Assembly: GCA_017522515.1 (NCBI GenBank)
Contig: JAFWZH010000279.1
Span: forward strand, 1-9,397
Direction of reading: 5' to 3'
Source of the DNA: Clostridia bacterium
GTDB lineage: Bacteria; Bacillota_A; Clostridia; UBA1212; UBA1255
DNA: 9,397 bases
The notes under the pieces are model-generated. The model did no database searches and was not told where the DNA came from. It saw only the letters and a program-made list of their open reading frames with translations. Position numbers and translations under genes: made by a program. Position 1 is the first letter of the stretch; each line of letters starts with the position of its first letter. Positions 1 to 9,397 of the stretch are shown one piece after another.

Positions 1-702
1 CTGAAATCCACTCTTTACTATCTCTATAAAAAAACTACATCAATCAAAAATAAAACCGATATAAAAACGCTGCTTAATGCTTTTACTGATGTAGAACTAT
101 CTTCAAATTACAAATCTGACTTTGCACAAATTGTTCCAGACAGAAAAACAACTGACTATCAAACTGCATTGCTTTGGAGTAAGATCTTTTTGATGGGTAA
201 GAGCTTTACATCATTCGCTGGTTCAGAGGTCGCTTTTGTTCTGCTATTTCCAATGGAAACATTGTTTGAAAGTTACATAGCTGCACAACTCAAAAAATCC
301 CTTGATAATTCAGAATACATCATATCTACGCAGGATAAAACATATCACTTATTCGATGATCCTAAAAAGTTCCTGATGAAACCTGATATTGTTATTAAAA
401 ATAAAGCATCAGGAAAAGTGTTTATTATGGATACAAAATGGAAACTGCTTTCAGATACCAAGGCAAATTATGGTATTTCACAAGGAGATATGTACCAGAT
501 GTTTGCTTATCAAAAGAAATATACATCCGAGAATGTAACGTTGCTTTATCCGCTTACTGACAAGGTTGTTCAAAACAAAGACATAAACTTTCTTTCATAT
601 GATGGAACTGAAATCAAAATCAGATTCATCGATTTATTTGATCAAAATCATTCTATTGAAATATTATTAAACGAATTAATGACATCTCTGAAATCACAAT
701 AG
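1..702 (+). CDS. mcrC: McrC-family nuclease subunit of a McrBC-type restriction system (5' end outside window)
   Basis: The reading frame is open from base 1 to the TAG at 700-702, giving 233 residues of a protein whose N-terminus lies upstream of the window. An internal ATG at 169 is not the real start, because homologous-looking sequence continues before it. Seen: the segment FPMETLFESYIA (fragment residues about 83-94), typical of McrC just before the nuclease core, then a PD-(D/E)xK nuclease signature with KPD (D129) followed by MDTKWK (D144, K146). In the family, McrC partners with the GTPase McrB, and the complex cuts DNA carrying modified cytosines. McrB would be expected just upstream, outside the window. 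The gene ends in a hairpin terminator about 95 bases downstream and is not part of the hsd operon. I am confident of the family. Activity cannot be judged from a fragment. Confidence 0.87.
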   Translation: MKSTLYYLYKKTTSIKNKTDIKTLLNAFTDVELSSNYKSDFAQIVPDRKTTDYQTALLWSKIFLMGKSFTSFAGSEVAFVLLFPMETLFESYIAAQLKKSLDNSEYIISTQDKTYHLFDDPKKFLMKPDIVIKNKASGKVFIMDTKWKLLSDTKANYGISQGDMYQMFAYQKKYTSENVTLLYPLTDKVVQNKDINFLSYDGTEIKIRFIDLFDQNHSIEILLNELMTSLKSQ

Positions 703-795
703 GAACACGATTTCATAAATGATATTTGTTATTTAAAAATTGCCGTAAGTGATTTTTTGTATTGACATTAAAAGATAGCATATTTACATCTATTT

Positions 796-821
796 GATTG
801 CAGCCCATTTGGGCTGCAATC
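796..821 (+). terminator. Hairpin terminator after mcrC
   Basis: Bases 796-806 (GATTGCAGCCC) pair perfectly with 811-821 around an ATTT loop, an 11-bp stem. The downstream bases are only moderately T-rich (TTACTTT), so it is a plausible but imperfect intrinsic terminator. It lies between the mcrC stop and the hsdR promoter, which suits transcript separation. Confidence 0.7.
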
Positions 822-853
822 TTACTTTAAGACTTTCTATGATAGAAATTCTG

Positions 854-882
854 TTGCATTCTTATTAAATTTATGCTATAAT
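854..882 (+). promoter_or_regulatory. Sigma-A type promoter of the hsd operon
   Basis: A -35 box TTGCAT (854-859) is followed after exactly 17 bp by a perfect TATAAT (877-882). TGC just before it supplies an extended -10 (TGn). The expected transcription start is near 889, about 45 bases before the hsdR ATG. No operator-like inverted repeat is evident over it. Confidence 0.82.
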
Positions 883-920
883 ATAAATTGATAAATTGTA
901 TCTATTTACAAATCGAATAC

Positions 921-926
921 AGGAGG
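921..926 (+). promoter_or_regulatory. Ribosome-binding site fixing the original hsdR start at 934
   Basis: A full AGGAGG sits 7 bases before the ATG at 934. No comparable Shine-Dalgarno sequence precedes the later in-frame TTG at 994. The site therefore marks 934 as the evolved start of hsdR, even though the frame is now stopped at codon 9. Confidence 0.85.
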
Positions 927-933
927 GATCTAT

Positions 934-960
934 ATGACACCGGAACAGAAAGCACGATAA
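934..960 (+). pseudogene. hsdR: Original hsdR start, cut off by an in-frame TAA at codon 9
   Basis: The ATG at 934 opens MTPEQKAR and then meets TAA at 958-960. The same frame continues as QIDAKLIQSGWLVQD straight into the main HsdR frame. From knowledge of the family, HsdR proteins of this type commonly begin with a TPEQKAR-x-QID...GW-VQD segment, so the TAA replaces one residue of the normal N-terminus. A single C-to-T change from CAA (Gln) would explain it, and AAA or GAA are also one base away. There is no homopolymer or short repeat at the site, so this looks like a point nonsense mutation (or a base-call error) and not a slippage switch. Confidence 0.85.
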
Positions 961-993
961 CAAATTGATGCTAAATTAATACAATCAGGCTGG

Positions 994-3672
994 TTGGTTC
1001 AAGATGTAAAACAATTGAATCCTGGAGCTTCTATTGGTGTTGCAGTGCGTGAATTTCCAACAAGCACAGGTCCTGTGGATTATGCGTTATTTGTAGACGG
1101 TAAGCCTGTTGGAGTTGTTGAAGCTAAAAAAAGTGATGCGGCTGAAGATATTACGAGTGTTGAAAGTCAATCCGCTCGATATGCAAATAGTACATTCAAA
1201 TGGATCAAATATGAATATCGTATTCGTTTTGCGTACGAAGCAACGGATAAGCTTACTCGTTTTACTGATTATGATGATGAGAAATTCCGTTCTCGTACTG
1301 TATTTACATTTCATCGTCCTGAAACCCTTGCGGCATTACTTCATCAAAAAGATACTATACGTAACAATATGAAGCATTTTCCTGCATTTGATGAAACAGG
1401 ATTTCGCGATTGTCAGATTAAAGCAATTAAAAAGCTTGATTCTTCTCTTTCTGAGAATAAACCAAGAGCTTTAATTCAAATGGCAACAGGTGCAGGTAAA
1501 ACATTTACTGCAATCACTGCCGCATATCGTATGCTGAAATATGGAAAAATGAAGCGCATACTATTTCTGGTTGATACAAAAGGTTTAGGAGAACAGGCAG
1601 AGCGAGAGTTTCTTGCTTATATGCCCAATGATGATTCTCGGTCTTTTTCGCAGATATATGGTGTACGTCGATTAAAGAATTCATACATACCGTCAGATGT
1701 ACAGATCTGCATCAGTACAATCCAGAGAATGTACTCTATACTGAAAGATGAAGAATTAGACGAATCCACAGAAGAAACATCTATGAATGAGTATGTTACA
1801 GCAGAGAGTAAGGTCCCTAAAGAGGTTGTATATAACGAAAAATATCCGCCGGAATTCTTTGATTGCATCATTGTAGATGAATGTCATCGTTCAATTTATA
1901 ATGTCTGGAATCAAGTGTTGGAATACTTTGATTCTTTCATTATTGGTTTGACTGCAACACCTGACAAGCGGACGTTTGCTTATTTCAACGAAAATATCGT
2001 CAGTGAATATTCCAGAGAGCAGGCAATTATCGACGGAGTTAATGTTGGTGAGGATATTTTTCTTATTGAAACCGATGTCAGCAAAAATGGTGCACACATC
2101 ATGAAACAGCTGATTGAATCACGAAATCGCATGTCAAGAGTTAAACGTTGGAAGCAGCTCGACGAAGACGTAGACTACAAACCAACACAGCTTGACAGGG
2201 ATATCGTCAATCCAAGTCAAATAAGAACTGTTATCCGAACATTTAAGAAGAATTTATACACGTCACTTTTCCCTCATAGAAAAGAAGTACCGAAAACATT
2301 AATATTTGCCAAAACAGATAGTCATGCCGATGACATTATCCAGATTGTCCGTGAAGAATTCGGTGAGGGAAATGCCTTCTGCAAGAAAATTACATACTCT
2401 GCTGAAAAACCTGAAAGTACCCTTGCGGAATTCAGGAACAGTTATAATCCACGAATTGCTGTTACAGTTGATATGATTGCCACAGGTACAGATGTAAAAC
2501 CGATTGAATGTCTGATATTTATGCGTGATGTTCGCAGTAGGAATTATTTTGAACAGATGAAAGGCAGAGGCACACGCACACTTAACAAAGACGATCTGCA
2601 AAAAGTTACACCGTCAGCATCAGAAAACAAAGACCACTTTGTTATTGTCGACGCTGTGGGCGTTACTAAATCCAAGAAAACTGAAACAAGAACGCTTGAA
2701 CGCAAGCCTACAGTATCCATGAAAGAGCTTATGTTGAATGTAGCTCTTGGTGCAAAGGATGAAGATACTCTTACATCACTTGCGAATCGTCTTGTTCGCC
2801 TTAATAGTCAAATGACACAATCTGAACGCAAGACTTTTGAAAAGGAAGTCGGAACATCCGCAGGAAAACTTGCCGAAAATCTGCTGAATGTATTTGATGA
2901 AGATGTTGTAACTGCAAAAGCAATGCAAGAATTTCAGACAGATAATCCCAATGAAGAACAGCACAAGTCAGCTGCAAAAATGCTTGCTGATGAAGCCTGC
3001 AAGCCATTTTATAAGCCTGATATCCGGGATTTTATTGAAAGCATCCGCCGCAGTCATGAGCAGATTATCGACAATATAAACCTCGATTCTGTGCTGTTTG
3101 CAGGTTTTGATAAAGAACAGGAAAAGAATGTTGACAGGGTTTTGAATACATTCCACGACTTCATTGAGGAAAACAAAAACGAAATTATCGCTCTGCGGAT
3201 TATCTATAACGAAAGCTACAAAAATCGTCCTATGGCGATTGAAGAGTTGAAAAAGCTTTATGAGAAGCTGAAAAGCAAAGGCATTACAATTGAACGTCTT
3301 TGGGATTGTTATGCTATAAAAATGCCCAATAAGGTTAAACGTGGCACAATGGCACAGCTGTCAGACCTTATTTCAATAATTCGCTTTGAAATGGGTTATG
3401 CTGATAACCTGCAGCCGTTTGCGGATAAGGTCAATTATAACTTCATGCAGTGGACGCTCCGCAGAAATGCTGGTGCTGTGCATTTTACGGAAGAACAAAT
3501 GGAATGGCTGCGACTGATTAAGGAACATATCATTGTTTCCCTGAGTATTGAACCCTCCGACCTCGACCTTAACCCCTTTGATCATAAGGGCGGTCTTGGA
3601 CGATTTTATGAGGTTTTCGGGGATAACTATGAAGAAATTTTAAATGAATTGAATGAGGTATTAGTAGCGTAA
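994..3672 (+). CDS. hsdR: Type I restriction enzyme R subunit (HsdR), N-terminus severed by a stop codon
   Basis: This is the DNA translocase and endonuclease subunit of a type I restriction-modification complex. The longest uninterrupted frame starts at a TTG (994) with no good RBS. The true start is probably ATG 934, but TAA at 958 intervenes, which would cost 20 residues. Numbering from 994: the nuclease motif has D29 and EAK (43-45); Q-motif glutamine at 141; Walker A MATGAGKT (163-170); DECH box at 295-298; GLTATP from 318; motif VI QMKGRGTR (521-528). The C-terminal third looks like the EcoEI-type R-subunit tail. At 892 residues (912 positions from 934) it has near-normal length, with no further stops. 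It is first in a five-gene operon, and the next gene begins 11 bases after its TAA. A reduced amount of protein could come from re-initiation after the 8-codon fragment. Otherwise restriction is lost. Family assignment is very secure, but functional status is uncertain. Confidence 0.93.
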   Translation: MVQDVKQLNPGASIGVAVREFPTSTGPVDYALFVDGKPVGVVEAKKSDAAEDITSVESQSARYANSTFKWIKYEYRIRFAYEATDKLTRFTDYDDEKFRSRTVFTFHRPETLAALLHQKDTIRNNMKHFPAFDETGFRDCQIKAIKKLDSSLSENKPRALIQMATGAGKTFTAITAAYRMLKYGKMKRILFLVDTKGLGEQAEREFLAYMPNDDSRSFSQIYGVRRLKNSYIPSDVQICISTIQRMYSILKDEELDESTEETSMNEYVTAESKVPKEVVYNEKYPPEFFDCIIVDECHRSIYNVWNQVLEYFDSFIIGLTATPDKRTFAYFNENIVSEYSREQAIIDGVNVGEDIFLIETDVSKNGAHIMKQLIESRNRMSRVKRWKQLDEDVDYKPTQLDRDIVNPSQIRTVIRTFKKNLYTSLFPHRKEVPKTLIFAKTDSHADDIIQIVREEFGEGNAFCKKITYSAEKPESTLAEFRNSYNPRIAVTVDMIATGTDVKPIECLIFMRDVRSRNYFEQMKGRGTRTLNKDDLQKVTPSASENKDHFVIVDAVGVTKSKKTETRTLERKPTVSMKELMLNVALGAKDEDTLTSLANRLVRLNSQMTQSERKTFEKEVGTSAGKLAENLLNVFDEDVVTAKAMQEFQTDNPNEEQHKSAAKMLADEACKPFYKPDIRDFIESIRRSHEQIIDNINLDSVLFAGFDKEQEKNVDRVLNTFHDFIEENKNEIIALRIIYNESYKNRPMAIEELKKLYEKLKSKGITIERLWDCYAIKMPNKVKRGTMAQLSDLISIIRFEMGYADNLQPFADKVNYNFMQWTLRRNAGAVHFTEEQMEWLRLIKEHIIVSLSIEPSDLDLNPFDHKGGLGRFYEVFGDNYEEILNELNEVLVA

Positions 3673-3682
3673 AGGAGAAAAT

Positions 3683-4045
3683 ATGAGCTTTTATGAAGGA
3701 ATAAAAGACGCTATCGGATTAGCACAAAAAGCTGATAATATTGAATTATATAAACAGCTTCTCGATTTGGGTGCACAGGCTTTAGAGTTGCAGGCTGAAA
3801 TTGCAAGACTTACGGCTGAAAATGAGGAATTAAGAAAAGTAAAAGATATTGAAAGCGATATAGAATATTACGTTGATGCTTTTGTTACAAGAAAATCCGA
3901 TGAAAAGCCGATAAAGTATTGTGCAGCTTGTTGGGTAGATAAGAAAAAGCTAGTTCCGCTTCAAGATATGGAATGGGAAAACTATGATTGCCCACTGTGT
4001 AAAACTCGGGTAATTGATATGAGAACGTGGGAACATAGAAAATAA
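3683..4045 (+). CDS. Small coiled-coil/zinc-ribbon protein of unknown function
   Basis: The protein is 120 residues, with AAGGAG (3672-3677) 5 bases before the ATG and overlapping the hsdR stop. Residues about 15-55 are a charged, leucine-rich helix (QALELQAEIARLTAENEEL) likely to form a coiled coil. The C-terminal half has two CxxC pairs (C80/C83 and C103/C106), spaced like a zinc ribbon, and the first pair sits in YCAACW. No signal peptide or membrane segment is seen. I recall small proteins of this general layout near mobile or phage-derived genes, but no function is known to me. Its position between hsdR and hsdS suggests co-expression with the restriction system. Possible roles include DNA binding or a protein bridge, both purely inferred. 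Confidence 0.8.
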   Translation: MSFYEGIKDAIGLAQKADNIELYKQLLDLGAQALELQAEIARLTAENEELRKVKDIESDIEYYVDAFVTRKSDEKPIKYCAACWVDKKKLVPLQDMEWENYDCPLCKTRVIDMRTWEHRK

Positions 4046-4050
4046 CATTT

Positions 4051-4056
4051 AGGAGG
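4051..4056 (+). promoter_or_regulatory. Ribosome-binding site that decides the TTG start of hsdS
   Basis: AGGAGG ends 6 bases before TTG 4063. The protein begins MSWTKYELGDLL, as expected for the first recognition domain of an HsdS. No ATG is available nearby in frame, so the TTG start is well supported. Confidence 0.8.
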
Positions 4057-4062
4057 ATTCAA

Positions 4063-5175
4063 TTGAGTTGGACTAAATACGAACTTGGGGATTTGCTTTC
4101 ATACGAACAACCGACACCATATATAGTAGAATCAACTGAATACAATGATAACTATAAAACACCTGTGCTTACAGCAGGAAAAACTTTCATTCTTGGTTAT
4201 ACAAATGAGGAAACAGGTGTTTATGATGCTTTGCCGGTTATCATCTTTGACGATTTTACAACCGCAAGTCGTTATGTAAATTTCAAGTTTAAGGTAAAAT
4301 CTTCTGCAATGAAGATACTGACACCAAATACAAAGTTGGTATTACCGAAGTATATCTATTACAGAATGCAGATTATTCCATTTGACAGTAGTACACATAA
4401 ACGATACTGGATTCAGAAATATTCTAAAATCAAAGTGTCTATCCCCCCACTCCCCGAACAAGAACGCATTGTCGCCCGTATTGAGGAGCTGTTCTCCGAA
4501 CTGGATAAGGCTATAGAAACGCTGAAAAAGACAAAAGCACAGCTTGCAGTTTATCGGCAGGCGGTACTGAAAGAGGCGTTTGGAAAAGTTGAAAATACAA
4601 TCTGGTTAGGAGAAATAATTGATTCTCGTCTTGGTAAAATGCTTGATAAAACTAAAAATGTTGGTACACCAAGACAATATCTGCGAAATACCAATGTACG
4701 TTGGTTCTCATTTGATTTATCTGATTTACTAGAAATGAAGATTGAAGATGATGAAATAGAAAAATACTCGGTAGACAAAGGCGACCTTGTAATATGTGAA
4801 GGTGGGGAACCTGGACGATGTGCTGTTTGGGAAAAAGACTATACATTTTTTTATCAAAAAGCATTACATAGAGTGCGTTTTACAGACGGTTCTAACCCCA
4901 AATTTTATATGTACTATCTCTGGTTTTCAGCTCAAACAGGTCAATTAGCAAAATATTTTACTGGTACAGGTATAAAACATCTGACAGGTCAATCACTAAA
5001 TAAAGTTACTGTTCCTACGGCACTCAAAAGTTTTCAAGATAAAATAGTATCAGAAATCGAATCCCGTCTTTCCGTCTGCGACAGCATAGAGAAAACCATT
5101 GACACCGCATTGCAGGAATCCGAGGCTATGCGGCAGAGTATTTTGAAAAAAGCGTTTGAGGGAGGGTTTATATGA
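4063..5175 (+). CDS. hsdS: Type I restriction-modification specificity subunit (HsdS)
   Basis: This subunit recognises the bipartite DNA target for both methylation and restriction, and pairs with HsdM. The 370 residues have the complete classical layout. Target-recognition domain 1 covers about 3-126 (YEQPTPYIV, then FDDFTT). A central conserved helical spacer follows at 127-175 (PPLPEQERIVARIEELF to LKEAFGK). Target-recognition domain 2 covers about 176-314 (CEGGEPGR, YFTGTGIKHLTG). A distal spacer at 315-370 ends in ILKKAFEGGFI. Both spacers finish with a similar I/VLK-AF motif, the usual internal pseudo-repeat. The TTG start has a strong RBS. Its TGA overlaps the next ATG (ATGA), so translation is likely coupled. 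The target sequence cannot be predicted here. No second hsdS, recombinase or inverted hsdS copy is in the window, so there is no visible shuffling system. Confidence 0.93.
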   Translation: MSWTKYELGDLLSYEQPTPYIVESTEYNDNYKTPVLTAGKTFILGYTNEETGVYDALPVIIFDDFTTASRYVNFKFKVKSSAMKILTPNTKLVLPKYIYYRMQIIPFDSSTHKRYWIQKYSKIKVSIPPLPEQERIVARIEELFSELDKAIETLKKTKAQLAVYRQAVLKEAFGKVENTIWLGEIIDSRLGKMLDKTKNVGTPRQYLRNTNVRWFSFDLSDLLEMKIEDDEIEKYSVDKGDLVICEGGEPGRCAVWEKDYTFFYQKALHRVRFTDGSNPKFYMYYLWFSAQTGQLAKYFTGTGIKHLTGQSLNKVTVPTALKSFQDKIVSEIESRLSVCDSIEKTIDTALQESEAMRQSILKKAFEGGFI

Positions 5176-5882
5176 GAGAATATAAAGAATGTTACATAGC
5201 AGTGCTGGATCTTTTAGGATTTAAGGCTGCACTTAAAAAATATGATTGTAATACAATAGCAACCATTTTTGATGAAATTAATGAAGAATATACAATATCA
5301 TATAATGAAACGAGAGAGCCAATAGTAAATAAAGAAGATATACATATAAAGGTAATGTCTGATTCAGTTTGTATTTATATAGAATCACGCACAGAAAATG
5401 CTTTGCCTGCATTAATTGCAACTTGTGATTATTTCCAAATTCGTATGCTACGTTTAAAAGAACCCATGCTTTCAAGAGGTGCAATTGTAAAAGGAAAATT
5501 ATATCATAATAATGATGTCCTGTTTGGCGAAGGATTTGTAAAAGCATATTATATGCAAGAAAATGAAGCTATATATCCACGTGTTATTATAGAAAAAAAT
5601 ATTATTGAAGGATTTAAAACTAATAATAACGCTGATCAAAGATATATCGATTTACTATTGACAAAAGATTTTGACGGCTACTATTTTTCAGATTATTTGT
5701 CATTATTTTATTGCTTAAATCATGAACAGGAATCGTGGAAAAATTTTATTAAATACGTAATCGCAAAAAAAGAAAACGAAGAAAATGGGCGAGCAAGAGC
5801 TAAATATTCATATATTACTGAAAGTTTGCCACGAATAAAGAAAAGATTTTTTCAATACATCGAGGAGAATAACAATGTCTGA
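5172..5882 (+). CDS. Uncharacterised protein with nucleotide-cyclase-like motifs, embedded between hsdS and hsdM
   Basis: The product is 236 residues, soluble, with no signal peptide or membrane segment. Seen: YIAVLDLLGF (D13), IKVMSDSVCIY (D64), RGAIVKG (102-108) and FGEGFVKAYYMQE (118-130), then YPRVII. The spacing and order resemble class III adenylate/guanylate cyclase domains: a first metal aspartate in an F-x-D-I-x-G-F motif, a second about 45-50 residues later, then a glycine-bearing strand and a G-D-x-V-N-x-A-x-R segment. In the last segment the catalytic Asn and Arg positions appear to be Lys124 and Met128, so cyclase activity is doubtful. It may be a diverged or non-cyclase palm-fold protein. 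I recall similar hypothetical proteins in bacteria but no established function. The gene overlaps hsdS by 4 bases (ATGA, with GGAGGG upstream) and hsdM by 8 bases, so it is co-translated with the modification genes. It is about 25-27% GC in sampled rows, far below hsdM. Confidence 0.85.
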   Translation: MREYKECYIAVLDLLGFKAALKKYDCNTIATIFDEINEEYTISYNETREPIVNKEDIHIKVMSDSVCIYIESRTENALPALIATCDYFQIRMLRLKEPMLSRGAIVKGKLYHNNDVLFGEGFVKAYYMQENEAIYPRVIIEKNIIEGFKTNNNADQRYIDLLLTKDFDGYYFSDYLSLFYCLNHEQESWKNFIKYVIAKKENEENGRARAKYSYITESLPRIKKRFFQYIEENNNV

Positions 5883-7350
5883 ACAAACCACAACAATAAT
5901 ATCAAAAGTCTGGGGAATGTGCGGCCCTCTCCGTGATGACGGCGTTTCCTACGGCGATTATCTTGAACAGCTTACATATCTGATATTTCTGAAAATGTCA
6001 GACGAGTACGCTAAGCCGCCATATAAGCGAAAAACAGGAATTCCCGAGGGCTACAGCTGGAGTGATATGAACACTCTGAAAGGTGCTGAACTGGAAACTA
6101 AGTATAAAGAAATACTTGAAAATCTTTCCGAACAGGGTGGAATTCTCAGTAAAATCTTTAAAGGTGCAACCAATAAAATCAGCAATGCCGCAATTCTCAG
6201 CCGCATTGTTGCCATGATTGATAAGGAGAAATGGGTTTCTATGTCCTCTGATGTCAAGGGTGAGATTTACGAAGGCTTGCTGCAGAAAAACGCTGAGGAT
6301 ATCAAAAGCGGTGCCGGACAGTACTTCACTCCCCGTCCGCTGATTAAAACAATGGTGAAATGCATTCGTCCTGAACCAATGAAAACTATTGTTGATCCTT
6401 GCTGTGGAAGCGGTGGTTTTCTGCTTGCGGCACAGGATTTCATTGCAAATACATACACTCTTGACCGTGAGCAAAAAGAGTTTATGAAAGCGGAAGCATT
6501 CCGTGGAAATGAACTTGTTGCAACTACATTCAAGCTTTGTCTGATGAATCTGTATTTGCATAATATCGGCGATATTTACGGAAATATTCCTGTTACTCTC
6601 GGAGATGCTCTACTTATGGATTCGGGAGAACGTTATGATTATGTGCTGACAAATCCGCCGTTTGGCAAGAAATCTTCAATCACTTTTACGAATGAAGAAG
6701 GCGAACAAGAAGATGAGGATTTAGTATACAACCGCCAGGATTTCTGGACAACCAGTTCCAACAAGCAACTGAATTTTGTACAGCATATCAATACAATTTT
6801 GAAAGCTACAGGAAAAGCAGCTGTTGTTGTACCTGATAATGTTCTTTTTGAGGGCGGAGCAGGCGAAATTGTACGTCAAAAGCTGCTGGAAACAACAGAT
6901 TTACATACGATTCTTCGCTTGCCTACAGGTATTTTCTACAAACCAGGCGTTAAGGCGAATGTTATTTTCTTTGATAAGCGCCCTGCAAGCCCTGATATTC
7001 AGACAAAAGAGGTATGGGTATATGATTTCCGAACAAACGTACATTTTACTTTAAAGAAAAATCCAATGACAGAAGCGGATTTGGTTGATTTCATTAAGTG
7101 CTATCATCCGGATAATCGTTACAACCGCTATGAAACATGGTCAGAAGAAACCCCTGAGGGACGCTTCCGTCGCTTCTCCATTGATGAAATTATGCAGAGA
7201 GATAAGCTGAGTCTGGATATTTTCTGGCTCAAGGACAAGTCACTTGCAGATTTAGAACATCTGCCGCCTGCTGATGAACTTGCAGATGATATTATCGAGA
7301 ATCTGCAAAGTGCGTTAGAGAGTTTTAAAGAATTAAAATTAAAATTATAA
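5875..7350 (+). CDS. hsdM: Type I restriction-modification DNA methyltransferase subunit (HsdM)
   Basis: This subunit transfers a methyl group from S-adenosylmethionine to N6 of adenine in the target chosen by HsdS. Its 491 residues are a normal full length. The N-terminal helical HsdM domain (about 10-140) is followed by GAGQYFTPRPLI, the SAM-binding motif DPCCGSGGF (174-182) and the catalytic NPPF (from N260), as expected for gamma-class N6-adenine methyltransferases. All key residues are present. GAGGAG at 5862-5867 lies 7 bases before the ATG. The start lies inside the end of the preceding gene, which suggests translational coupling. HsdM is the last gene of the operon, and a hairpin terminator follows 10 bases after the stop. 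The R-x-S-x-M order is unusual, since M normally precedes S. With the hsdR lesion upstream, this gene and hsdS could still act as a stand-alone methyltransferase. Confidence 0.96.
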   Translation: MSEQTTTIISKVWGMCGPLRDDGVSYGDYLEQLTYLIFLKMSDEYAKPPYKRKTGIPEGYSWSDMNTLKGAELETKYKEILENLSEQGGILSKIFKGATNKISNAAILSRIVAMIDKEKWVSMSSDVKGEIYEGLLQKNAEDIKSGAGQYFTPRPLIKTMVKCIRPEPMKTIVDPCCGSGGFLLAAQDFIANTYTLDREQKEFMKAEAFRGNELVATTFKLCLMNLYLHNIGDIYGNIPVTLGDALLMDSGERYDYVLTNPPFGKKSSITFTNEEGEQEDEDLVYNRQDFWTTSSNKQLNFVQHINTILKATGKAAVVVPDNVLFEGGAGEIVRQKLLETTDLHTILRLPTGIFYKPGVKANVIFFDKRPASPDIQTKEVWVYDFRTNVHFTLKKNPMTEADLVDFIKCYHPDNRYNRYETWSEETPEGRFRRFSIDEIMQRDKLSLDIFWLKDKSLADLEHLPPADELADDIIENLQSALESFKELKLKL

Positions 7351-7360
7351 CACTAAGATC

Positions 7361-7382
7361 AAGCAGTCCTTCGGGACTGCTT
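7361..7382 (+). terminator. Terminator of the hsd operon (UUCG tetraloop)
   Basis: AAGCAGTCC (7361-7369) pairs perfectly with GGACTGCTT (7374-7382) around a TTCG loop closed by C-G, the very stable cUUCGg tetraloop. The following bases are T-rich (TTACATTTTC). It separates the hsd operon from the two-component genes. Confidence 0.85.
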
Positions 7383-7431
7383 ACATTTTCTATCAACAGA
7401 TTTTTGTTTTGCAATAGTAGTTCAATACACC

Positions 7432-7460
7432 TTGCATCCTGTGTCTGTTTATGTTATAAT
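7432..7460 (+). promoter_or_regulatory. Sigma-A type promoter of the two-component operon
   Basis: TTGCAT (7432-7437), a 17-bp spacer and TATAAT (7455-7460), with TGT just before as an extended -10. The elements are the same as at the hsd promoter. The response-regulator ATG lies 26 bases after the -10, leaving a very short leader with AGAGAGGTGAG as the ribosome-binding region. No clear LytTR-type direct repeats are seen upstream. Confidence 0.78.
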
Positions 7461-7486
7461 AAAAAAGACGAAAGAGAGGTGAGCTG

Positions 7487-8215
7487 ATGAACATTGCAAT
7501 TTGTGACGATGATGAAAATTTTTGCCAAACATTGTGTAAAATGGTACAAGTATATCTGCAAAATGCAAATCTTGACGCACAGCTACATATTTTTGCATCC
7601 GGAGAAGAGCTGTGTCAAGCAATGCACCATAAACAAATCGCACTTGTATTTCTTGATATTGAACTGACCGGAATGAACGGTGTGGATGTGGGACAGATAT
7701 TGCGGCATTCACAAAATTCCGATGTGCAAATCGTCTATGTATCTGCAAAAGAAGAATATGCCATGCAGCTTTTTCAGAATCGTCCTTTTGATTTTCTGGT
7801 CAAACCCATTTCGCAAAACCGATTACGTATGCTCATGGACGAATACTTCCGCATTTTTCCACAGGAGGAAAGGTATTTTTCTTACACCTCAGATAGAAAA
7901 AAAGCACAGATTGATACCTGTGAAATCCTCTATTTTGAAAGTGTACGCAAGCAACTTCGAATGATGACAATAAACGGCACAATACTGATTTACAGTAAGC
8001 TTTCAGATATTTTGGAACTGCGATTCAGTCACCGCTTTCTGCGGATTCACCAATCTTTCCTCGTAAATACCCAACACATCGCACAATTTCGGTATCAGGA
8101 AGTCATACTGACGGACGGTACAACGCTGCCTATCAGCCGCTCTTATCAGGATTCCGTCCGTGATTATATGATGCAGCACAGTCAGGAACGGGCAAAGAGG
8201 AGGAATGGGATATGA
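7487..8215 (+). CDS. LytTR-family response regulator (AgrA-like)
   Basis: This is a cytoplasmic transcription factor switched by phosphorylation from the adjacent kinase. Its 242 residues comprise a receiver domain (about 1-120) with the acidic pocket D7-D9, phospho-acceptor D57 in VFLDIEL, switch residue S86 and conserved K106 in LVKPI, all present. A LytTR DNA-binding domain follows at about 127-230 (YFSYTSDRKKAQIDTCEILYFES, then FLRIHQSFLVN and LPISRSY). LytTR regulators typically bind direct repeats upstream of virulence, bacteriocin, competence or cell-envelope genes. The target here is not visible. The start is supported by a purine-rich RBS and by the typical MNIAICDDD N-terminus. The stop overlaps the kinase start (ATGA), so the two are co-translated. 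Confidence 0.94.
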   Translation: MNIAICDDDENFCQTLCKMVQVYLQNANLDAQLHIFASGEELCQAMHHKQIALVFLDIELTGMNGVDVGQILRHSQNSDVQIVYVSAKEEYAMQLFQNRPFDFLVKPISQNRLRMLMDEYFRIFPQEERYFSYTSDRKKAQIDTCEILYFESVRKQLRMMTINGTILIYSKLSDILELRFSHRFLRIHQSFLVNTQHIAQFRYQEVILTDGTTLPISRSYQDSVRDYMMQHSQERAKRRNGI

Positions 8216-9270
8216 ACGCAGTACACCTCACGGAATTTCTGGTATTTTCTATTGCACTTTTATTGTATATTTTTGCAAATTTCCGTCTGACACGGCTTTT
8301 GAATGGAGAATCCCCAAAAGGTCAACTCAGGGAAGCTATTGCCTATATCAGTTGTATCGTCTTGAGTGAAGTAATTTTATTATACCAACTTTGCCATGCT
8401 CAATATCTACTGTGGGTGCTTATTTCTGTTTTTGTATGTCATTTTCCGATTCTATTTCTGTATGAACCCTCGCTGAGAAAGAATGCCTTAATGCAGCTGA
8501 AACTATTTGGCGGCGACTGTCTATACATTGCAGTATGGATTTTAGCAGAGGGTTCTTTTGATAATACAGATCATGAACTGCTATTTCTGACTCTGTGCGG
8601 TGCCAAACTCGTGCTGACACTTTTGGCAGAATCCTATTACCGCCGTCGTGAAAAGGAACGGATTTCACATCAAATGGAACTATACCGTCACCAAATGAAA
8701 CTAATGGAGCAGTCACAGGCACAGATTCGATTTCTGCGGCACGATATGAAAAATCATTTGCTGCATATACAACATCTTCTAATGGAACATGATGATGAAC
8801 GGCTCAAAAACTATTTACAGGAAACTGCTGCACACCTGTCCGTTTCAAATGAATTTGTCCGTTCAGGCAATCGTGATATTGACAGTCTGCTCAATTATAA
8901 ACTGCTGACAGCAAAGCAGCTTGGGACAGAGATTAAAACAGATATTGCAATTCCGTCAGATTTGAACATATCATCATTTGATGTAAATGTTATTCTCGGT
9001 AATCTTCTGGATAATGCCATTGAAGCTCTGCAAAACTGCAAGGAACGGCGGCTGTTGATCTCATTGCGTTATGATGCAGGAATTCTTTCTATCTTACTGC
9101 AAAACACCTGTATACAGAAGCCGCCTGCATTCTCTGTCAAGGGGCAGGGTCATGGATTAGGGCTGCATAGTGTACGTCATGCTTTGGAGCATTATCACGG
9201 TCAACTGAAAACTGACTATCAGGAGCATATTTTCACCGTTTCTGCCTTACTATATTTAGGGCATCTCTAA
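8212..9270 (+). CDS. Membrane sensor histidine kinase, AgrC/GHKL type
   Basis: This is a membrane sensor that phosphorylates the preceding response regulator. The 352 residues have an N-terminal half of about five hydrophobic segments (roughly 5-24, 42-61, 64-86, 97-114 and 122-140) with no extracytoplasmic domain of note, then a helical linker (145-172). The H-box FLRHDMKNHLL carries H177. The N-box NLLDNAIEA begins at N264, and the G-box GQGHGLGL is at 311-318. This matches the HPK10 group, whose best-known members sense peptide pheromones (AgrC, ComD). No agrB/agrD-like peptide or processing gene is in the window, so the signal is unknown. AGGAGG at 8198-8203 precedes the ATG by 8 bases. 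All catalytic motifs are intact. Confidence 0.93.
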   Translation: MNAVHLTEFLVFSIALLLYIFANFRLTRLLNGESPKGQLREAIAYISCIVLSEVILLYQLCHAQYLLWVLISVFVCHFPILFLYEPSLRKNALMQLKLFGGDCLYIAVWILAEGSFDNTDHELLFLTLCGAKLVLTLLAESYYRRREKERISHQMELYRHQMKLMEQSQAQIRFLRHDMKNHLLHIQHLLMEHDDERLKNYLQETAAHLSVSNEFVRSGNRDIDSLLNYKLLTAKQLGTEIKTDIAIPSDLNISSFDVNVILGNLLDNAIEALQNCKERRLLISLRYDAGILSILLQNTCIQKPPAFSVKGQGHGLGLHSVRHALEHYHGQLKTDYQEHIFTVSALLYLGHL

Positions 9271-9289
9271 AAACCCCTTTTGAGAAAAA

Positions 9290-9368
9290 ACAGCTATGCA
9301 CGACATCTATTTCGTCAACCTCCCTCGGAGTGCGAAAGCACGCCTTCGGGAGGTTTCCTTGTAGCTGT
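9290..9368. other. Nested hairpin element downstream of the sensor kinase gene
   Basis: ACAGCTA (9290-9296) pairs with TAGCTGT (9362-9368). Inside it, AACCTCCC (9317-9324) pairs with GGGAGGTT (9348-9355). At its tip, GTGC (9330-9333) pairs with GCAC (9338-9341) around a GAAA tetraloop. Read on the - strand, the outer arm runs directly into six T residues (complement of 9285-9290), as in a terminator for a convergent gene to the right. On the + strand a T-rich run follows only at 9382-9390. It could be a bidirectional terminator region or a small structured RNA. No coding sequence is seen in 9271-9397. Confidence 0.5.
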
Positions 9369-9397
9369 CATACCTATCTGCTTTTTCTTTAATCAAA

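Follow-up and report, generated by a model that had tools for sequence, protein, structure and literature searches.

The window, a stretch of 9,397 nucleotides from the Clostridia bacterium contig JAFWZH010000279.1, raises the question of what a gene with cyclase-like motifs does between the specificity and modification genes of a type I restriction operon, and whether its product belongs to the restriction enzyme or has a function of its own. The genes hsdR, a 120-aa gene, hsdS, the 236-aa gene and hsdM follow one another on a single strand (Table 1). The open reading frame, its overlaps with both neighbours and the motifs LDLLGF (with D13), SDS (with D64), RGAIVKG, FGEGFVKAYYMQE and PRVII were all found as a sequence-only reading of the locus had given them. 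The purine-rich sequence GGGAGGG is located immediately 5' of the ATGA overlap, and the two together probably bring about translational coupling of hsdS and the cyclase-fold gene.

Table 1. Positions in the window of the operon genes, their overlaps and the codons of conserved residues (A1 and A3, family alignments)
Feature	Position	Strand	Basis or conservation
hsdR open frame, 892 aa from TTG 994	994..3672	+	PF04851, PF08463
120-aa coiled-coil / Cys-pair protein, hsdR–hsdS gap	3683..4045	+	homologues in L002, L007
hsdS, specificity subunit	4063..5175	+	PF01420, E = 6e-18
ATGA overlap (4 bases), hsdS/cyclase-fold gene	5172..5175	+	sequence
Cyclase-fold accessory gene	5172..5882	+	ORF, 236 aa, ATG start
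D13 codon, first metal Asp of class III cyclases	5208..5210	+	invariant: 53/53 A3, 51/51 A1; aligns with D of 'ADIvGF'
D64 codon, second metal Asp	5361..5363	+	invariant: 53/53 A3, 51/51 A1; aligns with cyclase 'GDS'/'Ds'
R102 codon (RGxIxxG)	5475..5477	+	near-invariant: 52/53, one Lys
V123..Y127, site of the Asn/Arg transition-state pair in cyclases, both residues replaced here	5538..5552	+	profile alignment to solved cyclases
R137 codon (PRIIxD)	5580..5582	+	near-invariant: 51/53
D166-x-D168 (DxDG), conserved acidic pair	5667..5675	+	Asp 45/53 at each position
K211 codon, C-terminal helices	5802..5804	+	invariant: 53/53 A3
8-base overlap, cyclase-fold gene/hsdM	5875..5882	+	sequence
hsdM, modification subunit	5875..7350 (ATG at 5875)	+	PF02384, E = 6e-69; PF12161

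The hsdR gene carries an in-frame TAA at positions 958–960, as codon nine counted from the likely ATG start at 934, and the frame reopens at TTG 994; therefore, restriction in the source genome may be weakened or absent, or the base may be an assembly error. McrBC is a type IV restriction system, and the C-terminal part of McrC (PF10117) is encoded upstream of the hsd operon, at positions 1–702. Genes of a LytTR response regulator and a GHKL histidine kinase are located downstream of hsdM, at positions 7487–9270.

A protein search yielded 68 family proteins at E ≤ 1e-3, that of the window included, and the dN/dS ratio of the window gene and its homologue in locus L001 is about 0.14 (dN 0.19, dS 1.43; as dS is high, the ratio is rough); hence, the open reading frame is not a product of chance, and the substitution ratio shows purifying selection on the gene. 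Alignment A1 comprises 51 of the 68 proteins, including that of the window; for alignment A3 (53 members), locus L005, a near-duplicate of L006, and the truncated L011 were dropped and five plasmid relatives were added. No Pfam, NCBIfam or PADLOC model, including PF00211 of the class III adenylyl/guanylyl cyclases, matched the window protein at E ≤ 1; PF00211 matched three of the 53 members at E ≤ 0.1, with a best value of 0.019. Residues 3–185 are matched by phrog_23933 (E = 1e-21), to which no function is assigned. Viral contigs gave no match with the A1 profile and one locus with the A2 profile, and the cyclase-fold gene was not found in phage records by tblastn.

The nature of the product is indicated by its predicted structure. 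The AF2 model of the 236-aa protein (pLDDT 92) shows the class III cyclase fold, as the sequence-only reading had supposed from motif order and spacing. The matches to structures with the cyclase homology fold mostly span residues 1–176, and the helix of residues 206–217 is outside the stretch covered by most of them. The pyrimidine cyclase PaPycC (6YII) was the Foldseek match of rank 46, and the only match below 0.001 in a viral structure library was a giant-virus protein named response regulator. A second model was based on the protein of L091, the sole member with Arg at position 127. Sequence comparison supports the fold weakly: the PDB sequence search gave no matches with the window protein as the query and a single unrelated match (E = 1.7) with A1, while A3 gave 25 matches at E ≤ 10, of which the first seven (best E = 0.014) are cyclases, followed from E = 0.088 by dynamin-like proteins. 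In an hhalign comparison of A1 with one cyclase, the first motif alone was aligned, at a probability of 15%.

Class III cyclases have, besides the Asn/Arg pair, two metal Asp residues and a substrate Asp. The window protein shares with the class III cyclases (PF00211; Rv1264, Rv1625c, Ma1120) the fold, which extends across about residues 1–174, the order of the motifs and the metal Asp residues, as well as the R-x-G/A-I-x-x-G strand and the G...A..xE helix. It differs from them in the replaced Asn and Arg, in the substrate-Asp position, occupied by V116 and mostly hydrophobic in the family, in the missing PF00211 match, and in additional C-terminal helices with the invariant K211. In a profile alignment with cyclases of solved structure, V123 takes the place of Asn and Y127 that of Arg, so the replacement of the catalytic pair, suspected from the sequence of this one protein, is borne out along with the retention of the metal Asp residues. 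Asn is present at position 123 in two of the 53 members and Arg at position 127 in one, and no member has both. The signature of the family itself consists of R102, R137, K211 and D166-x-D168.

In most class III cyclases, the Asn/Arg pair acts as transition-state stabilisers; according to PMC4215837, the cyclase Ma1120 has Ala instead of Asn and is still active, and Asn is therefore not an absolute requirement. The product might thus be a true nucleotide cyclase of a Pycsar-like signalling defence system, with an effector encoded elsewhere: the class III fold and both metal Asp residues are kept in all aligned members, and the invariant R137 or K211 could stand in for Arg. Such an identity is considered unlikely, as Arg is also replaced, being kept in one of the 53 members, and never occurs together with Asn. 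The residue pattern rather suggests a nucleotide enzyme that uses two metals but whose chemistry has changed, the alternative being a protein that binds and does not catalyse. With the cyclase fold, the two-metal site and invariant basic residues of its own in a family that has lost Asn/Arg, the product is probably an enzyme that depends on metal and has a nucleotide as its substrate. A further, tentative reading goes beyond this and sees in the family a new class of enzymes built on the class III cyclase fold, in which R137 and K211 would replace Asn/Arg and which would make or destroy a nucleotide, perhaps as a back-up recruited separately by type I, MmeI-type and GmrSD-type systems.

Pycsar PycC pyrimidine cyclases, including PaPycC, likewise have the class III fold, two metal Asp residues and a defence setting (PMC11224242), but none of the neighbours examined here showed an effector. 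The remark that no partner effector is visible in the window holds for the seven window proteins given to Pfam, none of which has a cyclic-nucleotide-binding domain. This domain was absent from all 37 member-locus proteins run against Pfam, those seven included, many other neighbours being unscanned or without a match. No membrane segment was found, by a crude hydropathy count, in same-strand neighbours within 150 bases of the gene in the 18 close loci. At nine distant loci, no same-strand neighbour is present within 150 bases; together with the lack of a cyclic-nucleotide sensor in the 37 proteins, this makes a Pycsar-type pair less likely. The 53 members gave weak matches to three PADLOC families, none of which bears the name Pycsar.

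Close relatives, defined as loci below 1e-45 with the A1 profile, number 18 with the window, and 14 of them are in or beside restriction loci, so that a tendency of the gene to adjoin restriction genes is strong in the close family. Type I loci account for 11 of the 18. In eight (the window, L003–L007, L009 and L014), the gene is located between hsdS and hsdM on the same strand; in L003 it is followed in this slot by a 202-aa gene, in L005–L007 it is preceded by an Mrr-like gene (a Pfam match in L006; L005 and L007 by clustering), and in L014 hsdR is reduced to a short piece. The other three type I loci are arranged as R-M-S-gene (L001), gene-M-S-x-R (L002) and M-S-gene-R (L013). MmeI-type enzymes belong to type IIG/IIL, and the cyclase-fold gene follows one of them in L008. 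A GmrSD gene precedes it in L010 and follows it in L012. No adjoining restriction gene was identified in L011, which is truncated, in L044, a short contig with an adjoining PIN gene, in L081, where a HipA gene adjoins, and in L082, where a helicase/PLD gene is located about 1 kb away on the opposite strand. Homologues of the 120-aa protein, which has two Cys pairs, are encoded next to the gene in L002 and in the hsdR–hsdS gap in L007, as in the window; a fixed two-gene pair is not proposed, because the three homologues from 373 genomes (L137–L139) lack a cyclase-fold gene within about 1.5 kb, and a scan of viral contigs gave no homologue.

Nine of 16 close copies in 16 genomes have an hsdS no more than 6 kb away, where 0.13 would be expected from 32 hsdS loci in 46.8 Mb, a count made on related Clostridia that treats loci as independent, with L005 and L006 near-identical. 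The gene could still be a self-standing passenger of defence islands that accumulates near restriction genes and has no functional tie to restriction, in keeping with members next to genes of HipA (L081), a Fic-family protein (L092) and AbiEii (L096, L105) and with the nine neighbourless distant loci. Its association with restriction loci in 14 of the 18 close loci is, however, above the expectation from general clustering in islands, and in 12 of the 18 the gene overlaps a same-strand neighbour or is within 15 bases of it, overlaps depending on the start codon chosen; such an origin is therefore given a low probability, although it grades into that of a defence gene embedded in a restriction operon.

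Sister operons were found by HsdM alone (E ≤ 1e-150) in 15 of 786 genomes (8 of 392 and 7 of 394), and the hsdS–hsdM slot was compared in 11 of them; L119 and L120 (other gene order), L121 (no hsdS) and L136 (cut) were left out, and neither the HsdM locus L129 of a viral contig, in which no hsdS is labelled, nor L130, at 24% identity, was counted. The slot is empty in one operon (L115) and contains the cyclase-fold family gene with the 202-aa gene in one (L003). Other genes occupy it in the remaining nine, encoding proteins of 159 aa (L114), 161 aa with a faint HEPN match (L116), 204 aa (L117) and 273 aa (L132), two proteins of 444 and 236 aa (L133), a DUF5677 protein (L118), a DUF2971 protein matching PDC-S31 (L131), an Mrr-like protein (L134) and an HSDR_N_2-like protein (L135, whose HsdM is 68% identical). 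Comparison of slot genes by phmmer, which misses distant kin (the DUF2971 proteins of L131 and L084 were unmatched to each other), showed kinship for the Mrr-like ones alone, with those of L006/L007. Since several slot genes have a weak domain match or none, regarding them as defence genes is in part an inference. DUF2971 genes are present inside two different hsd operons, at positions 3740–4807 of L131, where the gene matches the PADLOC candidate PDC-S31, and 3023–4003 of L084. A DUF4062/TIR-like gene is located at positions 6929–7915 of L118, in the hsdR–hsdS gap, and this operon family thus seems to have two cargo slots.

The position of the gene invites the view that its product serves the type I enzyme as a regulatory or structural partner, in which case a degenerate protein of the cyclase fold would bind a nucleotide and tune HsdM, HsdS or HsdR; the tight overlaps with hsdS and hsdM, the hsdS–hsdM position in eight of the 18 close loci and the fit of the Asn/Arg loss to a binding-only role all agree with this view. 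Nine operons with HsdM 79–83% identical nevertheless have the slot without the cyclase-fold gene, which is also found beside type I systems that are not homologous, an MmeI-type enzyme and GmrSD enzymes. Its divergence does not track that of HsdM or HsdR: the window gene is 71% identical to that of L001, yet the HsdM of L001 is 26% identical, and it is 35–48% identical to the genes of L004–L007, L009 and L014, whose HsdM are 81–83% identical. A partnership of this kind is accordingly regarded as improbable. The idea that fixed co-expression makes the gene a control module of the modification complex is likewise not supported, since the slot in sister operons is taken by other genes or left empty and the gene accompanies unrelated restriction enzymes. 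Divergence independent of the operon, together with the variable slot, makes the gene look like cargo and not like a conserved Hsd subunit. The gene is embedded between hsd genes, where it is both optional and exchangeable, and a minority of the operons in this HsdM family carry it.

The wider superfamily has a match in at least 23 of 392 and at least 19 of 394 genomes of two orders, the two centre genomes included, with no more than seven candidates scored per genome. By clustering, hsd genes are present at four of 31 distant loci (L075, L077, L084 and L091); at the other 27, the sequence retrieved shows no hsd gene, some stretches being short. A tandem pair of longer family members (positions 7926–10173) occupies the hsdM–hsdS interval of L075, and the neighbour in L092 is assigned to the Fic family because it clusters with the Fic gene found in L075. 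Distant relatives were also found in 37 plasmid records; none of the 10 plasmid stretches examined has an annotated hsd gene, the PLSDB gene table being incomplete, and the relatives in them adjoin AbiEii, HipA, transfer, metal-resistance or unnamed genes. The distant loci and plasmid stretches without hsd thus indicate that the wider superfamily is not restriction-specific. The plasmid relatives in L096 and L105, around positions 6046–7816, start 13 bases past a gene of an AbiEii/AbiGii nucleotidyltransferase toxin.

Embedded defence genes in restriction operons are already known. According to PMC11411939 and PMC12255303, tgvAB of V. cholerae alone shields E. coli from Tevenvirinae, though less than the whole five-gene cluster, and DarTG2 is part of an anti-phage island within a type I system; the same idea of cargo in defence operons is attributed there to a 2024 preprint of Payne et al. 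TgvAB (GmrSD-like) and DarTG2 are encoded inside an hsd operon, as is the present gene, but belong to other protein families and occupy the hsdS–hsdR interval instead of the hsdS–hsdM one. Since embedded genes of type I operons can be defence systems, a second, nucleotide-level layer is proposed here. The explanation favoured, by a modest preference, is that the type I restriction operon harbours the gene as an exchangeable accessory for defence, which would provide a nucleotide-level layer of its own. Judging from the overlaps, it would be co-translated with hsdS and hsdM from the cargo slot between them; its product, acting alone and not as an Hsd subunit, may consume, modify or cyclise a nucleotide upon phage infection, for example, and would add a second layer of defence beside restriction. 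The four close loci without a restriction gene, the 27 distant loci and 10 plasmid stretches without hsd and the single occurrence among 11 slots count against this explanation.

No published report of a cyclase-fold gene in an hsd operon was found in titles and abstract openings, a search without preprints and most subscription journals and hence weak evidence of absence. The present gene places a fold of nucleotide enzymes that serve in signalling within restriction loci, with a conserved active-site pattern of its own. The hsdS–hsdM slot, variously filled in sister operons, is a place to seek new small defence genes. If active, the product would link DNA restriction with nucleotide-based immunity, and if the family does form a new enzyme class, a single cargo gene would couple the two.
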